This document shows positions 1 to 64,000 of a stretch of 64,000 nt of DNA, piece by piece. How positions within the stretch are numbered: the first letter of the stretch is position 1; each line of letters starts with the position of its first letter. The stretch covers positions 1,054,001-1,118,000 of the forward strand of contig NZ_NERY01000001.1 in NCBI RefSeq assembly GCF_003063375.1, in the 5' to 3' direction. The DNA comes from Limnohabitans sp. MMS-10A-178 (GTDB lineage: Bacteria > Pseudomonadota > Gammaproteobacteria > Burkholderiales > Burkholderiaceae_C). The notes under the pieces are model-generated. The model worked only from the letters and a program-made list of their open reading frames with translations, was not told the DNA's origin and made no database searches. The translations under genes were made by a program, and so were the position numbers.

Positions 1-269
1 ACTGGTGTAGCAACCAGCACTGCAAGTCCAACCATGAGCAAACTACCCACGATGGCGTTGCGCAGTCCGCCGCCCTCGGTTCCGGGGGCGGGTGTGTCTT
101 GGCTCACAATGTTCCAATCGAGTGCAGCAAACCCGTTGGCAAACAAAACAAACAAAATCCAGAGTAAAACGGCCAAACCCAAAGTCATGGCCAACATCGA
201 GGTCACCATGCCCCACAGGTTGGCCAGGCGACGCCGGCGATACAGTGCGTGATTCATGTTCATGGCCAT
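1..269 (-). CDS. pstA: Phosphate ABC transporter permease PstA (partial, N-terminus only)
   Basis: The ORF track misses this gene because it is cut by the left edge. Reading the minus strand from 269 gives MAMNMNHALYRRRRLANLWG followed by a hydrophobic first membrane helix and a periplasmic stretch, open to the window edge (about 89 residues visible). The start at 269 lies one base after the pstC stop; internal ATGs at 263 and 257 are alternatives. PstA pairs with PstC as the inner-membrane channel of the high-affinity phosphate importer PstSCAB. The call rests on position directly behind pstC and on the N-terminal topology. The catalytic-loop region of the permease is outside the window. Confidence 0.85.
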   Translation of the reverse strand, partial: MAMNMNHALYRRRRLANLWGMVTSMLAMTLGLAVLLWILFVLFANGFAALDWNIVSQDTPAPGTEGGGLRNAIVGSLLMVGLAVLVATP

Positions 270-270
270 A

Positions 271-1260
271 TCAGAACCCCTTGGCTTTTTCAGCCCTGCT
301 GATCATGATTTTGGCGAGCGCAAGAACCATGAAAGTGATAATAAACAACAAGAAACCTAGCGCAAACAAGGATGACATGTGGAAGTCGGCGGCCTCGCCA
401 AATTCATTGGCCAATGTTGATGCAATGGACGTTCCTGGTGAAAAAAGTGAGGTGGGCATGCGATTGGCATTGCCAATCACAAAGGTGACGGCCATGGTCT
501 CGCCAAGCGCTCGACCCAGGCCCAACATGACTCCCCCAATGACCCCCTTCTGGGTGTAAGGTAAAACAATCTTTGTGACCACTTCCCAAGTGGTGCAGCC
601 AAGCCCGTATGCAGACTCCCGCAATATAGGGGGCGTGATTTCAAACACATCGCGCATGACGGAGGCCACAAAGGGCACCACCATGAAAGCCAACACAATG
701 CCGGCCGCCAAAATGCCCATGCCGTTGGGCGCGCCACCAAACAAAAATCCAATGATAGGCATGCCACCTAAAACTTGGCGGAGCGGTACTTGAATAAAAT
801 CTGCAAACAAGGGTGCAAACACGAACAAACCAAACATGCCATAAATGATGGAAGGCACTGCGGCCAACAATTCAATGGCTGTGCCTAAAGGGCGACGCAA
901 CCAAACGGGGCATGTCTCGGTTAAAAATACAGCAATTCCGAACGACAGCGGCACTGCAATGAGCATTGCGAGTCCGGCACTTGTGATCGTGCCCACAATG
1001 GCAATGGCGGCGCCAAACTCCTCATTGATGATGTCCCACTCCACATACCAAATGAAGCGCGCGCCAAATTTTGCAAAGGTTGGCCAAGCGTTGATGAACA
1101 AAGAGATAATAATTCCGGCCAATGCCAGAAGAACCATGAGTGAAAAAACTTGCGTCATCCGATGAAACAGCCAGTCTTGAGTGCGCTGGCGCTCGGCTGT
1201 TTTGAGCAAGTGAGCGGCTTGAGCCGAACTGGGCAGAGGATTTGACATGTCTTGGTTCAC
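271..1260 (-). CDS. pstC: Phosphate ABC transporter permease PstC
   Basis: 329 residues, normal for PstC. It is a BPD-type ABC permease with about six membrane helices: one near residues 35-60, a long periplasmic loop (TFAKFGARFIWYVEWD), then helices from about 90 onward. The permease loop carrying EVVTKIVLPYTQKGVIGG, followed by GLGRALGETMAVTFVIGN, is the PstC/PstA signature that docks on the PstB ATPase. It forms the inner-membrane pore for inorganic phosphate with PstA. It sits between pstS (upstream) and pstA (downstream, one-base gap), so the order is pstS-pstC-pstA. A hairpin lies between pstS and pstC and may lower expression of the membrane subunits relative to PstS. Confidence 0.95.
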   Translation of the reverse strand: MNQDMSNPLPSSAQAAHLLKTAERQRTQDWLFHRMTQVFSLMVLLALAGIIISLFINAWPTFAKFGARFIWYVEWDIINEEFGAAIAIVGTITSAGLAMLIAVPLSFGIAVFLTETCPVWLRRPLGTAIELLAAVPSIIYGMFGLFVFAPLFADFIQVPLRQVLGGMPIIGFLFGGAPNGMGILAAGIVLAFMVVPFVASVMRDVFEITPPILRESAYGLGCTTWEVVTKIVLPYTQKGVIGGVMLGLGRALGETMAVTFVIGNANRMPTSLFSPGTSIASTLANEFGEAADFHMSSLFALGFLLFIITFMVLALAKIMISRAEKAKGF

Positions 1261-1290
1261 TCAACAAGGAAATCAATTTAGAAAGAAAGA

Positions 1291-1322
1291 ATCCGTTGGC
1301 TGCGCACAGGCAACCAACGGAT
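1291..1322 (-). terminator. Hairpin between pstS and pstC (partial terminator or mRNA stabiliser)
   Basis: The arms ATCCGTTGG and CCAACGGAT are perfect 9-bp inverted repeats. On the minus strand they are followed by a pyrimidine run (TCTTTCTTTC). The hairpin lies just after the pstS stop and before pstC. Such hairpins commonly give the binding protein more transcript than the permeases of the same operon; that role is inferred. Confidence 0.6.
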
Positions 1323-1338
1323 GAATACCAAGCTTAAA

Positions 1339-2358
1339 TTACTTCTGAATTTGCGACCAAACTTTGGCGCGAATTTCGTTGGTCAAGCTGTCTGGCAATG
1401 GCACATAGTCCAACTCGGCGGCCATTTTCTTGCCATTTTTGAAGGACCAATCGAAGAACTTGAGAGCTTCGTTGGAGGCAGCTTTGTCACCAGGGTTCTT
1501 GTACATCAAGATGAAGGAGGCTGTGCTGATGGGCCAGCTGGTGTCGCCTTTGGCGTTGACCATTGACACACCCATGCCAGGAACGCTGAACCAGTCGGCA
1601 CCGGCAGCAGCAGCAGCAAATGTCAAATCATCTGGGCTCACGTATTTGCCATTGGCATTTTGAACTTGCATGAAATTCATATTGTTCTTTTTAACGTAGG
1701 CGTACTCAACATAACCAATAGCACCTTTAATGCGGTTGACGTTGGCTGCAACACCTTCGTTGCCCTTGCCGCCCACAGAGGTGGGTGCGGGCCACTTCAC
1801 TGCTGCGCCTTTGCCAATTGTGTCGGCAAATTCTTTGCTGACCACTGAGAGGTAGTCTGTCCAGTTGAATGTGGTGCCAGAACCGTCGGCGCGGTGAACC
1901 ACGGTAATGAGTTCGTTAGGCAAATTTTTACCGGGGTTGAGGGCGGCAAGCTTGGGGTCATTCCACTTGCTGATCTTGCCAATGAACATTTCGGCCAAGA
2001 CGGGGCCAGTAACGCGCAATTCACCGGGCTTGAAGCCATCCAAGTTGACCACGGGCACGGTGCCACCGATGATGGCGGGGAACTGAACCATGCCGTCTTT
2101 GTCGAGGTCAGCGCCAGGCAAAGGTGCATCTGTGGCGCCAAATGTGACTGTTTTGGCGCGAATTTGACGGATACCACCTGATGAACCAATCGATTGATAG
2201 TTCATGCCAGTGCCCGTAGCGGCTTTGTAGCCTTCAGCCCACTTGGCATAGATAGGGAAGGGGAATGTGGCGCCTGCACCAGTGATGTCGGCAGCCCAAG
2301 AAGTTGCTGCCAATGCTGTCAAGCCGACAGCGGCAACGAGGGATTTAAATTTAAGCAT
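1339..2358 (-). CDS. pstS: Phosphate-binding periplasmic protein PstS
   Basis: 339 residues, with a Sec signal peptide (MLKFKSLVAAVGLTALAATSWA, cleavage before ADITGAG). The mature N-terminus carries the PstS hallmark GAGATFPFPIYAKWAEGYK, and further on come GSSGGIRQI and RADGSGTTFNWTDYLS, which contribute phosphate-binding Ser, Arg, Asp and Thr residues. It captures phosphate in the periplasm and delivers it to PstC/PstA. The start is supported by a GGAG eight bases upstream. It is the first gene of the pst operon, transcribed away from phoX, with a Pho-box-like sequence at 2437-2454. Confidence 0.97.
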   Translation of the reverse strand: MLKFKSLVAAVGLTALAATSWAADITGAGATFPFPIYAKWAEGYKAATGTGMNYQSIGSSGGIRQIRAKTVTFGATDAPLPGADLDKDGMVQFPAIIGGTVPVVNLDGFKPGELRVTGPVLAEMFIGKISKWNDPKLAALNPGKNLPNELITVVHRADGSGTTFNWTDYLSVVSKEFADTIGKGAAVKWPAPTSVGGKGNEGVAANVNRIKGAIGYVEYAYVKKNNMNFMQVQNANGKYVSPDDLTFAAAAAGADWFSVPGMGVSMVNAKGDTSWPISTASFILMYKNPGDKAASNEALKFFDWSFKNGKKMAAELDYVPLPDSLTNEIRAKVWSQIQK

Positions 2359-2436
2359 TTCAGCTCCAGTAAGGTATTCGGGGTTGATTTTCTAGCAACT
2401 TGTCAGTTACCAGAAAGGACACTTTAATGTTGAATT

Positions 2437-2454
2437 ATGACAAATTCATGTCAG
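2437..2454 (-). promoter_or_regulatory. Pho box upstream of pstS
   Basis: The minus strand reads CTGACATGAATTTGTCAT. It matches the PhoB consensus CTGTCATAWAWCTGTCAY at about 15 of 18 positions, with both TGNCAT half-sites at the right spacing. It lies about 80 bp upstream of the pstS start, so phosphate-starvation activation by PhoB is expected. Confidence 0.75.
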
Positions 2455-2515
2455 TCGGATGATGTTTAAGCTTCCAACAATGAAAGTTAATGCATCTTTT
2501 TTTGTATTTTTAATG

Positions 2516-2533
2516 CCTTCATAAATCTGTCAT
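2516..2533 (+). promoter_or_regulatory. Pho box upstream of phoX
   Basis: CCTTCATAAATCTGTCAT matches the PhoB consensus CTGTCATAWAWCTGTCAY at 16 of 18 positions. It ends about 53 bp before the phoX start at 2587. It is oriented towards phoX, and a second Pho box faces pstS in the same 228-bp gap. Confidence 0.78.
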
Positions 2534-2586
2534 TGACATTTGAAATAGTTGCTCCATTGCTTTTTTTTTCAACAAGGAGTGCTTCA

Positions 2587-4875
2587 ATGCCAATCAACGA
2601 CGATCAGAGTTTCAACAATTCTTCCAACCCCCACTTTCAGGATGTTCTGAAAGAAGCCCTCAAGAACCCATCGCGCCGAAACATTTTGCGCGGTGGCTTG
2701 GGCTTGGCTTCCATGATGGCTTTGCCTATGTTGCCTGGCTGCGGCAGCATCGCTTCATCGCTACCCGAACTGTCTACTGCCAATGTTTTGGGTTTCAATG
2801 CCGTCACAAAAAGTATCCTAGACCAAGTCACTGTTCCTGCTGGCTACACCGTCAGAGTGTTGCATGCCACCGGCGACAGACTGGCCCCCAGTGTTCCTGC
2901 TTATTCCAACTTAGGTTTGGAAACAGATGACTGGAGCATGCGCGTTGGTGATCACCACGACGGCATGGACATTTTCTACATCGACAGCAACGGCCGCTAC
3001 AGCGCCACGGCCACCAACAGAGCCGTGTTGGCTGTTAACCATGAAAGCTCTGCTGACTCTCACCTCTTGCACCCCAAAGGACAAACGTCTGGCGGCGTGA
3101 ATGGCAAAAGATTCAGCCAATTTGGCGATTGGGATGTCAAGGCACGTCCAGGTTTGGAAGTTCTGAAAGAAATTAACTTGCACGGAATTTCCGTGGCCGA
3201 AATCACTTTGGACAGCTCCGGCAAGCCTACAGGCGGCTACGTACTTGATTCAGCCTTGAACCGCAGAATCACGCCTCAGACCGTGGCGGACGTACAAGGT
3301 CCAGCAGCGCATTTAAGCGATATCCGTGCCATGTTTGTTACACGCTTTGACACCACCGGCGCAACTTCCCGCGGCACCTTGAACAATTGCGGTCATGGCA
3401 TCACACCTTGGGGCACCTACCTGGGCTGCGAAGAAAACTGGGCTGTCTATTTCAACATGCCCACCGGCACCACATTGCCTGATGCAAAAATCATTGCCTC
3501 ACGCAAGCGCTATGGTGTGAGCAATGCTGTTTTGTCCAGCACTGCCACAACAGGTTTAGGACAAGGCTGGTACACCCCAACTGACTTGCCCGATACAGAT
3601 TCCCGTTTCTCAAGATGGAATGTTGCGGCCACAGGCGCTACTGCAGCCGCAGACTTCCGCAATGAGCCACACACTTTTGGCTACAACGTAGAAGTTGATC
3701 CTGTGAACCCTTCAGCCCGCCCCGCCAAGCGCACGGCCATGGGTCGCTTTGCGCACGAGGCTGCAGTTTGCAGCATTCCAGTTGTGGGCAAGCCATTGGC
3801 TTTCTACATGGGTTGCGACAGCCGCAACGAATACATTTACAAATTTGTCACAGCTCAAAACTGGAGCGCCGCCGACATCGGTGGCGGTATGGCAGCTGGC
3901 AATAAGTACCTCAACGAAGGTAAGTTGTATGTGGCCAAATTCAACAGCAATGGCGCTGGTGAGTGGATTGAGTTGTCGATCAACAACCCATTGATCAAGT
4001 CATATGCTGGCGCAGCTGGCTTTACATTCACCACCCAAGCTGACATTTACGTTCACACACGCTTGGCTGCGGATGCCGTGGGCGCTACCAAAATGGACCG
4101 TCCTGAGTGGGGTGCTGTGAATTATGCCAACGGTGAAGTTTATTTTGCCTTGACCAACAACAGCTCCAGCAACCGCACACCCGCTTCAGCAGACGGTGCC
4201 AACCCACGCTCCTTCAACGACGCAGACGGCAAAAAGGGTTCAGGCAATCCGAACGGTCACATCATTCGTTTCAAAGAGCAAGACAACCTGGCCACAGCAA
4301 CGGGCTTCAATTGGGATATTTTTGTGTTTGGCGCAGAAGAAGACATGCCCGCCAATGTCAACGTTTCTAAGTTGACAGCCAACAACAGCTTCTCTTCACC
4401 TGATGGTTTGTGGTTCAGCAAGAGCACAGGTATTTGCTGGATTCAAACCGATGATGGCGCCTTCACAGACGAGACCAACTGCATGTTGCTGGCATCTGTC
4501 CCTGGTAAAGTGGGTGATGGTGGTGAGTTCTATATCGATAACACTTTAGTCTCTGGAACCTCCTCAAGCAACAACGTGACAAGAACCTTCATTGGCGGTA
4601 TTTTGGGTGAGTCGCGCCTGCGTCGATTCTTGGTTGCGCCAAAAGGCGCCGAGGTCACTGGCATGACAGAGACGCCAGATGGCAAAACGGTTTTTGTCAA
4701 CATTCAGCACCCTGGCGAGAACACACCTGCGATTGGTACTGCTGCATCCTTCACCCTTGAAAGCCAATGGCCAGGCAATGGTGGTGGATTGACATCGGCT
4801 TATGGCCCTGCTGGACGCCCCCGCTCAGCCACGCTGGTGATTACCAAAAACGACGGCGGTAAGATTGGCCTCTGA
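2587..4875 (+). CDS. phoX: PhoX-family alkaline phosphatase, Tat-exported
   Basis: 762 residues from the ATG at 2587, chosen over the longer ORF start at 2533 because AAGGAG lies eight bases before it and because the upstream extension overlaps the Pho box. The N-terminus carries a twin-arginine signal (SRRNILRGG then a hydrophobic stretch ending in LPGCGS). The rest matches the DUF839/PhoX family, including NCGHGITPWGTYLGCEENW, RFAHEAA, and TGMTETPDGKTVFVNIQHPGE near the C-terminus. PhoX enzymes are Fe/Ca-dependent phosphomonoesterases that release phosphate from organic esters outside the inner membrane. Divergence from pstS and the Pho box place it in the phosphate-starvation response. The Cys after the signal is not in a canonical lipobox, so lipidation is uncertain. 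Confidence 0.92.
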   Translation: MPINDDQSFNNSSNPHFQDVLKEALKNPSRRNILRGGLGLASMMALPMLPGCGSIASSLPELSTANVLGFNAVTKSILDQVTVPAGYTVRVLHATGDRLAPSVPAYSNLGLETDDWSMRVGDHHDGMDIFYIDSNGRYSATATNRAVLAVNHESSADSHLLHPKGQTSGGVNGKRFSQFGDWDVKARPGLEVLKEINLHGISVAEITLDSSGKPTGGYVLDSALNRRITPQTVADVQGPAAHLSDIRAMFVTRFDTTGATSRGTLNNCGHGITPWGTYLGCEENWAVYFNMPTGTTLPDAKIIASRKRYGVSNAVLSSTATTGLGQGWYTPTDLPDTDSRFSRWNVAATGATAAADFRNEPHTFGYNVEVDPVNPSARPAKRTAMGRFAHEAAVCSIPVVGKPLAFYMGCDSRNEYIYKFVTAQNWSAADIGGGMAAGNKYLNEGKLYVAKFNSNGAGEWIELSINNPLIKSYAGAAGFTFTTQADIYVHTRLAADAVGATKMDRPEWGAVNYANGEVYFALTNNSSSNRTPASADGANPRSFNDADGKKGSGNPNGHIIRFKEQDNLATATGFNWDIFVFGAEEDMPANVNVSKLTANNSFSSPDGLWFSKSTGICWIQTDDGAFTDETNCMLLASVPGKVGDGGEFYIDNTLVSGTSSSNNVTRTFIGGILGESRLRRFLVAPKGAEVTGMTETPDGKTVFVNIQHPGENTPAIGTAASFTLESQWPGNGGGLTSAYGPAGRPRSATLVITKNDGGKIGL

Positions 4876-4880
4876 TATCT

Positions 4881-4909
4881 TTTAATTGGGGTCAGATCAG
4901 AATTAATTT
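4881..4909 (+). repeat. 29-bp dispersed repeat, copy A
   Basis: The segment from TTTAATTGGGGTCAGATCA through ATTAATTT recurs in inverted orientation at 36797-36825 with 27 of 29 positions identical. It lies just after the phoX stop. Next to it AGATCAGAA (4894-4902) pairs perfectly with TTCTGATCT (4929-4937), with ACGG/CCGT in between, so the copy sits in a REP-like palindromic structure. GGGGTCAG-type sequences of this look are common scattered repeats in proteobacteria, some associated with REP-type transposases. No transposase gene is seen here. Confidence 0.6.
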
Positions 4910-4954
4910 GCTTCACGGCACCGTTCTGTTCTGATCTCAAACTAGATTTAAAAT

Positions 4955-5359
4955 TTGGACATGCGCTGCATGTCCATTTTTTTTGCCTGTCTTATCTCGA
5001 CACCTGCAATTGCATGGAATCCTTTTTCAAGCGAGGAGTTCACGGATGTTCCATTGTCAAAGCTTGAGCTGCAAAAAGTAAAGATCAATGCCGGTTGGGC
5101 CAGGGACGATGATCAGACCCTGATTTTTGAGTTGAGCAACGGTCTGAAAGGCCCTATTCAATGCGGCGCAGCCAATGTTGAGCTCAACACAGGCAAATCG
5201 GTGTCAAAAGTGTTTGTACCCAAATTTGCAATTCCAGGCCAAGCCACTCGAAACGCCAGCATGCCGGTGGTTAAAGGCACGATGAAATCTTATGCGCTCA
5301 CGTGCTCTTGTTTCAAGAAAAAGGGTTCGGAGGACTGTGTGAATCCTCTGGCGCGCTAA
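4955..5359 (+). CDS. Small exported hypothetical protein
   Basis: 134 residues as given by the ORF; the start may be 4955, 4961 or 4970. The N-terminus (MRCMSIFFACLISTPAIA, then WNPFSSEEF) looks like a cleavable signal peptide. The mature part is short, apparently beta-rich, with Cys residues in IQCGAAN and LTCSCFKKKGSEDC that could form disulfides. I do not recognise the family. It stands alone between phoX and the convergent phosphatase gene, and its stop codon lies in a hairpin shared by both genes. No clear ribosome binding site decides the start. A small periplasmic protein is the safest description. Confidence 0.6.
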   Translation: MDMRCMSIFFACLISTPAIAWNPFSSEEFTDVPLSKLELQKVKINAGWARDDDQTLIFELSNGLKGPIQCGAANVELNTGKSVSKVFVPKFAIPGQATRNASMPVVKGTMKSYALTCSCFKKKGSEDCVNPLAR

Positions 5360-5382
5360 CTAATTCTTGACGAGATAGTTAG
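5356..5382. terminator. Bidirectional hairpin between convergent genes
   Basis: CTAACTA and TAGTTAG are perfect 7-bp inverted repeats. They span the stop codon of the exported small protein on the plus strand and the stop of the phosphatase gene on the minus strand. There is no long T-run, so it is a weak or Rho-assisted terminator at best. Confidence 0.4.
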
Positions 5383-6122
5383 GCTAGATAAAGGGACTGC
5401 AGTTTGCTTTGCGCGGCAGGCGTTAAACCCAATTGGCTGCTTAAATAATTTTGAATGCCCTGGTGCCTGCTTTGAATTTCATCCAGAGCCGCTTTTAAAA
5501 AACTTTCTTGAACTTCCCACACAATTTTCATGACGTCGGGCGACAGCGTGGTCGCTCCAGTGCTGTTGGGCTTGTAGAGTTGGTTGGTCAGGAGATAGTC
5601 TTGCCAAATATCCTGTTGCGAGACGCCCAAGGCACTCAAAATGAGTGCTGCCGCAAGACCTGTGCGATCTTTGCCTGCGGTGCAATGGAACAGAAGCGGT
5701 TCAGTGTGGTCTAGCATGTGCTCAAACAATTGGGCAAAGCGGTGCGAATCAGACTTTACAAAATCGCGGTAGGTGGTTTGCATGGCATCCAAGGCATCGG
5801 CGGCCGTGAGGGGCTTGCCTGTGAGGTGCTGGGCTTGAAGTCTTTGTACCACTGTTGGCTCAATGCTAAGGCTGTGCCGCTTGATATGAGGCCATTCGTA
5901 AGCCTGAGCTTGACTCTCTTGAACGCCTCGAAAATCGAAGGCACGCTTGAGGCCCAGGTTGTGCAATTGCGCCAGGTCTTCACTCTCTAAATTGGCCAAA
6001 TGATCTGAGCGAAACAGGGTGCGCCACTTAACGGGGCGACCTGCATGGCCCACGTAGCCACCTAAGTCGCGAAAGTTGGAGGCCCCTTTTAAAGGGATAT
6101 GGCGCTGTATGTGATCTTGCAT
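5379..6122 (-). CDS. Tyrosine-protein-phosphatase-like protein (Y_phosphatase3 type)
   Basis: 247 residues. The phosphatase P-loop HCTAGKDRTG lies near residue 146, giving the C-X5-R catalytic site with Cys nucleophile and Arg. The N-terminus has the family motif ASNFRDLGGY and TLFRSDHL typical of bacterial Tyr/Ser phosphatases of this group. These are soluble enzymes that remove phosphate from phosphotyrosine, phosphoserine or phosphoinositide substrates; the substrate here is unknown. It follows the VWA gene by 12 bases on the same strand, so it is probably the last gene of the Bat-type operon. Confidence 0.85.
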   Translation of the reverse strand: MQDHIQRHIPLKGASNFRDLGGYVGHAGRPVKWRTLFRSDHLANLESEDLAQLHNLGLKRAFDFRGVQESQAQAYEWPHIKRHSLSIEPTVVQRLQAQHLTGKPLTAADALDAMQTTYRDFVKSDSHRFAQLFEHMLDHTEPLLFHCTAGKDRTGLAAALILSALGVSQQDIWQDYLLTNQLYKPNSTGATTLSPDVMKIVWEVQESFLKAALDEIQSRHQGIQNYLSSQLGLTPAAQSKLQSLYLA

Positions 6123-6134
6123 GAGGTGGTGAGC

Positions 6135-7130
6135 TTAGATGATGCGGCCGAATCTGGAAAAATTGCGCAGGCACGCTATCAAAATGAAAGCCATTCCCAG
6201 CAGGGCCAAATAAGATGTGATTTCACTCAGTGCTCTTTTTTCAAAGCGCAGCCGATAGCCTAGCTGGTCATAGATCTTGGCCAAGCCCTCGGTGCTGTCT
6301 GCTCTGTAATAGGCCGCTTGGGTGATGTTGGCTACTTTCTTCAAAGCTTCGTCTTCGAGCTTGACGCGCATGCTGCGGCCTTGTATCTGAACCACATCAC
6401 CTTCGGGCGTGCCAATGCCAACGGTGTAGACCTTGACTTCGTGGGAGGCCGCCAGTTCGGCCATTTTGATCAATTCGGGTCCCATATTGCTTTGACCATC
6501 GCTAATAAGCACGATGGCCGTATTGCGACCGCGGCTGGCAGAAGCTTCTGTTTCTTTGGGCTTTTGAGCGTCTAAGGATTTGCCTGCATCGGCTGGTTTT
6601 CGAGGCCCTCCATTGTCGGCAGATTCGTTGATGATTTTTTGGGCATCAATGCCAGAACCAGGTAGCAAGGCTTCTAAAGAAATTAACAAACCAGAGCCTA
6701 GCGCAGAGCCGTATTGGAGGGGCAAATTTTCAAGCGCACGGCGAAGCGCGTCCTTCTCTTCTGTGGGTGCTTGAGCCAAGGCGGCTGTGCCAGCTACGAT
6801 GACCAAGCCTACCCGCAAGTGCGCCGGCTTGCTTTCAATGAATTTGAGCGCAGCTTGCTGGGCGGCTTCAATGCGCGAAGGTTTTAAATCCTTGGCGCGC
6901 ATGCTGCCTGAGGTGTCCAAGGCCAGCATCACAGTGGCTTCGCGCAAGGGGGTCAACAACACGGCCTGTGGCCGCGCCATGGCCACACAGAGCATGGCCA
7001 AGCCAAGGCTCAAAATAAGGGGTGGAAATCGTTTGGTAACGTAGGCATAGGCCAGCCCAAAGACTGGCACCAACATGGCGCTGTAAAGCATCAGAGGCCA
7101 TAAAAAAGAAATGGAGCTGAGGTCAGGCAC
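6135..7130 (-). CDS. VWA-domain membrane protein (BatA/BatB type)
   Basis: 331 residues. Hydrophobic segments near residues 10-55 precede a von Willebrand A domain starting at LALDTSGSMRAKD, which has the complete DxSxS metal-ion-dependent adhesion motif. The VWA core runs to about residue 280, with VLISDGQSNMGPELIKMAE and VYTVGIGTPEGD, and a C-terminal membrane helix (TSYLALLGMAFILIACL) follows. An insert around residues 165-200 is Lys/Ala/Glu-rich and low in complexity. Such proteins work with MoxR ATPases and DUF58 proteins in envelope stress or aerotolerance. It overlaps the DUF58 gene by 8 bases. Confidence 0.88.
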   Translation of the reverse strand: MPDLSSISFLWPLMLYSAMLVPVFGLAYAYVTKRFPPLILSLGLAMLCVAMARPQAVLLTPLREATVMLALDTSGSMRAKDLKPSRIEAAQQAALKFIESKPAHLRVGLVIVAGTAALAQAPTEEKDALRRALENLPLQYGSALGSGLLISLEALLPGSGIDAQKIINESADNGGPRKPADAGKSLDAQKPKETEASASRGRNTAIVLISDGQSNMGPELIKMAELAASHEVKVYTVGIGTPEGDVVQIQGRSMRVKLEDEALKKVANITQAAYYRADSTEGLAKIYDQLGYRLRFEKRALSEITSYLALLGMAFILIACLRNFSRFGRII

Positions 7131-8016
7131 GCCAAAGCCTCCTTTTTCTCAGTTCAGAGAATCTTAAAAGTGCAGCCGCAATGTCTTCACTGGTTGAAAG
7201 CTCTAGCGCATCGACGCCCGCTTGTGCAAAAGTTGTTTGCAGTTGAAGTTCTCTTTCTTCAACCAATTGGGCGTAGCGTTTTCTGAATGTGGGATGGGTG
7301 GTGTCCAGCAGCAATTGTTCGGAAGTCTCGGAGTCTTGCAATGTCATGAGTCCCGCATTGGGCAATTGCATTTCAACAGGATCGTAGAGCCTGGCTGCTA
7401 CGGTGTCATGCCGCCTGCCTAGGTGCGACATTTGCTGAGCCCAATTGAAATCTCCCATGAAGTCGGACACCACAAAGACGCAAGAGCGCCGCTTGAGAAG
7501 GCCATTGGCGCTTATTAGCCATTGATTCAAATCGGTTCGGTGAGGGGCTTTTGAAACGGGTGTGGTTTGCGCTGTGTGCAGCACATGCAGAAGATGACGC
7601 CGCCCCATTCGGGCTGGAATGTATTTGAAGCCAGCAGCCTCGTTAGGGCTTAGGATGATAGCACCAATTCGATTACCTCGTTGCATAAGCAACTTGGCCA
7701 TGATGGCCACAAAAGACAGCATGAGTTCACGCTTGCTCTGAACCGTGCTTGCAAAATCCATGGAGCCAGTCAGGTCTAGTAAAAACCAAGCACTGATCTC
7801 TCGATCTTCTTGATGCTCCCTGACATAGGGCGATTGCATGCGTGCCGTGACATTCCAATCGATGTGCCGAACATCGTCGTGTGTTTGGTATTCACGCAGG
7901 TCGGCCAACTCCAGCCCTGCACCCCTGAACAAGGTTTTGTGATCTCCCTGCAACAAGCCATCGAGTCGACGAAGAACCGTCCACTCAAGTTGCTGCAACA
8001 AAGCTTCAGCGGACAT
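7123..8016 (-). CDS. DUF58 domain-containing protein
   Basis: 297 residues, within the range of short DUF58 proteins. The family motif LREYQTHDDVRHIDWNVTARM is at about residues 40-60, followed by VREHQEDREISAWFLLDLTGSMDF, a VWA-like fold with its own DLTGS metal-site sequence. No membrane helix is evident, so it is probably cytoplasmic and membrane-associated through partners. DUF58 proteins are coupled to MoxR AAA+ ATPases. Its start overlaps the end of the moxR gene by 11 bases, and its end overlaps the VWA gene, indicating translational coupling. Confidence 0.9.
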   Translation of the reverse strand: MSAEALLQQLEWTVLRRLDGLLQGDHKTLFRGAGLELADLREYQTHDDVRHIDWNVTARMQSPYVREHQEDREISAWFLLDLTGSMDFASTVQSKRELMLSFVAIMAKLLMQRGNRIGAIILSPNEAAGFKYIPARMGRRHLLHVLHTAQTTPVSKAPHRTDLNQWLISANGLLKRRSCVFVVSDFMGDFNWAQQMSHLGRRHDTVAARLYDPVEMQLPNAGLMTLQDSETSEQLLLDTTHPTFRKRYAQLVEERELQLQTTFAQAGVDALELSTSEDIAAALLRFSELRKRRLWRA

Positions 8017-9043
8017 TCGACTCCAAGGGCTTGTCTGGCATAGGCACAGCCTTCATGACCTCTTGAATGATGGCCTCGGGTGTTTTGCCTTCGGCCAAAG
8101 CCGTGTAAGACAGCACCAGGCGATGCCTCAAAACATCTGGCACCAAATCGGCTACGTCTTCTGGCAAAGCGTAATCGCGCCCGCGCAAAAGAGCCAGAGC
8201 GCGAGCGCCCTCAATCAAGCCAATGCTGGCCCGTGGGCTGGCGCCAAAGCTCAAAAGTCCTTTGAGCTTTTCTAAGCCATAGCGTTCTGGAAAGCGCGTA
8301 GCAGAAATTAACTTGACAGCGTAGTGCACCAGGCTGGGGTCGACATAGCAATGGCGGCATTGGGCTTGCAACATTTGCAAGTCTTCTAGGGTAACAACTC
8401 CCGAAACTTGAGTGCCCCCCGCAATCACCCTTTGAACAATGACAAACTCATCGTCTTCTGTGGGGTAGTCAATCAAGACCTTCATCATGAACCGATCGAC
8501 CTGCGCTTCTGGCAGCGGGTAAGTGCCTTCTGTTTCAATGGGGTTTTGAGTGGCCATGACCAAGAAAGGCGACGGTACACGGTGTGTTTGCCCTGCAATA
8601 GTCACTTGCCTTTCTTGCATCACTTCCAGCAAAGCACTTTGAACTTTGGCGGGAGCGCGGTTGATTTCATCTGCCAACAAAAGGTTGGTAAACACAGGCC
8701 CCAGTACGGTGCTGAACTCACTGGTTTGCTGGTTGAAAATTCGAGTGCCCACCAGGTCGGCGGGCAACAAGTCAGGGGTAAATTGAATTCGACTGAATTG
8801 GCCGTTAAGCGTTTTGGCCAGCGTGTTCACAGTCAATGTTTTGGCCAATCCAGGTACGCCCTCAATGAGCAGATGGCCTTGCGCCAACAATGCAATGAGC
8901 ACCCGCTCTAAAAAAACATCTTGCCCCACCACCACGCGCTTGACTTCATAAAGCACGCGCTGCATCAAAGCAGCCGCTTCTGCAGGATTCTTGAGTTGGG
9001 GTGAGGTGTTGTGACCTCGCCAAGCTTCGTTTGAAAGCGTCAT
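8006..9043 (-). CDS. MoxR-family AAA+ ATPase
   Basis: 345 residues. Walker A region LLIEGVPGLAKTLTVNTLAK at about residue 55, Walker B LLLADEINRAPAKVQSALLEVMQE, and the sensor region FLVMATQNPIETEGTYPLPEAQVDRF are all present and intact. MoxR proteins are chaperone-like ATPases that mature or remodel VWA-domain clients. GGAG lies eight bases before the ATG, which supports this start. It is the second gene of a five-gene minus-strand operon: S1C protease, moxR, DUF58, VWA, phosphatase. Confidence 0.93.
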   Translation of the reverse strand: MTLSNEAWRGHNTSPQLKNPAEAAALMQRVLYEVKRVVVGQDVFLERVLIALLAQGHLLIEGVPGLAKTLTVNTLAKTLNGQFSRIQFTPDLLPADLVGTRIFNQQTSEFSTVLGPVFTNLLLADEINRAPAKVQSALLEVMQERQVTIAGQTHRVPSPFLVMATQNPIETEGTYPLPEAQVDRFMMKVLIDYPTEDDEFVIVQRVIAGGTQVSGVVTLEDLQMLQAQCRHCYVDPSLVHYAVKLISATRFPERYGLEKLKGLLSFGASPRASIGLIEGARALALLRGRDYALPEDVADLVPDVLRHRLVLSYTALAEGKTPEAIIQEVMKAVPMPDKPLESNVR

Positions 9044-9060
9044 GTTGTTGTCTCCGAAAA

Positions 9061-9975
9061 TTAAAAAGGTGGCAGCCCCACCGCTGAGCCTGCACTTTCG
9101 ATGGTGGTTGCAAAGCCAATGCCAATAAAGGTTCGAGCCGAAGTTGGGTTCAAGATGGCGGTCACAATGCCAACCACTTCGCCCGATACATTGACCAAAG
9201 GCCCACCGGAGTTGCCTGGATTGGCGGCTGCATCAAATTGAATCAAGCCTGTGAGAACTTGAGTGCCATCAGGCGATTTGAATTGGCGATTGAGCCCCGA
9301 CACGACACCTGCAGAAACAGAAGGGCCAATGCCAAACGGAAAGCCAACAGCGACCACCATGTCACCAGGCAAAAGCTGTTGGCTGGAGCCCAGAATGGCG
9401 GGTTCAAGGTCGTCTGGAATTTTCTGTGGTTTGATCACTGCCAAGTCTTTGTCGGGCTGTACTGCCACAACAATGGCTTCAGCTTCGGTGCCATCAAAAA
9501 AAGTGACCTTCAATTTTTTGGCGCCCGCAATGACGTGAAAGTTGGTCAAGATAGTGCCATCGTCTTTGATGACCACGCCGGTGCCCACACCACTTTCTTT
9601 GTCTTGGTCTTTGTTTTTGGGATCGGTCACATACGATTGAACGTGCACCACAGCACCTTGCACCGATGCGGCCGCCCTGGCACTGGCCGATGGCAGCTCT
9701 TTGGTTTGAAGCGTGTGCAAAACGGCGCCATCGATGTCTTGTTGTGTGAGGGCTTTGGGTGTGCTTCGCTGTATGAGAAAAACTCCCATGACCACCAAGC
9801 TGAATACGACTCCAAGCAAGAAGATAGCCGCAAAATCCCACCTGAACTTAGAGCGCCAGGAGAGTGGCGTTGTGGCAGAGGGAAGTGAGGCGGGCATGTT
9901 TAGTTCCGCAGTGGTTTGCGGTATCGAAGCCCTAGCTTGCGGGCTTTTGCTAAAAACCGGCTCTCGTTTCATCAA
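9061..9975 (-). CDS. Membrane-anchored trypsin-like serine protease (S1C) without a PDZ domain
   Basis: 304 residues. One membrane helix near residues 48-68 (FAAIFLLGVVFSLVVMGVFLI) anchors a periplasmic S1C protease domain. The catalytic triad is visible: His in ILTNFHVIAGA, Asp in DKDLAVIKP, Ser in AANPGNSGGPLVN. The chain ends soon after IGIGFATTIES, so the PDZ domain found in DegP and DegS is absent. It lies 17 bases upstream of moxR and is probably the first gene of the Bat-type operon, which suggests an envelope quality-control role. The start could also be the second Met. Confidence 0.85.
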   Translation of the reverse strand: MMKREPVFSKSPQARASIPQTTAELNMPASLPSATTPLSWRSKFRWDFAAIFLLGVVFSLVVMGVFLIQRSTPKALTQQDIDGAVLHTLQTKELPSASARAAASVQGAVVHVQSYVTDPKNKDQDKESGVGTGVVIKDDGTILTNFHVIAGAKKLKVTFFDGTEAEAIVVAVQPDKDLAVIKPQKIPDDLEPAILGSSQQLLPGDMVVAVGFPFGIGPSVSAGVVSGLNRQFKSPDGTQVLTGLIQFDAAANPGNSGGPLVNVSGEVVGIVTAILNPTSARTFIGIGFATTIESAGSAVGLPPF

Positions 9976-10034
9976 ATAACCATAACATAAGCTTCAATGG
10001 TAAATTGGTGAAACTTGCGAAAAACTTGTTGGCT

Positions 10035-11132
10035 ATGCAATTTATACACACACACATGCTTTGGTCGCTTTTGCTCTTGCCGCTCTTGGTGGCGGGTTAT
10101 GTGTGGCTGTTAAAGCGCAAACGGCAGCAAGTGGTGGCTTTTTCTGGCGTTTCCTGGATCTTGCAAAACATGTCCTTGCCATCGCCTTGGCGGCGCCACG
10201 TGCCGCCAGCTTTGATTGCTTTGGCGGTAGCGCTCTTGTTATTGGCCAGTGCCAGACCGATGGCCCGCGTTACGTTGCCGGCCGACTACATGACTCTGAT
10301 TATGGCGATGGACGTTTCAAGAAGCATGTTGGCCGAGGATGTGGATCCCAGCCGCATCAAGGCTGCCCAAAAAGCAGCCAAAGAATTTTTGCAAGATTTA
10401 CCTAGCAATGTGCGGGTTGGTATTGTTTCTTTTGCGGGCAATGCTCAGGTTGTGCAACATGTTTCTCAAGACAAAGATGAACTTGTTGCCGCCATCGATC
10501 GGTTTCAATTGCAGCGCGGAACGGCCACGGGCAGTGGGCTTTTGTTGGCCTTGAACACTTTGCGACCAGAGGCAAAAATTGACTTAGAGGCTGCGCTTTA
10601 CAACCCCAATCCTTTTGGCTACAACCCCCAGGGCAATGCTGGGCAGTCAGGCGGTGCCCAGAGCCTAGATGCCAAACCCAAGCCTGCAGAGCGTCCTGCC
10701 GAACCGCCGGGTTCTTACAAGGGTGGCGCCATTGTGTTGCTAACCGATGGCCGCCGCACCACTGGCCCCGATCCCTTGAAGGCGGCCCAGATGGCAGCCG
10801 ATTTGGGAGTGAGAGTTTATACCGTGGGTTTTGGAACGCCCAATGGCTTTATTCCCGGCTACGAAGGCTATTCTTTTTTCACACAAGTAGACGAAGAAAG
10901 TTTAAAAGGAGTTGCCAAGATCACAGAGGCAGACTATTTCAAGGCTGGTTCGGCAGAAGATTTAAAGCAGGTTTACAAGCACCTCTCCACTCAATTCACG
11001 CTGGAAAAACGCGACACAGAAATTACAGCTTTGCTTTCTGGCTTGGCACTTCTGCTGGTTTTGCTTGCCATCTTTCTCTCGGCGCTGTGGTTCAAAATAG
11101 CGCCTCAAAATTCTTTTAAATCGGCAACGTAG
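10035..11132 (+). CDS. VWA-domain membrane protein (BatA type), divergent from the Bat operon
   Basis: 365 residues from ATG 10035 (the ORF extends to 10005, and that longer start is possible because no strong ribosome site separates them). The layout is BatA-like: two N-terminal helices (LLLLPLLVAGYVWLL and ALIALAVALLLLASA), a VWA domain with MAMDVSRSMLAED (DxSxS) and VLLTDGRRTTGPDPLKAA, and a C-terminal helix (LLVLLAIFLSALWF). It is the apparent partner of the VWA protein at 6135-7130, with which it shares domain order and the motif DPSRIKAAQKAA. Usually both VWA genes are in one operon; here one is on the opposite strand. Confidence 0.85.
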   Translation: MQFIHTHMLWSLLLLPLLVAGYVWLLKRKRQQVVAFSGVSWILQNMSLPSPWRRHVPPALIALAVALLLLASARPMARVTLPADYMTLIMAMDVSRSMLAEDVDPSRIKAAQKAAKEFLQDLPSNVRVGIVSFAGNAQVVQHVSQDKDELVAAIDRFQLQRGTATGSGLLLALNTLRPEAKIDLEAALYNPNPFGYNPQGNAGQSGGAQSLDAKPKPAERPAEPPGSYKGGAIVLLTDGRRTTGPDPLKAAQMAADLGVRVYTVGFGTPNGFIPGYEGYSFFTQVDEESLKGVAKITEADYFKAGSAEDLKQVYKHLSTQFTLEKRDTEITALLSGLALLLVLLAIFLSALWFKIAPQNSFKSAT

Positions 11133-11173
11133 GTTTCGCCATGCTTGAAAACGGTATCTTGAAAATTGAATCA

Positions 11174-11929
11174 ATGAAACATCGGTGCACTCCCGAAGAG
11201 TGGCAAGCCCGTGTCGATTTGGCGGCGTGCTACAGGTTGGTCGACATTTACGGAATGTCCGACATGATGGCCAACCATGTCTCTTGCAGTGTTCCCGGAG
11301 AAGAAGGTGCCTTCTTGATCAATGCCTACGGCATGATGTACGAAGAAATCACAGCTTCAAGCCTGATCAAAATTGACATTCACGGCAATATTTTGGACAA
11401 GCCAGACTTCGGTGACTTGAACTACGGCATCAACAAAGCCGGCTATGTCATACACAGTGCCATACATGAAGCCAGACCTGAAGTCAGTTGCGTCATTCAC
11501 ACTCACAGTTGGGCTTCTATGGCAGTGTCATCGCTTGAATGTGGCTTGCTGCCCTTGACGCAAACCGCCATGCGCTTTTTGAAAATTGCGTACCATGACT
11601 ATCAAGGTGTTGTGCTCAATCACGAAGAAAAAGCTTCGCTGCTCCAAGATTTGGGACAAGGCGAAGCTTTGATTTTGCGCAACCATGGTGCCTTGACAGT
11701 AGGCAAAAGTGTGGGCGAAGCCTTTAACTGGATGCACCGATTGGAGCTGGCGTGTCACTCGCAGTTGGCTGCCATGGCGTGCAATACACCTTTTGTGAAG
11801 GTGGCGCCAGAAGTGCTGGAAGAAACTTGGAACAACTACCAACCCAGCACCCGCAGGCCCTATGGTTTGATGGAGTGGCCTGCACTGCTGCGCAAACTAG
11901 ACCGCATGGATCCAAGCTATAAAACTTGA
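11174..11929 (+). CDS. Class II aldolase/adducin family protein
   Basis: 251 residues from ATG 11174; the ORF start at 11141 adds 11 residues with no family match. Zinc-ligand and active-site motifs of the class II aldolase/adducin fold are present: VIHTHSWASMAVS at about residue 100 and ILRNHGALTVGKSVGEAF at about residue 170. The N-terminal segment SDMMANHVSCSVPGEEGAFLIN is also typical. Family members cleave or epimerise phosphorylated sugars or decarboxylate related substrates, but this adducin-like subgroup has no assigned reaction. It is followed 60 bases later by a hydroxyacid dehydrogenase, suggesting a two-gene unit. Confidence 0.85.
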   Translation: MKHRCTPEEWQARVDLAACYRLVDIYGMSDMMANHVSCSVPGEEGAFLINAYGMMYEEITASSLIKIDIHGNILDKPDFGDLNYGINKAGYVIHSAIHEARPEVSCVIHTHSWASMAVSSLECGLLPLTQTAMRFLKIAYHDYQGVVLNHEEKASLLQDLGQGEALILRNHGALTVGKSVGEAFNWMHRLELACHSQLAAMACNTPFVKVAPEVLEETWNNYQPSTRRPYGLMEWPALLRKLDRMDPSYKT

Positions 11930-11989
11930 TTGCGCAACAAGTTAGAAAAGAACGTCTCAGAACACTACAGAAATCAACAGAACACATCA

Positions 11990-12970
11990 ATGAAGATTTT
12001 GCTTTCTGAGTTGGCCTTGCGTGGCTTGTCTTCGCATATTGCGCGCGTCATGGCCGAAAGGCCCTTTGAGTGCGTGAGCTTCGAGCAAGCTGTGGCATTG
12101 GGTCGACGCGACTTTGACTGTGCTTTTGTTTCACGAGACGTCACTGGCTTGTCGACCAAACACGAACTGGCCCCCAGCCTCAAAGCTTGTTATCAAGTTT
12201 TAGATGAGTCGCCAAATTTACGTTGGGTTCACATTCACTCTGCGGGGGCAGATCGAGACATTTATGTGCGCCTTAAAGCAAAGGGTGTGCAGGTGGCAAC
12301 TTCCTCGGGAGCCAATTCCGAAGTGGTGGCCCAAACCGCCTTGGCAGGCTTGTTGGCTTTGTCGCGCAAATTTCCAGAGTTGGTTCATGCCATGCATCAG
12401 AAAAAATGGGCGCCGTTGCTAGGTTCCCAATTGCCGCCAGATTTGGCAGGGCAAACAGCGATGCTCGTGGGCTGGGGCCCTATTGCGCAAAGGGTTGCGC
12501 AGTTTTTGTCCATGTTGGGACTGCGCTTGAAAGTGGTTCGACAACAAGCCCATGCCAGTAACTCCCACCCCTCTGCTGCTGGCTCATCGCACATCGAAAT
12601 GTTGACTTACGAAACATTCGATGCTGCGCTGCCAAGCACCGACTGGGTTGTTTTGATGTGCCCCCTGACTGCCACCACCCGGGGTTTGTTCGATGCCCGC
12701 AGATTGGCTTTGCTGCCTAACAGCGCTGGCTTGGTCAATGTAGCGCGCGGTGAAGTGGTGGTTGAGAAGGATTTGATAGAAGCCCTGCAAACCGGCAATT
12801 TGGGCAGTGCGTATCTGGATGTTTTTGAGCACGAACCGCTACCCCCTGCATCTCCACTTTGGAGTTTGCCCAATGTGATCTTGACGCCGCACTCTGCGGG
12901 TTTTTCAAGTGGCAATGAAGCTCGGGTGAGCCAAATGTTTTTAGACAATCTGGCTACTTGGGCGAAATAA
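11990..12970 (+). CDS. D-2-hydroxyacid dehydrogenase (NAD-binding)
   Basis: 326 residues from ATG 11990; the ORF extends to a TTG at 11930, but the family N-terminus is MKILLSELALRGL. The Rossmann motif is VGWGPIAQRVAQFLSMLG with Ala in the third Gly position. Catalytic Arg is in GLVNVARGEVV, Glu in VFEHEPLP and His in ILTPHSAGFSSGNE. Such cytoplasmic enzymes reduce 2-oxoacids to D-2-hydroxyacids with NAD(P)H; the substrate is not evident. It follows the aldolase gene on the same strand and is the last protein gene before tRNA-Arg. Confidence 0.87.
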   Translation: MKILLSELALRGLSSHIARVMAERPFECVSFEQAVALGRRDFDCAFVSRDVTGLSTKHELAPSLKACYQVLDESPNLRWVHIHSAGADRDIYVRLKAKGVQVATSSGANSEVVAQTALAGLLALSRKFPELVHAMHQKKWAPLLGSQLPPDLAGQTAMLVGWGPIAQRVAQFLSMLGLRLKVVRQQAHASNSHPSAAGSSHIEMLTYETFDAALPSTDWVVLMCPLTATTRGLFDARRLALLPNSAGLVNVARGEVVVEKDLIEALQTGNLGSAYLDVFEHEPLPPASPLWSLPNVILTPHSAGFSSGNEARVSQMFLDNLATWAK

Positions 12971-13002
12971 GCAAAAAATACCGTGCTACAATCCAGAGCT
13001 TC

Positions 13003-13079
13003 GCGGCTGTAGCTCAGCTGGATAGAGTACTTGGCTACGAACCAAGGGGTCGTGGGTTCGATTCCTGCCAGCCGCACCA
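13003..13079 (+). tRNA. tRNA-Arg (anticodon ACG)
   Basis: 77 nt including an encoded CCA. The acceptor stem GCGGCTG pairs fully with CAGCCGC. D-loop AGCTCAGCTGGATAGAGT, anticodon loop CTACGAA with ACG at 13037-13039, and T-arm GGGTTCGATTCC are canonical. A TACAAT at 12987-12992 could be the -10 element. The ACG anticodon (A34 normally edited to inosine) reads CGU, CGC and CGA. Confidence 0.97.
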
Positions 13080-13104
13080 GATTTCGATTTTTCGAGACTA
13101 GAAC

Positions 13105-13139
13105 ACAGCTTAGAGGCTTACGCCCCTAGGCTGTTTTTC
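13105..13139 (+). terminator. Rho-independent terminator after tRNA-Arg
   Basis: A hairpin of ACAGC/GCTGT, TAG/CTA and GGC/GCC with small mismatches is followed by TTTTTCTTT. It lies 26 bases after the tRNA and just before greB. Confidence 0.75.
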
Positions 13140-13181
13140 TTTGTGCCAACCGGATCCAACGGAATTTCTTCAAACACGGCC

Positions 13182-13757
13182 ATGAGCAAAGCTTTCACGC
13201 GCGAAACAGACGCTGCAGACGACGATGGCGAAGATCCCAGCCTGCCGCCCCTGCCCGCGGGCACACGCAACTACATGACCCCGCAGGGCTACGCCAATTT
13301 GCGCGCAGAGCTCTTTAGCCTCATCGACGATGAACGCCCCAAGGTGGTCGAAATTGTGCATTGGGCCGCCAGCAATGGCGACCGCTCTGAAAATGGTGAT
13401 TACCTTTATGGCAAAAAAAGACTGCGCGAAATTGACCGGCGCATTCGCTTTTTGACCAAACGATTGGAAATTGCTGAAGTTACAGATCCAAGCGTGCATC
13501 ACGGCAGGTCCCAAGTTTTCTTTGGTGCCACCGTGACCTATGTTGAAGAAAACGGGGTAGAGCGCACAGTCACCATTCGGGGCATTGACGAGGCCGACAG
13601 TTTGAAGGGTGAGGTGAGTTGGGTATCGCCCATTGCACGCACCTTGCTTAAGTCGAGCACAGGTGATGTATTGAAGTTGGTCACACCGCAAGGCTGGCGC
13701 GAAATTGAGGTGCTCGATGTGACGTATCCAGCGCCTTCAAAGCCCTCAATTCCTTGA
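13182..13757 (+). CDS. greB: Transcription elongation factor GreB
   Basis: 191 residues from ATG 13182 (MSKAFTRETDAADD). The ORF also allows a GTG at 13143, but that lies right against the terminator. The N-terminal coiled coil carries the acidic tip NGDRSENGDYLYGKKRLREIDRR, which enters the RNA polymerase secondary channel and triggers transcript cleavage in backtracked complexes. The C-terminal FKBP-like domain includes VFFGATVTYVEENG and EVSWVSPIARTLL. Slightly longer than E. coli GreB because of an acidic N-terminal extension. It converges on spoT. Confidence 0.92.
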   Translation: MSKAFTRETDAADDDGEDPSLPPLPAGTRNYMTPQGYANLRAELFSLIDDERPKVVEIVHWAASNGDRSENGDYLYGKKRLREIDRRIRFLTKRLEIAEVTDPSVHHGRSQVFFGATVTYVEENGVERTVTIRGIDEADSLKGEVSWVSPIARTLLKSSTGDVLKLVTPQGWREIEVLDVTYPAPSKPSIP

Positions 13758-13782
13758 AGAATATGCGCCCAAGAGCAGGACT

Positions 13783-16104
13783 TTATTTTTGATCTGAACT
13801 TTGGCCACGCACTCGGTGCGTGATGCGTTCAGCATTCAAAACTGCTGGTGTGCGCTTCAAGTTTTTGAGCACAGTTTCAAGATGGCTCAAATCACGCACA
13901 GAAATAATGAAAGTGTTTTCAGCAGCGTCTTGCGCACTGGCCTGTCCCATTTCAACGTGAATGATGTCAACCTCTGAGTCGGCCAGAGTGCCTGCCACGC
14001 GGGCCAACACACCTTTGGTGTTAACCACAGTAACTCTGATGCTGGTTTCAAAGTTGCGCATGATCTCATCTGACCATTCCACTCCAATGAAACGTTCACT
14101 GTCTTTTTGCTGAAGCTTCAAGCCCACGCTGCAGTCTGCTGAGTGAACGGCCAATCCTTCGCCGCGGCCTAAGTAGCCAATGATCTTGTCGCCTGGAAGA
14201 GGGCGGCAGCAGTGTGAATAAACCACCGAGGCGTTTTCAGTGCCATCCAGCAAGATGGCGCCTTGAGAAATGGTGTCGTTGGCCATGAAGCGTTCGCGGG
14301 TCATGAGCAGGGGATCGGGCTTCTCGCCCATCTCTGAGAGCAATGCAGCCATGCGTTTGGCCACAATGCTGGCAATGCGTTTGCCAAGCCCCACATCAAC
14401 CAAGAGATCGCTTCTGTTTCGGTTGCCCGTGAATCGCAAAACTTTTTCCCACACGGCTTGGTAGCGCGATGTATCGTCTGGCATTTTTTCAATGCCTTCG
14501 GCGCGCAAAGCTTGCGTGAGAAGTTTGAGCCCCAAGTCCATTGACTCACTGTGTGCCATGGTTTTGAGGTGGTGTCGAATTCTGGAGCGTGCCCGGCCCG
14601 TTCTGACAAAGCCAAGCCATGAGGGGTTGGGTGAAGACACAGGCGCTGTCATGACCTCCACCACGTCGCCATTTTTGAGCTCTGTGCGCAAAGGAACCTG
14701 CTGATTGTTGATTTTGGCAGCCACCAAATGATCGCCTAGATTGCTGTGAATCATGTAGGCAAAATCGACCACCGTAGCGCCGCGCGGTAGCGACATGATT
14801 TGGCTCTTGGGTGTGAACACATAAACTGCATCGGGAAACAAATCAACTTTGACGTGGTCCCAAAATTCAGATGCGTCGCGTGTTTCTTTTTGAATGTCTA
14901 GAAGGGACTGCAACCACTGCGTGCCCAAGCGCTCGGCTTCCATGCTGCTTGATTCTTTGTCTTTGTAAAGCCAGTGCGCTGCAACGCCCGATTCGGCCAC
15001 CACATTCATGGCTTCGGTGCGCATTTGAAACTCCACATTGACGCCCGAAGGGCCAACCAAAGTGGTGTGCAAAGACTGATAGCCATTGACTTTGCCAATG
15101 GCAATGTGATCTTTGAAGCGGCCTGGCACTGGCTTGTACATCTGATGCAAAATGCCCAGCGCCGTATAGCAATCAATGACCGACGGCACAATGAGTCGGA
15201 AGCCGTAGATGTCGGTCACCTGTGCAAAGCTGAGGTGCTTGCCATCCATTTTTTTGTAGATGGAATAGAGCGTTTTTTCGCGGCCAGAAATTTGAACCTC
15301 AATGCCTGCCTTGGAGAAGGTGGACTCCAGTTCTGCATGTACTTTTTGGATCAAATCACGGCGGCGATTTCGCGCTTTGGCCACCGCCTTTGACAGCACG
15401 GCATAGCGCCAAGGCTTGAGGTGCCTGAAGGCAAGTTCTTGCAACTCACGGTAGGTTTGATTCAAGCCCAAACGGTGCGCAATGGGGGCATAAATCTCGA
15501 TGGTTTCTGAAGAAATGCGGGCCCATTTTTCTCTAGGCATGTCATCCATGGTGCGCATGTTGTGCGTGCGATCGGCCAATTTGATCAAAATCACTCGAAC
15601 ATCTCGCGCCATGGCCAGCAACATTTTCCGGAAAGACTCAGCTTGATTTTCTTCTCGGGTGTTGAATTCCAATTTGTCCAATTTGGTCAGGCCATCGACC
15701 AATTCGGCCACGGGCGAACCAAACTTTTCAATCAGGTCAGACTTGGTCACGCCACAGTCTTCCATGACGTCGTGCATCAAGGCGGCCATTAACGCCTGCG
15801 CATCGAGTTTCCATTCAGTGCATTGGGTGGCCACTGCAATAGGGTGCGTGATGTAGGGCTGGCCATTTTTGCGAAGTTGGCCTAAGTGGGCTTCGTCTGC
15901 AACTCGGTAGGCTTTGCGCACCAACTCGATGTCGGATGCTGAGAGGTAGCTCAGTTGGGCAACCAAGGCTGCAAAGCTGGCCGCGGCGGCATTGGCAGCA
16001 CTGGCGCTGGGCATGCCAGGCTGAATGTTGTGGGCGTTGTCGCGCTTTCCGGGTATTGAAGTACTACCAGGCTTGTGAAAAATAGATGAAAAAGCTGCGC
16101 GCAT
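13783..16104 (-). CDS. spoT: Bifunctional (p)ppGpp synthetase/hydrolase (RelA/SpoT family)
   Basis: 773 residues, full length. The N-terminal HD hydrolase domain is intact (THPIAVATQC and ALMHDVMEDCGV). The synthetase domain includes GREKTLYSIYKKM and DIYGFRLIV. TGS (VYVFTPKSQIMSLPRGATVVDFAYMIH) and a C-terminal ACT domain (RVTVVNTKGVLARVAGTLADSEVDI) follow. With both catalytic halves conserved it should make and degrade (p)ppGpp in the stringent response. It lies downstream of rpoZ and gmk, the conserved gmk-rpoZ-spoT order, but a strong terminator separates rpoZ from it. Confidence 0.95.
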   Translation of the reverse strand: MRAAFSSIFHKPGSTSIPGKRDNAHNIQPGMPSASAANAAAASFAALVAQLSYLSASDIELVRKAYRVADEAHLGQLRKNGQPYITHPIAVATQCTEWKLDAQALMAALMHDVMEDCGVTKSDLIEKFGSPVAELVDGLTKLDKLEFNTREENQAESFRKMLLAMARDVRVILIKLADRTHNMRTMDDMPREKWARISSETIEIYAPIAHRLGLNQTYRELQELAFRHLKPWRYAVLSKAVAKARNRRRDLIQKVHAELESTFSKAGIEVQISGREKTLYSIYKKMDGKHLSFAQVTDIYGFRLIVPSVIDCYTALGILHQMYKPVPGRFKDHIAIGKVNGYQSLHTTLVGPSGVNVEFQMRTEAMNVVAESGVAAHWLYKDKESSSMEAERLGTQWLQSLLDIQKETRDASEFWDHVKVDLFPDAVYVFTPKSQIMSLPRGATVVDFAYMIHSNLGDHLVAAKINNQQVPLRTELKNGDVVEVMTAPVSSPNPSWLGFVRTGRARSRIRHHLKTMAHSESMDLGLKLLTQALRAEGIEKMPDDTSRYQAVWEKVLRFTGNRNRSDLLVDVGLGKRIASIVAKRMAALLSEMGEKPDPLLMTRERFMANDTISQGAILLDGTENASVVYSHCCRPLPGDKIIGYLGRGEGLAVHSADCSVGLKLQQKDSERFIGVEWSDEIMRNFETSIRVTVVNTKGVLARVAGTLADSEVDIIHVEMGQASAQDAAENTFIISVRDLSHLETVLKNLKRTPAVLNAERITHRVRGQSSDQK

Positions 16105-16181
16105 GCCTTAAATGTAACGCGACTGAGACACCTTCTCATAGCCCTTAGGCAAGACCTGAATCCTGGGTCTCATTCAGGCAC

Positions 16182-16220
16182 AAAAAAAGCCCCAAGTTTG
16201 GAGACCTTGGGGCTGATTTT
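16182..16220 (-). terminator. Rho-independent terminator after rpoZ
   Basis: The perfect 9-bp arms AGCCCCAAG and CTTGGGGCT are followed on the minus strand by seven T residues. The plus side also has a TTTTTT run. It lies between rpoZ and spoT, so spoT probably needs its own promoter or read-through. Confidence 0.85.
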
Positions 16221-16256
16221 TTGACCAAGCCCTGAAGGGTTGGTGTGATGTAGAAA

Positions 16257-16457
16257 TTAGTTTACTTTTTTGAGCATTTCCAGGCCAACTTTGCCAGCAG
16301 CAATTTCGCGCAAAGCGGTAACACCTGGCTTGTTTTTGCTCTCGACGCGGGGAGTGTGGCCCTGGCTCAGCATGCGGGCGCGGTACGTGGCGGCCAAAAC
16401 CAATTGGAAGCGGTTAGGGATTTGCTCGAGGCAGTCTTCAACAGTGATGCGGGCCAT
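16257..16457 (-). CDS. rpoZ: RNA polymerase omega subunit
   Basis: 66 residues from ATG 16457, preceded by GGAG at a suitable distance; the ORF track runs further upstream to 16532 but the extension overlaps gmk and is not conserved. [30 protein letters not shown] and [20 protein letters not shown] are the omega signature. Omega binds the beta-prime subunit and supports assembly and the ppGpp response. Lying directly after gmk with spoT downstream, it matches the usual proteobacterial order. Confidence 0.96.
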
Positions 16458-16476
16458 GACGGTCTCCGGTAAAAAT

Positions 16477-17097
16477 TCAGGTGATATGGAGGGATTCGAA
16501 AGTTTCGGCACGGGCTCGGTGCTGGGCTGCATATTTCAGTCGCTGAGCGTGCACGATGGCCTTGAGATCAAACAAGGCGCGATCGAAAACTTCGTTGATT
16601 ATAACGAAGTCGAATTCTTTGACCTGAGCCAGCTCAATGGCCGCATTTTGCAAGCGCAGTTCGATGGTTTTGGAGCTGTCTTCACCGCGGCGCTCCAAAC
16701 GGCTGCGCAACTCTTCCCAGCTGGGGGGGAGGATGAAGATCAAAATGGCATTGCCAAAGACCTTTTGGATCTGAATAGCACCTTGATAGTCAATTTCAAG
16801 GATGACGTCAGAGCCCTGTGTCATGCGCTCTTCGAGCATTTTCTTGGAAGTGCCGTATCGATGGCCGTGCACATGGGCCCATTCGACAAAGGCATCGCCA
16901 GCCACCATGGCATCAAATTCTTGTTCGGAGACAAAAAAGTACTCCCGGCCATGTTTTTCTTGACCCCGAGGTGCTCGGGTGGTGTGAGACACCGAAGGCA
17001 AAACGCGGGAATCTAGTTCCATGAGGGCCTTGACCAGGCTGGACTTGCCCGCTCCGCTGGGGGCGGCTACAACGTAGAGGTTTCCAGGATATTCCAT
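16477..17097 (-). CDS. gmk: Guanylate kinase
   Basis: 206 residues. The P-loop is in [18 protein letters not shown] near residue 10. The GMP-binding region [23 protein letters not shown] and the lid region [20 protein letters not shown] are intact. It phosphorylates GMP to GDP in the cytoplasm using ATP. First in the gmk-rpoZ(-spoT) unit and 49 bases downstream of yicC on the same strand. Confidence 0.95.
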
Positions 17098-17146
17098 GGC
17101 AAGGAGTGTAATGGTGTCCGGGGCTTATTGAGAGGTGGCAGGCCAC

Positions 17147-18064
17147 TTATTCGATGTTTTGCACCTGCTCACGCATTTGTTCGATGAGCACCTTCATCTC
17201 AACCGAGATGTTGGTGAGTTCGAGGGCCGCCGATTTAGAGCCCAAGGTGTTGGCCTCGCGGTGGAGCTCTTGAATGAGAAAGTCGAGGCGTTTGCCAATG
17301 TCACCACCTTTTTTGACCAGGCGGCTGATTTCGTCTAAGTGGGACGCCAAACGAGTGAGTTCTTCGGCCACATCAATGCGAATGGCAAAGGCCGTGGCTT
17401 CTGTGAGCGCGCGGTCTTTGGCCACATCTGACGAAACAGTGCCTTCTGACAAGGCCATGGCTTCGTTCCAACGGTCAATGAAGCGTTGGCGCTGCTGCTC
17501 GACCAATTGGGGCAGCAGGGGGCCAGCTTTGGCTGCCAATTGACGCAATTGGTCAACACGGTCTTGCAGCATGTCGGCCAATCGAGCGCCTTCTCTGGCG
17601 CGTGCGTCTTTGAGAGCTTTTACAGCTTGGGTGACCAAAGGCATGAGATCGGCTTCGTTCAGGCCCGTACCAGACTTTTCGTGAGAAGCCAGTTTGATGA
17701 CATCCGATACGCTGAGGTCGCGAGCACCTGGCAGCCAACTCTGAATTTTGTTTTGGAGGCTGAGCAGTTTTTGGAGCGTGCCAATGGACGGGTCGGCAAG
17801 GTCGGTATCTTGGTTGCTGTGGTAAACGGCACGAACCTCCACCTTGCCGCGCTTGATGTGTTGGGTGATGTGCTCCCGAAGCGCGGGTTCGGTGTGGCGC
17901 AACTCGTCGGGCAGGCGAAAACTCAGATCTAAAAAGCGGCTGTTGACCGATCGAATTTCCAAGCCAAAACGGACCGATGTGGAGGCCGAGGCATGGGTGC
18001 TGGCTTCTTCGGTAGATGGGCTGGATTGCACACTGGCATACCCGGTCATACTGTAAACTGGCAT
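17147..18064 (-). CDS. yicC: YicC family protein (DUF1732), putative endoribonuclease
   Basis: 305 residues. The start MPVYSMTGYASVQ, the segment LEIRSVNSRFLDLSFRLPDELRHTEPALR and the C-terminal FLIQELHREANTLGSKSAALELTNISVEMKVLIEQMREQVQNIE are the YicC signature. E. coli YicC has been linked to RNA turnover. The N-terminal region has a Ser/Thr/Ala-rich insert after MTGYASVQ. It is divergent from rph across a 125-bp gap that holds a near-perfect tandem repeat of CTAGGGAAA. Confidence 0.9.
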   Translation of the reverse strand: MPVYSMTGYASVQSSPSTEEASTHASASTSVRFGLEIRSVNSRFLDLSFRLPDELRHTEPALREHITQHIKRGKVEVRAVYHSNQDTDLADPSIGTLQKLLSLQNKIQSWLPGARDLSVSDVIKLASHEKSGTGLNEADLMPLVTQAVKALKDARAREGARLADMLQDRVDQLRQLAAKAGPLLPQLVEQQRQRFIDRWNEAMALSEGTVSSDVAKDRALTEATAFAIRIDVAEELTRLASHLDEISRLVKKGGDIGKRLDFLIQELHREANTLGSKSAALELTNISVEMKVLIEQMREQVQNIE

Positions 18065-18189
18065 TGATTCTTTCTAGGGAAATCTAGGGAAAGGCAGTCA
18101 AGCACTGCTGATCTGTTGGGGGCTTGGCCTCTGTGCAAAAGCCTGTGTCCAATTGAGCCCATTATCTCAAACTTAAACATTGCCTCACC

Positions 18190-18948
18190 ATGACCACCAC
18201 CACCACACCATTTAAACGCGCTCACGAGCGCCAGCATGATCAATTGCGAGCTGTGCGAATTACGCGTGGCTTCACTGTGCATGCAGAAGGCTCAGTGCTC
18301 ATTGAGTTTGGCGATACCCGTGTTTTGTGCACGGCTTCGGTAGAGGAGAAAGTGCCGGGACACAAAAAGGGCAGCGGCGAAGGTTGGGTTACGGCAGAGT
18401 ATGGCATGTTGCCCCGAGCAACGCACACACGCGGCGATCGGGAAGCTGCGCGCGGCAAACAGAGCGGCCGAACGCAAGAAATTCAGCGCCTCATTGGCCG
18501 CTCAATGCGTGCCGTGTTCGATTTGAAAAAACTGGGCGAGCGAACCATCCATCTCGATTGTGATGTGCTTCAAGCAGATGGCGGTACGCGCACGGCCAGC
18601 ATCACTGGTGCTTTTGTGGCGGCACAAGATGCAGTCGAATGGCTCATGCACCAGGGCAAATTAACCGAGTCACCTATTTTGGATTCGGTGGCAGCCATTT
18701 CGGTGGGCTTGAAAGACGGCACTGCTTTGCTCGATTTAGATTACAACGAAGACTCTTCTTGCGACACCGACATGAATGTGGTCATGACGGGTGCTGGCAA
18801 CTTTGTGGAAGTACAGGGCACCGCAGAAGGCGTGGCCTTTACGCGCAAAGAAATGGACAGCTTGTTGGCATTGGCAGAAAAAGGCATTGCCCAATTGGTG
18901 CAATTGCAAACTCAATCACGCCAAACGCACATCCACGCCGGAGCTTGA
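18190..18948 (+). CDS. rph: Ribonuclease PH
   Basis: 252 residues. Family motifs include [87 protein letters not shown] and [19 protein letters not shown]. RNase PH is a phosphate-dependent 3'-5' exoribonuclease that trims tRNA precursors. It is first in the rph-rdgB-hemW unit on the plus strand, with rdgB starting four bases after its stop. A short Thr repeat opens the protein ([11 protein letters not shown]). Confidence 0.95.
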
Positions 18949-18952
18949 TCTC

Positions 18953-19555
18953 ATGAAGATGGTTTTGGCGTCTAACAACGCTGGCAAATTGGCCGAATTG
19001 CAAACCATGTTTGGTGCGCTCAATGTGCAACTGGTGAGGCAGTCAGAGCTGAATATTTCGGAAGCCGAAGAGCCCTACAAAACGTTTGTTGAAAATGCCT
19101 TGGCCAAAGCACGCCATGCCGCTGCGCACAGTGGTTTGCCGGCAGTAGCCGACGATGCCGGTTTGTGCATTGATGCCTTTGGCGGTCTGCCAGGTGTTGA
19201 CACGGCTTACTACTGCACACAGTTTGGCTACGAAAAATCGGATGCCAACAATGTGCGTGCCGTGCTTGAGCAAATGGCGTCTGTTGACAATCGGCGTGCG
19301 GCCATGGTGAGCACCTTGGTGGCTGTGAGGTCTGCATTTGACCCCGAGCCCTTGATTGCTGTCGGTCGTGTGGTAGTTGATATTGCGCGAGAGCCTATAG
19401 GCACCAATGGCTTCGGCTTCGACCCTGTTTTGTTTTTGCCAGAGTTTGGACAAACTTTTGCGCAGTTGCCGGTTGACGTGAAAAACGCCAACAGCCATCG
19501 CGGTCGGTCTTCTTTGGCCATGGTGGCCCTGATGCGCGAACGCTGGGGTCTTTGA
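18953..19555 (+). CDS. rdgB: dITP/XTP pyrophosphatase (Ham1/RdgB)
   Basis: 200 residues from ATG 18953; the longer ORF start at 18791 lies inside rph and is not real. The N-terminal VLASNNAGKLAELQTMF, then LPAVADDAGLCIDAFGGLPGVDTAYY, and NGFGFDPVLFLPEFGQTFAQL with HRGRSSLAM are the Ham1 signature. It hydrolyses non-canonical purine triphosphates (dITP, XTP) to keep them out of DNA and RNA. The stop is directly followed by the hemW ATG, so the two are translationally coupled. Confidence 0.95.
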   Translation: MKMVLASNNAGKLAELQTMFGALNVQLVRQSELNISEAEEPYKTFVENALAKARHAAAHSGLPAVADDAGLCIDAFGGLPGVDTAYYCTQFGYEKSDANNVRAVLEQMASVDNRRAAMVSTLVAVRSAFDPEPLIAVGRVVVDIAREPIGTNGFGFDPVLFLPEFGQTFAQLPVDVKNANSHRGRSSLAMVALMRERWGL

Positions 19556-20773
19556 ATGAAGCAAGCCTTTGACGTGGTGCATGCCATGCGACCCGGCATG
19601 CTGCAACTGCAATCCTTGCCACCGCTTTCCTTGTACGTGCATTTGCCCTGGTGCATTCAAAAATGCCCCTATTGCGATTTCAATTCGCACGAGTGGCGCG
19701 ACACTTCTCAAGGCATGCCCGAAGCGCGTTACATCGATGCCCTCATTGCCGATTTAGAGACCAGCCTGCCACTCGTTTGGGGGCGACCCGTTCACAGTGT
19801 TTTCATTGGCGGGGGGACGCCGAGCTTGTTCACACCTGCAAGCATCGATCGTCTCATCAGTGCCATCAGAGCGCGCTTGCCTTTGGAAGCCGAGGCCGAG
19901 ATCACCCTTGAAGCCAACCCAGGCACTTTTGAGAAAGATCGCTTCAAAGCTTTTAGGGCGGCAGGCGTGACGCGTTTGTCCATTGGAGTGCAGAGCTTCA
20001 ATGATGCGCACCTCAAAGCGCTTGGCCGTGTGCACAATCGAGATCAAGCCATGGCCGCCATTGAAGAGGCGCAGTCTGCCTTCGAGACCTTCAATTTGGA
20101 TTTGATGTACGCTTTGCCTGGCCAAACGCTGCTCGAATTGAAGCAAGATGTCGAGACTGCATTGAGCTTTAATTCGCCTCATATTTCCATTTACCACCTC
20201 ACCATCGAGCCCAACACCTTGTTTGCCAAGCATCCGCCTGTGTTGCCTGAGGACGACGACGCCTATGCCATGATGGACTTGATCACAGAGATGACAGGCC
20301 AGCGGGGTTTAGAAAGGTACGAGGTGTCGGCTTACGCCAAGCCAGGCCACAGGTGTTGGCACAACCTCAACTACTGGCAGTTTGGCGACTACTTGGGCAT
20401 TGGTGCTGGCGCCCACAGCAAGCTTAGTTTTGCGCATCGCATTGCTCGGCAAGTTCGCTTTAGAGAGCCTCAGCTTTACATGGCGCAAGCTCTCAAGGGC
20501 GAACCAGCCACGCTGCACGAAGAAGTATCGCGCGAAGACTTGCCCTTTGAATACATGCTCAATGCATTGCGCTTGAAAGAAGGCTTCAGCTTGAACGATT
20601 TCATGGCTCGAACCGGATTGGCCATGACGGCCATTCAAAAGGGCTTGGCACAGGCTGAAGCCAAAGGTTTGATTGAGCGCAACATGGCCCTTGTAAGGCC
20701 GACCGAAAGAGGGTTTGATTTTTTAAGTGATCTGCAAGAGTTGTTCTTGGCAGAGCCCCGAAAAGAGGCTTAA
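19556..20773 (+). CDS. hemW: Radical SAM protein HemW (coproporphyrinogen III oxidase-like heme chaperone)
   Basis: 405 residues. The radical SAM cluster motif is CIQKCPYCDF (CxxxCxxC) near residue 38, followed by VFIGGGTPSLF and ITLEANPGTFEKDRFKAFRAAGVTRLSIGVQSFN. The C-terminal HemW-specific domain (WHNLNYWQFGDYLGIGAGAHSK) is present. HemW binds heme and is thought to insert it into respiratory proteins. It shares an operon with rph and rdgB. The cysteine spacing separates it from classical HemN enzymes only partly, so HemN-like activity cannot be excluded from sequence alone. Confidence 0.9.
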   Translation: MKQAFDVVHAMRPGMLQLQSLPPLSLYVHLPWCIQKCPYCDFNSHEWRDTSQGMPEARYIDALIADLETSLPLVWGRPVHSVFIGGGTPSLFTPASIDRLISAIRARLPLEAEAEITLEANPGTFEKDRFKAFRAAGVTRLSIGVQSFNDAHLKALGRVHNRDQAMAAIEEAQSAFETFNLDLMYALPGQTLLELKQDVETALSFNSPHISIYHLTIEPNTLFAKHPPVLPEDDDAYAMMDLITEMTGQRGLERYEVSAYAKPGHRCWHNLNYWQFGDYLGIGAGAHSKLSFAHRIARQVRFREPQLYMAQALKGEPATLHEEVSREDLPFEYMLNALRLKEGFSLNDFMARTGLAMTAIQKGLAQAEAKGLIERNMALVRPTERGFDFLSDLQELFLAEPRKEA

Positions 20774-20800
20774 AACGAGGGTTAGAAACTTGCCTGTTGG

Positions 20801-21175
20801 TTAAACAGGCGAATCTACGGCTGTATTCATTTTCTTGCCGAAGTCGCCAAACAAGGACATGGTTTTGTCTGTTGGAATGAGGTACTTGGCTCGCTTGTCG
20901 TCGGGCTGGTTAAAGGTCTTTAGCAAATCTTTTTGACGCAGGCGCGTGATGCGCTTGTGCAAAGTGGCGGGTGAGCCTAAATGCGTTAGGCCAATGGCTT
21001 CACGCACGGACATGACACGGTTTTCATACCAACGAAGCACAATTTCTTCAAGCAAAGCTTTTTCATTGGCGTCTAACTGCGGCGCGTCAGGTAGTTGTTG
21101 AACGGCTCTGGCCAATTGCAAAAAACGCATGTATGCATTGGCTGTGGCTGATTTATTATTTGAATTCATAAGCAA
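20801..21175 (-). CDS. MarR-like winged-helix regulator
   Basis: 124 residues; the second Met at 21169 (MNSNNKSA) is an equally good start. The helix-turn-helix region SVREAIGLTHLGSPATLHKRITRLRQKDLLKTFNQPDDKRAKYLIPTD matches a MarR wing with the D-x-R-x-K wing tip. It is shorter than most MarR proteins. It is downstream of the CoxL-like gene on the same strand with a 77-base gap, but whether it controls that gene is unknown. The hairpin GCCTGTT/AACAGGC overlaps its stop codon and could end transcription. Confidence 0.7.
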   Translation of the reverse strand: MLMNSNNKSATANAYMRFLQLARAVQQLPDAPQLDANEKALLEEIVLRWYENRVMSVREAIGLTHLGSPATLHKRITRLRQKDLLKTFNQPDDKRAKYLIPTDKTMSLFGDFGKKMNTAVDSPV

Positions 21176-21252
21176 TTCTATAAGCCGTAATGATATTTTG
21201 TGATTAAAAACAGATTACAAAATTCACTATGCTTGATTTTGATCATGATTTC

Positions 21253-23649
21253 TCACAATCCTTGAAGTTGTTCCCACAAGCGGAATGGTGTCATTGGCAT
21301 TTGAATGTTGCTGGCTTGTTGGCCCCGACCATTTCTGGCAAAAGCATCGGCCACCGCATTGACCACACAGGGCGTTGCCCCTATGGTGCCCAACTCGCCC
21401 ACACCCTTAACGCCTAAGACATTGTTGGTGCTGGGCACGGTTTGGTTGGTAAATGTATGGAACATTTGCGGCATGATGTCGGCGCGAGGGGCGGCATAGT
21501 CCATCAAACTTCCGGTGAGCAATTGACCGCTTTCTGCATCGTAGACCAAGCCCTCTAACAAGGCCTGCCCCAAGCCTTGCACCGCGCCACCGTCGAGCTG
21601 GCCATCGACAATCATGGGGTTGACGATGCGGCCCGCATCGTTCATGGAGGTGTAAGACACCACTTTGGTTTCGCCCGTCTGGGGGTTGAACTCAACTTCA
21701 CAAATATGGCAGCCATTGGGCCAAGTGGGCCCGCTGGCGGTGGTGCTTGATTGCACTTCAATGCGTGCCTCTGGTTGGCGCTTGGCCAAGTCGGCCAATG
21801 AAATTTGCAGGTCGGTGCCCTTGACGCTGAACTTGCCACTTTCGTATGTCAAATCGGCTGGTGAGGCTTCTAAAGCCTGTCCGGCCAAGTCGCGTGCCTT
21901 GTCCAAGGTTTTTTCTGCGCCCACCCGCATGGCAGATCCTCCGGTAAAGAGAGACCTGGAGCCCGCGCTGCCAAAGCCGTTGGCTCGGTCGGTATCGCCC
22001 AAAACCACTCGAACCTGAGAAATGTCAACGCCAAAAACATCGACCACCAATTGGGCCAGCGATGTGGCAATACCCTGTCCCATGGCATTGACTGCAGAGG
22101 CAACCTCAATCATGCCATCGGCCAAAATTTGAACCTGCACGTTTTCTTCGAGGGCATTGCCACCCGTCCACTCCAAGAAGGTGGCAATGCCCAAGCCGCG
22201 CCAGAGGCCTTGGGCTTTGGAGGCTGCTTCCCTGTTGGCAAAACCGTGCCAGTCTGCTTTTTCCAGAGCCTCATTCATGATCATTTCAAAAGCACCCGTG
22301 TCGTACACCTGACCCATGGGATTTTTGTAGGGCATTTGTTCGGGCTTGACGAAGTTTTTGCGGCGCAGTTCGACACGGTCAATGCCGCTCACCCGTGCTG
22401 CCTCGTCCATCAAACGCTCCATGTTGTAGATGGCTTCGGGTCGGCCTGCTCCACGGTAAGCACCGGTACTGGCGGTGTTGGTCATGACCCCCGTGAAATG
22501 GTAATCAATGGTTTGAATGTCATACACACTGCTTTGCACCCAAGGGCCTATGAGCATTTGGATGGCCAGACCGGTCATGGTGGGGTAGGCCCCTACATTG
22601 GCCAAGGTTTTGATGCGCAAGCCCACAATTTTGCCGTCTTGGGTCAAAGCCAAAGAGGCTTTGGTTTGAATGTCGCGGCCGTGTGAGCTGCTTAAAAACT
22701 CTTCGCCGCGATCGGCAATCCATTTGACGGGACGGGCCAGTGTATGGGCGCAAAAAGCGGTGACCACATCTTCTGCGTAGGCGCCGGTTTTCATACCAAA
22801 GCCGCCTCCCACATCGCCCACAATGACGCGGACTTTTTCTTTGTCAATGCCGATCAAATCGGACACTGTATTGCGAACGCCTGTGGGCATTTGACTGCTC
22901 ATGCGGATGGTTAGCCGGCCGTTGTCTGGGTAGGCCAAAACGCTACGGGGTTCAATGGATAGCGCGGCCACACGCTGGTTCACAATGTCCAAATGGACCA
23001 CATGGGCCGCTTGATCAAAGGCTTGTTGGGTAGCGGCGGCATCGCCATAGCGAGTTTCGGCCACGATGTTGTCTGGGGCCTCTGTAAAAAGCGGGGCATT
23101 GGGTGCCAGTGCATCGCTCAAAAGGGTGGCGCTGGGCAAGGCTTCAAAGTCAATTTGGATGGCCTCTGCGGCATCCCGAGCCTGCATTTCAGTGTCGGCT
23201 ACAACCGCCGCAACAGGCTCACCCACAAACAGTACCCTGTCTGTGGCCAAAGGGTAGCGGGTGGTAGATGACAGGGGGCTGCCATCAGCTCGCTTGAAGT
23301 TCATGGGCCGCGCCATGGGTTTGACGCCTGCAGCCTGCAAATCGGCCCCAGTGAACACGCCTCGCACGCCAGGCATTTCCTTGGCTGAAGTGGCATCGAT
23401 GCTCACAATTTTGGCGTGCGGGTAAGGTGACCGTAAAAAAACCAGGTGGGTTTGATCAGGGAGGGCTACGTCGTTGGTGTACTGACCCGCGCCAATGAGC
23501 AGTTGCTGATCCTCTAGTCTTTTGACAGCTTTGCCGCTACCGAAGCGGGCGTTTTCTTGGGGGCTCGGGTTTGAGGGGGCGGCAGATGGTGAGTTCACAG
23601 ACGATTTCTCCTTGGCTCGAAGTGTAGCTTTGGTGCCGGTTTTTTGCAC
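21253..23649 (-). CDS. Form-II CoxL-like molybdenum hydroxylase large subunit (orphan)
   Basis: 798 residues, typical of the xanthine oxidase/CO dehydrogenase large subunit. An N-terminal Ser/Pro-rich tail is followed by FGSGKAVKRLEDQQLLIGAGQYTND. Molybdopterin contacts are GDVGGGFGMKTG and the active-site loop GAYRGAGRPEA; the AYRGAGR form marks form II rather than true CO dehydrogenase (AYXCSFR). The base-catalyst Glu is in VKGVGELGTIG. These enzymes hydroxylate aldehydes or aromatic N-heterocycles and need small (2Fe-2S) and medium (FAD) subunits, but neither lies next to it. It could use partners encoded elsewhere or the XdhA in this window. Confidence 0.85.
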   Translation of the reverse strand: MQKTGTKATLRAKEKSSVNSPSAAPSNPSPQENARFGSGKAVKRLEDQQLLIGAGQYTNDVALPDQTHLVFLRSPYPHAKIVSIDATSAKEMPGVRGVFTGADLQAAGVKPMARPMNFKRADGSPLSSTTRYPLATDRVLFVGEPVAAVVADTEMQARDAAEAIQIDFEALPSATLLSDALAPNAPLFTEAPDNIVAETRYGDAAATQQAFDQAAHVVHLDIVNQRVAALSIEPRSVLAYPDNGRLTIRMSSQMPTGVRNTVSDLIGIDKEKVRVIVGDVGGGFGMKTGAYAEDVVTAFCAHTLARPVKWIADRGEEFLSSSHGRDIQTKASLALTQDGKIVGLRIKTLANVGAYPTMTGLAIQMLIGPWVQSSVYDIQTIDYHFTGVMTNTASTGAYRGAGRPEAIYNMERLMDEAARVSGIDRVELRRKNFVKPEQMPYKNPMGQVYDTGAFEMIMNEALEKADWHGFANREAASKAQGLWRGLGIATFLEWTGGNALEENVQVQILADGMIEVASAVNAMGQGIATSLAQLVVDVFGVDISQVRVVLGDTDRANGFGSAGSRSLFTGGSAMRVGAEKTLDKARDLAGQALEASPADLTYESGKFSVKGTDLQISLADLAKRQPEARIEVQSSTTASGPTWPNGCHICEVEFNPQTGETKVVSYTSMNDAGRIVNPMIVDGQLDGGAVQGLGQALLEGLVYDAESGQLLTGSLMDYAAPRADIMPQMFHTFTNQTVPSTNNVLGVKGVGELGTIGATPCVVNAVADAFARNGRGQQASNIQMPMTPFRLWEQLQGL

Positions 23650-23737
23650 AAACGAGCTAACTGAATTTCAAGCTCTGTTGCCGCTTGGGTGACAGTTGGG
23701 TAGGATGAGGTCAAATATTGACGAGGAAAGGTCCGGG

Positions 23738-24196
23738 ATGGACAATTTTTTACTGTTGGTCATTGGAGTACTTTTTATTCTCTTGGCGGGTTTTTTGATT
23801 TTTTATTTTCAAACTCAACAAAACTTCCAAGAAATTTCAAAAAAATTAGAGGAAATTCAGCATCCTCAAAACGGCGCACGCTCCAGCGAAGCTCTCAAAC
23901 GAGAGCTGGCGCTACAACACGACAAGCTGGTGGTTTTGGAGGCTGACATCACCAAAAACAAACGGGAGTCTTTGACGGAAGAAGAGCTCAAAATCTTTGA
24001 TGTGGCGCGCCATCAGATTAAGGCGAGCATATCGGGCCTCAAGGCCAATGGCGATTGGGTTGGAATTCCATTTGAATATGAGTGGGTAGAGATGCTGGAT
24101 CGATTGCCCAACGTCTTGTTTTTGTATCGCAAGGCCGAAGCTGAAAAGCAGGCTCTTGAGTTGGCTCAAGAAAACGAGCAGAAAAACGATCAGTGA
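23738..24196 (+). CDS. Small membrane-anchored coiled-coil hypothetical protein
   Basis: 152 residues from ATG 23738, preceded by a GAGGAAAGG; the ORF start at 23696 adds 14 charged residues and is less likely. One membrane helix (FLLLVIGVLFILLAGFLIFYF) at the N-terminus is followed by a predicted coiled coil (FQEISKKLEEIQHPQN, then LKRELALQHDKLVVLEADITKNKRESL) in the cytoplasm or periplasm. I recognise no family. It precedes ccmA by 35 bases on the same strand, so it could be cotranscribed with the cytochrome c maturation genes, though it is not a known Ccm component. Confidence 0.65.
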   Translation: MDNFLLLVIGVLFILLAGFLIFYFQTQQNFQEISKKLEEIQHPQNGARSSEALKRELALQHDKLVVLEADITKNKRESLTEEELKIFDVARHQIKASISGLKANGDWVGIPFEYEWVEMLDRLPNVLFLYRKAEAEKQALELAQENEQKNDQ

Positions 24197-24231
24197 TTTT
24201 GAAGGGGCATATTCTGCGATGATATATACCC

Positions 24232-24846
24232 ATGTTCAGTGTTTCCAATCTATCTTGCTCCCGCGGTGACAAGCGCCTTTTTTCAGGTGTTTCCTTCACT
24301 TTAGAGCCGGGCCAGTGGTTGCACTTGGAGGGCGATAATGGCGTTGGTAAAACCAGTTTGCTGCGTATTTTGTGTGGTTTGAGTGCCCTCGAAGACGGTG
24401 AAATCAGCTGGAAAAATCAATCTGTGGCCCAAAATCCAGACGATTTCCGACAAGATTTGGCCTATTTGGGCCATCAATTGGCACTCAAAGAAGACCTCAC
24501 CCCCCTAGAAAATCTGCGTGTGAGCTCCGCTATTTCTGGGCAGGAGCTTTCTTTGCCGGAGGCCATGTCAGCCCTGGCCAAGATGGGTTTGCGCGGCAGG
24601 GAACAATTGCCCGTTCGGGTTTTGTCCCAGGGCCAAAAAAGGCGCACTGCCTTGGCCAGACTCCTGAGTTCGCGCGCCAAATTGTGGATTTTGGATGAGC
24701 CCTTTGTGGCCCTCGATCTGGCAGCTCAGGAAGTTCTGTCGGGTGTGATCAATGCCCACCTGCACCATCAAGGCATGGTATTGCTCACCAGCCACCAAGC
24801 CGTGGCGCTGGCTGGCGCTGGAAATTCGTACAGGTTGACAGCATGA
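24232..24846 (+). CDS. ccmA: Heme exporter ATP-binding protein CcmA
   Basis: 204 residues, normal for CcmA. Walker A GDNGVGKTSLLRIL, signature LSQGQKRRTALARLL and Walker B LWILDEPFVALD are complete. With CcmB it forms the ABC ATPase that releases holo-CcmE from CcmC in System I cytochrome c maturation at the inner membrane. It starts the contiguous operon ccmABCDEFGHI, and its stop overlaps the ccmB start. Confidence 0.95.
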   Translation: MFSVSNLSCSRGDKRLFSGVSFTLEPGQWLHLEGDNGVGKTSLLRILCGLSALEDGEISWKNQSVAQNPDDFRQDLAYLGHQLALKEDLTPLENLRVSSAISGQELSLPEAMSALAKMGLRGREQLPVRVLSQGQKRRTALARLLSSRAKLWILDEPFVALDLAAQEVLSGVINAHLHHQGMVLLTSHQAVALAGAGNSYRLTA

Positions 24847-25511
24847 GTGCATTTGTGGCCATCGTGAAACGCGACCTGACCTTGGCCTTGAGGCGCAAGA
24901 ATGAGGTCATTACGGCCGTTTTCTTCTTTGTGGTGGTGGCAGCCCTTTTTCCCTTGGGAATAGGGCCCGAAATGAATACCTTGCGTTTGGTGGCGCCGGG
25001 TATTTTGTGGGTGGGGGCTTTGTTGGCCAGCATGCTGTCTTTAAGCCGCATGTTTGCCACCGACTTTGCCGATGGCACACTAGAGCAAATGGCCTTATCG
25101 CCCAACAGTTTATCTTTGCTGGTTGCCGCCAAAATTTTGGCGCACTGGTTACTCTCTGGGTTGCCATTGGTCTTGTTGGCGCCTATTTTGGGCTTGCAAT
25201 TTGACCTGTCCACTAACGCACTTTGGGTTTTGACTTTGAGTTTGCTTTTGGGTACACCGGTGCTTTCCTTGATTGGCGCTGTTGGTGCTGCGCTCACTTT
25301 GGGCGTTCGGGGCGGCGATGTGCTTTTGTCTTTGTTGGTTTTGCCCTTGTATGTGCCTGCGCTCGTTTTTGGTGCGGGTGCCGTTCAAGCTGAAATCAGC
25401 GGTTTGGGCGCTTCTGCCCATTTGTCTGTTTTGGCTGCGTTGGTGTTGGTGGCGGCCGTGTTCAGCCCCTGGGCGAGTGCGGCATCGCTGCGCATTTCAC
25501 TTGAATCCTAA
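24843..25511 (+). CDS. ccmB: Heme exporter membrane protein CcmB
   Basis: 222 residues with six predicted membrane helices, ATG overlapping the ccmA stop by four bases. MSAFVAIVKRDLTLALRRKNEVITAVFFFVVVAALFPLGIGPE and the FATDFADGTLEQMALSP stretch are the CcmB signature. It is the membrane part of the CcmAB complex. The downstream ccmC begins 15 bases after the stop. Confidence 0.95.
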   Translation: MSAFVAIVKRDLTLALRRKNEVITAVFFFVVVAALFPLGIGPEMNTLRLVAPGILWVGALLASMLSLSRMFATDFADGTLEQMALSPNSLSLLVAAKILAHWLLSGLPLVLLAPILGLQFDLSTNALWVLTLSLLLGTPVLSLIGAVGAALTLGVRGGDVLLSLLVLPLYVPALVFGAGAVQAEISGLGASAHLSVLAALVLVAAVFSPWASAASLRISLES

Positions 25512-25526
25512 GAAGTCGTTCATTCA

Positions 25527-26303
25527 ATGATTCAAAAACTCTTTTCTTACGCTTCTCCCCAAAGCTTTTATCCTTTGGCCGGAAAGCTTTGGCCCCTTTT
25601 TGCTTGCTTGGCCACTGCACTTGCAGTTTGGGGTTTGTGGTTAGGCATGTTTGTAGCGCCTACTGATTTTCAGCAGGGTGAGGGCTACCGCATTATTTTT
25701 GTGCATGTGCCAGTGTCATGGATGTCTATGTTGATTTATTTGGCTATGGCCTTTTGGGCCTTGCTGGGCCTGACCTTCAACACGCGTCTGTCGGGCATGA
25801 TGACCAAGGCTTTGGCACCCACAGGTGCTATTTTTGCCTTCTTGTCCCTTTGGACCGGCGCGCTTTGGGGCAAGCCCATGTGGGGCACTTGGTGGGTTTG
25901 GGATGCAAGGCTTACGTCTGAGCTTATTTTGTTCTTTTTGTATTTGGGTCACATTGCCCTGACCAACGCCATTGATGATCCTCGCCGTGCAGACAAAGCA
26001 GGTGCTGTCTTGGCCTTGGTAGGTGCACTCAATGTGCCCGTCATTTATTTTTCAGTGAAATGGTGGAATACCTTGCACCAAGGTGCCTCGGTGTCTATTA
26101 CCAAAGGCTCAAGCATGGCGCAAGTGATGCTTGAGGCCATGCTTATCATGAGTGTTGCGTTTTGGATGTTTGCCGTGGCCATGGCACTTTACCGAGTGCG
26201 CAGCATTATCTTGGTGCGCGAGAAGCATACTCAGTGGGTAGCCAATTTGCCAGAGGTCAAAGCGCGCATGATGAAGAACACGGCTGGAGGTGCCCAAGCA
26301 TGA
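25527..26303 (+). CDS. ccmC: Heme-handling membrane protein CcmC
   Basis: 258 residues with six membrane helices. The tryptophan-rich WWD-type motif is GKPMWGTWWVWDARLTSELILFFLYLG, with a heme-ligand His in FVHVPVSWM. CcmC loads heme onto CcmE at the periplasmic face. Its stop overlaps the ccmD start. Confidence 0.95.
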   Translation: MIQKLFSYASPQSFYPLAGKLWPLFACLATALAVWGLWLGMFVAPTDFQQGEGYRIIFVHVPVSWMSMLIYLAMAFWALLGLTFNTRLSGMMTKALAPTGAIFAFLSLWTGALWGKPMWGTWWVWDARLTSELILFFLYLGHIALTNAIDDPRRADKAGAVLALVGALNVPVIYFSVKWWNTLHQGASVSITKGSSMAQVMLEAMLIMSVAFWMFAVAMALYRVRSIILVREKHTQWVANLPEVKARMMKNTAGGAQA

Positions 26304-26488
26304 TTTGGAACAGCTGGAACGATTTTTGGGCCATGGGTGGATATGGTCTTTATGTTTGGGGTAGCTTCGGGGTCACTGCGCTGTGCATGCTGGTAGAAAT
26401 TTTTTGGGTCAAACATGCACGTGCGCAAGCTCTGAATCAAATTGCCAATGAGTTGGCTGCAGAACAGAACAGCAAGGAGTGGTCCTGA
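26300..26488 (+). CDS. ccmD: Heme exporter protein CcmD
   Basis: 62 residues, ATG at 26300 overlapping the ccmC TGA; the ORF track shows it only within a longer reading frame from 26162. MIWNSWNDFWAMGGYGLYVWGSFG and the single helix then EIFWVKHARAQALNQI are typical of CcmD. It is a one-helix inner-membrane protein that helps release holo-CcmE from CcmC. The TGA overlaps the ATG of ccmE. Confidence 0.92.
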   Translation: MIWNSWNDFWAMGGYGLYVWGSFGVTALCMLVEIFWVKHARAQALNQIANELAAEQNSKEWS

Positions 26489-26940
26489 TGAAACCTAGAC
26501 ACCAACGTTTTTTATTGATTGCTGCGGGCATATCCGCATTGGCCATTGCAGGCGTATTTGTTTTGAATGCTTTTCAAAGCAATTTGGTTTTCTTCTTTAC
26601 TCCCACACAAGTTTACAAAGGCGAAGCACCAAAGGGCAAAGCCTTTCGGGTGGGCGGTATGGTGAAAGAGGGCAGCCTCGTCAAAGATGGTGAAAACGTT
26701 CAATTTGTGGTTACCGATTTTGCGCACGATGTGCCCGTCACTTACAAGGGCATCTTGCCCGACTTGTTCAAAGAAGGTAAGGGCGTGGTGGCGCAGGGCA
26801 AAATATCGGATGGCCAATTGTTTGCTGCCGCCGAGGTATTGGCCAAGCATGACGAAAATTACATGCCCCCTGAGGCACAGCACGCATTGGATCAGGCCGC
26901 TGCTGCCAAGGCTTCACAATCTGTGAAGCCCTACAAATAA
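26488..26940 (+). CDS. ccmE: Periplasmic heme chaperone CcmE
   Basis: 150 residues from ATG 26488, which has AAGGAG ahead of it; the track start at 26479 lies upstream of that ATG. An N-terminal signal anchor (FLLIAAGISALAIAGVFVLNAF) leads to an OB-fold domain, with the heme-binding His in EVLAKHDENYMPPE. It carries heme covalently from CcmC to CcmF. The C-terminus after the heme motif is short and Ala/Lys-rich. Confidence 0.95.
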   Translation: MKPRHQRFLLIAAGISALAIAGVFVLNAFQSNLVFFFTPTQVYKGEAPKGKAFRVGGMVKEGSLVKDGENVQFVVTDFAHDVPVTYKGILPDLFKEGKGVVAQGKISDGQLFAAAEVLAKHDENYMPPEAQHALDQAAAAKASQSVKPYK

Positions 26941-26956
26941 TGGAAAAGAGTTTTGA

Positions 26957-28885
26957 ATGATTGTTGAAATTGGTCACTTTGCCTTGATCCTGGCCGCGTG
27001 TGTGGCGCTGGTTCAAGGTGTTTTGCCGCTTGCCGGAACCTTGAACGACAACCAACGCTGGCAAGCCTTGGCCAAACCGGCTGCAACACTGCAATTTTTG
27101 TTGATTGCTTTTTCTTTTGCTGTGCTGGCGCATGGCGCTTTGACCGACGACTTCTCAATCAAATACATCGCTGGACATTCCAACTCACTGCTACCCACGC
27201 AATACAAGTTTGCATCGGTGTGGGGTGGTCACGAAGGCTCCTTGTTGTTGTGGATGCTCATGTTGTCTGGATGGACTTTGGCCGTTGCCATTTTTTCTCG
27301 CACTTTGCCTTTGGCCATGGTGGCCCGTGTGATTGGCATTTTGGGCTTGGTGTCAACCGGCTTCTTGATGTTCATCTTGATCACCTCAAGTCCTTTTGAA
27401 CGTTTGTTGCCAGCGCCTGCAGACGGTAAAGATTTGAACCCCTTGTTGCAAGACCCCGGCTTGGTCATACACCCACCCATGTTGTACATGGGCTATGTGG
27501 GTTTTTCTGTGGCCTTTGCTTTTGCTGTGGCAGCTTTGTTGTCGGGTCGAATGGATGCTGCTTGGGCGCGATGGTCTCGGCCATGGACCATCGTGGCTTG
27601 GATTTTCATGACGGCAGGCATTGCCTTGGGTTCATGGTGGGCCTACTACGAATTGGGCTGGGGCGGTTGGTGGTTTTGGGACCCCGTTGAAAACGCCTCC
27701 CTCATGCCTTGGTTGTTTGGTACAGCCCTCATACACGCCCTCATGGTGACCGACAAGCGCGGTGGTTTCAAAGCTTGGTCGGTTTTGCTGGCCATTGGCG
27801 CTTTTTCACTTTCGCTGTTGGGCACTTTCTTGGTTCGATCGGGTGTGCTCACATCGGTTCATGCCTTTGCCTCCGACCCCAAGCGCGGCGTCTTTATTTT
27901 GATTTTCTTGGCGGTGGTGGTCGGCGTTTCTTTGACGCTGTTTGCTTGGCGCGCGCCCAAAGCCACGTTGGGTGGCAAGATGGGTTTGGTCTCTCGCGAG
28001 TCCATGCTGATTGCCAACAGTGTGTTGTTGGTGGTGGCAACAGGCGCGGTGTTGTTGGGCACCATTTACCCGCTCATTGTGGACGCGCTTAATTTAGGCA
28101 AACTCTCTGTAGGTGCGCCTTACTTCAATGCGGTGTTTGTGCCCCTCATGGTGCCAGTGGTGTTTTTGATGGTGCCAGGTGGCATTGCGCACTGGCGCGA
28201 AGCGCGTTGGGCACAGCTGGGCCACGATTTGCGTTGGCCTGCATTGGCCGCTGTGGTGGCGGGCGTTGCCATTTGGACTCTCACCGAACGTGGTACCTGG
28301 CTCACCGGCATGGGCATGGCATTGGCCACTTGGGTGGTGGTGGGTTTGCTCATGCAAATTGCCATCCGCATGAAAAAGCCAGGTCGCATTGCACCTTCTT
28401 TTTGGGGCATGCACTTAGCCCACTTGGGCATTGCTGTGATCACCGTCGGCATTACCATGGTAAAAACTTATGAGGTTGAGCGCGATGTGCGCATGGGCTT
28501 GAACGACACGGTCACCATTGAAAACTACAGCTTCGAATTGGTGGGTGTGTCGGATGTCGATGGTCCCAACTACAAAGCCCTTCGCGGTGATATCAAGGTG
28601 ACCAAAGATGGTAAATACCTTGAAATGTTGTACCCCGAAAAACGCAAGTATTTTTCTTCCGCCATGCCCATGACCGAGGCAGGCATCGACTCGGGCTTGT
28701 TCCGCGATTTGTATGTTTCTTTGGGTGAGCCCATTGAAGGTGAGCGCATGCAGTGGAGTGTGCGGGTGTTTTACAAACCCTTTGTGTCTTGGCTTTGGTA
28801 CGGCTCTATTTTGATGGTGCTGGGCGGGCTCTTGGCGGTGAGCGATAGACGCTATCGCAAGTCGGCAAACAGTATTGCTCAGTAA
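26957..28885 (+). CDS. ccmF: Cytochrome c heme lyase subunit CcmF
   Basis: 642 residues with many membrane helices. The WWD motif ELGWGGWWFWDPVENASLMPWL and the conserved segments VWGGHEGSLLLWML and HPPMLYMGYVGFSVAFAFAVAAL are intact. CcmF with CcmH performs the ligation of heme to apocytochrome c at the periplasmic face. It lies in the middle of the ccm operon with a 16-base gap from ccmE. Confidence 0.96.
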   Translation: MIVEIGHFALILAACVALVQGVLPLAGTLNDNQRWQALAKPAATLQFLLIAFSFAVLAHGALTDDFSIKYIAGHSNSLLPTQYKFASVWGGHEGSLLLWMLMLSGWTLAVAIFSRTLPLAMVARVIGILGLVSTGFLMFILITSSPFERLLPAPADGKDLNPLLQDPGLVIHPPMLYMGYVGFSVAFAFAVAALLSGRMDAAWARWSRPWTIVAWIFMTAGIALGSWWAYYELGWGGWWFWDPVENASLMPWLFGTALIHALMVTDKRGGFKAWSVLLAIGAFSLSLLGTFLVRSGVLTSVHAFASDPKRGVFILIFLAVVVGVSLTLFAWRAPKATLGGKMGLVSRESMLIANSVLLVVATGAVLLGTIYPLIVDALNLGKLSVGAPYFNAVFVPLMVPVVFLMVPGGIAHWREARWAQLGHDLRWPALAAVVAGVAIWTLTERGTWLTGMGMALATWVVVGLLMQIAIRMKKPGRIAPSFWGMHLAHLGIAVITVGITMVKTYEVERDVRMGLNDTVTIENYSFELVGVSDVDGPNYKALRGDIKVTKDGKYLEMLYPEKRKYFSSAMPMTEAGIDSGLFRDLYVSLGEPIEGERMQWSVRVFYKPFVSWLWYGSILMVLGGLLAVSDRRYRKSANSIAQ

Positions 28886-28930
28886 GATGCAGCCCAAGCC
28901 CCCTAAGCCATTTAGTTTGAGAGCATTGTT

Positions 28931-29518
28931 TTGAAAAAGTTTTTAATTCCGCTCGGACTTTTTTTGGGTTTGGTTATCTTCCTAGCCGTAGGGCTTAACC
29001 GCGACCCGCGCGAAATTCCATCGCCTTTGGTGGGTAAACCAGCCCCTGCATTTTCCTTGGACACGCTGGATGCCAATGCGCCCAAGTTTGGGCCTCAGGA
29101 CATGAAGGGCAAGGTCTGGATGTTGAATGTGTGGGCCACTTGGTGTGTGGCTTGCCGCGAGGAGCATCCCATTTTGGTGGCTTTTTCCAAAGCCAACCAA
29201 TTGCCCATTGTGGGTTTGAGCTACAAGGAAGTTCAGGCGCAAGATGAACCTGCTGGCAAGAAGATGACGCCTGAAGAGAAGTTGCAATTTGCCCGAGAAC
29301 GCAGTGCACTTTGGCTCAAGCGACATGGCAACCCTTATGTCTTGTCTGCCATAGATTTGGACGGCCGCGTGGGCATCGATTATGGTGTTTATGGTGTACC
29401 AGAAACCTATGTCATTGATAAAGAAGGCGTGATTCGCTACAAGCGTGTGGGCGTGGTCACGCCAGAATTGTTGAAGTCAACCATTTTGCCTTTGGTGCAG
29501 AAATTGAACGCTTCTTAA
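28931..29518 (+). CDS. ccmG: Thiol:disulfide interchange protein CcmG/DsbE
   Basis: 195 residues. A signal anchor (FLIPLGLFLGLVIFLAVGL) is followed by a thioredoxin-like domain with active site WATWCVACREEHP and the DsbE segment GVYGVPETYVIDKEGVIRYKRVGVV. It reduces apocytochrome c cysteines before heme attachment. The only start that fits is TTG at 28931: a TAG lies 18 bases upstream in frame and the nearest ATG is out of frame. Confidence 0.92.
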   Translation: MKKFLIPLGLFLGLVIFLAVGLNRDPREIPSPLVGKPAPAFSLDTLDANAPKFGPQDMKGKVWMLNVWATWCVACREEHPILVAFSKANQLPIVGLSYKEVQAQDEPAGKKMTPEEKLQFARERSALWLKRHGNPYVLSAIDLDGRVGIDYGVYGVPETYVIDKEGVIRYKRVGVVTPELLKSTILPLVQKLNAS

Positions 29519-29546
29519 TGCCTTGAAAAGGCTTGTGAAAGACCGC

Positions 29547-30047
29547 ATGAATTTGCAAACTGTATTTCTAAAGTGGCTGAGTGTGGCCAGCGTGTTGGTG
29601 TTGTCTGCATTGTTTGCTTTGGCGCCCGCTCAAGCCAAAGAGGCTGCTCTGTTGGCTGAAGATCCGCTGGTTGAAAAGCGCTTGATTCACATTTCTGAAG
29701 AGTTGCGATGCATGGTGTGTCAAAACGAATCGCTGGCTTCTTCGCGCGCAGAGTTGGCCAACGATTTGCGAGAAGAGGTTAGAAAACTCATTCGCGAAGA
29801 TAGAAGTGATTCGCAAATCAAAGAATACTTGGTCACCCGCTATGGCGACTTTGTGTTGTACAAACCAGAAGTGAAGCCGCTCACCTGGGTCTTGTGGTTT
29901 GGTCCCTTTTTGCTGCTGCTGTTGGCCATCGTTGGCATGGCGTATTACTTGCGCCAACGTCAGTCTGCTCAAAATAGCAGGCCTGTTTTGAGCGATGAAG
30001 ACCGACGCAAGGTGCAAGAATTTTTGAAATCTGGAGATAAGCCATGA
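29547..30047 (+). CDS. ccmH: Cytochrome c maturation protein CcmH (CcmL-type)
   Basis: 166 residues from ATG 29547; the track uses an upstream TTG. After a signal peptide (LVLSALFALAPAQA) comes the redox motif EELRCMVCQNESLASSRAELANDLR, then a C-terminal membrane helix (LLLLLAIVGMAYYL). CcmH takes part in thiol handling of the CXXCH motif together with CcmG and CcmF. Its stop overlaps the ccmI start. Confidence 0.94.
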   Translation: MNLQTVFLKWLSVASVLVLSALFALAPAQAKEAALLAEDPLVEKRLIHISEELRCMVCQNESLASSRAELANDLREEVRKLIREDRSDSQIKEYLVTRYGDFVLYKPEVKPLTWVLWFGPFLLLLLAIVGMAYYLRQRQSAQNSRPVLSDEDRRKVQEFLKSGDKP

Positions 30048-31294
30048 ATGCCAGCATGTTGTTTGTGGTCATCGCATTTGGCATTGCGTTGTGCGTCGCT
30101 GCTGTTTTTTTGTGGGTCTTGCTGCGTGAAAGAAAGCCCTTAACCCAAGCCAGCCAAGCCAGTGCCAACGCCAAGGTCTATCGCGATCAAATTTTAGATC
30201 TTGACCGAGAGCACGACAGTGGCCACATCAGTGATGAAGAATGGCAGCAGTCTAGAGATGAGCTAAGCATGCGCTTGCTTGAAGACACATCCGCAGCCGA
30301 TGACCCTGTTGCCAAAACCGAAAAACCTGCTGTGTGGACAGCCGTTGTTTTGGCTGTTGCCTTGCCAATCAGTGCCATGGGCTTCTACATGTGGGTGGGT
30401 GAGCCTGAAGCTTTGAACCCCATGGCGCTCAAATCGCCCGATCAAGTGGATCAAAAAGATTTGGCCAAACTGGCGGAGACCTTGGCTGACAAATTGCAAA
30501 GCCAACCCGAGAATTTACAAGGTTGGGTGATGTTAGGCCGCACCTATCGAACACTGGAAAATTTTGATGCGTCCATCAAAGCCTATGACGCCGCGCTCAA
30601 ACTTTCGGCCGACGACGATTTGCAGTTGGAGCGTATCGAGGTGATGGCCATGCAACGCCAAGGTAATTTTGATGGTGAGCCTTGGCGCGTTATTCGTGAC
30701 ATTTTGCAAAAAGATCCTCAGCATTATGGTGCCTTGCTTACCGCGGGCAGTGCCTCTTATGCTGAAAGAAAGTATGCCGATGCCTTGAAATATTGGGAGC
30801 AAGCTCGCAAGCCTTTAGAGGCCAACCACCCTGACTTGCCTAGTTTGGAGAATGCCATTGCCACGGTGCGTGAGACCATGGGCTTGCCAGCGAAGGCTGC
30901 ATCCACTGGCTCCTCAACGTCTTCAGGCTCTGCTGCTGCTTCCTCAGCACTCAACGTCAGTGGCCAAATCAGTTTGTCTGCTGCACTTAAGGCCAAGACC
31001 AGCCCCAACGATGCTGTCTTTGTCTATGCCACACCCGGCAACGGCGATCGGATGCCATTGGCCATTATGAAGACCACCGTCTCGCAACTGCCACTGAATT
31101 TCACGCTTGACGATTCAACGGCCATGACCCCTGATCGCAAGCTTTCTAACGCAGGTGAAGTGTTCATCAAGGTGCGCGTGTCTAAGTCTGGCAATGCCAT
31201 GCCGCAATCAGGCGATTTGACGGGTGGCAGCGAGGGGCCAGTGAAAGTGGGCTCCAAAGGTTTGAAAATAGAAATCAAGGATCAGATGCCGTGA
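30044..31294 (+). CDS. ccmI: Cytochrome c maturation protein CcmI (TPR protein)
   Basis: 416 residues. Two membrane helices (MLFVVIAFGIALCVAAVFLWVL and AVVLAVALPISAMGFYMWVG) flank a cytoplasmic loop with LDLDREHDSGHISDEEW. Periplasmic TPR repeats follow (LQGWVMLGRTYRTLENFDASIKAYDAALKL). The C-terminal domain (about residues 300-416) is beta-rich after a Ser/Ala linker. CcmI binds the C-terminal helix of apocytochrome c and presents it to CcmFH. It ends the ccm operon. Confidence 0.92.
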   Translation: MNASMLFVVIAFGIALCVAAVFLWVLLRERKPLTQASQASANAKVYRDQILDLDREHDSGHISDEEWQQSRDELSMRLLEDTSAADDPVAKTEKPAVWTAVVLAVALPISAMGFYMWVGEPEALNPMALKSPDQVDQKDLAKLAETLADKLQSQPENLQGWVMLGRTYRTLENFDASIKAYDAALKLSADDDLQLERIEVMAMQRQGNFDGEPWRVIRDILQKDPQHYGALLTAGSASYAERKYADALKYWEQARKPLEANHPDLPSLENAIATVRETMGLPAKAASTGSSTSSGSAAASSALNVSGQISLSAALKAKTSPNDAVFVYATPGNGDRMPLAIMKTTVSQLPLNFTLDDSTAMTPDRKLSNAGEVFIKVRVSKSGNAMPQSGDLTGGSEGPVKVGSKGLKIEIKDQMP

Positions 31295-31335
31295 TGTTGG
31301 CCTTTTGAGAATAGGCCACACTCAAGTTAGAGTCA

Positions 31336-33030
31336 TCAAGCACCACAAGCTTGTTTGAGAATAGCTTCAGCTTGAGTGGTATCGGCACCTCGCCAAGCCA
31401 CAATTTGATCGGGCCTGATCAGTACCAAGTTGGCTTCATAGAGTTGCGCCAAGTCGTTCGAAGCGTGCTTGACCACTTTCAAATCTAGTTTGAGTTTTGC
31501 AGCAGCTTCCACAAACGCTCTCACATCTGAATATGGCTCACCCAGGCTCAATAAAGTCCATTCAAAATTGAAACTGTCGAACAGAGAACTGCCATCGGGT
31601 AGCCATGCGTGCGGAGGGCGTCCACCGGGGCATGCGCTGGGTGTGTAGGTGTTGGCTGCATCTTCAGGCGGCTGTGTGCCATCGGCAACAATGAGAGGCG
31701 ATTGGTCGTAGCGGCCACCAAAAGTCACGCCGGGAATGTTGAACTCTCTGCGCACATGGCCGTTCAAATAATCGGACGCAATGCTTCGAGCGTGTTCGCC
31801 TTCGGGGGAGGCTTCTTCTAAACGGGTGTCTGCATCAAACAGTCCAATGGAGTCGGCAAACTGGCGTGCATACGTGGTGTTGCGAATGGCCAAAGGCTTA
31901 CGTTCAAGCTCGTAACTGTTGAGCAATTGTGGTTGCGCCTGGCCTTTCAGCACAGCCGCCAATTTCCATCCCAAATTGACAGCGTCTTCTACGGCTGTGT
32001 TGTAGCCTAAGCCGCCTGTGGGTGTGAACAAGTGAACCGCGTCACCTCCCAAAAAAACATGACCCTTCTGGAATGACTCGGCCACCAAAGCGTGGCCTGC
32101 AAGCCATGTGGCCATGGAAAGAATTTCAATGTCGATAGTCTGTCCGAAGGCCAGTGAAAACAGTCGCTTGGCATCTTCTGCAGTGAGTGCCTCTGTGCTG
32201 GCATCGTCTGACATTTGAACGTGAAACGCAAATTCACTTTCGCCATCCACCGACATGATGAAGGCCCGCAATTCTGGGTTGACAGCCACATACATCCAAG
32301 CTCGGTCGTTTGGGTTGCGCGGGTAAAACTGCGGTGCTTTGAGGTAGACGGCCAGCATTTTGCCGCCCATGAAGTTTCGTTTGAAACCCGTTGCACCACC
32401 CCAAGGTATTTGAAGATGATGCCTAATAGAACTGCGAGCGCCGTCAGCGCCAATCAAGTAGTTCGCATGAACTTGAATTCTTTCTGGCGTGGTTGATGCG
32501 TTTTGACTTGATTCATTCACACGTTCAATCAGGGCTTGAATGGGCTTTGTGGCCTTGTCAACACTGCTGTCGCTAAATGACTCAAGCTTCCAGCCATAGC
32601 GAATGTCGTTGCTTGCAAATTCTTCTGCGTGCTTTCGAAGGCACACTTCGACAAATTTTTGTGAAACACGGTGAGGCAGTTCTGCCGCGCTCCATGACCC
32701 CGACATGGCCTTGATGGCTTGGGGTGCAGCAGCGGCCGTGGGCAACCTGAGCCTGGCAAGCTCTGTGCCACTGAAGCGGGTGAGGTATGCAATATCGGTA
32801 GGATGATGTGGCGGCAGACCTTGCGCGCGAATTTCGTTGGCAAAACCCAAACGCCTAAAGTGCTCCATGGTTCGTGCTTGGGTGGCATTGGCTTGTGGGT
32901 TGAATGCTGTGCTGGGTTTGGGGTCGACCAGCAGGCACCGAATGTTTCTTCGACCCAGTTCGTTGGCAAGCATCAGACCAAACGGTCCGCCGCCCGCAAT
33001 CAGCACATTGGTTTCAATAGATTGAGTCAT
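31336..33030 (-). CDS. FAD-dependent aromatic monooxygenase (PheA/TfdB family)
   Basis: 564 residues from ATG 33030; the track includes nine residues upstream. The FAD dinucleotide motif is VLIAGGGPFGLMLANELGRR, the second FAD motif is FLGGDAVHLFTPTGGLGYNTAVEDAVNLGWKLAAVL, and NYLIGADGARSSIRHHL is the DG motif. A C-terminal thioredoxin-like domain is present. These flavoproteins hydroxylate phenols and related aromatics with NAD(P)H and O2; the substrate here is unknown. The gene is divergent from a Bug-type receptor and an RraA-like aldolase, a mix seen near aromatic degradation genes. Confidence 0.86.
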   Translation of the reverse strand: MTQSIETNVLIAGGGPFGLMLANELGRRNIRCLLVDPKPSTAFNPQANATQARTMEHFRRLGFANEIRAQGLPPHHPTDIAYLTRFSGTELARLRLPTAAAAPQAIKAMSGSWSAAELPHRVSQKFVEVCLRKHAEEFASNDIRYGWKLESFSDSSVDKATKPIQALIERVNESSQNASTTPERIQVHANYLIGADGARSSIRHHLQIPWGGATGFKRNFMGGKMLAVYLKAPQFYPRNPNDRAWMYVAVNPELRAFIMSVDGESEFAFHVQMSDDASTEALTAEDAKRLFSLAFGQTIDIEILSMATWLAGHALVAESFQKGHVFLGGDAVHLFTPTGGLGYNTAVEDAVNLGWKLAAVLKGQAQPQLLNSYELERKPLAIRNTTYARQFADSIGLFDADTRLEEASPEGEHARSIASDYLNGHVRREFNIPGVTFGGRYDQSPLIVADGTQPPEDAANTYTPSACPGGRPPHAWLPDGSSLFDSFNFEWTLLSLGEPYSDVRAFVEAAAKLKLDLKVVKHASNDLAQLYEANLVLIRPDQIVAWRGADTTQAEAILKQACGA

Positions 33031-33253
33031 ATCATTCAGTTGAAATTTTGGCGCCACGAATGAAGCTCAACCATTGGTTTGTAGTGTGTTTGCATGGCTG
33101 CGATTATGACAACTCTAGCGAAGCTTTTCTTGGGGTTTATCCCGTCTCAATTCAGCGCTTTAGGTGACTTGTCCGTAAAATCAAACGCGCTAGTATTTAT
33201 CAATACAAAGACAACAAAGACAACTAACCTCCAATCCAACAGGAAACATCAGC

Positions 33254-34270
33254 ATGCAACTTAGAAAATTTGTGACAAGCGCCAGCAAAGTCGCTGGCTT
33301 TTCATCTACGCTAGGGCTTGTCATGGCGTTGAGTTTGCAGTTTGTGCCTGGCGTAGCCCAGAGTCAAACAAGCTTCCCCAGCCGTCCAGTCAACTTGATC
33401 GTGCCCGTGCCCCCAGGCGGCATTTTGGACACCGTGGCCCGCATGGTGGTGCCTCCAATGACTCAAACTTTGGGGCAGCCCGTGGTGATTGACAACAAGG
33501 CGGGCGCCAGTGGCAACATTGCGGCCAGTTTTGTGGCCAAGTCGGCACCAGACGGCCACAACCTGCTGGTTGGGTATTCCATGTTTCACGTGGGCAATCC
33601 CTCCATGTTTCCCAACCTCACTTGGGACCCGCTGCGCGACTTCACCCCTGTGGGCATGCTGGTTGTATCGCCGCATGTGATGGCTGTTCACCCCTCCGTG
33701 CCTGCCAAAACCCTGCGTGAATTCGTCGATTTGGCGCGTGCCAATCCAGGCAAACTTAACTACGCCACATCGGGCAACGGCTCGGTGCCGCACGTGGGTG
33801 TGGAATTGTTCAAGCAGCAAAACAATGTCTTTATCACCCACATTCCTTACCGAGGCGCGGGCCCGGCCATGTTGGACGTCGTGGCGGGCAATGTGCAAAT
33901 GACTGTGGCCACACCGCCGTCATTGGTCAGCTTTGTGCAGTCTGGCAAGATGCGCCCATTGGCAGTGGCTGCCAGCAAGCGAATTCCCTTGATGCCTGAT
34001 GTCCCCACAGCTGCCGAAGCAGGTTTTCCAGGTTTTGAACTCGAAGCTTGGGTAGCGCTCTTTGCACCCATGGGTACGCCCCCCGCTACTGTGCAAAAAC
34101 TCACTGAGGCTGTGAAGCTGGCCATGGAGTCGCTCAGCGTGCGCAAGTCTGCTGAAGCGGCGGGTGTTGAAATTCGCTATATGCCGCCCGCTCAGCTCGA
34201 TTCCGTGGTTCGCAAAGATATTCAGTACTGGTCCAAAGTTATCAAGACTGCCAACATCCGTGCCGACTAA
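33254..34270 (+). CDS. Bug/TctC-type tripartite tricarboxylate transporter substrate-binding protein
   Basis: 338 residues with a signal peptide (LGLVMALSLQFVPGVAQS). The mature part carries the Bug hallmark FPSRPVNLIVPVPPGGILDTVARMV, then VVIDNKAGASGNIAASFVAKSAPDGH and YRGAGPAMLDVVAGNVQM. AGGAAAC precedes the ATG. Bug proteins are periplasmic receptors for carboxylates and aromatic acids, usually without an adjacent membrane component, as here. It is followed by the RraA-like gene 48 bases downstream. Confidence 0.92.
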   Translation: MQLRKFVTSASKVAGFSSTLGLVMALSLQFVPGVAQSQTSFPSRPVNLIVPVPPGGILDTVARMVVPPMTQTLGQPVVIDNKAGASGNIAASFVAKSAPDGHNLLVGYSMFHVGNPSMFPNLTWDPLRDFTPVGMLVVSPHVMAVHPSVPAKTLREFVDLARANPGKLNYATSGNGSVPHVGVELFKQQNNVFITHIPYRGAGPAMLDVVAGNVQMTVATPPSLVSFVQSGKMRPLAVAASKRIPLMPDVPTAAEAGFPGFELEAWVALFAPMGTPPATVQKLTEAVKLAMESLSVRKSAEAAGVEIRYMPPAQLDSVVRKDIQYWSKVIKTANIRAD

Positions 34271-34318
34271 GTACTTAGAACTTTTACAGCGCTTTCTTTA
34301 TTCACCGATCATCTTGAT

Positions 34319-35005
34319 ATGACCACTCAAAATTCTTCTGCATCATTTGTGCAGCGCGCCTTGGCGCTTGACTGCGCCGCTTTAAGCGACGCGCTCGACC
34401 GATCTGGCGTGGCGGGCCAGTGTTATCAAATCAAGGCTTGCGATCCAAAGTTTCGAATGGCTGGCCACGCTTACACCGTGTTGTACCGCCCTGCAGCCCA
34501 TGGCGAGGAAGGCCATGTGGGCGACTTCATTGACGATGTAGAACCAGGCAGTGTGATTGTGATTGACAACCGGGGCCATGACCACATGACCACCTGGGGA
34601 AACATTCTCACAGAGATGGCTCATCAGCGAAAAATGGCCGGCACAGTGATTGACGGCATTAACCGTGACGTTGCTTTGTGCAGCGAGCTTAACTATCCAA
34701 TTTACAGTCGAGGCAGCTGGATGCGCACCGGCAAGGGGCGTATTCAATTGGCAGGTTTGCAAGTGCCTGTGCAAATTGGGGGCGTGACGGTATACCCAGG
34801 TGATTTGCTTCGCGGCGATGCTGACGGTGTGGTTGTGATTCCCAAAGCTTTGCAAGATCAAGTGCTGGGATATGCGGAGGAAATTACGCGCAAAGAAAAC
34901 ATTGTGCGTGCGGCTATTCGTTCAGGCATGCGAATGGACGAGGCAAGACGGCAAAACCATTATCATGTTCTGCAAAGTCCAGATTACAAAAAGATAGCGG
35001 GATAA
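34319..35005 (+). CDS. RraA-like 4-hydroxy-4-methyl-2-oxoglutarate aldolase-type protein
   Basis: 228 residues. Conserved RraA/HMG-aldolase features are LDCAALSDALDRSGVAGQ, VEPGSVIVIDNRG and IDGINRDVALC, with the metal-site loop VYPGDLLRGDADGVVVIPKAL. Family members retro-aldol cleave 4-hydroxy-4-methyl-2-oxoglutarate or oxaloacetate-like acids in aromatic ring degradation; others only resemble RraA, the RNase E inhibitor. Context (Bug receptor upstream, aromatic monooxygenase divergent) favours a catabolic aldolase role. Confidence 0.82.
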   Translation: MTTQNSSASFVQRALALDCAALSDALDRSGVAGQCYQIKACDPKFRMAGHAYTVLYRPAAHGEEGHVGDFIDDVEPGSVIVIDNRGHDHMTTWGNILTEMAHQRKMAGTVIDGINRDVALCSELNYPIYSRGSWMRTGKGRIQLAGLQVPVQIGGVTVYPGDLLRGDADGVVVIPKALQDQVLGYAEEITRKENIVRAAIRSGMRMDEARRQNHYHVLQSPDYKKIAG

Positions 35006-35048
35006 AGCGGTCTGGTCTGAATGTGTGACAAACGAACGAACTTTCAAA

Positions 35049-36566
35049 ATGTCTTCTCAGAAATTGTTGATGTTCAGATCACGTGCCATTTTGATGTGCA
35101 CCTTGGGACTTTTTTTGGTTGGATGCGGCGGCGGTAGCGGCGGCCAAGACAACTCAGCTTCAGCTAGGCCACCTACCTCAAGGGAGTTGGCTCAAATTTG
35201 TACGAAGGACAGCCCTTACGCGGCCAAGTCTTCCAAACCCAGCCAGCAAGGTGAATTGGCTGATGAAAAAAAATGGGTCAAGGCCTATATGTCTGAAAGA
35301 TACCTTTGGTACAAGGACATACCAAATATCAATGAAAACGATTCTCGCTACAACGTACTAAAGGGTGGCGTCATAGATGTTTGGAACTCACTGCTCAATT
35401 ACTTCAATGATTCCAAAACGCCTCTTAAAACTGCCATAGGCACTTTGGTCGATAAGTTCAGTTTCATCATTGACTCTACGGAGTGGAACAACTTTGTTGA
35501 AAGCAGTTTGCGCGGCTACGGCTTCATGCTCAAAACCAGCACCCAAGCGGGTCAGAAGGTTTTAACTTTGGCCTATGTTTATCCAAATTCGCCTGCCAAA
35601 AATGCAGGTTTGGCCAGGGGAGATCAAATCATCAGCATTGACGGTGCATCCGTCAATGACACAAGCGCTGAAGCGACCAGCATCTTCAATGAAGGTTTAC
35701 GGCCCACCAAAGTTGCGCCGCATCAATTCCAAATATTGAGAGCTGGCCAGACCCTCAATGTGACCATGCAGGCAGAAGTCATTACCTTGCAGCAAGTTGA
35801 GTACAAAGTTTTGAATGTGGGTTCGCAGAAAATTGGGTACTTACTTTTTAACAGCCATGTTCCCGGTGCTGAGGCTTATCTGATTCAAGCCATGACCTAT
35901 TTCAAACAACAGGCCATTTCCGATCTGGTGGTCGATTTGCGATACAACGGGGGTGGCTATTTGGCCATTGCCAATGCCTTGGCGTATTCGGTGGCTGGCA
36001 GAGAAAAAGCGCAAGGCAAAGTTTTTGAGTGGACTCAATTTTCCGACAAACGAAGTTCAGAAAACTACGCCATGTACTTCAACAGCTTTGGCCTGAATAA
36101 CCAAGCTTATCCCTCATTGGGCTTGGCCAAAATTTATGTGTTGGCAAGCAGTGGAACTTGCTCTGCCAGTGAGTCATTCATCAACGGTCTGCGCGGCATT
36201 GATGTACAAGTGGAGTTGATTGGCGGCACCACGTGCGGCAAACCTTATGGGTTTTATCCCCAAGACAATTGCGGCATCACCTATGGCGCCATGGAAATGG
36301 AAGGTGTGAACGCCAAATTTGAAGGTCGATTCTCTGATGGTATGACGCCTCAGTGCACGGTTCTCGATGATTTGAGTCGTCCATTGGGCGATGCTTCCGA
36401 GGGCATGTTGTCAGTTGCCATCAAGAGAATGCAAGGGCAGTCATGCAGCCAAGCTGCGGGGCTTGCCATCGGCTCGCAAGACTTATTGGGCATGGGGCTT
36501 CGAGATCAGGGCGTTTTGCTCAGGCCTGATTGGCAAAACAACAAGTTTTTACAAGCTAAGCCTTGA
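35049..36566 (+). CDS. S41-family C-terminal processing peptidase-like lipoprotein with PDZ domain
   Basis: 505 residues from ATG 35049 (the track starts at GTG 35025). The N-terminus carries a lipoprotein signal (LCTLGLFLVGCGGG-like: GLFLVGC). A PDZ domain (VYPNSPAKNAGLARGDQIISIDGASV) and the S41 domain follow, with YNGGGYLAIANALAYSVAGR and the Ser region VLASSGTCSASESFINGLRG. The catalytic Ser would be in CSASE; the Lys partner is not obvious without alignment. Unusually rich in conserved Cys (SSGTC, GGTTCGK, PQDNCG). It is followed by a terminator. Probably an envelope protease; the substrate is unknown. Confidence 0.82.
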   Translation: MSSQKLLMFRSRAILMCTLGLFLVGCGGGSGGQDNSASARPPTSRELAQICTKDSPYAAKSSKPSQQGELADEKKWVKAYMSERYLWYKDIPNINENDSRYNVLKGGVIDVWNSLLNYFNDSKTPLKTAIGTLVDKFSFIIDSTEWNNFVESSLRGYGFMLKTSTQAGQKVLTLAYVYPNSPAKNAGLARGDQIISIDGASVNDTSAEATSIFNEGLRPTKVAPHQFQILRAGQTLNVTMQAEVITLQQVEYKVLNVGSQKIGYLLFNSHVPGAEAYLIQAMTYFKQQAISDLVVDLRYNGGGYLAIANALAYSVAGREKAQGKVFEWTQFSDKRSSENYAMYFNSFGLNNQAYPSLGLAKIYVLASSGTCSASESFINGLRGIDVQVELIGGTTCGKPYGFYPQDNCGITYGAMEMEGVNAKFEGRFSDGMTPQCTVLDDLSRPLGDASEGMLSVAIKRMQGQSCSQAAGLAIGSQDLLGMGLRDQGVLLRPDWQNNKFLQAKP

Positions 36567-36613
36567 AACAGTTTTGGTGCTGGCCCATGTGAAAAGGTGG
36601 GTGGACAAATTAG

Positions 36614-36638
36614 AAAGGCCCCGTAAGGGGCTTTTTTT
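36614..36638 (+). terminator. Rho-independent terminator after the S41 peptidase gene
   Basis: GCCCC-gtaa-GGGGC stem is followed by TTTTTTT. It ends the S41 transcript and lies 10 bases from the 3' end of the oppositely oriented tRNA-Ser, so it may also act on the tRNA transcript. Confidence 0.85.
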
Positions 36639-36647
36639 ATGATCCGT

Positions 36648-36735
36648 TGGCGGAAGCGGTGAGATTCGAACTCACGGACCCTTTCGAGCCGCCGGTTTTC
36701 AAGACCGGTGCAATCGACCACTCTGCCACACTTCC
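36648..36735 (-). tRNA. tRNA-Ser (anticodon TGA)
   Basis: 88 nt with encoded CCA and a long variable arm, as in class II tRNAs. The acceptor stem GGAAGTG pairs with CGCTTCC (one G-U). The anticodon loop CTTGAAA contains TGA (36699-36701, minus strand). The T-arm is GAGTTCGAATCTC. Confidence 0.97.
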
Positions 36736-36796
36736 TGCGGGAGGAATTGTAACCTCGTTCTAAGCCCATTTTGGGGCAGAGTACGAAGGGCGGGGA

Positions 36797-36825
36797 AAAT
36801 TAATGTTGATCTGACCCCAATTAAA
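36797..36825 (-). repeat. 29-bp dispersed repeat, copy B
   Basis: Inverted copy of the element at 4881-4909 (27 of 29 identical; TTTAATTGGGGTCAGATCA ... ATTAATTT on the minus strand). It lies 22 bp beyond the truncated end of the ureD remnant, so recombination at the repeat may have helped delete the urease locus here. Confidence 0.6.
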
Positions 36826-36847
36826 TGAGCATGCTTTGGGTTTCGAT

Positions 36848-37103
36848 TTAGGCAATGGCTTCGAGTGGAAGCCATTCAAGCCGAGTGTTGGGCGCCAATG
36901 TGGCAGTCACTTGCTAAAGTGCAGGCTTGCCGCCCGATTTGTAAAAGCGCGTTGCGCCGGGGGTGCTGATCAAGCCATGCGCACCCTCGCCAACTGTGAC
37001 CTGAATATCCAGAGTGTCGCCCCCAACCAAGCCGCCAGGTGGATGCACCAGCACGCTGTGATTCAAGGGTGTAATCGAGTTTGAGATCTGCGCGCCATGC
37101 CAT
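36848..37103 (-). pseudogene. ureD: Decayed ureD (urease accessory protein) remnant
   Basis: The minus strand begins with [15 protein letters not shown], the usual UreD start, then needs a frame change to continue as [19 protein letters not shown] and [20 protein letters not shown]. An in-frame TAG follows, where the family has a Gln codon, and after it TLAPNTRLEWLPLEAIA and another stop. [18 protein letters not shown] and LEWLPLE are the conserved blocks of UreD. The stretch between the first block and HPPGG is deleted, and the protein is cut after about one third. No other urease gene is adjacent. The ORF in the track covers the wrong frame for most of its length. Confidence 0.82.
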
Positions 37104-37108
37104 GGTGA

Positions 37109-38743
37109 TCAGTGTTCTTTAGAAGCTGATTGCTGAAGGGCAATCAAGGTCCAGAGCTTTTTGTCTGTTTCCGTCAAACGTTCTGAGCTGTCAACAGCCG
37201 CGTGGAACTTGTCTTGGTCGGTCAGCAAGCTGAGTTGTCTGACTTGGCCTAACAAGTGTTTGAAGTGTTCAATGGTGTGGTCTGTATTGGCTGCTATTTT
37301 ATGCAGCGGTAAAGTCGCTACATCGTCCATCAATTCACGTTCTCGCTTGGCCTTTTCAATTAAGAGTTTGACTTCTTCATCACTCAAGTGCAAGCGCTTG
37401 GCTTCTGTTTTGATGTACAGAGCCTCTTCTTCGTCAATATTACCATCTGACAGCATTTCGAAAAGCTTGTTCACCAAGGCTTCGCGGTCCGATTTAAGTT
37501 GGTCACTGAAAGCAGAAGACAAAAGCGCAGCAGGGATGGCAAAAATACCAATGCCGATCAAAGCTAGCACAATGGTCATAGCGCGGCCAGCGGGTGTGAC
37601 GGGTGAAATATCGCCGTAACCCACAGAGGCCAGAGTGATCACCGCCCAGTAAATGGATTGGGGAATGTTCTCAAACTTTTCGGGCTGCGCTTCGTGCTCA
37701 AACAAATAGCCCAAGCTGGCGGTCATCACCACCAGCAACAACATGATGAAGGCCGAGGCGGCCATCACAGGCCATTCGCGAGCGATCACTTTCATCAGTG
37801 ATTGTGTAGCACCCGTATAGCGCGTGAGCTTGAGCAATCGAAGCAACCGGAACACTCGCATGAATCGCAAGTCAATCAGGTGGTGCAAGAACACCTCTAA
37901 GAAGAAAGGAGCAATGGCCAACAAGTCGATGATGGACGAGGTGGATTTGGCCATTTTGAGCCTTCCCGCAACGGCCTTCTTGTACCCAGGCTCTTCAACG
38001 CAACAGTACATGCGCAAGGTGTATTCCAGCGTGAAGATGGACACCGCAATGGCATCCAGAATGAGGAACTCCATGTTCAGTAAGTAATGAACGCTGTGCA
38101 CAGATTCCAAGATCACGGCCAACACCGAGACGATCACCCAGACCACAATGAAAGAGTCATAAAGGTTGTGCAACTCGCCACCGTAGGCACTGGGAAATAC
38201 AAGAGCATGCACGCGCTGGCGGAAGGTTCGCCCTTCGTTGGCAATTTTGAATGCTTTGTAAGCCGGAATTAAAACTCGAAAGAGTTTCAAGATTCGCAGC
38301 AGTCGCAAGAATCGAAGGTAGCGCAAGTCAATGGAAATAAAGGCTTGCAAAAAGAACGGCAGGATGGCAATCAAATCAATGATGGCAAAGGGGCTGGTGG
38401 CATATTTGGCCCGCGCGAATCGGTGCTTTTTAAACTCTTCGTCTTCGGGCGCTAGGTAGAAACGAACCAAGTACTCAATGGTGAAAATGACCACTGAGGC
38501 CACGTCAAAGTAATGAAACCAGGTTGAATAAATTGCATTGATGGCAGGAACGTGCTCGAAGATCAGCACGAACAAATTGGCCACAATCAAGATGGCAATC
38601 CACCTGTCGATGGTTTTTTGATAATTGCCCTCAATGTGAGGGTTTAACAGCCAAGCATAAAGCCATTGCCGAAAGGGTAAATCGCTCGAAATGTGGGTTT
38701 CGTGGTCGGTGATGAGTTGGGCTTCTAAGTCATTGATTTGCAT
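37109..38743 (-). CDS. Voltage-gated potassium channel-like protein with two tandem voltage-sensor domains
   Basis: 544 residues. Two S1-S4 modules occur in tandem, offset by about 150 residues: IFTIEYLVRF (86-95) and IFTLEYTLRM (236-245); AIIDLIAILPFFL (120-132) and SIIDLLAIAPFFL (270-282); S4 DLRYLRFLRLLRILKLFR (139-156) and DLRFMRVFRLLRLLKLTR (291-308), both with Arg/Lys every third residue. Only the second is followed by a pore: S5 (about 325-348), filter TLASVGYGDISP (370-381, K+ type) and S6 (about 388-411). A cytoplasmic helical tail (about 412-544) with DGNIDEEEALYIKTEAKRL follows. It probably moves K+ across the inner membrane. The gene lies 11 bases downstream of a small membrane protein on the same strand. 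Confidence 0.88.
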   Translation of the reverse strand: MQINDLEAQLITDHETHISSDLPFRQWLYAWLLNPHIEGNYQKTIDRWIAILIVANLFVLIFEHVPAINAIYSTWFHYFDVASVVIFTIEYLVRFYLAPEDEEFKKHRFARAKYATSPFAIIDLIAILPFFLQAFISIDLRYLRFLRLLRILKLFRVLIPAYKAFKIANEGRTFRQRVHALVFPSAYGGELHNLYDSFIVVWVIVSVLAVILESVHSVHYLLNMEFLILDAIAVSIFTLEYTLRMYCCVEEPGYKKAVAGRLKMAKSTSSIIDLLAIAPFFLEVFLHHLIDLRFMRVFRLLRLLKLTRYTGATQSLMKVIAREWPVMAASAFIMLLLVVMTASLGYLFEHEAQPEKFENIPQSIYWAVITLASVGYGDISPVTPAGRAMTIVLALIGIGIFAIPAALLSSAFSDQLKSDREALVNKLFEMLSDGNIDEEEALYIKTEAKRLHLSDEEVKLLIEKAKRERELMDDVATLPLHKIAANTDHTIEHFKHLLGQVRQLSLLTDQDKFHAAVDSSERLTETDKKLWTLIALQQSASKEH

Positions 38744-38754
38744 GATCGTGTTCC

Positions 38755-39324
38755 TTAGAATTCAAATTCATCAACTTTGTTGGCGTAGCCACCTTTGTCG
38801 CACACCGTCAGCCTTAGGCTTAATTTGGTGTCGATGGGGTCGATGTCAACCAACTGAGAGGCCACCACGGGAATGGCCGAACCCAATGGGGTTGCAACCA
38901 GTTTTTCTAGAAAGATGGCACCAACGGTGCTTCTGTCCTTGGGGTCGCATTTGGCAACAAAATGAACCGGCACGTTGGTAAATGGATTGGTCAGATTGTT
39001 GAGGGGGGCCACTTTTTCAGTCAGTTCCTTGAAGCAGTCGCCCCATCGTTTGCGTTCCGTTTCACTGGCAGCGCAATTTTCAACGCTGAAGCCTTCTTGA
39101 GTACGGGCCTCGCTGTTGTCTTTCATCCACTTTACCCAAGCTTCACCGTTGTGCTTGGTGACTTCGTTTTTGTAGCCCTCTTTGTAAGATAAAACGCCAA
39201 CCCATGCCACAGTGGCCATGATGCAAGCTAGAAAGATAAGAAACAAAATATCTGATCTATTGGGCATGCCCGAATTGACCGGTGCATCTTGAGCAGCATC
39301 TTGTGAGCGAACATTTTCTGTCAT
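38755..39324 (-). CDS. Small membrane-anchored hypothetical protein upstream of the channel gene
   Basis: 189 residues from ATG 39324 (MTENVRSQD); ATGs at 39339 and 39384 are also possible and none has a clear ribosome site. One helix near residues 24-46 (ILFLIFLACIMATVAWVGVL) is followed by a periplasmic-looking domain with Cys pairs (VENCAASETERKRWGDCF, then VAKCDPKDR and LTVCDKGGY). I recognise no family. The next gene on the strand is the tandem-sensor channel, 11 bases downstream, so they are probably cotranscribed and it may be a channel partner. Confidence 0.65.
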   Translation of the reverse strand: MTENVRSQDAAQDAPVNSGMPNRSDILFLIFLACIMATVAWVGVLSYKEGYKNEVTKHNGEAWVKWMKDNSEARTQEGFSVENCAASETERKRWGDCFKELTEKVAPLNNLTNPFTNVPVHFVAKCDPKDRSTVGAIFLEKLVATPLGSAIPVVASQLVDIDPIDTKLSLRLTVCDKGGYANKVDEFEF

Positions 39325-39451
39325 GTGAGAGGTTTCCATGAAGATGGCAGTAGTCTGAAATACCGACATGGCATTTCCATACATGTGTGCATCGTAAGGA
39401 ATCGGCTCTAAAGGTCAAGTCTTTAGAATATTTATCAAATAAAGAAGCAAA

Positions 39452-39484
39452 TTTGTGTCATTTGCCAACATCACATGACACAAA
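39452..39484 (-). terminator. Terminator after the TauT/NitT-like ABC operon
   Basis: The perfect 10-bp arms TTTGTGTCAT and ATGACACAAA, 13 bases apart, lie just after the permease stop. On the minus strand they are followed by a T-rich tail (TTTGCTTCTTT). Confidence 0.65.
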
Positions 39485-39492
39485 CCAGGTGC

Positions 39493-40260
39493 TTATTCGT
39501 TGTTGGTGCCGCGGTGCGCCCAAGCAGTGGTGTGCTTTTCAATGTAGCTAAAGAGCTCGTACATCACCATGGCCATGGCGCCAACCACCACCAAGCCAGA
39601 GAATGCCAGGCCCATTTGCATGGCTGAACCAGCAGAGATGAGCAAATAGCCAATGCCTTCGTTGGCTGCCGTCATTTCAGACACGGTGGTACCCACAAAG
39701 GCCAAAGTGATGGCAACTTTGAGAGAGCCATAGAAGTAGGGCATGGAGCGGGGCAGGCCCACCTTGACCAAAACATCCCAACGCTTGGCACCCAAGACGC
39801 GCAGCACGTCTTCCAGTTCGGGCTCGAGTGTGGCCAGACCGGTTGCAATGTTCACCATGATGGGGAAAAAGCTGATGAGAAAGGCTGTGAGGATGGCAGG
39901 GCCAATGCCAATGCCAAACCAAACCACCAAGATGGGTACAAAAGCCGCCTTGGGCAGCGCATTGAAGGCTGTCATGAGCGGGTAAACGGCAGCGTAGGCC
40001 AAACGAGAGCTGCCAATGACAAAGCCGAGCAAAACGCCAACCACGATGGCAATGCCAAAACCAGCCATGGTGACCCAGTAAGTGCGCCAAGCATGGGCAG
40101 CAATGACGCCACTGAATTCAATGGTTTGCTGAGCGATGCGGTAGGGGCTTGGGAAAATAAATTCTGAGACGTTGAAAATGCTGCAGATGGCTTGCCAGAG
40201 GGCAAGTGTGAGCACCAACAAAATCCAGGGTGCGCTTGCTTCTAGGGTTTTCTTATTCAC
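39493..40260 (-). CDS. ABC transporter permease (SsuC/TauC/NitT type)
   Basis: 255 residues with about six helices. The EAA-type loop is VLRVLGAKRWDVLVKVGLPRSMPYFYGSLKVAITLAFVGT, and the family block NALPKAAFVPILVVWFGIG is intact. It forms the channel of an importer with the ATPase 11 bases upstream and the receptor before that. NitT/TauT systems import taurine, sulfonates, nitrate, or pyrimidine and purine-related compounds. Position beside purine genes and a shared operator suggest a purine-derived ureide or urate-like substrate; this is inferred. Confidence 0.88.
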   Translation of the reverse strand: MNKKTLEASAPWILLVLTLALWQAICSIFNVSEFIFPSPYRIAQQTIEFSGVIAAHAWRTYWVTMAGFGIAIVVGVLLGFVIGSSRLAYAAVYPLMTAFNALPKAAFVPILVVWFGIGIGPAILTAFLISFFPIMVNIATGLATLEPELEDVLRVLGAKRWDVLVKVGLPRSMPYFYGSLKVAITLAFVGTTVSEMTAANEGIGYLLISAGSAMQMGLAFSGLVVVGAMAMVMYELFSYIEKHTTAWAHRGTNNE

Positions 40261-40271
40261 AAATCACCTGC

Positions 40272-41090
40272 TTATTGGTTAATGACGGCGCCGGTTTTGC
40301 GAATGGCACCAATGTGGCCTCGCAACTCTTGAACAATTTGGGTGAATTCGGGTGTGTAGGTAACTTCCAAATCGCGGGGGCGAGGCAAGTCAATTTCTTT
40401 TTTCACCACAAATCGTCCTGGGCTTTTGCTCATGACATAAACCGTGTCGGCCAAAAAGACAGATTCACGCAAATCGTGCGTGACCAAAATGACATTGAAT
40501 TTTTGCTCAGTCCAGAGGTCGCGCAAAATGCACCATAGTTCCTCACGGGTGAAGGCATCGAGCGCGCCAAAGGGCTCGTCGAGCAACAACATTTTTGGTT
40601 CGTGAATGAGTGCGCGGCAAATGCTGGCGCGTTGTTGCATGCCGCCAGAAAGTTGCCAAGGAAATTTGTTTTCGTAACCACCCAGGCCCACTGTGTTTAA
40701 CAACTTGATGGCACGCTCGGCAAATTCTGCTTTGCGTTGTTTGAACTGGGAGCGAAAGGGCTCGACAATTTCAAGCGGCAACAAGACGTTGTCTAGCGTG
40801 GTACGCCAAGGCAATAAGGAAGGCGCTTGGAACGCCATGCCACTGATTTTCAAGGGGCCTGTGACGGGTTGGCCATCGACAAAAATTTGACCTTTGCTAG
40901 GACGTTTGAGTCCGGTGGTCAATTTCATGAAGGTGGACTTGCCGCAACCCGAGGGGCCCACAATGGCAATGAACTCGCCCTGTTTGACTTGCAAGTTGAT
41001 GTCTTCAACTGCATAGTGGTTTTGCGCTAACAACTCGTCGTTGTAGGCTAACCAGACATTTTGAAAATCAACGAAATTTGCAGAGGTCAA
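40272..41090 (-). CDS. ABC transporter ATP-binding protein (SsuB/TauB type)
   Basis: 272 residues. Walker A AIVGPSGCGKSTFMKL, signature QLSGGMQQRASICRAL and Walker B MLLLDEPFGALDAFTREEL are complete, followed by the H-loop VILVTHDLRESVFLAD. It energises the permease encoded 11 bases downstream. The receptor gene precedes it with a 23-base gap, so the three genes form one operon. Confidence 0.93.
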   Translation of the reverse strand: MTSANFVDFQNVWLAYNDELLAQNHYAVEDINLQVKQGEFIAIVGPSGCGKSTFMKLTTGLKRPSKGQIFVDGQPVTGPLKISGMAFQAPSLLPWRTTLDNVLLPLEIVEPFRSQFKQRKAEFAERAIKLLNTVGLGGYENKFPWQLSGGMQQRASICRALIHEPKMLLLDEPFGALDAFTREELWCILRDLWTEQKFNVILVTHDLRESVFLADTVYVMSKSPGRFVVKKEIDLPRPRDLEVTYTPEFTQIVQELRGHIGAIRKTGAVINQ

Positions 41091-41113
41091 AACAGGCCGC
41101 CTTGTTCAATCAA

Positions 41114-42148
41114 TTACTTTTTAGGTTTGGGAAGAATGTCGAGTTCTTTGGCGCTTGGTAAGAAAGAACCATTCCAGATGTCTTCTGCCTTCACACGTGT
41201 TTTGGTGTTGAACGCATCGGACACTTGTGAGGCCATGAGGGACAAACGAGGACCTCTGATTTGACCAAAGCCTTCTTCACGCGCTGAAGGGCTGTTGATG
41301 ACGGTGTCGATGGCCAATTGCAAGCGGCGTGTTTCGAGTTCGACGTTGATGATGCCGTCGCGCGCTTTGACATCTGCAATGACAGCTGCTGGATTATTAA
41401 TGACATCCTTGGCGCCTTTGGTGAAAGCGCTCAAAAACGCTTTCACGGCAGCAGGATTTTCTTTGATGATTTTGGGTGATGCAATGATGGCGTTGCCATA
41501 CAACTTCACACCAAATTCGGGGTATTGCATCACAACCACATCATCGGCTTTCACGCCACGAGCTTCGATGTTGACCAATGAAGTGAAGGTGAAACCGGTG
41601 ATGGCATCGACATCGCCGCGAACCAACATGGTTTCACGCAATGGGGGGTCCATGGCTGTCCAATTCACAGTGCCTACGTTGTTGGCTTTTTGGAAGATGG
41701 GGAATGCGCGGCGGCCAGCATCAAAGACCGGTGCGCCCAATTTCTTGCCTGCCAAATCGGTAGGTGTTTTGATGCCAGATTTTTTGAGCGCCATGACAGA
41801 GGCTGGCGTGTTGTTGTAAACCATCATGATGGCCACAGGCTTGTTGGGCACATCGGGGTTGTTGGCGTGGAATTCCATGAGGGCTGCCAAATCGGCAAAA
41901 CCAATGTCATAGCTGCCAGAAGCCACGCGTGTGACGGCACCACCAGAACCATTGCCGGCATCGACTGTGACGTCGAGCTTGGCTTCTTTGAAATAGCCTT
42001 TGGCAACCGGCGTTAGGAAAAGTGCGGAGGGGCCTTCAAAACGCCAATCGAGCTGAAATTTGATGGGTGTATTTTGAGCTTGTGCCAAGCCAAAAGAGCA
42101 GGTAGCCAACAAAGCGGCGGTGGACTTCAGAAAGAAACGTTTTTTCAT
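41114..42148 (-). CDS. ABC transporter substrate-binding protein (NMT1/THI5-like, TauA/SsuA type)
   Basis: 344 residues from ATG 42148 (MKKRFFLKSTAALLATCSFGLAQA, a signal peptide); the track starts eight residues earlier. The mature part begins QNTPIKFQLDWRFEGPSALFLTPVAKGYF and has GLDFVDAGNGSGGAVTRVASGSYDIGFADLAALMEF-like blocks (VDAGNGSGGAVTRVASG) of the NMT1 family. It is the first gene of the three-gene importer. A perfect palindrome, TAAAGTGTATACACTTTA, lies about 95 bp upstream and is shared with the gntR-uraH region, so purine-dependent control is likely. Confidence 0.9.
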   Translation of the reverse strand: MKKRFFLKSTAALLATCSFGLAQAQNTPIKFQLDWRFEGPSALFLTPVAKGYFKEAKLDVTVDAGNGSGGAVTRVASGSYDIGFADLAALMEFHANNPDVPNKPVAIMMVYNNTPASVMALKKSGIKTPTDLAGKKLGAPVFDAGRRAFPIFQKANNVGTVNWTAMDPPLRETMLVRGDVDAITGFTFTSLVNIEARGVKADDVVVMQYPEFGVKLYGNAIIASPKIIKENPAAVKAFLSAFTKGAKDVINNPAAVIADVKARDGIINVELETRRLQLAIDTVINSPSAREEGFGQIRGPRLSLMASQVSDAFNTKTRVKAEDIWNGSFLPSAKELDILPKPKK

Positions 42149-42240
42149 AGAGGCTCCGATTAAAAATGACATTGATTATGAAAATAGAACTAAGCAATAA
42201 CGATGCCATTATGAAGTGCTTGAAAAGCCACTTTGTTTTA

Positions 42241-42258
42241 TAAAGTGTATACACTTTA
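42241..42258. promoter_or_regulatory. Predicted GntR operator before the ABC receptor gene
   Basis: TAAAGTGTATACACTTTA is an 18-bp perfect palindrome. Its core AAAGTGTATACACTTT is identical to the one at 47000-47015 between gntR and uraH. It lies in the 160-bp gap between the M20 hydrolase gene and the receptor gene. Confidence 0.72.
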
Positions 42259-42260
42259 GC

Positions 42261-42302
42261 CCATTTTGGGCCTCGGTAAAACCCTTGTTCGCCCCAAAAT
42301 GG
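42261..42302 (-). terminator. Hairpin after the M20 hydrolase gene
   Basis: CCATTTTGGG and CCCAAAATGG are perfect 10-bp arms with a 22-base loop. The hairpin begins eight bases after the hydrolase stop and runs up to the operator. There is no T-run, so it may be a weak terminator or mRNA-stabilising end. Confidence 0.45.
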
Positions 42303-42309
42303 CCCCAAG

Positions 42310-43581
42310 TCAATTCAGCAGATCCAAAAGGGTGCGTGAAATGACTTTGGTGGCTTTTCGCAGGTCTTCTAAATTAAGCCTTTCATCTGCTCGCTTGGCA
42401 TGAGATTCCAAGACGGTGCGGGGGCCAGCGCCGTAAATGACGCCCGGAATGCCTTTTTCTACATACAAGCGAACATCTGTGTAAAGCGGTGTGCCCATGG
42501 CTGGAATGGGCTCGCCAAAAACTTCACCGCCATGCTTTTGAATGGCTTGAACCAAAGGGGCATTGCCCGCCAGCGGCTTCATGGCGTGAGCCATCAAGAG
42601 GCGTTTGATCTCGATGTTGACCAAGGCATCCGATGGCCGGCCCTGGTTGAAGCCATTCACAGCGTCTGCAATGACCTGGCGAATGTTGGCTTCGACTTGC
42701 TCTGGATTCTCTTCCGGAATCATGCGGCGATCTAGTTTGAAACTGACCGTACCGGGCACTACATTGGTATTGGTGCCGCCTTCAATTCGGCCCACATTCA
42801 AGTAGGGGTGATTGATGCCTTCTACTTGCGAGCTAATTTGTTTGTAGAGTTTGTTTTGCGCATACAGGCTGTTCAAAATGTGAACAGCGGCTTGGAGCGC
42901 ATCCACCCCTGTATCGGGAATGGCCGCATGCGCCATCTTGCCGTGAACCTTCACTTCCATTTGCAGGCAACCATTGTGGGCCGTGACCACTTGATAGCTA
43001 AATCCTGCTGCAATCATCAAGTCGGGGCGTGTGTAGCCTTTGTCGAGTAACCAGCCTGGCCCTTTTTCGCCGCCAAATTCTTCATCGTAGGTGAAATGTA
43101 ATTCAACATTGCCTTTGAGAGGCAGATTGTTTTGAGCTTGCAAGGCTTCCACAGCACGAAGGGCAAAGGTGAAAGTAGAAAAATCGCATTTGCTCACAGC
43201 TGTGGCGCGGCCATACATGTGACCATTTTTAATTTCAGCACCGTAGGGTGGATGCGTCCAGCCCTCGCCTGGTGGCACCACATCGCCGTGGGCATTCAAG
43301 GCAATGGTTTTGCCGCCTGCTCCAAAAGGTTTGCGCACAATGAGGTTGGTGAGAGAAGTGAGGCCGTAGGCTTTCACTTCTGCTTCAGGCACCGGAAATT
43401 GTTCAGCTTTGTAGCCTATGTTTTTTAGGAGCGCCGTGGTTTTTTCAGCATGAGGTGCATTGTTGCCAGGCGGTGTATCGGTAGGCACTTGCACCAAAGC
43501 TTGGAGGAACTGAACTTGCTCATCGAAGTGGGCATCGATCCATTGATCAAGTTGCTGGTAGGTCGATTGTGGTGTTGTCAT
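42310..43581 (-). CDS. M20-family metallohydrolase (ArgE/DapE/ACY1-like)
   Basis: 423 residues. Metal motifs are ALNAHGDVVPPGEGWTHPP (His and Asp), TYDEEFGGEKGPGWLL (the EE catalytic and metal pair) and ESHAKRADERLNLEDL (C-terminal His). The block usually written YGRGxxDMKGG reads YGRATAVSKCDFSTFTF, so the bridging Asp position is altered; I recall an AVSK(S/C)DF subgroup of M20 with this form. The dimerisation domain is intact (MEVKVHGKMAHAAIPDTGVDALQAA). It lies 12 bases behind the UraD-AllC gene, so a role in cleaving a C-N bond of a purine-derived ureide (for example ureidoglycine or ureidoglycolate) is plausible but unproven. Confidence 0.85.
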   Translation of the reverse strand: MTTPQSTYQQLDQWIDAHFDEQVQFLQALVQVPTDTPPGNNAPHAEKTTALLKNIGYKAEQFPVPEAEVKAYGLTSLTNLIVRKPFGAGGKTIALNAHGDVVPPGEGWTHPPYGAEIKNGHMYGRATAVSKCDFSTFTFALRAVEALQAQNNLPLKGNVELHFTYDEEFGGEKGPGWLLDKGYTRPDLMIAAGFSYQVVTAHNGCLQMEVKVHGKMAHAAIPDTGVDALQAAVHILNSLYAQNKLYKQISSQVEGINHPYLNVGRIEGGTNTNVVPGTVSFKLDRRMIPEENPEQVEANIRQVIADAVNGFNQGRPSDALVNIEIKRLLMAHAMKPLAGNAPLVQAIQKHGGEVFGEPIPAMGTPLYTDVRLYVEKGIPGVIYGAGPRTVLESHAKRADERLNLEDLRKATKVISRTLLDLLN

Positions 43582-43593
43582 TGTTTTTAAATT

Positions 43594-45357
43594 TCAAGCG
43601 TATTGGTGCCAGACATGCGCAAAGGCATCAATGCAAAGTTGCATGTCATCAGTGGTCGTTGATTCAAGGGGGTTGTGGCTGATGCCACTGTTTTCGCCGC
43701 GCACAAAGAGCATGGCTTGGGGCATCACCTCATGCAACTTCATGGCATCGTGGCCGGCGCCACTGGGCATCACAAAGCGGGGCACACCCAAGTCCTTCAG
43801 CGCGTTTTCCCAACGTTGCTGCCATTCTGGTGCACTGGGTGCTGCTGGGGCGCGCAAGGTGGCTTCGCGCTGGCAAATAAGGCCGCGGCGCTTGCAAATT
43901 TCGTCTAGGGCGTTCAAGACATCTTTTTCCAAAGCGTCACGCTGCGAGTCGGTGGGCGCGCGCATGTCCATCGAGAAAAGACATTTGCCTGGCACCACAT
44001 TGATTGAGCCATTGGGTACTTGCAGTTGGCCAATGGTGGCTACTGAATCGCCGTCTGCTGCAGCACGTTTTTCCATGTAAAGCGCCAACTCGGCTACGGC
44101 ACAAGCGGCGTCGCGTCGGCGGTCCATAGGGGTGGTGCCTGCATGGCTGGCCGTGCCCACCATCTCGCACAAATAACGCACGCTGCCGTTGATGGAACTC
44201 ACAATGCCCAACGGCAAATTCATTTCATTGAGCACAGGGCCTTGTTCGATGTGAACCTCAATGAAGCCCACGTAGTTGGCTGGATTGCGTTGGATGTGGG
44301 GAATTTCTTGTTCGTTCAGGCCGGCATTTTTCATGGCCTCGCGCATCGAGATGCCATTGGCATCCGTCTGCGTTAACCAATCTGGATTGAACTGTCCCAC
44401 CAAGGCGCCAGAGCCCAGGAAGGTAGCCTTGTAGCGCTGACCTTCTTCTTCTGCAAACGCCACCACTTCCAGGCCGATGGGCAGGCGTTGCTTGGCTTGT
44501 GACAATTTTTGAACACAGGCAATAGGCACATAAATGCCCAATCGGCCATCGTATTTTCCGCCGTTGCGAACCGTGTCGAAATGGCTGCCAGTCATGAGGT
44601 ATTTGGCGCCAGGCACAGCGGGGTGGTAACGTCCCACCACGTTGCCCACTGCGTCAACGAAGACCTCGTCAAAGCCCGCCAACTTCATGGTGCTTTGAAT
44701 GCTTTTAGAGCAAGCCAAATGGGCCTCAGTGAGGTAAGTGACGGTCAGTTGACCTGCTTCTTTGAAACCAGGATCGCTGTATTGCGCCAAGTCTTCTTGC
44801 CAGTCCCACACTTGCTGGCCTTGAAGGGGATGGCAATTGGTTTTGTCGTTCAAGCGAATCTCAACAATTCGGTGAATGTTGCGCAGACACTCTTGCAATT
44901 CAAATTCGGGATGGCCGTGCAGGCGCCTTTCAAACGTAGCAATGATTTGATGCTTATTGAGGCCAAGGCCTCGCGGTCCTCTGACAGCCAAAATAAATGG
45001 CCAGCCAAATTTTGTGTTGTAAGCCGCGTTGAGATTTTGAATTTTTTCAAATTCAGCGGGGGTGCATTCAGTGAGGCCCGCTTTGCTTTGCTCGTTGGTC
45101 GATTCTGCGGTGAGTTCTTTACGCACCATGGCTTTGCCAGCCAACTCTGGGTGCGCGCGGATCAGCCCAATCTGAGCATCTCTGCCGGCATTTTTCAGGA
45201 CCTGCGCCATGCAGTGTTTGAGGTGCGCCCAAGATGCAAACGGACGGTGCTTCAATGCACCTTCGGCAATCCAAGGCGAGTGTTCATACAAGCCATCCAG
45301 CAGCTGCATGGCCTCTTGAGTTGAAGCCGTGTTGAGTTGTTCGAGGCTGAGGGTCAT
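43594..45357 (-). CDS. uraD-allC: Fusion of OHCU decarboxylase (UraD) and allantoate amidohydrolase (AllC)
   Basis: 587 residues from ATG 45357, which overlaps the puuE stop (ATGA); the track start adds nine residues. Residues about 1-165 are UraD: LYEHSPWIAEGALKHRPF, TNEQSKAGL and FGWPFILAVRGP, which decarboxylate 2-oxo-4-hydroxy-4-carboxy-5-ureidoimidazoline to (S)-allantoin. Residues about 175-587 are an M20-type allantoate amidohydrolase: MTGSHFDTVRNGGKYDGRLG, VVAFAEEEGQRYKATFLGSGAL, VEVHIEQGPVLNE-like IEVHIEQGPVLNEMNLPLG, and SGAGHDAMKLHEVMP. The two halves act before and after allantoinase (PuuE), encoded next door. The domain order is the same as in the provisional family for OHCU decarboxylase/allantoate amidohydrolase. 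Confidence 0.93.
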   Translation of the reverse strand: MTLSLEQLNTASTQEAMQLLDGLYEHSPWIAEGALKHRPFASWAHLKHCMAQVLKNAGRDAQIGLIRAHPELAGKAMVRKELTAESTNEQSKAGLTECTPAEFEKIQNLNAAYNTKFGWPFILAVRGPRGLGLNKHQIIATFERRLHGHPEFELQECLRNIHRIVEIRLNDKTNCHPLQGQQVWDWQEDLAQYSDPGFKEAGQLTVTYLTEAHLACSKSIQSTMKLAGFDEVFVDAVGNVVGRYHPAVPGAKYLMTGSHFDTVRNGGKYDGRLGIYVPIACVQKLSQAKQRLPIGLEVVAFAEEEGQRYKATFLGSGALVGQFNPDWLTQTDANGISMREAMKNAGLNEQEIPHIQRNPANYVGFIEVHIEQGPVLNEMNLPLGIVSSINGSVRYLCEMVGTASHAGTTPMDRRRDAACAVAELALYMEKRAAADGDSVATIGQLQVPNGSINVVPGKCLFSMDMRAPTDSQRDALEKDVLNALDEICKRRGLICQREATLRAPAAPSAPEWQQRWENALKDLGVPRFVMPSGAGHDAMKLHEVMPQAMLFVRGENSGISHNPLESTTTDDMQLCIDAFAHVWHQYA

Positions 45358-46310
45358 GTTGTGTAGGGGTGCGTGGTTTTCCAATGGCGCGCAATGTCAA
45401 GGCGGCGGCAGACCCAGACATGGTCGTGGGCTTGGATATGGTCTAAAAATTTTTGAATGGCGGTGATGCGGCCCGGACGTCCAAGCAATCGGCAGTGCAT
45501 GCCAATGCTCATCATTTTGGGCCGATTGAGGCCCTGTGAATCGCCTTCTTTGTAGAGGGCGTCAAAGGTATCTTTCATGTATTGAAAGAACGGATCGGCA
45601 TGCGAATAGCCTTGCGGCAAAGCAAAGCGCATGTCGTTGCAGTCTAGTGTGTAGGGCACGATGAGTTGTGGCACCACTTGGCCATCACTTTTTTCAACCT
45701 TCATCCAAAAGGGCAGGTCGTCGCCGTAGTAGTCGCTGTCGTACTCGAAGCCGCCAAAGTCTGCCACCAAGCGGCGCGTGCGCGGGCTGTCGCGGCCGGT
45801 GTACCAACCCAAGGGCCTCTCGCCACTGAGCTTTTGCAGGATGTCCATGGCCTCGGCCATGTGCGCGCGTTCGGTGGCCTCATCGATGTTTTGGTAGTGA
45901 ATCCATTTCAAGCCATGGCATGCAATGTCGTAGCCCAATTCTTGAAATGCTGCTAACACATCGGGGTGTTTTTGAAGCGCTGTGGCCACACCAAATACAG
46001 TGAGTGGTAGTTTGCGTTGTTCAAACTCTCGCAGCAAACGCCAAACTCCAGCACGCGAGCCATATTCATAAATGCCCTCCATGCTGATGTGGCGTTCTGG
46101 AAAGGAGGCTGGATTGAACATTTCTGATAAGAATTGCTCCGAGCCTGCGTCGCCATGCAACACAGAATTTTCACCACCTTCTTCGTAGTTCAAAACAAAC
46201 TGCACCGCCACACGCGCTTGACCCGGCCATTGCGCATGAGGCGGATTGCGGCCGTAGCCTTTGAGGTCGCGAGGGTAGGCGGCAGTGGCGTCGTAGACGG
46301 AGTTGTTCAT
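45354..46310 (-). CDS. puuE: Allantoinase PuuE (polysaccharide deacetylase fold)
   Basis: 318 residues. YDATAAYPRDLKGYGRNPPHAQWPGQARVAVQFVLNYEEGGENSVLHGD and the following YEYGSRAGVWRLLREFEQR are the PuuE hallmark, with HGLKWIHYQNI and GWYTGRDSPRTRRLVADFGGF downstream. It hydrolyses allantoin to allantoate without the metal centre of the AllB family. It follows gntR by a 4-base overlap and precedes the UraD-AllC fusion by another, so the three are translationally coupled. Confidence 0.95.
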   Translation of the reverse strand: MNNSVYDATAAYPRDLKGYGRNPPHAQWPGQARVAVQFVLNYEEGGENSVLHGDAGSEQFLSEMFNPASFPERHISMEGIYEYGSRAGVWRLLREFEQRKLPLTVFGVATALQKHPDVLAAFQELGYDIACHGLKWIHYQNIDEATERAHMAEAMDILQKLSGERPLGWYTGRDSPRTRRLVADFGGFEYDSDYYGDDLPFWMKVEKSDGQVVPQLIVPYTLDCNDMRFALPQGYSHADPFFQYMKDTFDALYKEGDSQGLNRPKMMSIGMHCRLLGRPGRITAIQKFLDHIQAHDHVWVCRRLDIARHWKTTHPYTT

Positions 46311-46972
46311 GACAGGGCCATTGAAATATCGTGGGTCGGGATTTTTTTGTCGAAGCTCAAACTGCTTTCCACAAAAATCAAATGTTCTTCCATGAGGCGT
46401 GCGGCCAAGTCTGCATCTTTTTTGGCCATGGCATCCACAATGGCCTCATGTTCATCGGCAGAGTGTTGGGCCGCATTGCGCGACTGGTACATGAGGGTGA
46501 TGAGTGCACAGCGCGAGATGAGCTCGCCCAAGCTCTGCGCCAGTACATGGTTGCCCATGAGCTCGGCCATGCGCACATGAAAATCACCGAGCAACTCAGT
46601 TCGGCCATGCACATCTTCTTGTGCCACGGCTTCTTTTTCTTGCTTGGTGTGCGCCTTCAGGGCACGTATTTTGGCGGGCGTGATGTCGCGCACAAATTCA
46701 CGTGTCATTTGAACTTCGAGCATTCGTCGAACAGCAAAAACCTGCTTGGCTTCATCGGCTGAGGGGGCCGCCACGAAAGCGCCTCTGGCGGGCTCCATGC
46801 GAATCAAGCGGTTTTGAGAAAGCTGAAAAAGCGCTTGCCTGACCAAGGTTCTGGAAACGCCAAAATGGGTGGCCAACTTCTGCTCGGCCAATTTGGAACC
46901 GGGCAAGAGTCGATGCTCCACAATGGCTTTGGTCAAAGCATTGACAATGGCGTGAGTTGAAGAGGTTTCCAT
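46307..46972 (-). CDS. GntR-family (FadR-type) transcriptional regulator
   Basis: 221 residues from ATG 46972 (METSSTHAI); the track start adds seven. The winged helix LPGSKLAEQKLATHFGVSRTLVRQALFQLSQNRLIRMEPARGAFVAAP is at the N-terminus, with a FCD/FadR-type helical ligand domain after it (VFAVRRMLEVQMTREFV ... HVRMAELMGNHVLAQSLGELISR). It is the first gene of gntR-puuE-(uraD-allC)-M20. A perfect palindrome at 47000-47015 lies 28 bases upstream and matches those before the ABC receptor gene and puuD, so it is the probable regulator of the purine genes. Its effector is unknown. Confidence 0.88.
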   Translation of the reverse strand: METSSTHAIVNALTKAIVEHRLLPGSKLAEQKLATHFGVSRTLVRQALFQLSQNRLIRMEPARGAFVAAPSADEAKQVFAVRRMLEVQMTREFVRDITPAKIRALKAHTKQEKEAVAQEDVHGRTELLGDFHVRMAELMGNHVLAQSLGELISRCALITLMYQSRNAAQHSADEHEAIVDAMAKKDADLAARLMEEHLIFVESSLSFDKKIPTHDISMALS

Positions 46973-46999
46973 GCAGGAAGATAATAGCTTCAAAAGTCA

Positions 47000-47015
47000 A
47001 AAGTGTATACACTTT
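47000..47015. promoter_or_regulatory. Predicted GntR operator between gntR and uraH
   Basis: AAAGTGTATACACTTT is a 16-bp perfect palindrome. It sits in the 72-bp gap between the divergent gntR and uraH genes, so one site could control both directions, including autoregulation of gntR. Confidence 0.75.
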
Positions 47016-47044
47016 CAGTCGACCATTTCAATGAAAGATGAACC

Positions 47045-47398
47045 ATGGGTTTAAGCACACACGTTTTGGACACCATGCATGGTTGTCCCGCAGCAGGCAT
47101 GCAGGTGAGCCTGTACACCACCGAGGGACAATTTGCCACGCTGGTCAAAAGTTTCAAATTGAATGCAGACGGGCGCAATCCAGACGGCCCTCTGTATGAC
47201 AATGCCAGCCTGCAAAAGGGCACGTACCGACTGGTTTTTGATGTGGCGGCTTATTTCAAGTCCAAGGGCGTGAAGCTGCCAGAGCCTTCGTTTCTGAACT
47301 TGGTGAGTTTGGACTTTGGGGTGGCCGATGTCACCCAGCACTACCATGTGCCGCTGTTGGCCAGCCCATGGAGCTATTCCACTTACCGCGGCTCTTGA
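47045..47398 (+). CDS. uraH: 5-hydroxyisourate hydrolase (transthyretin-like)
   Basis: 117 residues, normal for UraH. The N-terminal GLSTHVLDTMHGCPAAGMQVSLY and C-terminal HYHVPLLASPWSYSTYRGS include the catalytic histidines and the YRGS tail that marks hydroxyisourate hydrolases rather than transthyretin. It hydrolyses 5-hydroxyisourate, the product of PuuD, to OHCU, which UraD then decarboxylates. Divergent from gntR and followed 91 bases later by xdhA. Confidence 0.96.
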   Translation: MGLSTHVLDTMHGCPAAGMQVSLYTTEGQFATLVKSFKLNADGRNPDGPLYDNASLQKGTYRLVFDVAAYFKSKGVKLPEPSFLNLVSLDFGVADVTQHYHVPLLASPWSYSTYRGS

Positions 47399-47489
47399 AT
47401 TCGCAATTATTTCTAGCTGAAGTGCCCCTTGAGGGGTGGTAAGTCAATAAAATCAGCTTTTGTTTTGAATCTAACCGAAACTCCTCCCC

Positions 47490-48974
47490 ATGAGCCAAGT
47501 GACCAACACTGTGCGTTTTGTGCTTGACGGCCAAATTGTCGAAGCCCAAGGCGTACGCCGCACCACCACCGTTTTAGATTACCTGCGCGAGAAATTGCAT
47601 CGCACAGGCACCAAGGAGGGATGTGCGGAAGGCGACTGCGGCGCGTGTGTGGTCATGGTGGGCGATTTGAACGCCAAGGGCCAAGGCGTCGATTACAAAG
47701 CCGTCAACAGCTGTATTCAATTGTTGCCTTCGCTGGATGGCAAGTCGATCAAAACGGTCGAGAGCTTGAAAAAGCCAGATGGCACTTTGCATCCTGTGCA
47801 ACAAGCCATGGTCAATTGCCACGGCTCGCAGTGCGGTTTCTGCACCCCTGGCATTGTGATGAGTTTGGTCAACTTGGTTCAGGTCAATCAATCTCCCAAA
47901 CGCCAAGAGGTGAGCGACGCACTCAGTGGCAACCTTTGCCGTTGCACAGGTTACGCCCCTATTTTGGATGCAGCATCCAAAGCTTGTGGCAACAAAGCCG
48001 CACTCAAGTTAGACGATTCAGCCGACGTACCTTTGCTCAAAGAAATTCAACGCGCCTCTACGCCCACGGTCAACTTAGAAGGCGACATCATTGTTCAGCC
48101 GGTGGTTCGCACGCGCAAAGGCAATGAGTTTGTATCGCCTGCCACTTTGGCGGAGGTAGCCGACTATTTGGTCAAGCACCCCACATCCACTTTGTTGGCA
48201 GGCAGCACAGAAGTGGGCTTGCAGGTTAACAAAAAATATTCGCGTCCCGATCACATTGTGTATTTGGGCAACGTGACCAAGCTCAAGCAAGTGAAAGACA
48301 CTCCGCAAGCTTGGCACATTGGCGCCGTGGTGTCGCTCACAGAAGTGGAAGGGCTGGTGGCCAAGGCCTATCCAGACTTTGCTGAAGTGTTGCGCCGTTT
48401 TGGCTCACCCCCCATTCGCTCTACCGCCACATTGGCGGGCAACATTGCCAATGGCTCCCCCATTGGTGATTCCATGCCTTGCCTCATGGCCTTGGGTACC
48501 ACGCTCACGCTGCGCCGTGGCGACAAAACTCGCACGGTGTCTTTGGACAAGTTTTACACTGGCCAAAAACAAAACGTATTGCAAGCGGGTGAGTTCATTG
48601 AAGCTGTGGTGTTGCCCAAGCCTCAAGCTGGCCAAGTGTTCCGCGCTCACAAAGTGAGCAAGCGTTTTGAACAAGATATTTCCGCCACATGTGCTGCCAT
48701 CACTTACACCCTGAAGGGCGGCAAGCTCAGCAACGTGAAGCTGGCTTTCAACGGCTTGGCACCTTCCCCTTGCCGCGCACCCAAATTGGAAGCGGTCTTA
48801 GAAGGCAAAGCGCCTGCCGATGTGAAGGAATCCGATTTGGATGCAGCCATTGCCGACAGCTTTGTGGCACGCGATGGTTTGCGCGCCACTTGGGCCTATC
48901 GCTCTTTGGTTGCTCGCAATTTGGTGATCGATTTCATTGAAGAACAAACTCAATCAACTGCGGAGGTGGCTTAA
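47490..48974 (+). CDS. xdhA: Xanthine dehydrogenase small subunit (2Fe-2S and FAD)
   Basis: 494 residues. Plant-type 2Fe-2S ligands are in TKEGCAEGDCGACVVM with Cys75 in VNSCIQ; the second cluster uses CHGSQCGFCTPG and LCRCTGY. The FAD domain includes STLLAGSTEVGLQVNKKY and GSPPIRSTATLAGNIANGSPIGD. It passes electrons from the molybdenum subunit to NAD+. Stop and the xdhB ATG are adjacent, so both are made from one mRNA. Confidence 0.95.
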   Translation: MSQVTNTVRFVLDGQIVEAQGVRRTTTVLDYLREKLHRTGTKEGCAEGDCGACVVMVGDLNAKGQGVDYKAVNSCIQLLPSLDGKSIKTVESLKKPDGTLHPVQQAMVNCHGSQCGFCTPGIVMSLVNLVQVNQSPKRQEVSDALSGNLCRCTGYAPILDAASKACGNKAALKLDDSADVPLLKEIQRASTPTVNLEGDIIVQPVVRTRKGNEFVSPATLAEVADYLVKHPTSTLLAGSTEVGLQVNKKYSRPDHIVYLGNVTKLKQVKDTPQAWHIGAVVSLTEVEGLVAKAYPDFAEVLRRFGSPPIRSTATLAGNIANGSPIGDSMPCLMALGTTLTLRRGDKTRTVSLDKFYTGQKQNVLQAGEFIEAVVLPKPQAGQVFRAHKVSKRFEQDISATCAAITYTLKGGKLSNVKLAFNGLAPSPCRAPKLEAVLEGKAPADVKESDLDAAIADSFVARDGLRATWAYRSLVARNLVIDFIEEQTQSTAEVA

Positions 48975-51329
48975 ATGAACGCGCCTATTTCTTTGCACAA
49001 TTTATTGCCTGTGTCTGGCTTGCAACAAGGCACCGAAGTCATTCATGAGTCTGCGCATTTGCACGTGACGGGTGGCGCGACCTTCACCGACGACATGCCC
49101 GAGTTGGCGGGCACCTTGTATGCCGCCATCATCAAATCACCGGTGGCCCATGGCGAACTGATTGGCGATGGCATTGACCGCGACGCCATTTTGAAAGCAC
49201 ACGGTGTGGTGGCCGTTTACACCGCCAAAGACATTCCGGGCGAAAACAATTGCGGCCCCATTGTTCACGACGATCCTTTCTTGGCTGTTGGCAAAGTAGA
49301 GTTCCTCGGCCAAGCCGTGGCGGTGGTGGTGGCGCGCGAAATGTTGTATGCCCGCGAAGCTGCGCACAATGCCAAAGTGCTAGTGAAAGAACTCAAGCCC
49401 ATTTTGACCATTGACGAAGCCATGGCGGCGCAGAGTTTTGTCATGCCAGCCAAAGGCATTACGCGTGGCAATGCCTTAGAAGCCATTGCCAATGCGCCTC
49501 GCAAAGTGAAGGGCAGCACCGAAACCGGTCAGCAAGAACAGTTTTACATGGAAGGCCAAATTACTTACGCCGTGCCGCGTGAAGATGGTCAACTCACTTT
49601 GTATTGTTCTACACAGCACCCCGATGGCAATCAGCGTGAAGCCGCCTCTGCATTGAACCTCAGCACCAACGACGTCGAAGTCATTTGCCGTCGCATGGGT
49701 GGTGGTTTTGGTGGCAAAGAAGGCAATGCCAGCATCTTCAGTCAGAGCGCTGCCTTGGCTGCATTTATATTGCAAAAGCCTGTGAAGTTGCGCGTCAACC
49801 GCGACGACGACATGATGATCACGGGCAAGCGTCACGACTTCCGCATCGATTACGAAGTGGGCTATGACAACGAAGGCCGTATCTTGGGCGCCGACATCAC
49901 GCTCATGTCGCGCTGTGGATACAGCATTGACTATTCAGGTCCTGTGAACGATCGTGCTTGTCTGCACATCGACAATTGCTACTACATTCCCAATCTGAAA
50001 CTCATCAGCCACCGCTGCAAAACCAATACGCAAAGCGCCACAGCTTTCCGCGGCTTTGGTGGCCCGCAGGGTATGTTTGGCATCGAGACAGTGATTGAAG
50101 AAATTGCCAACGACATCGGCAAAGATCCTTTGGATGTGCGCTTGCTCAACATCTACAAAGACCCAGCAGTTTCAGGCAATCCCGCCACCATGGTGACGCA
50201 ATATGGCCAGACTATTGCCGACTGGGTGGGCGACAAGGTCATTGACCAAGTGGCATCTGAGGCCAAGTACCGCGAGCGCCGCGACAGCGTCAATGCCTTC
50301 AACAAAGTCAACAAGCGCCGCAAGCGTGGTTTGGCTTTGGTGCCTTTGAAATTTGGCATCAGCTTCACAGCCACCATGTTGAACCAGGGCGGCGCCTTGC
50401 TCAACATCTACATGGACGGCTCAGTCAGCTGCAACCATGGCGGCACCGAAATGGGTCAAGGCCTCAACACCAAGATGGCGCAAGTTTGTGCCGATGGTTT
50501 GGGCATCGACATCTCATACGTTCGCGTTACCGGTACGGATACCCAAAAGGTGCCCAACGCTTCTGCCACTTCGGCTTCTAGTGGTGCCGACATCAACGGT
50601 GCAGCCATCATGAATGCCACGGCGCAAATGCGTGCGCGCTTGGCACCTGTGGCGGCCAACATGTTGGGCTGCAAAGACACCGATGTGAGCTTTGCCAACA
50701 ACATGGCGCATGGTGGCGGCAAGTCTGTGGCGTGGACCGCTGTGGCCAAGCAAGCTTGGATGGACCGCGTGGGCTTGTCTGTCACAGGCTTCTACATGAC
50801 ACCCGAAATCAAGTACGACTTTGCCACCCTCACGGGTCATGCCTTCTATTACTACTGCTACGGCGCGTCTGTGAGCGAAGTAGAAATTGACACCCGCACA
50901 GGTGAGTATTGGATCAAGGCTGTCGATATCGTGCATGACGCAGGCAAGAGCATCAACCCCGCCATCGACAAAGGTCAAATTGAGGGCGGCTATGTGCAAG
51001 GCATGGGTTGGCTCACCATGGAAGAGTGCATTTGGGACAAGAAGGGAAAGTTTCTTACTCACGGCCCAAGCACTTACAAAATTCCGGTGGCTGGCGATAT
51101 TCCCGAGCACTTCAATGTGACGCTGTTTGATGGCAGCAACTTGAAGCCCACACCTTTCTATTCCAAAGCCGTGGGCGAGCCACCTTTGATGTTGGCCTTG
51201 TCAACTTTCTTTGCATTGCGTGATGCTGTGAGCGCCAGTGCCGACCACAAAACGGTGGTTCACATGAGTGCACCCGCTACACCTGAAAAGATATTGATGA
51301 CCTGCGAAAAGGCCAAGGCGGCTGTCTAA
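48975..51329 (+). CDS. xdhB: Xanthine dehydrogenase molybdopterin-binding subunit
   Basis: 784 residues. Molybdopterin contacts include RMGGGFGGKEGNASIFSQSAALAAF and the active-site Arg region AFRGFGGPQGMFGIE. The base-catalyst Glu is Glu735 in KAVGEPPLMLALSTFFAL. It hydroxylates hypoxanthine and xanthine to urate. It needs XdhC for insertion of the sulfurated cofactor; xdhC follows after an oppositely oriented gene. Confidence 0.96.
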   Translation: MNAPISLHNLLPVSGLQQGTEVIHESAHLHVTGGATFTDDMPELAGTLYAAIIKSPVAHGELIGDGIDRDAILKAHGVVAVYTAKDIPGENNCGPIVHDDPFLAVGKVEFLGQAVAVVVAREMLYAREAAHNAKVLVKELKPILTIDEAMAAQSFVMPAKGITRGNALEAIANAPRKVKGSTETGQQEQFYMEGQITYAVPREDGQLTLYCSTQHPDGNQREAASALNLSTNDVEVICRRMGGGFGGKEGNASIFSQSAALAAFILQKPVKLRVNRDDDMMITGKRHDFRIDYEVGYDNEGRILGADITLMSRCGYSIDYSGPVNDRACLHIDNCYYIPNLKLISHRCKTNTQSATAFRGFGGPQGMFGIETVIEEIANDIGKDPLDVRLLNIYKDPAVSGNPATMVTQYGQTIADWVGDKVIDQVASEAKYRERRDSVNAFNKVNKRRKRGLALVPLKFGISFTATMLNQGGALLNIYMDGSVSCNHGGTEMGQGLNTKMAQVCADGLGIDISYVRVTGTDTQKVPNASATSASSGADINGAAIMNATAQMRARLAPVAANMLGCKDTDVSFANNMAHGGGKSVAWTAVAKQAWMDRVGLSVTGFYMTPEIKYDFATLTGHAFYYYCYGASVSEVEIDTRTGEYWIKAVDIVHDAGKSINPAIDKGQIEGGYVQGMGWLTMEECIWDKKGKFLTHGPSTYKIPVAGDIPEHFNVTLFDGSNLKPTPFYSKAVGEPPLMLALSTFFALRDAVSASADHKTVVHMSAPATPEKILMTCEKAKAAV

Positions 51330-51335
51330 ACAGCT

Positions 51336-51875
51336 TCAGTCTTGCCCCTCGGTGAGGGTGTCAAGTTGAAAGTTGCCACTTTTGTGCCACAGCCACACGT
51401 CTGAGTACACCACCTTGCCCAAGTGGACAGGGACCGGATAGGGCGCAGCTTGGCGCACGGTTTTTTCAATTTCTCGCATCACTTCGGGGGCGTGGCCTGG
51501 AGCCCTTACCCATTGGGTGCGTGTCACTTGTCCTTGCTTGTCAATCTCGACATCTAAGACGCCCACGGCATAGAGCATGGGCGGCATGCGGCCTTTGAAA
51601 ATGCGCGCGCCATTGAGTTGGTAGAGATGCTTGGCCGCATACACTCGGTAGTCGCGGGCGTTGCGAGCACTTGAGACGGGTAGATTGGGTTTGGCGGGCT
51701 CTTCTAATTGCACGATGGGCGTTGCGGGTTTGACCGGTTGAGGAGCAGGCGGTGGCGGTGGTGGGGCCGGAGCCGGTACGGGTGTCGGAGGTGTTGGTTT
51801 GAGTTCTGTGGTGGTGCATCCCGTGAGCCACAAAGAAATCATGCAAGCGAACGTGGCTACCCAAAAGGGTTTCAT
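51336..51875 (-). CDS. Proline-rich lipoprotein with TonB-C-like domain
   Basis: 179 residues from ATG 51875; the track ORF starts at 52001 but would overlap xdhC. A lipoprotein signal (MKPFWVATFACMISLWLTGCTT) precedes a Pro-rich linker (PTPPTPVPAPAPPPPPPAPQPVKP). The C-terminal domain (YQLNGARIFKGRMPPMLYAVGVLDVEIDKQGQVTRTQWVRAPGHAPEVMREIEKTVRQAAPYPVPVHL) resembles a TonB C-terminal or energy-transducer domain. TonB proteins normally have an uncleaved helix, not a lipobox, so function is unclear. It splits xdhB from xdhC and is transcribed opposite to both. Confidence 0.72.
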   Translation of the reverse strand: MKPFWVATFACMISLWLTGCTTTELKPTPPTPVPAPAPPPPPPAPQPVKPATPIVQLEEPAKPNLPVSSARNARDYRVYAAKHLYQLNGARIFKGRMPPMLYAVGVLDVEIDKQGQVTRTQWVRAPGHAPEVMREIEKTVRQAAPYPVPVHLGKVVYSDVWLWHKSGNFQLDTLTEGQD

Positions 51876-51995
51876 AAGATGGGTAAATTGATGAGTCAAG
51901 TGATGATTCATGAGGCAACGATCTTCAAAACAACATGTGCTATTTTGGCACTGTACAGTGTGGTTTGAAAAGAATTGAATTGAAAGCAAAAGCAG

Positions 51996-52814
51996 GTGCA
52001 TTGGTCTTCAACATTGAAATTTAAGTTGGCGCAAAAGCCGGCCATCTGGGTCACGATTCTGCAAGCTCAGGGCTCAGTACCCCGAGGCGCAGGCACAGTC
52101 ATGGCGGTCTTTGACGACGATTTTTTGGGCACCATTGGCGGCGGCCATCTCGAATTTGAGGCTTTGGCGCAGGCACGTCAGTATTTGAGGGACCCCACCC
52201 ATCTGCCTGCTTTGCCCATAGAAAAACGAATTGCACTGGGCCCCAGTCTGGGGCAATGTTGTGGCGGTGCATTGATCTTGAATTTTGAGCACGTGACAGT
52301 CGCAGACGAAGCACGCCTTCAGGCCATTTTGGCGGCCGAAGCCTCGCGCCGTTTTCAGCCTTTGGCCTTGTTTGGTGGCGGTCATGTGGGCCAAGCTTTG
52401 GTCAAGGTTTTAGCGCCCTTGCCATTTCATGTTCGTTGGATCGACAGTCGAGACGAAATTTTCCCCAGCGATGTGGCCCCTCAAGTGGTCTGCGAACACT
52501 CAAACCCAGTGCATGCGGCCGTGCCCGATCTGGCCCCCAACAGCCGAGTTCTCATCATGAGTTTCAGCCACGCAGAGGATTTAGACGTTGTGGCGGCCTG
52601 CTTACTGCGCCAACGCCAGAAAAAGGACTTGCCCTACATTGGCCTGATTGGCAGCGCCACCAAATGGGCCAGTTTCAAGCGGCGCTTGGCCGAGCGTGGT
52701 TTTACAGAAGAAGAGTGCCAACAAGTGACTTGCCCCATCGGTGTCCCAGGTATTGAGGGCAAAGAGCCAGAGGTGATTGCGGTTGCTGTGGCTGCCCAAC
52801 TTTTGCAAGCTTAA
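51996..52814 (+). CDS. xdhC: Xanthine dehydrogenase accessory protein XdhC
   Basis: 272 residues from GTG 51996. The XdhC hallmark QAQGSVPRGAGTVMAVFDDDFLGTIGGGHLE is at the N-terminus; LGQCCGGALILNF carries the CCGG motif; the Rossmann stretch LALFGGGHVGQALVKVLAPL follows, and the C-terminus has GVPGIEGKEPEVIAVAVAAQLL. It binds and delivers sulfurated molybdenum cofactor to XdhB. It reaches to within 41 bases of puuD, with the GntR-type palindrome in between. Confidence 0.94.
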   Translation: MHWSSTLKFKLAQKPAIWVTILQAQGSVPRGAGTVMAVFDDDFLGTIGGGHLEFEALAQARQYLRDPTHLPALPIEKRIALGPSLGQCCGGALILNFEHVTVADEARLQAILAAEASRRFQPLALFGGGHVGQALVKVLAPLPFHVRWIDSRDEIFPSDVAPQVVCEHSNPVHAAVPDLAPNSRVLIMSFSHAEDLDVVAACLLRQRQKKDLPYIGLIGSATKWASFKRRLAERGFTEEECQQVTCPIGVPGIEGKEPEVIAVAVAAQLLQA

Positions 52815-52815
52815 A

Positions 52816-52829
52816 AATTGTATACACTT
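52816..52829. promoter_or_regulatory. Predicted GntR operator before puuD
   Basis: AATTGTATACACTT keeps the TGTATACA core and outer A-T pairs of the other two sites; only the t/c pair just outside the core is broken. It lies 26 bases before the puuD start, in the gap between xdhC and puuD. Confidence 0.6.
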
Positions 52830-52854
52830 CGGTAAACAGTTCGGAGCCTTATCG

Positions 52855-54075
52855 ATGGAAGCCTATTTGCTAGATTGGGTTAATTTGCTACTGCGGTGGG
52901 TCCATGTGATTACCGCGATTGCTTGGATAGGCTCGTCTTTTTACTTTGTTTTCCTAGACAACAACCTACAAAAGCCCAACTCCCCCGATTTGCTTGAAAA
53001 AGGGGTAGACGGCGCAATGTGGGCCATTCATGGCGGTGGTTTTTATAACCCCCAAAAGTACATGGTGGCGCCCAAGAAAATTCACACCAAGTTGCACTGG
53101 TTTTTTTGGGAAAGCTATTCCACTTGGATCAGTGGCTTTGCCCTGTTCACGGTGATGTATTTGTGGAATGCCAGCACCTATCTCATTGACAAATCACTCA
53201 TGGACTGGTCGCCTGCTGCAGCCATCACGGCGGCGCTGAGTTTCTTTGTGGTTTTTTGGTTCGTTTACGACGCTATTTCCCGCGTGTTTGGATTTCGCAA
53301 AAACGGTGAATTGATTGTGGCCACACTCATGCTGTGTGTGGTGGCCTTCGCATCTTGGTTGGCCTGTCAATTGTTTGCGGGCAGGGCGGCTTTCTTGTTG
53401 GTGGGCGCCATGATTGCCACAGCCATGAGTGCCAATGTGTTTGTATGGATCATTCCTGGTCAACGCAAAGTGGTGGCCGCCATGACGTCTGGTGAAAAGT
53501 ACGATGCATCAGCGCTGGCCATTCACGGCAAGCGCGGCAAGCAGCGCAGCGTGCACAACACTTATTTCACATTGCCTGTGATTTTTGCCATGTTGAGCAA
53601 TCATTACAGTTTCTTGTACACGCATCCACAGCGTTGGCTCATTTTGTTTGTGATGATGTTTGCGGGTGCCTTGATTCGTCAGTTTTTTGTGCAGCGCCAT
53701 GGTTACCATTTAGGTCGTGCAAGCAATCCTTGGCCTTTTGCTGCAGTGGGCGTGGTCCTCATCGTGGCGGCCATTGCTGCCATGGCACCTTGGGGCGCCA
53801 AAGATGTTGCGCCTCAGGCGCAAGCCGCACCAGCAACTTTTGCGCAAGTCAAATCGGTCATGGATCAACGCTGTCTCAGTTGCCACGGCGAACAAGTTCA
53901 AATGAAAAATGTTCGTTTGGATACCCCTGAATACATCAAGCTTCACGCTCAAAACATTTACCAACAAGTGAGTGTGACGCAGCAGATGCCCATGAACAAT
54001 GCCACTGGCATTACGGCAGAAGAAAGACAATGGGTTGCCAGTTGGTTTTTGGCTGGCGCCAAAGTAGATCCTTGA
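52855..54075 (+). CDS. puuD: Urate oxidase PuuD (membrane, with cytochrome c domain)
   Basis: 406 residues from ATG 52855, with GGAG ahead of it; the track start lies in xdhC. About eight helices begin with YLLDWVNLLLRWVHVITAIAWIGSSFYFVFLDN, the PuuD hallmark. The C-terminal cytochrome c domain has CLSCH (heme attachment at Cys340/Cys343, His344) and Met379 in QQMPMNN. It oxidises urate to 5-hydroxyisourate and passes electrons to the respiratory chain instead of O2. The c-type heme would depend on the CcmABCDEFGHI system also encoded in this window. Confidence 0.94.
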   Translation: MEAYLLDWVNLLLRWVHVITAIAWIGSSFYFVFLDNNLQKPNSPDLLEKGVDGAMWAIHGGGFYNPQKYMVAPKKIHTKLHWFFWESYSTWISGFALFTVMYLWNASTYLIDKSLMDWSPAAAITAALSFFVVFWFVYDAISRVFGFRKNGELIVATLMLCVVAFASWLACQLFAGRAAFLLVGAMIATAMSANVFVWIIPGQRKVVAAMTSGEKYDASALAIHGKRGKQRSVHNTYFTLPVIFAMLSNHYSFLYTHPQRWLILFVMMFAGALIRQFFVQRHGYHLGRASNPWPFAAVGVVLIVAAIAAMAPWGAKDVAPQAQAAPATFAQVKSVMDQRCLSCHGEQVQMKNVRLDTPEYIKLHAQNIYQQVSVTQQMPMNNATGITAEERQWVASWFLAGAKVDP

Positions 54076-54081
54076 CGAGTT

Positions 54082-54101
54082 GCACTGATTGAAATCAGTG
54101 C
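54082..54101. terminator. Bidirectional hairpin between puuD and the deaminase gene
   Basis: GCACTGAT-TGAA-ATCAGTGC is a perfect 8-bp stem with a four-base loop. It spans the convergent ends of puuD and the deaminase gene. No long T-run follows. Confidence 0.5.
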
Positions 54102-55510
54102 CCCGCCGCCAATTGAACAGCAAACTTGTTGTGCCGTTCAATCACATTGCCCAGATCGACACTGGCCAATTGGCCTTCGCTCACCACCACGCGGCCATTG
54201 ACCACGGTGTAAGCGGCAGGCGCACTGGCGCACAGCATGAGGCTGCCAATCGCGTCGTGAACTGCGCCACCCGCAAAACTCAAATTGCGCAAATCAAACA
54301 GCGCCATGTCTGCGCAGTAACCCACACTCAGTTGGCCAATGTCTTTTCGGCCTAACACTTCGGCGCCGCCTCGGGTGGCCAGCTTGAGTGCATCTCGCGC
54401 CGTCATTTCCATGGGGGCTGTATCGCACCCAAAAATGGTTTTTCCTTCTGCACTAACTTGAGGGCCTTCAAGAGATTTTCTGAGGCGTGCCAACAGCATG
54501 GCCTGACGTGCTTCATTCACCATGTGGGCGGCATCGTTGCTGGCGCTGCCATCAACGCCCAAACCTACAGGCACACCCGCTTCAATCATTTTTCGGATGG
54601 GCGCAATGCCACTGGCCAAGCGCATGTTGCTGCAAGGGCAGTGCGCAATGCCAGTGCGAGTGGCTGCAAACAAAGAGATGCCTTCATCGTCCAATTTGAC
54701 GCAATGGGCATGCCACACATCGTGGCCCAACCAGCCAAGGTCTTCTGCATATTGCGTGGGTGTTCGATTGAATTTTTCGAGGCTGTAGGCAATGTCGTGG
54801 TCGTTTTCTGCCAAGTGGGTGTGCAGGCGCACGCCATAGTGCCGAGCCATCTCTGCCGACAAACGCATGAGGTCTTGGCTCACGCTGAAAGGCGAGCAGG
54901 GTGCGACGGCCACTTGCGTCATGGCGCCGTGTGATGCATCGTGGTAGCGCTCAATCAATCGCTGTGTGTCTTTCAAAATAGCATCTTCTTGTTCCACCAC
55001 TCTGTCGGGAGGCAGGCCCCCCTTCGATTGCCCCACGCTCATGCTGCCCCGCGTGGCCACAAAGCGCATGCCAATTTCTTGGGCTGCTGCAATGCAGTCG
55101 TCTAACTTCACGCCATTGGGATAGATGTAGAGGTGGTCACTGCTGGTGGTGCAGCCCGACAGCAACAATTCGGCCATGGCGGTCTGGGTGCTGGCGTAAA
55201 TCATGTCGGGTTGCAGGCCAGCCCAAATGGGGTAGAGACCCGTGAGCCAACTGAAAAGCTCGGCGTTTTGGACGCCAGGAATGGCACGCGTCAAACTCTG
55301 TGACATGTGGTGGTGCGTATTGACCATGCCTGGAATGACCACATGGTGCTGAGCATCGATCACACGATCGGCTGTTGAGGGCAATTGGGCGGCTGGACCA
55401 ATTGCCTCAATGATATTCCCCCTGACAAAGACAGAGGCATTTCGAAACTCATCGCCAGCATCGTTGAGCGCGGCAATGGTATGAGCGTTGTGGATGAGCA
55501 GGGTGTTCAT
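54095..55510 (-). CDS. 8-oxoguanine deaminase/guanine deaminase-like amidohydrolase
   Basis: 471 residues from ATG 55510 (MNTLLIHNAHTIAALND); the track start adds 16. Metal ligands: HHHM near GMVNTHHHMSQ (N-terminal HxH), HTHLAENDHDIAY and ASNDAAHMVNEA with GLGVDGSASND. It belongs to the amidohydrolase group that includes hydroxydechloroatrazine ethylaminohydrolases and 8-oxoguanine deaminase. In this purine cluster, deamination of guanine or 8-oxoguanine to feed xanthine or urate is the likely job. It is convergent with puuD and divergent from the glycerate kinase gene. Confidence 0.85.
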   Translation of the reverse strand: MNTLLIHNAHTIAALNDAGDEFRNASVFVRGNIIEAIGPAAQLPSTADRVIDAQHHVVIPGMVNTHHHMSQSLTRAIPGVQNAELFSWLTGLYPIWAGLQPDMIYASTQTAMAELLLSGCTTSSDHLYIYPNGVKLDDCIAAAQEIGMRFVATRGSMSVGQSKGGLPPDRVVEQEDAILKDTQRLIERYHDASHGAMTQVAVAPCSPFSVSQDLMRLSAEMARHYGVRLHTHLAENDHDIAYSLEKFNRTPTQYAEDLGWLGHDVWHAHCVKLDDEGISLFAATRTGIAHCPCSNMRLASGIAPIRKMIEAGVPVGLGVDGSASNDAAHMVNEARQAMLLARLRKSLEGPQVSAEGKTIFGCDTAPMEMTARDALKLATRGGAEVLGRKDIGQLSVGYCADMALFDLRNLSFAGGAVHDAIGSLMLCASAPAAYTVVNGRVVVSEGQLASVDLGNVIERHNKFAVQLAAGH

Positions 55511-55572
55511 GGGGGGACATTTTGCACGAAGAAATTGCGTAGCCCCCAAGTCTGGCACTACACTCTGAGGCC

Positions 55573-56919
55573 ATGAATGCCAACTCGCCTAACCCACATC
55601 TGCACGCCGATATCCAACAAAATCCCCGAGCCTTTCTCAGGCAACTGTTTGATCAAGCGGTTCAAAGGGCACTGCCATTGCACAACACGCCAGCCTTTTT
55701 GCCCAAGGTGCCCAAAGGCAGAACTGTGGTGCTGGGAGCGGGCAAGGCAGCGGGCGCCATGGCTCACGCGGTTGAGGCCTTGTGGCCCCTCGATGCGCCC
55801 TTGTCTGGCATGGTGGTTACCCGCTACGGCCACACGCCAGTCAGGCCAGAAGGTGTGCCAGAGCGTCTGAAAATTGTGGAAGCCTCCCACCCCGTACCCG
55901 ATGCCGCTGGCCTGGCTGCTGCCGAAGAAATTTTGTCATTGACCCAGGGCCTCACCGCCAACGATTTGGTGCTCTGCCTCATTTCAGGGGGTGGCTCTGC
56001 TTTGCTCACTTTGCCAGCAGAGGGTTTGAGTTTGGCGGAGAAGCAGGCCATCAATCAAGCCTTGCTCAAAAGTGGTGCCAACATTGGTGAAATGAATTGC
56101 GTTCGCAAACATTTGTCGCGCATCAAGGGCGGGCGCTTGGCGGCCGCTTGTGCGCCAGCGCAAGTGGTGACGCTTGCTATCAGCGATGTGCCAGGCGACG
56201 ACCCTTCAGTGATTGCCAGCGGACCCACCGTGCCCGATGCCACAAGCTGTGCCGACGCCTTGCAAATTTTGCAGCGCTACCAAATTGATATTTCGAATGT
56301 GGTCTTAAAAGCTCTTCAAGATTCAACATGGGAATCGCCCAAACCAGGTAACCCCGCATTTGCCAAAAGCACGGTGCATCTCATTGCAACCCCTCAACAA
56401 TCTTTGTTGGCAGCAGCCAGCTTGGCTGAATCTAAGGGCCTGCGAGCCTATGTGTTGAGCGATGAGATGGAGGGTGAATCGCGCGAGGTTGGCAAAGTTC
56501 ATGCAGCCCTTGCACGGGCCAGTGCGCAGGGTCAGGGTCCGTTTCAAAAGCCTTGTGTCATTCTGAGTGGTGGTGAAACCACCGTCACGGTGCGCGCGGC
56601 CAAAACAGAATCCAAAAAACGCGAGGGGCGCGGCGGACGTGCCGGTGAGTTTTGCATGGGTTTGGCGCAAGGCTTACAGGCGCAAGCTGGTGTGTGGGCC
56701 ATCGCGGCCGACACCGATGGCATTGACGGGGTGGAAGACAACGCGGGTGCGCTTGTAACACCCGATACCCTGTCTAGAGGGGTGGATGCTGGACTTAGCT
56801 TGGACGAGCACCTGTCAAACAACGATGCCTATGGCTATTTTCAAGCCCTGAACGATTTGGTCTTCTCGGGTCCAACGCACACCAATGTGAACGATTTTCG
56901 CGCCATCTTGGTGTTGTGA
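55573..56919 (+). CDS. Glycerate 2-kinase (MOFRL/TtuD family)
   Basis: 448 residues. The N-terminal domain has VVLGAGKAAGAMAHAVEALWPLDAPLSGMVVTRYGHT, and the GGGSALL block LCLISGGGSALLTLPAEGL is the active-site loop. The C-terminal MOFRL domain has VILSGGETTVTVRAAKTESKKREGRGGRAGEFCMGLA. Such proteins phosphorylate glycerate at C2; older annotation calls them hydroxypyruvate reductase. In this context it would take up glycerate made from the glyoxylate that ureide breakdown releases. It is followed 14 bases later by a Crp/Fnr regulator ORF. Confidence 0.88.
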   Translation: MNANSPNPHLHADIQQNPRAFLRQLFDQAVQRALPLHNTPAFLPKVPKGRTVVLGAGKAAGAMAHAVEALWPLDAPLSGMVVTRYGHTPVRPEGVPERLKIVEASHPVPDAAGLAAAEEILSLTQGLTANDLVLCLISGGGSALLTLPAEGLSLAEKQAINQALLKSGANIGEMNCVRKHLSRIKGGRLAAACAPAQVVTLAISDVPGDDPSVIASGPTVPDATSCADALQILQRYQIDISNVVLKALQDSTWESPKPGNPAFAKSTVHLIATPQQSLLAAASLAESKGLRAYVLSDEMEGESREVGKVHAALARASAQGQGPFQKPCVILSGGETTVTVRAAKTESKKREGRGGRAGEFCMGLAQGLQAQAGVWAIAADTDGIDGVEDNAGALVTPDTLSRGVDAGLSLDEHLSNNDAYGYFQALNDLVFSGPTHTNVNDFRAILVL

Positions 56920-56975
56920 CAAAGTATTGATTTGTGTCAACGCAGCCAAGGTGTGCGTCTGGCAAATTGGAGGGC

Positions 56976-57602
56976 ATGTTGACTCGTGCCCTCATTCAAT
57001 CCCAAATTCCCATCGAAGAATTGCCAGGCGGCACTGTATTGCTTCGCAGGGGGCAAGTGGCCAACAAGGCCTTGCATTTGCTCAGCGGTCGTGTGGCTTT
57101 TGGAGTTATTGAGCATGGTATTTTGGTCCATCAGTTGGGTGTGATCGAAGGGCCACTCTGGTTGGAGGCTGCGGCAGCCATGTTGGGCTTGCCGCATGCG
57201 GTCGATGCACTGGCCGAAAGCCCTGTTACCTTGCAAAGCATGAGCCTGGGGCAATTGAAAAGCCATCTTAAAAATTTACCCGAACCTTTGCACACCCTGA
57301 TGCTCGATTTGGCCAAGGCTCAACGGCAACAAATTGAAGTGGCGGTTAGTCGCTTGGCCAAAGACGCCGACGCCCGTTTTGCAGAATGGCTTTTAAGGCA
57401 TGCCGAGCCAGCGGACGCGCACGGTAAATTGGAGGTCATTTTGCACGACAGAAAGCGCCTCATTGCAGCGCAATTGGGTATTGCGCCCGAAACCTTTTCG
57501 CGGGTCCTCAAGCACCTGAGAGATCGCAAACTGATCAGCGGCGCTGGGCGAGTTTTAAACCTTCTGGATCCTACGGGATTGCAGTCTTTGGCGGGTATTT
57601 AG
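56976..57602 (+). CDS. Crp/Fnr-family transcriptional regulator
   Basis: 208 residues from ATG 56976; the ORF also allows a GTG at 56934. An N-terminal cNMP-type barrel (ELPGGTVLLRRGQVANKALHLLSGRVAFGVIEHG) precedes a long helix and a C-terminal winged HTH (RKRLIAAQLGIAPETFSRVLKHLRDRKLISGAGRVL). The Cys residues of the FNR iron-sulfur cluster are absent. It lies between the glycerate kinase gene and the BMP-type ABC genes, with a short intergenic region on each side. Its target genes are unknown. Confidence 0.85.
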   Translation: MLTRALIQSQIPIEELPGGTVLLRRGQVANKALHLLSGRVAFGVIEHGILVHQLGVIEGPLWLEAAAAMLGLPHAVDALAESPVTLQSMSLGQLKSHLKNLPEPLHTLMLDLAKAQRQQIEVAVSRLAKDADARFAEWLLRHAEPADAHGKLEVILHDRKRLIAAQLGIAPETFSRVLKHLRDRKLISGAGRVLNLLDPTGLQSLAGI

Positions 57603-57672
57603 TCACATTCTCTAGGCTAGGACGAAAAGGCCTTTCAAAGCTCGCTAGAATTTGCCGAACTTTGAGAAATCC

Positions 57673-59193
57673 ATGCAGTCCAGCGAGCCATTGCGCCTCT
57701 CACTTTCCAACATCACCAAGCGCTATCCTGGTGTTGTGGCCAATCGCGCGGTTTCTTTGTCTGTCAAGCCTGGTGAAGCGCATGCTGTGTTGGGTGAAAA
57801 CGGTGCCGGCAAATCCACCCTCATGAAAATCATTTATGGCTCGGTCAAGCCAGATGAGGGCAGCATTCAATACAAGGGCCAAAGCGTTCAAATTCGCAAC
57901 CCCCAACAAGCCCGTGCTTTGGGCATCAGCATGGTGTTCCAACACTTCAGTTTGTTTGACACGCTCAGTGTGGCTGAAAACGTGTGGTTGGGCCTAGATC
58001 CCTCTTTGAGCTTGTCTCAAGTAACGGCCCGAATTACTGCCAAAGCTGCAGAGTACGGTTTGGACATTGATCCTTCTAGGCCTGTTCACACCTTGAGTGT
58101 GGGTGAAATGCAGCGTGTCGAAATTATTCGGGCCTTGCTCACAGAGCCGCAATTGCTCATTTTGGATGAGCCCACTTCGGTGCTTACCCCGCAAGCGGTT
58201 GACAAGTTGTTTGTGGTTTTGAAAAAACTGGTGAGCCAAGGCTGCAGCTTGCTCTACATCAGTCACAAGCTTCATGAAATTCGCGAACTGTGTTCGGCCT
58301 GCACCGTGCTTCGCGGTGGTGAAGTTACGGGTGTTTGTGATCCCAGAGAAGAATCCAATGCGTCGCTCAGTCGCATGATGATTGGTGCAGAACCGCCGGC
58401 CTTGCAACACCAACAACGCACGCCGGGCGCGGTCTTGTTTGAAGCGCGCCATTTGTCCTTGGACAAAGAAGATCAATTTGGTGTTAACTTGGTCAACATC
58501 AATTTGCAAGTTCGCGCAGGTGAGGTGGTGGGCATTGCTGGCGTTTCTGGCAATGGCCAACGCGAACTTCTCTATGCATTGTCGGGTGAAGATGCTCGCG
58601 CTGAAGCCAACGCCGTGCAGTTGGATGGGCAATCGGTGGGTCAAGTGGGGCCTACACAGCGGCGCCAAGCGGGTTTGCATTTTGTGCCAGAAGAGCGTTT
58701 GGGGCGAGGCGCTGTGCCCTCGCTTAGCTTGTCGCACAACATGCTGCTCACACGCAATGAAGCGATATCTGCCAGTGGCTGGATTGACACCCGGATGCTT
58801 CAAACGCAAACCGAAAAAATCATTCAACAATTTAACGTCAAGGCCAATGGCGCCCAAGCGCCCGCGCAATCTTTGTCGGGTGGCAACTTGCAAAAATTCA
58901 TTGTCGGTCGGGAGATTGAAGCCAAGCCCAAAGTGTTGTTGGTGTCGCAGCCCACCTGGGGTGTCGACGTGGGCGCTGCGGCCCAAATTCGTGGCGAGAT
59001 TTTGGCCTTGCGAGACGCGGGTTGTGCGGTGCTGGTGGTCAGCGAAGAGCTTGACGAGTTGTTTGAAATTTCCGATCGCTTGTATGTCATGGCCAACGGC
59101 AAACTCTCACCTTCTATTCAGCGCAAAGATGCCACTGTGGCTCAAATTGGTGAGTGGATGAGCGGTCTGTGGGAGGCCCGTGCTGAAGCTTGA
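57673..59193 (+). CDS. BMP-type (nucleoside-like) ABC transporter ATP-binding protein
   Basis: 506 residues with two nucleotide-binding domains, from ATG 57673. Domain 1: GENGAGKSTLMKII, LSVGEMQRVEII, LLILDEPTSVLT. Domain 2 has the degenerate Walker A GVSGNGQRELLYAL, LSGGNLQKFIVGREI and KVLLVSQPTWGVDVGAA, as usual for this family. It resembles YufO/NupA and RbsA-type ATPases. It overlaps the first permease gene by 14 bases and belongs to the operon ATPase-permease-permease-receptor. Confidence 0.93.
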   Translation: MQSSEPLRLSLSNITKRYPGVVANRAVSLSVKPGEAHAVLGENGAGKSTLMKIIYGSVKPDEGSIQYKGQSVQIRNPQQARALGISMVFQHFSLFDTLSVAENVWLGLDPSLSLSQVTARITAKAAEYGLDIDPSRPVHTLSVGEMQRVEIIRALLTEPQLLILDEPTSVLTPQAVDKLFVVLKKLVSQGCSLLYISHKLHEIRELCSACTVLRGGEVTGVCDPREESNASLSRMMIGAEPPALQHQQRTPGAVLFEARHLSLDKEDQFGVNLVNINLQVRAGEVVGIAGVSGNGQRELLYALSGEDARAEANAVQLDGQSVGQVGPTQRRQAGLHFVPEERLGRGAVPSLSLSHNMLLTRNEAISASGWIDTRMLQTQTEKIIQQFNVKANGAQAPAQSLSGGNLQKFIVGREIEAKPKVLLVSQPTWGVDVGAAAQIRGEILALRDAGCAVLVVSEELDELFEISDRLYVMANGKLSPSIQRKDATVAQIGEWMSGLWEARAEA

Positions 59194-60244
59194 ACTGCGG
59201 CCCCAAGCCTCTGCTTACTGGCGTTATGCATCCCCCGTGTTGGCCTTGCTCATCACGGTGGCCTTGGGCATTGGCTTGTTTGTGTTGCTGGGCAAAGATC
59301 CTGTGCGCGGACTCCAAATGTTTTTTTGGGAGCCTTTGAAGTCGACCTATGCCTTGGGCGAGCTCATGGTGAAGGCCACCCCCCTCCTGATCATTGCGCT
59401 GGGTTTGGCGGTTTGTTTTCGTTCCAATGTCTGGAACATTGGTGCCGAAGGGCAGTTTGTCATTGGCGCTGTGGCGGCCGGTGGCGTGGCTTTGCTGGCC
59501 GACAAAGAAACCGGCCGATGGATTGTGGTGGCGGTGGTTTTGGCGGGCGTCGCTGGTGGCATGTTTTGGGCCGCCATCACTGCTTGGTTGCGCGATAAAT
59601 TTCACGCCAACGAAATTTTGGTCAGCTTGATGTTGGTCTATGTGGCTGACATGGTGCTGGGTTATTTGGTGTATGGCCCCTGGAAAGATCCTGCTGGCTA
59701 CAACTTTCCTCAATCTAAAACTTTTGAATCAGTCACCCAAATCCCTCGCCTGATGAGCGGCTCGCGCGTCTCCGTCGGGCTTTTATTGGCTTTGGTGGGG
59801 GTTGCCGCGGTTTGGGTCTTTTTATTCAGAACCCGTTCTGGCTTTGCTCAGCAGGTTGGTGGGTTGGCGCCATCTGCGGCACGCTATGCTGGTTTTTCTT
59901 CGCGCAAAGCCTTGTGGTTAGCCTTGCTGACATCGGGCGGGGCGGCTGGCCTTGCCGGTGCTCTGGAGGTGGCTGGGCCCATTGGGCAATTGACCCCTTA
60001 CATTCCTTCTGGCTACGGCTTTGCGGCCATCATCGTGGCCTTTGTGGGCCGCTTGCACCCGGTGGGCATTATTTTTTCTGCAGTCCTCATGAGCATGTTC
60101 TACATTGGCGGTGAACTGGCCCAATCTCGCATGGGTCTGCCCAAGTCGATCACCGGCGTGTTTCAGGGCTTGTTGCTGTTCAGCTTGTTGGCATGCGATA
60201 CCTTGGTGGCATACCGCTTGCGTTGGCAGAGTGGGAGGGTCTGA
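59180..60244 (+). CDS. BMP-type ABC transporter permease 1
   Basis: 354 residues, about eight to ten helices. The BPD_transp_2 signature region is ALGLAVCFRSNVWNIGAEGQFVIGAVAAGGVALLADKE, with LLVSLMLVYVADMVLGYLVYG-like ILVSLMLVYVADMVL further on. It starts inside the ATPase gene end and its stop overlaps the next permease start (TGATGG). It is one half of the inner-membrane channel. Confidence 0.92.
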   Translation: MLKLELRPQASAYWRYASPVLALLITVALGIGLFVLLGKDPVRGLQMFFWEPLKSTYALGELMVKATPLLIIALGLAVCFRSNVWNIGAEGQFVIGAVAAGGVALLADKETGRWIVVAVVLAGVAGGMFWAAITAWLRDKFHANEILVSLMLVYVADMVLGYLVYGPWKDPAGYNFPQSKTFESVTQIPRLMSGSRVSVGLLLALVGVAAVWVFLFRTRSGFAQQVGGLAPSAARYAGFSSRKALWLALLTSGGAAGLAGALEVAGPIGQLTPYIPSGYGFAAIIVAFVGRLHPVGIIFSAVLMSMFYIGGELAQSRMGLPKSITGVFQGLLLFSLLACDTLVAYRLRWQSGRV

Positions 60245-61164
60245 TGGAAACGTATGCCTTGTTGATCGCAGCCACTTTGAATGCAGGCACAGTGCTGGCC
60301 ATTGCCGCCTTGGGCTTGCTCATCAATGAAAAAGCGGGGGTGGTGAACTTAGGCGCTGAGGGCATGATGTTGTGCGCAGCCATTGCGGGTTTTGCCGCGG
60401 TGGTGCACACCGGCAGTGACCTGATGGGGTTTTTGGCAGGCATGGGAGCTGGCGCTTTGTTGGGTGCCATATTTGGTGTCATGGTCATCTACCTCAGCAC
60501 CAACCAATATGCCACTGGTTTGGCCTTGAGTTTGTTTGGGGTTGGCTTTTCAGCATTTGTGGGTATTTCCTATGTGCAAGAAAAACTCCCACCTCGACCA
60601 AAGTTTGAAATTCCTTTTTTGGCAGACATTCCGCTGGTGGGTTCCGCCTTTTTCAAACAGCACCCCTTGGTGTACGGCGTGATTGCATTTGTTTTGGCAC
60701 TCATTTGGTTTTTTTACAAAACCCGCACAGGTTTGGTGCTTCGGTCGGTGGGTGAGTCACCCGAATCGGCGCATGCGCTTGGTTATCCAGTCCGAAGAAT
60801 TCGATTTTTTGCTGTGATCGTGGGCGGTGCTTTGTGCGGTCTGGCGGGCGCCTACATTTCTGTGGTCTATACGCCCCTTTGGGTGGAAGGCATGGTGGCA
60901 GGGAAGGGCTGGATTGCGTTGGCTTTAACCACCTTCGCCACTTGGCGGCCGGCGCGAATTTTGCTTGGCGCGTACTTGTTTGGAGGGGTCACCATGATTC
61001 AGTTTCATTTGCAAGGTTTGGGTGTGCAAGTGCCCAGTCAGTGGCTGTCTGCGCTGCCATACCTTGCGACCATTGTGGTGTTGGCCTTGATCTCTCGAAA
61101 TCCGGCTTGGATTCGGGTCAATATGCCGGCCTCTTTAGGCAAACCCTTTCAACCCAGTTCATAA
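60244..61164 (+). CDS. BMP-type ABC transporter permease 2
   Basis: 306 residues from ATG 60244, overlapping the TGA of the first permease; the track start at 60193 is inside it. METYALLIAATLNAGTVLAIAALGLLINEKAGVVNLGAEGMML is the N-terminal signature of the second permease of nucleoside-type BPD_transp_2 systems. About eight helices. It completes the channel with the first permease, and the receptor gene follows 42 bases later. Confidence 0.92.
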   Translation: METYALLIAATLNAGTVLAIAALGLLINEKAGVVNLGAEGMMLCAAIAGFAAVVHTGSDLMGFLAGMGAGALLGAIFGVMVIYLSTNQYATGLALSLFGVGFSAFVGISYVQEKLPPRPKFEIPFLADIPLVGSAFFKQHPLVYGVIAFVLALIWFFYKTRTGLVLRSVGESPESAHALGYPVRRIRFFAVIVGGALCGLAGAYISVVYTPLWVEGMVAGKGWIALALTTFATWRPARILLGAYLFGGVTMIQFHLQGLGVQVPSQWLSALPYLATIVVLALISRNPAWIRVNMPASLGKPFQPSS

Positions 61165-61206
61165 TGTTTTTTTCGTCCACCCCTGTTCATCCATAAAGGA
61201 AATTTC

Positions 61207-62322
61207 ATGACCGTTTTGAACAAGCGATCGATTCTCAAAATCGCTGCAATCTCCGTCGTTGCTGCTGCCACCCTAGTGGCTTGCGGTAAAAAAGAAGAAG
61301 CCAAGCCTGCTGCCAAGGCTGAGCCTCTCAAAGTGGCATTTGCCTACGTCGGCCCTGTGGGCGATGGCGGTTGGACATTCGCTCACGACAACGCTCGCAA
61401 AGAACTGGAAAAACAGTTTGGCGACAAGATCGTAACCACCTTTGTTGAAAAAGTGCCAGAAAGTGCTGATGCAGAGCGCGTCTTCCGCGACTTGGCCAGC
61501 CAAGGCAACAAAGTGATCTTCGGCACCACCTTTGGCTACATGGATCCCATGTTGAAGGTTGCTGCAGACAACAAAGAAATCAAGTTTGAACATGCTACCG
61601 GTTACAAAACAGCCGACAACATGCGCACATACGACAGCCGCACTTACGAAGGTGCGTACATGGCAGGCGTGATTGCAGGCAAGATGACCAAGTCCAACAC
61701 CTTGGGTGTGGTGGCTTCTATTCCAATTCCTGAAGTCATTCGCAACATCAACACCTTCACAATGGGTGCGCAGTCTGTCAACCCCAAAGTGAAGACCAAA
61801 GTGGTTTGGATCAATGAATGGTTCAACCCACCGAAGGAATCAGAAGCAGCCACAGCCCTGATCAATGGTGGTGCTGACGTACTGATGCAAAACACCGACT
61901 CTTCCGCTGTGTTGCAAACGGCTGAAAAAATGGGCAAGCGCGCTTTCGGTTGGGACTCTGACATGACAGCCTACGGTCCTAAGGCTCACTTAGGCTCTGC
62001 CATCATCAACTGGGCACCTTACTACATCAAGTCGGTGGGTGAAGCCCTCGATGGCAAATGGTCTACAAGTCAAAGCTGGTGGGGCGTGAAAGAAGGCGCC
62101 ATCGACATGGTGAACGTAGCAACCGATGTGCCTGACGACATCAAGAAGCGCGTTGACGAAATCAAGGCTGGCTTGAAAGACGGTAGCTTCAATATCTGGA
62201 AAGGTCCTATCGTGGGACAAGACGGCAAAGAAGTACTGGCCAAGGATGTTGTCGCTGACGACAAGTTCTTGAGCGGTATCAAGTTCTACGTCAAAGGCGT
62301 GGAAGGCAAAGTGCCTAACTGA
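61207..62322 (+). CDS. BMP-family ABC substrate-binding lipoprotein
   Basis: 371 residues with AAAGGAAA before the ATG. A lipoprotein signal (AAISVVAAATLVACGKKEE) is followed by a Lys/Ala-rich linker and the BMP domain: VAFAYVGPVGDGGWTFAHDNARKELEKQFGD, KVIFGTTFGYMDPML, YEGAYMAGVIAGKMTKSNTLGVVASIPIPEVIRNINTF and ADVLMQNTDSSAVLQTAEKMG. BMP proteins bind purine nucleosides or related nucleobase compounds. Its position at the end of the purine island supports purine uptake; the exact ligand is inferred. A strong terminator follows. Confidence 0.93.
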   Translation: MTVLNKRSILKIAAISVVAAATLVACGKKEEAKPAAKAEPLKVAFAYVGPVGDGGWTFAHDNARKELEKQFGDKIVTTFVEKVPESADAERVFRDLASQGNKVIFGTTFGYMDPMLKVAADNKEIKFEHATGYKTADNMRTYDSRTYEGAYMAGVIAGKMTKSNTLGVVASIPIPEVIRNINTFTMGAQSVNPKVKTKVVWINEWFNPPKESEAATALINGGADVLMQNTDSSAVLQTAEKMGKRAFGWDSDMTAYGPKAHLGSAIINWAPYYIKSVGEALDGKWSTSQSWWGVKEGAIDMVNVATDVPDDIKKRVDEIKAGLKDGSFNIWKGPIVGQDGKEVLAKDVVADDKFLSGIKFYVKGVEGKVPN

Positions 62323-62343
62323 TCAAACTTGATTTTCAGTTTG

Positions 62344-62377
62344 AAAAGCCGCGCTTCTTTTGAAGCGCGGCTTTTTT
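62344..62377. terminator. Rho-independent terminator after the BMP receptor gene
   Basis: AAGCCGCGCTTC-tttt-GAAGCGCGGCTT is a perfect 12-bp stem with TTTTTT after it on the plus side and TTTT on the minus side. It can end both the ABC operon and the convergent peptidase gene. Confidence 0.9.
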
Positions 62378-62382
62378 CATGC

Positions 62383-63999
62383 TTACTTTTTATTCTTTGC
62401 TGCAAAATCACCCGCATACACATTGAGAAATTGTGCGGGGTTGAAGAATTTGCGAATGGCGGCATTCACTTCCGCCAGTGTCACGGTGTCAATTTGGGCA
62501 TCGACTTTTTCAACAAAAGCCAGGGTGCGATTGGCAGATGTTTGTGCCACATGGCCCGCGGCCAAAGCACGGTCTTGTGCGCGGCTAATTTTGCGCTCTT
62601 CTTGCCATCCACGTTTGGCGTCAGCCAGCTCTTCAGCCGTGATGCCGTCTTTGACAAACTTGGCCATCTCTTCACTCACAGCAGTTTTGAGCTTGTCTAA
62701 ATTTTGCGGTGCATAAATGGCGTACATGGCCCACATGCCCGAAGCTTCAAAAGCACTGGCACTGAGTTGACTGCCAGCGCCATAGCTCAAGCCATCTTTT
62801 TGACGCAAACGATCAAACAATCTGGACTTGACGCCACCGCCTAAAACACGGTTGGCCAATTGCAAGGGCACAAATTCTGGATTTGTGTCTTGAAGTGGTA
62901 CGGGCAAGCCCGCCACAAAGAAGGCATTGGACTTGTCGGGTGCTTCAAGTTGAATGACAGAAGCTTTGGGGTTTTTGGGGTCTGCTTTGAGTCGAGCATA
63001 TGGCTTGGGACTCTTCCAATCGTTGAACAGTTGGCCAATTTGCGCTTGCGAAGCCGCGCTGTCGAAGTCGCCTACCAAGGCAAACTCACTGTTGCTCACA
63101 CCATAGAAGCCGCTGTGAAATTGTTTCACTTGGTCTAACTTCAGAGCTTTCAATGCGGCGATAGATTCATCGAGGGTACGAGTAGCGCGAACGTCGCCTT
63201 TGGGGTAAGTATCGAGTGCCAAAGCCATGGCCAAAGAGCCCATGGCATTGGGTTCGCTGCGTTGACTTTCAAGGCCTGCAATGCTTTCTTGAATTAGCAA
63301 ATCAAATTCCTTTTGGCTGAGTTGAGGCTTGCGCAAAATGTCGCGAATGAGATTGAGAACCTCAGGCACGTTTTTTCGCAAAGAATCAAAACGAACCGTG
63401 ACGGTTTGACCGCTGCCACTCACTTCGAGCTGTGTTTTCAATTCGTCCAGTTTGGCTGAAATTTGAGCGCGTTGTAAATCGCCTGCGCCACGTGAAAGCA
63501 AATTGGCGGTCACGATGGCTGTGCTGGCTTGATTGAACAAAGAAGTTTGATCGCCAAATCGCAGGGTCAGTATGCCGCTCACTGTTTCGCCTCGAGTTTT
63601 CTTGGGCGTCAAAATGAGCTTCATGCCACTGACAAGCGTCAGACGCTGTGTGCGCTTCTCAATGTTGGCCAAGCTGATGTCAAACACCTCGCCTTCCGTG
63701 GCAGCTGCTTTGCCCTTGTAATTGGCAACCAGTTTGTCGACATCCACAGGCTCTGGAAACTTCGCACGGTCGGGGGTCGTGGTTGGAATGAACTGGCCCA
63801 GTGTGCGATTGCTTTCTTTGAAATAGTTGGTGGCAGCGGCTTGTAGGTCGGCAAGGGTGAGGGCTTCAATTCGATCGCGGTGTAAAAAGAATAGCCGCCA
63901 ATCGCCATTGGCAATAGATTCTGAAAGTTGAACTGCCAACCTTTGGGGGTCGTTGATGGTCTTGTCGATCTCACTTAGCAAACTGGCTTTGGCTCGTTT
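62383..63999 (-). CDS. M16-family (pitrilysin/insulinase-like) peptidase, partial at right edge
   Basis: About 539 residues visible and still open at the window edge (KRAKASLLSEIDKTINDP), so the N-terminus and any HxxEH zinc motif lie outside. The track uses an internal TTG at 63981. The visible part includes the end of the first M16 half and the second half, with LILTPKKTRGETVSGILTLRFGDQTSL, VTVRFDSLRKNVPEVLNLIRDIL and FALVGDFDSAASQAQIGQLFNDW, and LFDRLRQKDGLSYGAGSQLSASAF. It may be a full-length two-domain zinc peptidase in the periplasm; whether it is the catalytic or non-catalytic member cannot be decided here. Confidence 0.85.
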   Translation of the reverse strand, partial: KRAKASLLSEIDKTINDPQRLAVQLSESIANGDWRLFFLHRDRIEALTLADLQAAATNYFKESNRTLGQFIPTTTPDRAKFPEPVDVDKLVANYKGKAAATEGEVFDISLANIEKRTQRLTLVSGMKLILTPKKTRGETVSGILTLRFGDQTSLFNQASTAIVTANLLSRGAGDLQRAQISAKLDELKTQLEVSGSGQTVTVRFDSLRKNVPEVLNLIRDILRKPQLSQKEFDLLIQESIAGLESQRSEPNAMGSLAMALALDTYPKGDVRATRTLDESIAALKALKLDQVKQFHSGFYGVSNSEFALVGDFDSAASQAQIGQLFNDWKSPKPYARLKADPKNPKASVIQLEAPDKSNAFFVAGLPVPLQDTNPEFVPLQLANRVLGGGVKSRLFDRLRQKDGLSYGAGSQLSASAFEASGMWAMYAIYAPQNLDKLKTAVSEEMAKFVKDGITAEELADAKRGWQEERKISRAQDRALAAGHVAQTSANRTLAFVEKVDAQIDTVTLAEVNAAIRKFFNPAQFLNVYAGDFAAKNKK

Positions 64000-64000
64000 G

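Follow-up and report, generated by a model that had tools for sequence, protein, structure and literature searches.

Two voltage-sensor domains before one pore in a potassium channel-like protein family of Limnohabitans and related bacteria

In the 64,000 nucleotides of Limnohabitans sp. MMS-10A-178 DNA analysed here (the window), the minus-strand open reading frame at 37109-38743, located there already by a preliminary description of this DNA, encodes a 544-amino acid K+ channel subunit with two complete voltage-sensor domains (VSD1 and VSD2) in front of one pore. The same order of domains was found in 97 homologues, and the two-VSD, one-pore subunit looks like a real, undescribed build of voltage-gated channel. 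To our knowledge, voltage-gated channels have at most one sensor per pore quadrant, and no report of a two-VSD, one-pore subunit was found in the openly licensed literature. We favor, with a probability of about 60%, a voltage-gated K+ channel in which VSD2 drives the pore, while VSD1 and a partner protein encoded upstream form a second voltage-sensing regulatory layer. Beyond the preliminary description, the analysis revealed a pre-S1 helix within the repeated unit, the upstream partner gene and, in other genomes, accessory channel genes downstream.

Gene layout and the nature of the first module

The protein consists of pre-S1 and S1-S4, a 37-residue linker, a second S1-S4 module, one pore and a helical tail. 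Pfam Ion_trans matched in two stretches (1.4e-46 overall): residues 1-192 alone corresponded to profile positions 4-111, which comprise S1-S4 only (8e-16), and the rest of the protein after residue 192 matched the full Ion_trans and Ion_trans_2 profiles. In module 1, an AlphaFold2 (AF2) helix at residues 24-32 (38648-38674; all channel features lie on the minus strand) aligns with the pre-S1 helix of module 2, and the repeat includes this conserved amphipathic stretch (FRQWLYAWLL in module 1, FRQRVHALVF in module 2). VSD1 (residues 42-156, 38276-38620) is composed of S1 (42-63), S2 (66-100), S3 (118-135) and S4 (140-156, with the predicted helix running on to 168), and contains the counter-charges E63, E90 and D123 as well as F87. 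The linker (residues 157-193, 38165-38275) is formed by the C-terminal extension of this first S4 helix (S4-1), the motif GRTFRQ and the VSD2 pre-S1 helix (174-182 in the AF2 model). It is followed by VSD2 (residues 194-308, 37820-38164, assigned by Pfam and its conserved S4 charges), the S4-S5 linker with the pore domain S5-P-S6 (residues 309-415, 37499-37819; Ion_trans_2, 3.2e-18), in which the K+ selectivity filter SVGYGD occupies residues 373-378 (37610-37627), and the tail, which is helical in the AF2 model (residues 416-544, 37112-37498). Residues 417-459 of the tail (37367-37495) gave a TerB-like match below threshold. The tail also contains a conserved motif, DG(5 residues)E, which resembles one in single-VSD channels and is a possible metal site. 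A tRNA-Ser (tga) gene is located downstream of the channel gene at 36648-36735 on the minus strand.

Aligned with each other, the two modules are 35% identical over 124 amino acids (E=1e-23), indicating homology rather than chance similarity. Both S4 helices carry six charges, one per three residues, R141, R144, R147, R150, K153 and R156 in S4-1 and R293, R296, R299, R302, K305 and R308 in S4-2, at an offset of 152 residues. We take the R-R-R-R-K-R register of both to be Shaker-like. S5, the filter and S6 follow module 2 only. The preliminary description had read from the sequence two S1-S4 modules about 150 residues apart, a positive residue at every third position of both S4 helices and a pore with K+ filter after the second module only, and was accurate on all these points.

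The full-length AF2 model, built on 63 homologues, had a mean pLDDT of 79 and values of 85-93 in the VSD1 region; VSD1 folded alone reached a pLDDT of 86.9 and a pTM of 0.77. The top PDB matches of the VSD1 model in Foldseek were the sensors of Kv4.2, Kv4.3 and KCNQ (probability 1.00, query TM around 0.7), and the sequence profile of VSD1 also matched bacterial Nav and human Kv4 sensors (1.5e-10). The position of VSD1 relative to VSD2 and pore in the full model is unreliable, because its pTM was 0.60 and the confidence around the filter (375-381) was low.

E63, F87, E90, R94, D123 and the six S4 charges of VSD1 are kept in the 97 homologues (in part as 96 plus one gapped row), the corresponding set of VSD2 is likewise kept with rare conservative changes, and in the filter S373, G375, Y376, G377 and D378 are invariant in 97/97 and V374 is present in 96/97. 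Both modules thus have the S4 charge register and the S2/S3 counter-charges of Kv channels, and a (T/S)VGYGD filter lies between two pore helices; instead of exactly one VSD per pore subunit, however, Pfam, the HMM scan and AF2 all indicated two. Median dN/dS of close pairs was 0.053 for VSD1, 0.048 for VSD2 and 0.066 for the tail, with the pore domain as the most constrained region (0.013). VSD1 is as constrained as VSD2, the sensor that is joined to the pore.

Distribution of the family and origin of VSD1

A search for homologues with two VSDs before a pore, as suggested in the preliminary description, yielded 97 distinct full-length proteins, all with the order VSD-VSD-pore. The same description had named two observations that would speak against a two-sensor, one-pore K+ channel subunit, namely a first module that does not form a four-helix sensor and a pore behind module 1 that was lost only in this gene. 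Its proposal survived both, since AF2 and Foldseek do predict a four-helix sensor and in none of the 97 full-length homologues is VSD1 followed by a pore, which rules out a loss restricted to the window's gene.

Among 60 relatives, 14 full-length homologues were found, all from the same genus and 62-100% identical, one of them in a single-contig genome. The 80 loci returned by a scan of named genomes were all VSD-VSD-pore and came from Limnohabitans and other Comamonadaceae/Burkholderiales, the majority of them from metagenome-assembled genomes (MAGs). The hosts of the family are bacteria, mainly from freshwater. In even samples the gene was rare: besides the window's own genome, it was detected in one other of 399 genomes of the phylum and in three of 399 of the order, and the family sample contained it in 9/401 genomes. 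Its presence in complete single-contig genomes (G005, G434, G770 and G876) and in the isolate Limnohabitans sp. 2KL-17 (L061) excludes an assembly or MAG artefact. Four two-VSD loci carry the titles Methylococcaceae, Rickettsia typhi, Thermoflexus and Methylobacter (L063, L108, L116 and L119, respectively), and these records are probably mislabelled or mixed MAG bins. Among viral contigs there was one two-VSD match, on a 6.9-kb contig (L123) that is probably host DNA; the remaining matches were single-VSD proteins.

In a tree of VSDs, all VSD1 domains formed one deep clade (support 100/99), and VSD1 has one ancient origin. As the sister group of this clade was not resolved, both an internal duplication and the fusion of a foreign VSD are possible. 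Of the "duplicated" sensor in the preliminary description, the homology of VSD1 and VSD2 therefore stands, while the VSD tree does not separate duplication within the gene from fusion. The 6TM proteins A and B encoded downstream at some loci (see below) fall in another clade, which rules out that VSD1 was copied from either of them.

Relatives of 387-415 amino acids (p387) have kept the linker, VSD2, pore and tail and have no VSD1; they are intact reading frames with a canonical filter. They and the two-VSD proteins were joined in a single clade (99 SH-aLRT in one tree, 100/100 in another). A separate upstream VSD reading frame, as expected of a split gene, was looked for at the p387 loci and none was found. 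One VSD1-less protein (L176) was placed beside a two-VSD protein (support 96/91), which suggests that it likely lost VSD1. The p387 group was located inside the two-VSD clade in a quick tree, and its main branch was sister to that clade in a careful rooted tree; monophyly of the two-VSD proteins was not rejected by an AU test (p=0.153), so that for the main group the trees may be read as either gain or loss of VSD1. Two further entries of this class (L178, 810-2604, and L188, 4089-5883, both from genome G967) are not true VSD1-less genes: they represent a two-VSD gene whose coding sequence is spread over two frames, by either a frameshift or a sequencing error, with the partner gene present.

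The upstream partner and neighboring channel genes

Twelve nucleotides upstream of the channel gene and on the same strand, an open reading frame of 209 amino acids (38755-39384, minus strand; true start probably near 39324) encodes a member of a conserved protein family with one transmembrane (TM) helix and a domain containing four invariant Cys residues. The single hydrophobic segment, ILFLIFLACIMATVAWVGV (39193-39249, minus strand), is conserved across the partner family, and its flanks carry equal charge on both sides and give no topology call. Searches of Pfam and NCBIfam with the partner returned nothing at E<=1, and the best PDB match was irrelevant (E=0.25).

Considering loci with at least 700 nt of upstream sequence, the partner immediately preceded 104/112 two-VSD genes, compared with 0/15 p387, 0/53 single-VSD channel and 0/49 A or B genes; these counts are not independent trials because the loci are related. 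Of the 15 p387 entries, two are the frameshifted gene of G967 (L178, L188), where the partner lies upstream of the matched part of the channel gene at a distance of about 0.7 kb, and several others are two views of one genome. Two-VSD loci of two other families (L134, L163 and L164), although divergent, have retained the partner as well, and other neighbor genes were common to far fewer loci. Genome-wide, it was present in 16/60 relatives, 14 of which have a full two-VSD gene; in the other two, G031 contains a C-terminal fragment of the channel gene and G035 has the partner at a contig edge. In the family sample, it occurred in 10/401 genomes, namely the nine two-VSD genomes and G967, and it was absent from the genomes of G1047 and G1063, which have p387 only. 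Adjacency is not strictly required, since eight two-VSD genes, the second copies L179, L180 and L181 and five others, have no partner directly upstream. Since the partner is passed on together with VSD1 and is missing wherever VSD1 is, it is probably an auxiliary subunit that needs VSD1 for its function, and this co-inheritance suggests that partner and VSD1 act as a unit.

At 19/72 distinct loci, the 6TM genes A and B come directly after the two-VSD gene, in this order and on its strand (examples are L036 5198-7035, L054 7719-9580 and L072 5620-7463, in addition to 16 other loci). The filters of A (VTITSGYGN) and B (LTIISGWGN) are non-canonical and fall one residue short of the K+ consensus; in the trees the two proteins are sister clades that arose from ordinary, canonical-filter 6TM channels. 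They are candidates for co-assembly or for a role as silent subunits. Both are absent from the window's genome, which contains a single channel match.

Two loci present a different arrangement. At L180 (5763-6623 with 4174-5766, both minus strand) and L181 (10720-11580 with 11577-13190, both plus strand), a BacNav-type gene and a second, divergent two-VSD gene overlap by 4 nt, so that Na+ and K+ voltage-gated channel genes apparently share one operon. The BacNav-type gene matched bacterial Nav entries of the PDB at 3.3e-72 and has the filter TLESW. Among the two-VSD genomes tested, close matches to it were limited to G974 and G1111, with a weak partial match in G1169; the window's genome lacks it.

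Proposed function, alternative readings and significance

By analogy with Kv channels, four two-VSD subunits would assemble around a single K+ pore. The ordinary gate driver would be VSD2, which is linked covalently to S5 by a canonical S4-S5 linker, and VSD1, N-terminal to VSD2, would presumably lie at the periphery in the membrane. Since S4-1 is predicted to continue as a helix to residue 168 and to lead through the GRTFRQ linker into the VSD2 pre-S1 helix, a voltage-driven motion of VSD1 could be passed on to VSD2 and alter threshold, steepness or inactivation. Voltage gating persists in channels that are split at the S4-S5 linker (PMC4389246), so a sensor can act on the gate without being continuous with it. 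A more elaborate version, to which we give even odds, places eight sensors round one pore, with an outer ring of VSD1 and the co-inherited one-TM, four-Cys subunit as the second regulatory layer, in some genomes together with subunits of non-canonical filter or encoded with a BacNav.

Alternatively, VSD1 could mainly be a platform for docking or assembly of the one-TM partner, or for placement in the membrane, with charges that serve folding or binding and contribute little to gating. Partner and VSD1 are tightly co-inherited and absent together, and the intact p387 reading frames with canonical filter indicate that the pore does not need VSD1, all of which would fit such a dock. However, the six S4 charges, the S2 Phe and Glu and the S3 Asp are invariant down to about 46% identity, and a pure dock does not need a full R-R-R-R-K-R register, so we regard this reading as unlikely, though worth keeping in mind. 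A native heteromer of the two-VSD subunit with A (TSGYGN) and B (ISGWGN), resulting in an asymmetric pore, would fit the position of both genes, which follow directly in order and on the same strand at 19/72 loci; A and B are also sister groups from canonical-filter channels. Yet A and B stem from a different channel subfamily and are absent from the window's genome and most loci, so the heteromer cannot be the general state; it is an addition in some genomes, not a full alternative, and improbable as an account of the family.

Stand-alone VSDs can conduct protons, and as a complete VSD, VSD1 might itself be a permeation path, for an Hv1-like proton or a gating-pore current, making the protein bifunctional for H+ and K+. 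VSD1 has six S4 charges compared to three in Hv1, however, and the position of the S1 Asp of Hv1, which from the spacing to E63 we take to be Asn56 here, is Asn in all 63 aligned family members, with no mid-membrane Asp in S1. Selectivity of Hv1 needs this aspartate near an S4 arginine (PMC4429351), and we consider permeation through VSD1 very improbable. That VSD1 is a relic, left by the loss of a first pore or by a chance fusion without function, might be argued from the linker that p387 relatives still have without VSD1. This reading is already contradicted by the low dN/dS of VSD1, the sensor residues invariant in 97 proteins, the one ancient origin and the lack of any homologue with a pore after VSD1, and its probability is close to nil. 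A second voltage-sensing layer made of VSD1 and the partner is the reading that we prefer.

Compared with known systems, the subunit is most similar to Kv4, Kv2, KCNQ/Kv7 and Shaker: the stretch from VSD2 through the S4-S5 linker to the pore aligns over its full length with KCNQ4 (2.2e-22) and other Kv chains, the filter and the pattern of S4 charges are shared, and module 1 is predicted to fold as a Kv VSD. It differs from Kv channels by the extra complete VSD in front, the lack of a T1 domain and the co-encoded one-TM partner. Tandem 2x6TM channels of SAR eukaryotes (PMC7576140) and TPCs also have two VSDs per chain, but within two full 6TM repeats with two pores and a 1:1 ratio of sensors to pores, whereas here one filter serves two VSDs and module 1 is followed by the 37-residue linker in all 97 proteins. 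Hv1, voltage-sensing phosphatases and other VSD fusions (PMC12332018) similarly use a VSD as an add-on before another module; in contrast to these, the added VSD stands before a module that already has one, the S1 Asp of Hv1 appears to be missing, and VSD1 is no stand-alone sensor, as a pore follows VSD2. Single-VSD bacterial 6TM K+ channels of 270-340 amino acids from the same genomes share the VSD-pore core and a short DG..E tail motif but have neither VSD1 nor the partner. Like the one-TM auxiliary subunits KCNE/MPS-1 (PMC4210162), the partner is a small protein with a single TM helix linked to a Kv-type channel; unlike KCNE, it has a four-Cys domain and is operon-linked in bacteria, and no sequence similarity was found in Pfam, NCBIfam or PDB. 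It is a candidate for the bacterial equivalent of Kv auxiliary subunits.

A natural 2:1 family in which both sensors are complete and conserved offers a direct way to study sensor cooperation, and allows one to ask whether a sensor without a link to the pore helix can gate. It also raises the question why bacteria need such control of membrane potential. Since abundant freshwater bacteria, Limnohabitans and its relatives, are among the hosts, isolates make it possible to test for a physiological role in water of low salt content.
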